NCBI GenBank assembly: GCA_902795765.1 | Contig: CADBMQ010000023.1 | Coordinates: 1-6,111, forward strand | Length of the DNA stretch: 6,111 nt | DNA from: Oscillospiraceae bacterium | GTDB lineage: Bacteria; Bacillota; Clostridia; Oscillospirales; Acutalibacteraceae | Reading direction: 5' to 3' | Shown: piece after piece, positions 1 through 6,111 of the stretch | How the letters are laid out: each line of letters opens with the position of its first letter | How positions within the stretch are numbered: position 1 is the stretch's first letter | Translations under genes and position numbers: made by a program | The notes under the pieces: generated by a model | Seen by the model: the letters and a program-made list of their open reading frames with translations, nothing else | Database searches by the model: none | What the model was told of the DNA's origin: nothing

Positions 1-222
1 GGTATGGATAAAGAAGAAATTGTACAAATTTCTCGTAAAATCGGCACTTTTGAAACATCTATTCAGCCGTATGAAGACTGCTGTACAGTATTCACTCCAA
101 AACATCCAAGAACTCGCCCTCGCCTTGAAATAGTTAGAGCAGAGGAACGATTTGAAAACTGCGATGAATTAGTTGAAAAAGCAATAAAAGAAACGACTTT
201 TGAAAAGATTTTCTGGGAATAA
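1..222 (+). CDS. thiI: ThiI, tRNA uracil 4-sulfurtransferase, C-terminal fragment (5' end outside window)
   Basis: The reading frame is open from base 1 and ends at TAA 220-222, giving the last 73 residues of a protein that begins upstream. The Met codon at base 4 is internal, not a start. The stretch reads GMDKEEI, then a KIGTF motif, then PYEDCCTVF followed by PKHP, which is the characteristic end of the ThiI PP-loop (adenylating) domain. ThiI transfers sulfur to uridine 8 of tRNA to form 4-thiouridine, and in some bacteria also supplies sulfur for thiamine thiazole. The protein stops about 40 residues after the PKHP motif, so it lacks the C-terminal rhodanese domain of E. coli ThiI, as is usual in Firmicutes, where a dedicated cysteine desulfurase delivers the sulfur. 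The next gene begins 3 bases after the stop, so the two are probably co-transcribed and translationally coupled. Confidence 0.9.
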   Translation, partial: GMDKEEIVQISRKIGTFETSIQPYEDCCTVFTPKHPRTRPRLEIVRAEERFENCDELVEKAIKETTFEKIFWE

Positions 223-225
223 AAA

Positions 226-738
226 ATGAGTATTGCAGAAAAAATTGTTCATGAACTTATAACTCAAAAACTTACAATTTCAACTGCCGAATCATGCACA
301 GGTGGACTTATCGGTGCTAGTATTACTGATATTTCAGGAGCATCTGCAGTTTACAATATGGGGTTTATTACCTATTCAAACGACGCAAAAGCAGAATTGC
401 TTGGTGTTGACGCTAATATAATAAAAAAATATGGTGCAGTATCTTGGCAAACAGCAGAACAAATGGCTAATGGTGCAAGACTACATGCTAAATCCGATAT
501 TTCTGTTGCTGTAACGGGAATAGCAGGTCCTAAAAGTGATGATACAAACAAGCCTGTCGGTCTTGTCTTTATCGGACTTTGTTGCGAAAAAGGCTGTTTC
601 GTTGTTGAAAATCACTTTGGTGAAGACAAAACAAGAGAGAAAATTCGCAACCTTACAAAAGAAAAAGCGCTCGAACTTGTATACGAGTGTGTAACCGACT
701 ATGATTTATTTATTAAATCAAATAAATTTGCCAACTGA
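226..738 (+). CDS. pncC: PncC / CinA C-terminal-domain protein, nicotinamide-nucleotide amidohydrolase
   Basis: This 170-residue protein consists only of the CinA C-terminal domain, which hydrolyses nicotinamide mononucleotide to nicotinate mononucleotide and ammonia in pyridine nucleotide salvage. Family motifs are in order: TAESCTGG (residues 20-27, with the conserved Ser at 23), a GFITYSN segment (46-52), GAVS (70-73), and TGIAGP followed by KPVG (97-112). The length fits stand-alone PncC; the N-terminal CinA (COG1058-type) domain found in about 410-residue CinA proteins is absent, and no room upstream exists for it because thiI ends 3 bases before the start. The ATG at 226 is the only sensible start, since the motif-bearing region begins within 20 residues of it. 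The Shine-Dalgarno is weak (GGGAA at 215-219, inside the thiI end), which suits translation by coupling to thiI. A role in cytosolic NAD salvage is inferred from the family. Confidence 0.92.
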   Translation: MSIAEKIVHELITQKLTISTAESCTGGLIGASITDISGASAVYNMGFITYSNDAKAELLGVDANIIKKYGAVSWQTAEQMANGARLHAKSDISVAVTGIAGPKSDDTNKPVGLVFIGLCCEKGCFVVENHFGEDKTREKIRNLTKEKALELVYECVTDYDLFIKSNKFAN

Positions 739-758
739 AAAGAAACGGAGGTATCATT

Positions 759-2060
759 ATGGATAACAAGGAAAATTATAATGAATTATATGATAGTATA
801 ATAAAAAACATAAGTGAGTTACCTGATATTTCCGAACTTGACAAAAAGATAGTTGACGAGAAAAAGCCGAATTTATTTATCCGATTTCTTAAGTATTTTA
901 TTCCTTGGAAAGGCGATAAAGTAACGGAAGTAATTCGTAAAATTGTGTTTCTAACTGCACTTACTGTTTTTATTTCAATGATAGTCGTTTTGCTTCCGTA
1001 TTTTCTTGAACCTATTCAAAACAATAATTTGAACAATCGTTTAAGAGATATGTATGGTGATAGTGAAAATCTTTATTCTTCGCCAATACGAAATCCAAGA
1101 TTTGACAAGTTATATGCCGAAAACAAAGATATAGTTGGTTGGATTAAGATTGATGGAACAAATATCGACTATCCTGTTGTGCAAACACAAGAACAAATAG
1201 ACAACGATGATTATTATTTAAGACGTGATTTTTATAAGGAATATAGCAGTTATGGTACTGTTTTTGCTGAAAAAACAAACAGCTTAAACTATATGCAGGA
1301 AAGCAAAAATATTACGTTATACGGTCATAATATGAAAGATGACAGTTCGATGTTTAGCCAACTTGTTCACTATTCTGAACTTAATTTTTATAAGCAACAT
1401 CCGACTTTCCGTTTTGATACTTTGTATCGTGATGGATATTGGAAAGTTGTTGCAGTTATGATAACTAATACCTATGCATATCAAAACAACAACTATGTTT
1501 TTGACTATCGCAAAACAAACTTTACGTCTGATGAACAGTTTTTATATTGGATAAATGAATGTAAAAAACGTTCAATTATCAATACAGGCGTTCAAGTTGA
1601 CAAATCTGATGAAATTTTGACTTTGCAAACTTGCACATACGAGTTTAGAGACGCTCGTTTTGTTGTTATTGCGAGACGTGTTAGAACAGGGGAGAGCAAA
1701 TCTGTTAATACGGCTGCCGCTGTTGTTAACAAAGATCCTGTTTATCCACAAGTTTGGTATGATGTCAACGGACTTGACAATCCTCATAAAAATGACAAGC
1801 CACAGGATATGAGTATTCCTGACACAACCAAAACTGCCAATACAACCGCTCCTGTCACAAAAGCAACGTACGCTAAAACAACACAAAATAACAAAACAAC
1901 TCCAAAAACAACAAGTGGAGGAGGCATTATAACCAAAGCTCCAACGGCAGCGCCTACTCAACCACCTACTCAACCTCCCACAAATCCTCCAACGACGGCT
2001 CCCACTCAACCACCAACTCAGCCACCAACAGTTGTTACAACCCAACAAGCAACTGAGTGA
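759..2060 (+). CDS. srtB: Class B sortase with N-terminal membrane anchor and C-terminal Thr/Pro-rich tail
   Basis: This 433-residue cell-surface transpeptidase should cleave sorting motifs in secreted proteins and attach them to peptidoglycan or pilin partners. Residues 1-60 are polar and probably cytoplasmic. One hydrophobic segment spans about 62-83, giving a type II topology with the catalytic domain outside. The class B sortase domain covers about 112-308: DIVGWIKIDGT (124-134), DYPVVQ (137-142), YYLRRDF (152-158), YGHNM with catalytic His190, TLQTCTYEF with catalytic Cys292, and ARFVV with catalytic Arg300. The His-Cys-Arg triad is therefore intact. Typical class B sortases end near the Arg strand; here about 125 more residues follow, rich in Thr, Pro, Gln and Asn, ending in proline-rich repeats. 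GGAGG at 747-751 lies 7 bases before the ATG. Substrates are not in the window, so it may be a housekeeping sortase. The catalytic call is firm; the tail's role is unknown. Confidence 0.93.
   Translation: MDNKENYNELYDSIIKNISELPDISELDKKIVDEKKPNLFIRFLKYFIPWKGDKVTEVIRKIVFLTALTVFISMIVVLLPYFLEPIQNNNLNNRLRDMYGDSENLYSSPIRNPRFDKLYAENKDIVGWIKIDGTNIDYPVVQTQEQIDNDDYYLRRDFYKEYSSYGTVFAEKTNSLNYMQESKNITLYGHNMKDDSSMFSQLVHYSELNFYKQHPTFRFDTLYRDGYWKVVAVMITNTYAYQNNNYVFDYRKTNFTSDEQFLYWINECKKRSIINTGVQVDKSDEILTLQTCTYEFRDARFVVIARRVRTGESKSVNTAAAVVNKDPVYPQVWYDVNGLDNPHKNDKPQDMSIPDTTKTANTTAPVTKATYAKTTQNNKTTPKTTSGGGIITKAPTAAPTQPPTQPPTNPPTTAPTQPPTQPPTVVTTQQATE
1950..2030 (+). repeat. Coding Pro/Thr repeat in the sortase tail
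   Basis: Two identical 11-residue copies of APTQPPTQPPT (sortase residues 398-408 and 414-424; bases 1950-1982 and 1998-2030) are separated by NPPTT. Within each copy TQPP is itself repeated. Six of the 11 codons differ synonymously between the copies, so the peptide is conserved although the DNA has drifted. The segment should be an extended, disordered, wall-exposed stalk and a plausible O-glycosylation substrate (inference). Confidence 0.85.
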
Positions 2061-2069
2061 TATTACAGT

Positions 2070-2107
2070 ATAACAGAAGTTCGAAATTTAGAACTTCTGT
2101 TATTTTT
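2070..2107 (+). terminator. Intrinsic terminator of the thiI-pncC-srtB operon
   Basis: A perfect 13-bp stem pairs 2070-2082 with 2091-2103 around an 8-base loop (2083-2090), followed by a T run at 2103-2107. It starts 9 bases after the sortase stop. The T run is short and then broken by A, but the stem is long and uninterrupted. The gap between the sortase and the ligase holds only this hairpin and the next promoter. Confidence 0.9.
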
Positions 2108-2115
2108 ATGCTTTA

Positions 2116-2144
2116 TTGACAAAAATAATATATGATGATAGAAT
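2116..2144 (+). promoter_or_regulatory. Sigma-A-type promoter for the two-domain ligase gene
   Basis: TTGACA (2116-2121) is a perfect -35 box. A 17-base spacer follows, then TAGAAT (2139-2144), one base off the TATAAT consensus. TG at 2136-2137 one base before the -10 box makes it an extended -10 element. Transcription should start near 2151, leaving a leader of about 19 bases with no room for a riboswitch. The combination predicts strong, possibly constitutive expression unless a repressor acts; no clear operator was seen. Confidence 0.8.
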
Positions 2145-2153
2145 AAAAATCGA

Positions 2154-2164
2154 AAAGAGATGAT
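2154..2164 (+). promoter_or_regulatory. Ribosome binding site deciding the ligase start
   Basis: The stretch AAAGAGATGAT matches most of the extended anti-Shine-Dalgarno complement (GAG core at 2157-2159, then TGAT). The core lies about 9 bases before ATG 2170 but only about 3 before the in-frame TTG at 2164. ATG 2170 is therefore preferred over the TTG, which would add two residues. Confidence 0.6.
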
Positions 2165-2169
2165 TGATA

Positions 2170-4689
2170 ATGATAAACATAAATAAAATTTGTGACTATA
2201 TTCGTTCAGGCGAAACAAAAAAACAACGTCTTGGGCTTGAATTAGAACACTTTGTTTGCGATGATAAATTTAATGTTGCACCATACTCTTTGATGTGCGA
2301 TTTTTTTGTGTTCTTGAGTAGTAAAGAGTTAGGTGAATTGTATTATGAAGAAGGGAATATTCTTGGAATAAAATGCAATGAATACGATTTAACTCTTGAA
2401 CCTGCTGGTCAACTTGAAATTAGCGTTTGCCCTCAAAGTGAGATTGCTGAAATAGAAAGAATATATAAGGATTTTTGCAATATATTCGAGTGCTTTTTCA
2501 ACGAAAAGGGATATAAGCTTATTCGGAAAGGCGTTCATCCATTAGTCGAAAAATCATCTAAATCGCCGTTTGAATTCGATTTAATTCCTAAAACGAGATA
2601 CAAGTATATGGACGAGTATTTTAAAAGTAGTGGCAAATTTGGTGCGTATATGATGCGTGCAACAGCATCTGCACAAATTTCAGTTGATTTTGAATCGGAA
2701 AATGATGCAATGCGTAAACTTTCAATTTTGCAAAAAATCAGTCCATTTTTGTCGTTAATAACTGAAAACCGTTCCTTTGTTGATCATATTAAACCATTTG
2801 AAAATCATCTACTTCGTACGCAAATTTGGAATGATTTAGATGCAGATCGGTGTGGCTATCTGCCTAATTCGCTCAACTGCAATTATAAATATAAAGACTA
2901 TGCAGAATATATTTATAATAAACCACTAATCTGTACCAAAGATGACAAAAAAGTAATTTCGCTTGGAAATAAGACTGCAAATGAATATTTCAAAGGAAAA
3001 GAATTGAACGATGTGGATTATATTATTTCTATGTTCTTTCCCAATATTCGATTAAAAAAATTCCTTGAAATAAGAGTCGCTGACAGTATGGAATTACCAC
3101 AATTTCTCGGATATTGTGCGTTGATAAAAGGTCTTGTTTATTCAAAGCAGTCGATTGATAAAATAAGTGAAACTTTTGACTGGATATGCGGTATTGACAC
3201 ACTTTATAAAATAGAAAAATCGTTGTCAAAACAGGGTTTATCTGCTGAAATCAATGGCAAGTCTGCAACTTACTACATTGAACAGTTGTTCGCTATTGCA
3301 GAATCTGCATTAAGTGAGCAAGATAAATGTTATTTAGCGAAACTAAAACCATTGTTCTTGCTTGAAAAAGAGTATTTTTCGATTGTATCTGAAGATGAAA
3401 ATCATCGTCAATCTGCAATAGATATTCTTGATTACCTTGAACAATCAACTGCAAAATATCACAACAGAACAGTTAGAACGCTTTATATGCCGAAAATTTT
3501 TACAAATAAAGAAATTGATTTATTTGCGAATTTTATAAATGTTCTCTATGATATTTTTGATAAGGTCATTAACGAATATGAAAGAAATGCTGAATACAGA
3601 AAATTGTTCGATTTTCCGAAGGTTGTCGAGGATTTAATTCTTCGTGAACGTTCGTATTCGTGCAATATTCCCATTTCAAGAGTTGATATATTCTATAACG
3701 AGCTTAACTCCGATTTCAAATTTTGCGAATTTAATACAGACGGTAGTAGTGCTATGAATGAGGACAGGGAACTTAATATTGCAATAAAACTCTCAAAAGC
3801 ATATAATCTGTTCTCGAAAAAACACAATATGAAATCTTTTGAACTATTTGACAGTTGGATTGACGAACTGCTCGAAATGTATAGAGAGTATGCAAATAAG
3901 TATAACAAAAACGAAAAACCTAACATCGCAATTGTTGACTTTATGGAACATTCAACCGAAAATGAGTTTATTATTTTTGCTGACAGAATGAGAAATCGTG
4001 GACTCAACGCAACAGTTTGTGATATTCGTTCGCTTGAATATAAAAACGGAAAGTTGTATCACGAAAACACTCAAATTGATCTTATATATCGTAGAGCAGT
4101 AACATCTGATATAATCGAAAATCTCGATTCAGTTAGTGATTTTCTCTCTGCAACAGCGGATAACTCAGTTTGTGTTGTTGGTGATATTAGAACACAAATT
4201 GTGCATAACAAGTCGCTTTTCCGTGTTCTTCATCTTCCACAAACGCAAAAATTACTTTCTGAATTTGAATGTGAATATATCAAAAATCATGTTCCATATA
4301 CGGTATCTCTTGAAAAGGAAAATTTGAATAATAACATTCTCCAAAGTGTTATGAACGATAAAGACAAATGGATTATAAAACCAATAGACTCTTATGGTTC
4401 TCTTGGTGTTCACGCAGGTGTCGAAAGTGATTTAGATACATGGCGAAAATATGTCGAGGATTGCTTTGATAAAAGCTATATTTTGCAGGAATTCTGCAAT
4501 CCTTATGTACTAAAAAATGTTCGTTTTACAAGAGAATCAGAGTCAGCAGAAATTGTTGATACTTGTAATTTAACAGGATTGTTCGTATATAATGGAAAAT
4601 TCAGTGGTATATACTCCCGTGTATCATTGTCTGAGATTATTTCAACGCAATATAGTGAAATTTCTTTACCAACAATAATTGTTGACTAA
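2170..4689 (+). CDS. Two-domain ligase: glutamate-cysteine-ligase-like (GCS2) half fused to a circularly permuted ATP-grasp half; predicted gamma-glutamyl peptide / glutathione-type synthetase
   Basis: The 839-residue protein (from ATG 2170) has two ligase-like halves. The N-terminal half, about 1-385, resembles the GCS2 family of plant and alphaproteobacterial glutamate-cysteine ligases: GLELEHF (22-28), a TLEPAGQLEIS substrate-site stretch (75-85), MMRATASAQISVDF (161-174), and LEIRVADSMELPQ (299-311). This family joins glutamate to an amine, normally cysteine, using ATP. After a helical linker, the C-terminal half (about 430-830) resembles the glutathionylspermidine-synthase/circularly permuted ATP-grasp superfamily: RVDIFY (504-509), KFCEFNTDGSSAMNE (517-531), IDLIYRRAVTSD (636-647), WIIKPIDSYGSLGV with likely ATP-binding Lys737 and a glycine loop (734-747), YILQEF (770-775), and GKFSGIYSRVS (809-819). 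No signal peptide or membrane segment is visible, so it should be cytosolic. It is transcribed alone from its own promoter. A two-step synthesis (gamma-Glu-Cys, then addition of Gly or another amine) is inferred; the second substrate cannot be read from sequence. Confidence 0.75.
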   Translation: MININKICDYIRSGETKKQRLGLELEHFVCDDKFNVAPYSLMCDFFVFLSSKELGELYYEEGNILGIKCNEYDLTLEPAGQLEISVCPQSEIAEIERIYKDFCNIFECFFNEKGYKLIRKGVHPLVEKSSKSPFEFDLIPKTRYKYMDEYFKSSGKFGAYMMRATASAQISVDFESENDAMRKLSILQKISPFLSLITENRSFVDHIKPFENHLLRTQIWNDLDADRCGYLPNSLNCNYKYKDYAEYIYNKPLICTKDDKKVISLGNKTANEYFKGKELNDVDYIISMFFPNIRLKKFLEIRVADSMELPQFLGYCALIKGLVYSKQSIDKISETFDWICGIDTLYKIEKSLSKQGLSAEINGKSATYYIEQLFAIAESALSEQDKCYLAKLKPLFLLEKEYFSIVSEDENHRQSAIDILDYLEQSTAKYHNRTVRTLYMPKIFTNKEIDLFANFINVLYDIFDKVINEYERNAEYRKLFDFPKVVEDLILRERSYSCNIPISRVDIFYNELNSDFKFCEFNTDGSSAMNEDRELNIAIKLSKAYNLFSKKHNMKSFELFDSWIDELLEMYREYANKYNKNEKPNIAIVDFMEHSTENEFIIFADRMRNRGLNATVCDIRSLEYKNGKLYHENTQIDLIYRRAVTSDIIENLDSVSDFLSATADNSVCVVGDIRTQIVHNKSLFRVLHLPQTQKLLSEFECEYIKNHVPYTVSLEKENLNNNILQSVMNDKDKWIIKPIDSYGSLGVHAGVESDLDTWRKYVEDCFDKSYILQEFCNPYVLKNVRFTRESESAEIVDTCNLTGLFVYNGKFSGIYSRVSLSEIISTQYSEISLPTIIVD

Positions 4690-4704
4690 ATTTGTAAAAA
4701 TATG

Positions 4705-4733
4705 TTGACAAATCAAATGTAATATATTAAAAT
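4705..4733 (+). promoter_or_regulatory. Sigma-A-type promoter for the riboswitch-dapA-lysA unit
   Basis: TTGACA (4705-4710), a 17-base spacer and TAAAAT (4728-4733) form a near-consensus promoter beginning 16 bases after the ligase stop. The predicted transcription start, about 4740, falls just at the 5' edge of the lysine aptamer, which is where a riboswitch promoter should place it. No terminator is seen between the ligase stop and this promoter. Confidence 0.82.
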
Positions 4734-4737
4734 ATTA

Positions 4738-4897
4738 GAAGATAGAGGTGCATTATATCATCAGTAGTCGTTCTTTTATGCTTGCCAAAAGTAGAGTGAC
4801 GAAAGGGATAAGTGCCGAAGACGGCGTTTGGCAATCGTCGATCTGACACACGAAAATAATATTTTGTGTGTTGTCGCAGTAATGCGGAGGGCTATCA
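4738..4897 (+). promoter_or_regulatory. Lysine riboswitch (L box) aptamer
   Basis: The leader of dapA carries the conserved L-box blocks GATAGAGGTGC (4741-4751), AGTA (4763-4766), GAAAGGG (4801-4807), GCCGAAG (4814-4820) and GGAGGGCTATC (4886-4896). All five helices can be drawn. P1 pairs 4741-4745 with 4892-4896. P2 pairs 4767-4770 with 4797-4800, and further out 4773-4777 with 4787-4791. P3 pairs 4820-4823 with 4836-4839. P4 pairs 4846-4855 with 4862-4871. P5 pairs 4875-4878 with 4883-4886, capped by a GTAA tetraloop. The P2 loop TTGCC (4782-4786) is complementary to GGCAA in the P3 loop (4830-4834), matching the kissing-loop contact known in this class. The gene downstream is dapA and then lysA, both in lysine synthesis, which agrees with lysine as ligand. 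Binding should repress the operon by transcription termination. Confidence 0.95.
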
Positions 4898-4933
4898 TTT
4901 TTAAGCGTTATTATGCTTTTTTTATGACAGCCT
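4889..4933 (+). promoter_or_regulatory. Antiterminator of the lysine riboswitch expression platform
   Basis: GGCTATCAT (4890-4898), which contains the 3' strand of P1, can pair with ATGACAGCC (4924-4932), the 5' arm of the terminator, with a single A-C mismatch and an added G-T pair outside (4889 with 4933). The two pairings exclude each other. Without lysine the antiterminator forms and dapA is transcribed; with lysine P1 holds 4892-4896 and the terminator forms. The enclosed loop contains a small 6-bp hairpin (4903-4908 with 4913-4918) followed by seven T at 4917-4923, which may stack on the antiterminator, aid pausing or act as a weak first terminator. This is inferred from base pairing alone. 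Confidence 0.75.
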
Positions 4934-4952
4934 ATTGTGCTGTCATTTTTTT
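4924..4952 (+). terminator. Intrinsic terminator of the lysine riboswitch (regulated attenuator)
   Basis: A perfect 8-bp stem, ATGACAGC (4924-4931) with GCTGTCAT (4939-4946), closes a 7-base loop and runs into seven T residues (4946-4952). It lies 19 bases before the dapA start. Its 5' arm is the part captured by the antiterminator. The dapA Shine-Dalgarno (AAAAGGGG, 4957-4964, 7 bases before ATG) lies outside the hairpin, so control is by transcription rather than by hiding the ribosome site. Confidence 0.9.
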
Positions 4953-4971
4953 ATGAAAAAGGGGTATAAAA

Positions 4972-5865
4972 ATGAAAAATACTATTTTTACAGGTGCAGC
5001 AACAGCAATTATTACACCAATGAATGCTGACAAAAGTGTTGACTATGAATCATACGGTAAACTTATTGATTGGCAGATAGAACAGGGAATTGATGCCATT
5101 GTTGCCGCAGGTACAACAGGCGAAGGTTCAACCTTAAATGATGCTGAACATAAAGAAGTGATTAAATTTACAGTTGACCGTGTTAATGGAAGAGTTCCGG
5201 TTATTGCCGGCACAGGTTCGAATGATATTGCGTATTCAATCGAACTCACCAAATACGCTTGTGAGGTTGGCGCAGATGCAATGCTTATTGTTACACCATA
5301 CTATAATAAAGCAACACAAGCAGGTCTTATTGAATCTTTTACCGCAATTGCCGATGTTAGCACTAAACCGATTATTTTATACAATGTTCCGTCAAGAACA
5401 GGTTGTAATATAACTCCGGAAACTTGTGCAAAACTTTGCAAACATCCCAATATTGTTGCTATTAAAGAAGCCAGCGGCAATATATCTCAAGTTGCTGAAA
5501 TTGCTGCTTTAACAAACGGCGAACTCGATATTTATTCAGGTAATGATGACCAAATTGTTCCTGTATTATCTCTTGGTGGTAAAGGTGTTATTTCGGTTTT
5601 GTCTAACCTTTTGCCAAAAGAAACATCAAAAATCTGTCACGATTATCTTGACGGCAATGTTGCAGATGCAACTGCGAAGCAACTTGAATATCTTCAACTT
5701 ATCAATTCGCTTTTCTGCGAAGTAAATCCAATTCCTGTGAAAGCAGCAATGGCAAATATGGGTATGTGTGAAAACACTTTAAGATTGCCGTTGACTCCTA
5801 TGGAAAAGGCTCACGAAGAAAATATGGTTTCATTGATGAAAAAAGCAGGTATTGAAATTAAATAA
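4972..5865 (+). CDS. dapA: DapA, 4-hydroxy-tetrahydrodipicolinate synthase
   Basis: This 297-residue cytosolic aldolase condenses pyruvate with aspartate semialdehyde, the first committed step to diaminopimelate and lysine. It is collinear with the E. coli enzyme with an offset of +4. The Schiff-base Lys is K165 in VAIKEASGN, the catalytic triad is T48 (GTTGEG), Y111 (TPYYN) and Y137 (YNVPSRTG), and R142 binds the substrate carboxylate. Length is normal for the family and the C-terminal NPIPVKAAM helix segment is present. The ATG at 4972 has a good ribosome site (AAAAGGGG, 7-base spacing). Positions that bind the feedback inhibitor lysine in E. coli are partly changed: S48 is G52, A49 is S53, H53 is D57 and E84 is Y88, while H60, N84 and Y110 are kept. 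Lysine sensitivity of the enzyme may therefore be weak. It leads an operon with lysA under the lysine riboswitch. Confidence 0.96.
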   Translation: MKNTIFTGAATAIITPMNADKSVDYESYGKLIDWQIEQGIDAIVAAGTTGEGSTLNDAEHKEVIKFTVDRVNGRVPVIAGTGSNDIAYSIELTKYACEVGADAMLIVTPYYNKATQAGLIESFTAIADVSTKPIILYNVPSRTGCNITPETCAKLCKHPNIVAIKEASGNISQVAEIAALTNGELDIYSGNDDQIVPVLSLGGKGVISVLSNLLPKETSKICHDYLDGNVADATAKQLEYLQLINSLFCEVNPIPVKAAMANMGMCENTLRLPLTPMEKAHEENMVSLMKKAGIEIK

Positions 5866-5883
5866 TTTTTAGGAGTGTAATAT

Positions 5884-6111
5884 ATGAAGAAAATGATTTG
5901 TGACAATCTTTCTGTTAATGAAAAAGGTGAACTTTGTTTTGCAGGAAGAAGTACAGTTGAACTCGCCAAAAAGTATGATACCCCCGTCTACTTTTTTGAT
6001 GAGAAGAAGATTAGAAGCAATGTTCGTTTATATCTCGACGCAATGAATAAAGCGTTTGACGGCAATGCAACTGTTTTGTTTGCAAGTAAAGCCGCTTCTT
6101 TTAAAAGCATA
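5884..6111 (+). CDS. lysA: LysA, diaminopimelate decarboxylase, N-terminal fragment (3' end outside window)
   Basis: An open frame starts at ATG 5884 and runs off the window after 76 codons. The visible part reads like the start of PLP-dependent fold-type III decarboxylases: STVELAKKYDTPVYFFDEKKI (23-43), then VLFASKAASFKSI (64-76), where K69 is the expected lysine that binds pyridoxal phosphate. Diaminopimelate decarboxylase converts meso-diaminopimelate to L-lysine, the last step of the pathway. AGGAG at 5871-5875 lies 8 bases before the ATG, and the gene begins 18 bases after the dapA stop, so the two form an operon controlled by the lysine riboswitch. The related carboxynorspermidine decarboxylase or another DABA/arginine-type decarboxylase cannot be fully excluded from 76 residues, but the dapA and riboswitch context strongly favours LysA. 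Confidence 0.88.
   Translation, partial: MKKMICDNLSVNEKGELCFAGRSTVELAKKYDTPVYFFDEKKIRSNVRLYLDAMNKAFDGNATVLFASKAASFKSI

Follow-up and report, generated by a model that had tools for sequence, protein, structure and literature searches.

A fusion of a plant-type glutamate-cysteine ligase with a circularly permuted ATP-grasp ligase, a candidate two-step glutathione synthetase unlike GshF

Gene content and organisation of the locus

The window, i.e. the whole stretch of DNA analysed here, is a 6,111-nucleotide (6.1 kb) contig of an Oscillospiraceae genome (G000; 1.44 Mb in 268 contigs, 86.8% complete, 2.1% contaminated). Downstream of thiI it contains the following features:

226-738 (+): a lone CinA C-terminal domain of 170 aa, between thiI and srtB
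759-2060 (+): class B sortase gene, srtB (TIGR03064, above cut-off), with a long tail rich in threonine and proline
2070-2103 (+): terminator-like hairpin 3' of the sortase gene, 13 pairs and a T tail
2116-2144 (+): promoter-like site, TTGACA-17-TAGAAT
2170-4689 (+): fusion gene, 839 aa, ATG at 2170 and stop codon at 4687-4689
2170-3351 (+): N half of the fusion, residues 1-394, plant-type (GCS2) glutamate-cysteine ligase (GCL)
3352-4686 (+): C half of the fusion, residues 395-839, circularly permuted ATP-grasp ligase
4735-4902 (+): lysine riboswitch (RF00168, 87 bits), ahead of dapA and the start of another gene

The fusion gene has an intact frame over 839 codons; an alternative start, TTG at 2164, would lengthen the protein by two residues. 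All four motifs quoted in the initial annotation are found in the translation. Of 170 matches 120 were listed; apart from the window's own, these are 119 proteins that share 45-59% identity with the query and span 99-100% of it. The length of 839 aa is therefore not a product of chance, and with at least 119 full-length relatives an assembly error as the origin of the fusion is ruled out. The fusion is real, as first observed. No description of a two-ligase fusion of this kind was found among the open-access papers searched, judged by titles and abstract openings.

The terminator-like hairpin is the only one found, against 0.2 expected in shuffled sequences. The promoter proposed 5' of the gene is present as a consensus match (11 of 12 letters), which alone says nothing of activity; sites with at least 9 matching letters number three in the whole stretch, with 1.7 expected. 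The gene was also described as standing without a thiol gene beside it, and this holds in the window, where it is flanked by the class B sortase gene upstream and the lysine riboswitch and dapA downstream.

The fusion gene is absent from two congeners of the source genome and from the remainder of 40 relatives. Across the order, 197 genomes yielded three with a match, and the source genome alone has both halves. The congeners carry thiI - cinA - srtB without the fusion gene, and two of them possess a full 431-aa CinA at the place of the lone domain. No other cinA was found in the source genome, which does not decide the question of the host. A second dapA of this genome lies in the order asd - dapA - dapB, as in one congener, and third-position G+C is uniformly 0.22-0.32 in six window genes versus 0.36-0.41 in the three genes of that order, on another contig (G000:C100). 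Because of this second dapA in native order and the differing third-position composition, misbinning of the window contig is as likely as a horizontal gain of the gene by this genome, and such a gain is not claimed. The nature of the fusion protein is independent of which host holds the contig.

Family and fold assignment of the two halves

The window protein matches PF04107 (GCS2) with 60.6 bits (E 2e-16; gathering cut-off 21), and nothing in Pfam, PF03738 and PF14403 included, matches its second half at E <= 1. In 30 aligned relatives searched at E <= 0.1, GCS2 is found in all 30, CP_ATPgrasp_2 in 16 and GSP_synth in eight. The only NCBIfam matches of the window protein at E <= 1 are TIGR01436 (plant GCL) and TIGR03444 (EgtA), both under cut-off; for the TIGR01436 equivalog, plant GCL proper, the score is 149.3 bits against a cut-off of 463.15. 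The AlphaFold2 model of the protein (pLDDT 90.2, pTM 0.90) contains two ligase folds. A model of the C half alone, folded from one sequence, reached pLDDT 34 and was discarded. The N half has the fold and the conserved motifs of the plant-type GCL 2gwc at about 21% identity, and the C half has a permuted ATP-grasp fold with the residue pattern R-x-D / E-x-N / K / K.

A diverged GshF would be the most conventional source of such a protein, with which it shares the order of the steps and a similar length. GshF consists of a PF04262-type GCL joined to an ATP-grasp of another type. Neither GshF equivalog model (NF002688, TIGR01435) matches the window protein at E <= 1, the NCBIfam and Pfam profiles place neither half in the ordinary GshF families, and among the chains listed in the fold comparison the GshF entries 3ln6 and 3ln7 appear with first-half ranges only (to 514). 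Given these profile results and the permuted ATP-grasp fold in the model, a diverged GshF is rejected as extremely improbable. The initial annotation had read the gene as two fused ligase halves distinct from GshF; that interpretation is supported.

Sequence similarity of the C half to characterised proteins is low. A PDB sequence search gave weak leads only, to Cp1B (E 0.005) and trypanothione synthetase (E 0.06). The eukaryotic glutathione synthetase family is matched neither in Pfam at E <= 1 nor in a PDB profile search at E <= 10, and the fold alignments with its members 2hgs, 3kal and 5oes give 13-15% identity. Compared as profiles, the C half and Escherichia coli glutathionylspermidine synthetase (GspS) align with hhalign E 2.6e-5 and probability 75, while the alignment to YgiC is poor (E 0.011, probability 4), so that GspS is the sole clear profile match. 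By fold, the glutathione synthetases are no nearer to the C half than are homoglutathione synthetase, GspS and YgiC (a peptide-spermidine ligase), which weakens the case for glycine as the acceptor. Both the shared fold and the GspS match would suit a C half whose acceptor for gamma-glutamylcysteine is not glycine but another amine (a polyamine, beta-alanine or another amino acid), with an undescribed low-molecular-weight thiol as the product; we consider this possible, though rather unlikely.

Catalytic residues

In the C half the following residues were compared with those of GspS:

3679-3735 (+): R504, D506, E520 and N522, aligned to GspS R316, D318, E330 and N332; each in 109 of 109 C halves
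4210-4212 (+): K681, aligned to GspS K498; in 109 of 109 C halves
4378-4380 (+): K737 of a KP motif, matched to GspS K533 by motif only, beyond the hhalign range; in 109 of 109 C halves

In GspS, R316 is the catalytic mobile arginine, D318, E330 and N332 are magnesium ligands, and K498 and K533 are the ATP lysines. R817, the probable counterpart of a further GspS arginine, is present in 108 of the 109 C halves. In the N half, E24, E26, E77, E83, R216, E300 and R302 are kept in all 82 sequences. Thus the residues chosen as catalytic are retained in both halves, and the assignment of the second half to the circularly permuted ATP-grasps, made in the initial annotation from motifs, is borne out by the model fold and the residues aligned to GspS. 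GspS E391, a residue of the polyamine site, is not conserved: the hhalign alignment places N598 of the window protein at this position, which speaks against a polyamine as the acceptor.

Fused, split and lone arrangements

Scanning GTDB contigs for the family gave 214 confirmed sites, of which 80 loci were kept. They come from Lachnospiraceae, Roseburia, Gemmiger, Faecalibacterium, Faecalicoccus, Erysipelotrichaceae, Coriobacteriales, Haloplasmataceae, Oceanirhabdus and Bipolaricaulota. In these genomes the N and C halves are fused, encoded by neighbouring genes or found apart. A tree was built from 84 C halves, five of them from additional proteins and 79 from the loci (all but L006, which is cut at a contig end). 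It comprises 23 fused copies, 35 adjoining a separate N-half gene and 26 without an N half in the stretch examined, some of the latter at contig ends. The window protein groups with a set of 13 fused proteins (tree support 97). Eight changes of the fused label are needed on this tree, at least six of them forced by well-supported branches; several fused rows are long-branched. In all 35 split pairs, with starts chosen mechanically, the offset from the end of the N gene to the start of the C gene is between -236 and +72 bases. Cultured strains represent several arrangements: the fused gene in Faecalicoccus pleomorphus DSM 20574 (L013), the split pair in Gemmiger formicilis An812 (L065), and a C half with an unlinked PF04262 GCL in Roseburia sp. 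1XD42-69 (L025).

The C half alone matches 1762 proteins and has a name at the level of the fold only; stand-alone copies, where named by their sources, are called 'glutathionylspermidine synthase family' or 'circularly permuted type 2 ATP-grasp', a naming that counts against the glutathione reading. None of the 120 proteins listed out of these 1762 matches joins a C half to a PF04262 GCL. Two kinds of neighbouring genes recur. At L047, L056, L063, L067, L068 and L070 (one cluster of six loci) the C half or the N-C pair is preceded by a small gene of about 100 aa, whose L056 member, the one scanned, is an ABM monooxygenase-like protein. A DJ-1/PfpI-like gene adjoins the N or C half at L011, L012, L013, L017, L020, L026 and L048 (one cluster of seven loci, two scanned by Pfam).

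Co-occurrence of the C half with glutamate-cysteine ligases

Genomes that possess the C half without the N half usually carry a GCL of the other family, PF04262. In a set chosen by similarity to the fusion family, PF04262 GCLs occur in 22 of 25 C-only genomes versus 2 of 50 with both halves (p 1e-13). The both-halves set consists of 50 of 55 loci (L018, L046, L055, L061 and L079 were left out); the p value and the count of contrasts given below cover 74 rows, and L061 was left out of the GCL test. GCS2-type matches elsewhere in the genome were found in two of the 25 C-only genomes, one of them weak, and in two others (G017, G023) neither GCL family was found. Two of the stand-in PF04262 GCLs, scanned against NCBIfam, match best the GCL part of GshF, and the synthetase part is absent.

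Because this set had been picked by similarity, a second count covered a sample of 250 genomes spread evenly over the family that includes Roseburia sp. 1XD42-69 (G003); its 37 matching genomes were sorted manually by query range. Here PF04262 GCLs are present in all 8 genomes that carry only the C half, in 3 of the 23 that carry both halves, in none of the 6 that carry only the N half and in 10 of the 213 that carry neither (8/8 versus 10/213, Fisher p 4e-10). Some matched stretches contain stop codons because the profile extends past the frame, and the two halves lie on different contigs in G363, G459, G473 and G496, four of the 23 genomes that have both. Some GCL was found in every one of the sample's 31 genomes that have the C half, and in 73 of 75 of the similarity-chosen set, i.e. 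in 104 of 106 genome entries overall, a few genomes being counted in both sets. Related genomes are counted repeatedly in these tests: independent contrasts number five, with the expected direction in two to three and the opposite almost never, and since the sign test needs at least six, a significance of 0.05 is out of reach.

The presence of a GCL of either family alongside the C half is the best evidence for gamma-glutamylcysteine as its substrate. It also counts against a non-glycine acceptor: a GCL goes with the C half, but no polyamine gene recurs among those of its neighbours that were annotated (a part of them). The co-occurrence ties the C half to a GCL and names no acceptor; glutathione and another gamma-glutamyl product, the two options of the initial annotation, both fit it.

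Other thiol-pathway genes and a class-II amidotransferase

Glutathione reductase (TIGR01421) is above cut-off in 0 of 250 genomes and does not separate carriers from non-carriers; the lack of a gene above cut-off counts against a simple glutathione pathway and in favour of a non-glycine amine. The ATP-grasp domain of conventional glutathione synthetase (PF02955), searched in 50 genomes including 22 of the 25 C-only ones, is above cut-off in 10 of 50 and 6 of 22, respectively, with at most 51 bits. This also counts against the glutathione reading, because another synthetase could exist in those ten genomes. The matching frames are 255-309 aa long, several control genomes, Bacillus subtilis included, match or nearly match too, and we think that the matches are other ATP-grasps.

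A class-II amidotransferase gene (GATase_4, EgtC/Dug3-like) adjoins GCL genes at seven of the ten PF04262 loci without either half, at four of the six N-only loci and at four of the eight loci from C-only genomes. Since PF04262 and N-half GCLs without a C half often adjoin it, these GCLs have another role too. Such neighbours, five of which were scanned by Pfam, are found beside GCLs of either family at L084, L085, L089, L090, L107, L109, L115, L116, L118-L120, L122, L124-L128, L131 and L132, and form with them a separate module, often without a C half. At L131 (G301, 10-5023, +) the N half, the C half, a PF04262 GCL and GATase_4 are consecutive on one strand. L116 contains an 880-aa frame (1736-4378, -) in which a PF04262 GCL is joined to a GCS2-like domain, i.e. 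two GCL-type domains in one chain. Separate GCS2-like genes lie near PF04262 GCLs at L115, L119 and L120 and, in C-only genomes, at L083/L085, L089 and L090.

In ergothioneine synthesis, glutamate is removed at a later step. By analogy, the gamma-glutamyl group might serve as a temporary handle, with the C half extending gamma-Glu-Cys and GATase_4 later removing the glutamate to leave Cys-X. The adjacency counts above and the gene order of L131 would fit such a scheme, but GATase_4 is absent from the window and from the stretches examined, some of them short, around the C halves of the 80 loci, and we consider the scheme quite improbable.

Discussion

Glutathione synthesis by one two-domain protein, a GCS2-type GCL followed by a permuted ATP-grasp, is the reading that we somewhat favour, because both folds are present in a confident model, the catalytic residues are invariant, the halves are neighbouring genes or lie apart in other genomes and a GCL accompanies the C half in nearly all genomes sampled. 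The N half would join glutamate and cysteine to gamma-glutamylcysteine. The C half would then take this dipeptide, convert the carboxylate of its cysteine to an acyl phosphate and add glycine to give glutathione. That the N half makes gamma-glutamylcysteine and that the C half uses it are well-supported inferences; glycine as the acceptor amine is likely, and is the least certain part of the scheme.

GshF, or GshAB, likewise unites a GCL and a following ATP-grasp in one chain for the same predicted two-step reaction, but in the window protein the GCL is of the GCS2 type and the ATP-grasp is circularly permuted. Plant-type GCLs share fold and motifs with the N half and differ from it in lacking a fused second ligase. 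In contrast to glutathionylspermidine synthetase, trypanothione synthetase and YgiC/YjfC, the fusion has no amidase domain and is associated with a GCL. The fungal Cp1B of E-64 biosynthesis (9cjn) joins epoxysuccinate to an amino acid; in the parts of the source considered here no GCL partner is described for it, unlike for the fusion (PMC12568646).

A glutathione-making fusion is already known in GshF; new is the same predicted task with a plant-type GCL and a permuted ATP-grasp. If the glutathione reading is right, fusion of the two-enzyme pathway into one chain has happened two or more times, with different protein families as the starting material, and many anaerobes produce a gamma-glutamyl thiol for which annotation gives them no credit. 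The C half may instead, with lower probability, be a widespread overlooked ligase that turns gamma-glutamylcysteine from whichever GCL is present into a thiol other than glutathione, in which case a broad range of Clostridia, Erysipelotrichaceae and Coriobacteria would own a distinct small thiol. The thiol content of cultured carriers is thus a directly testable question.
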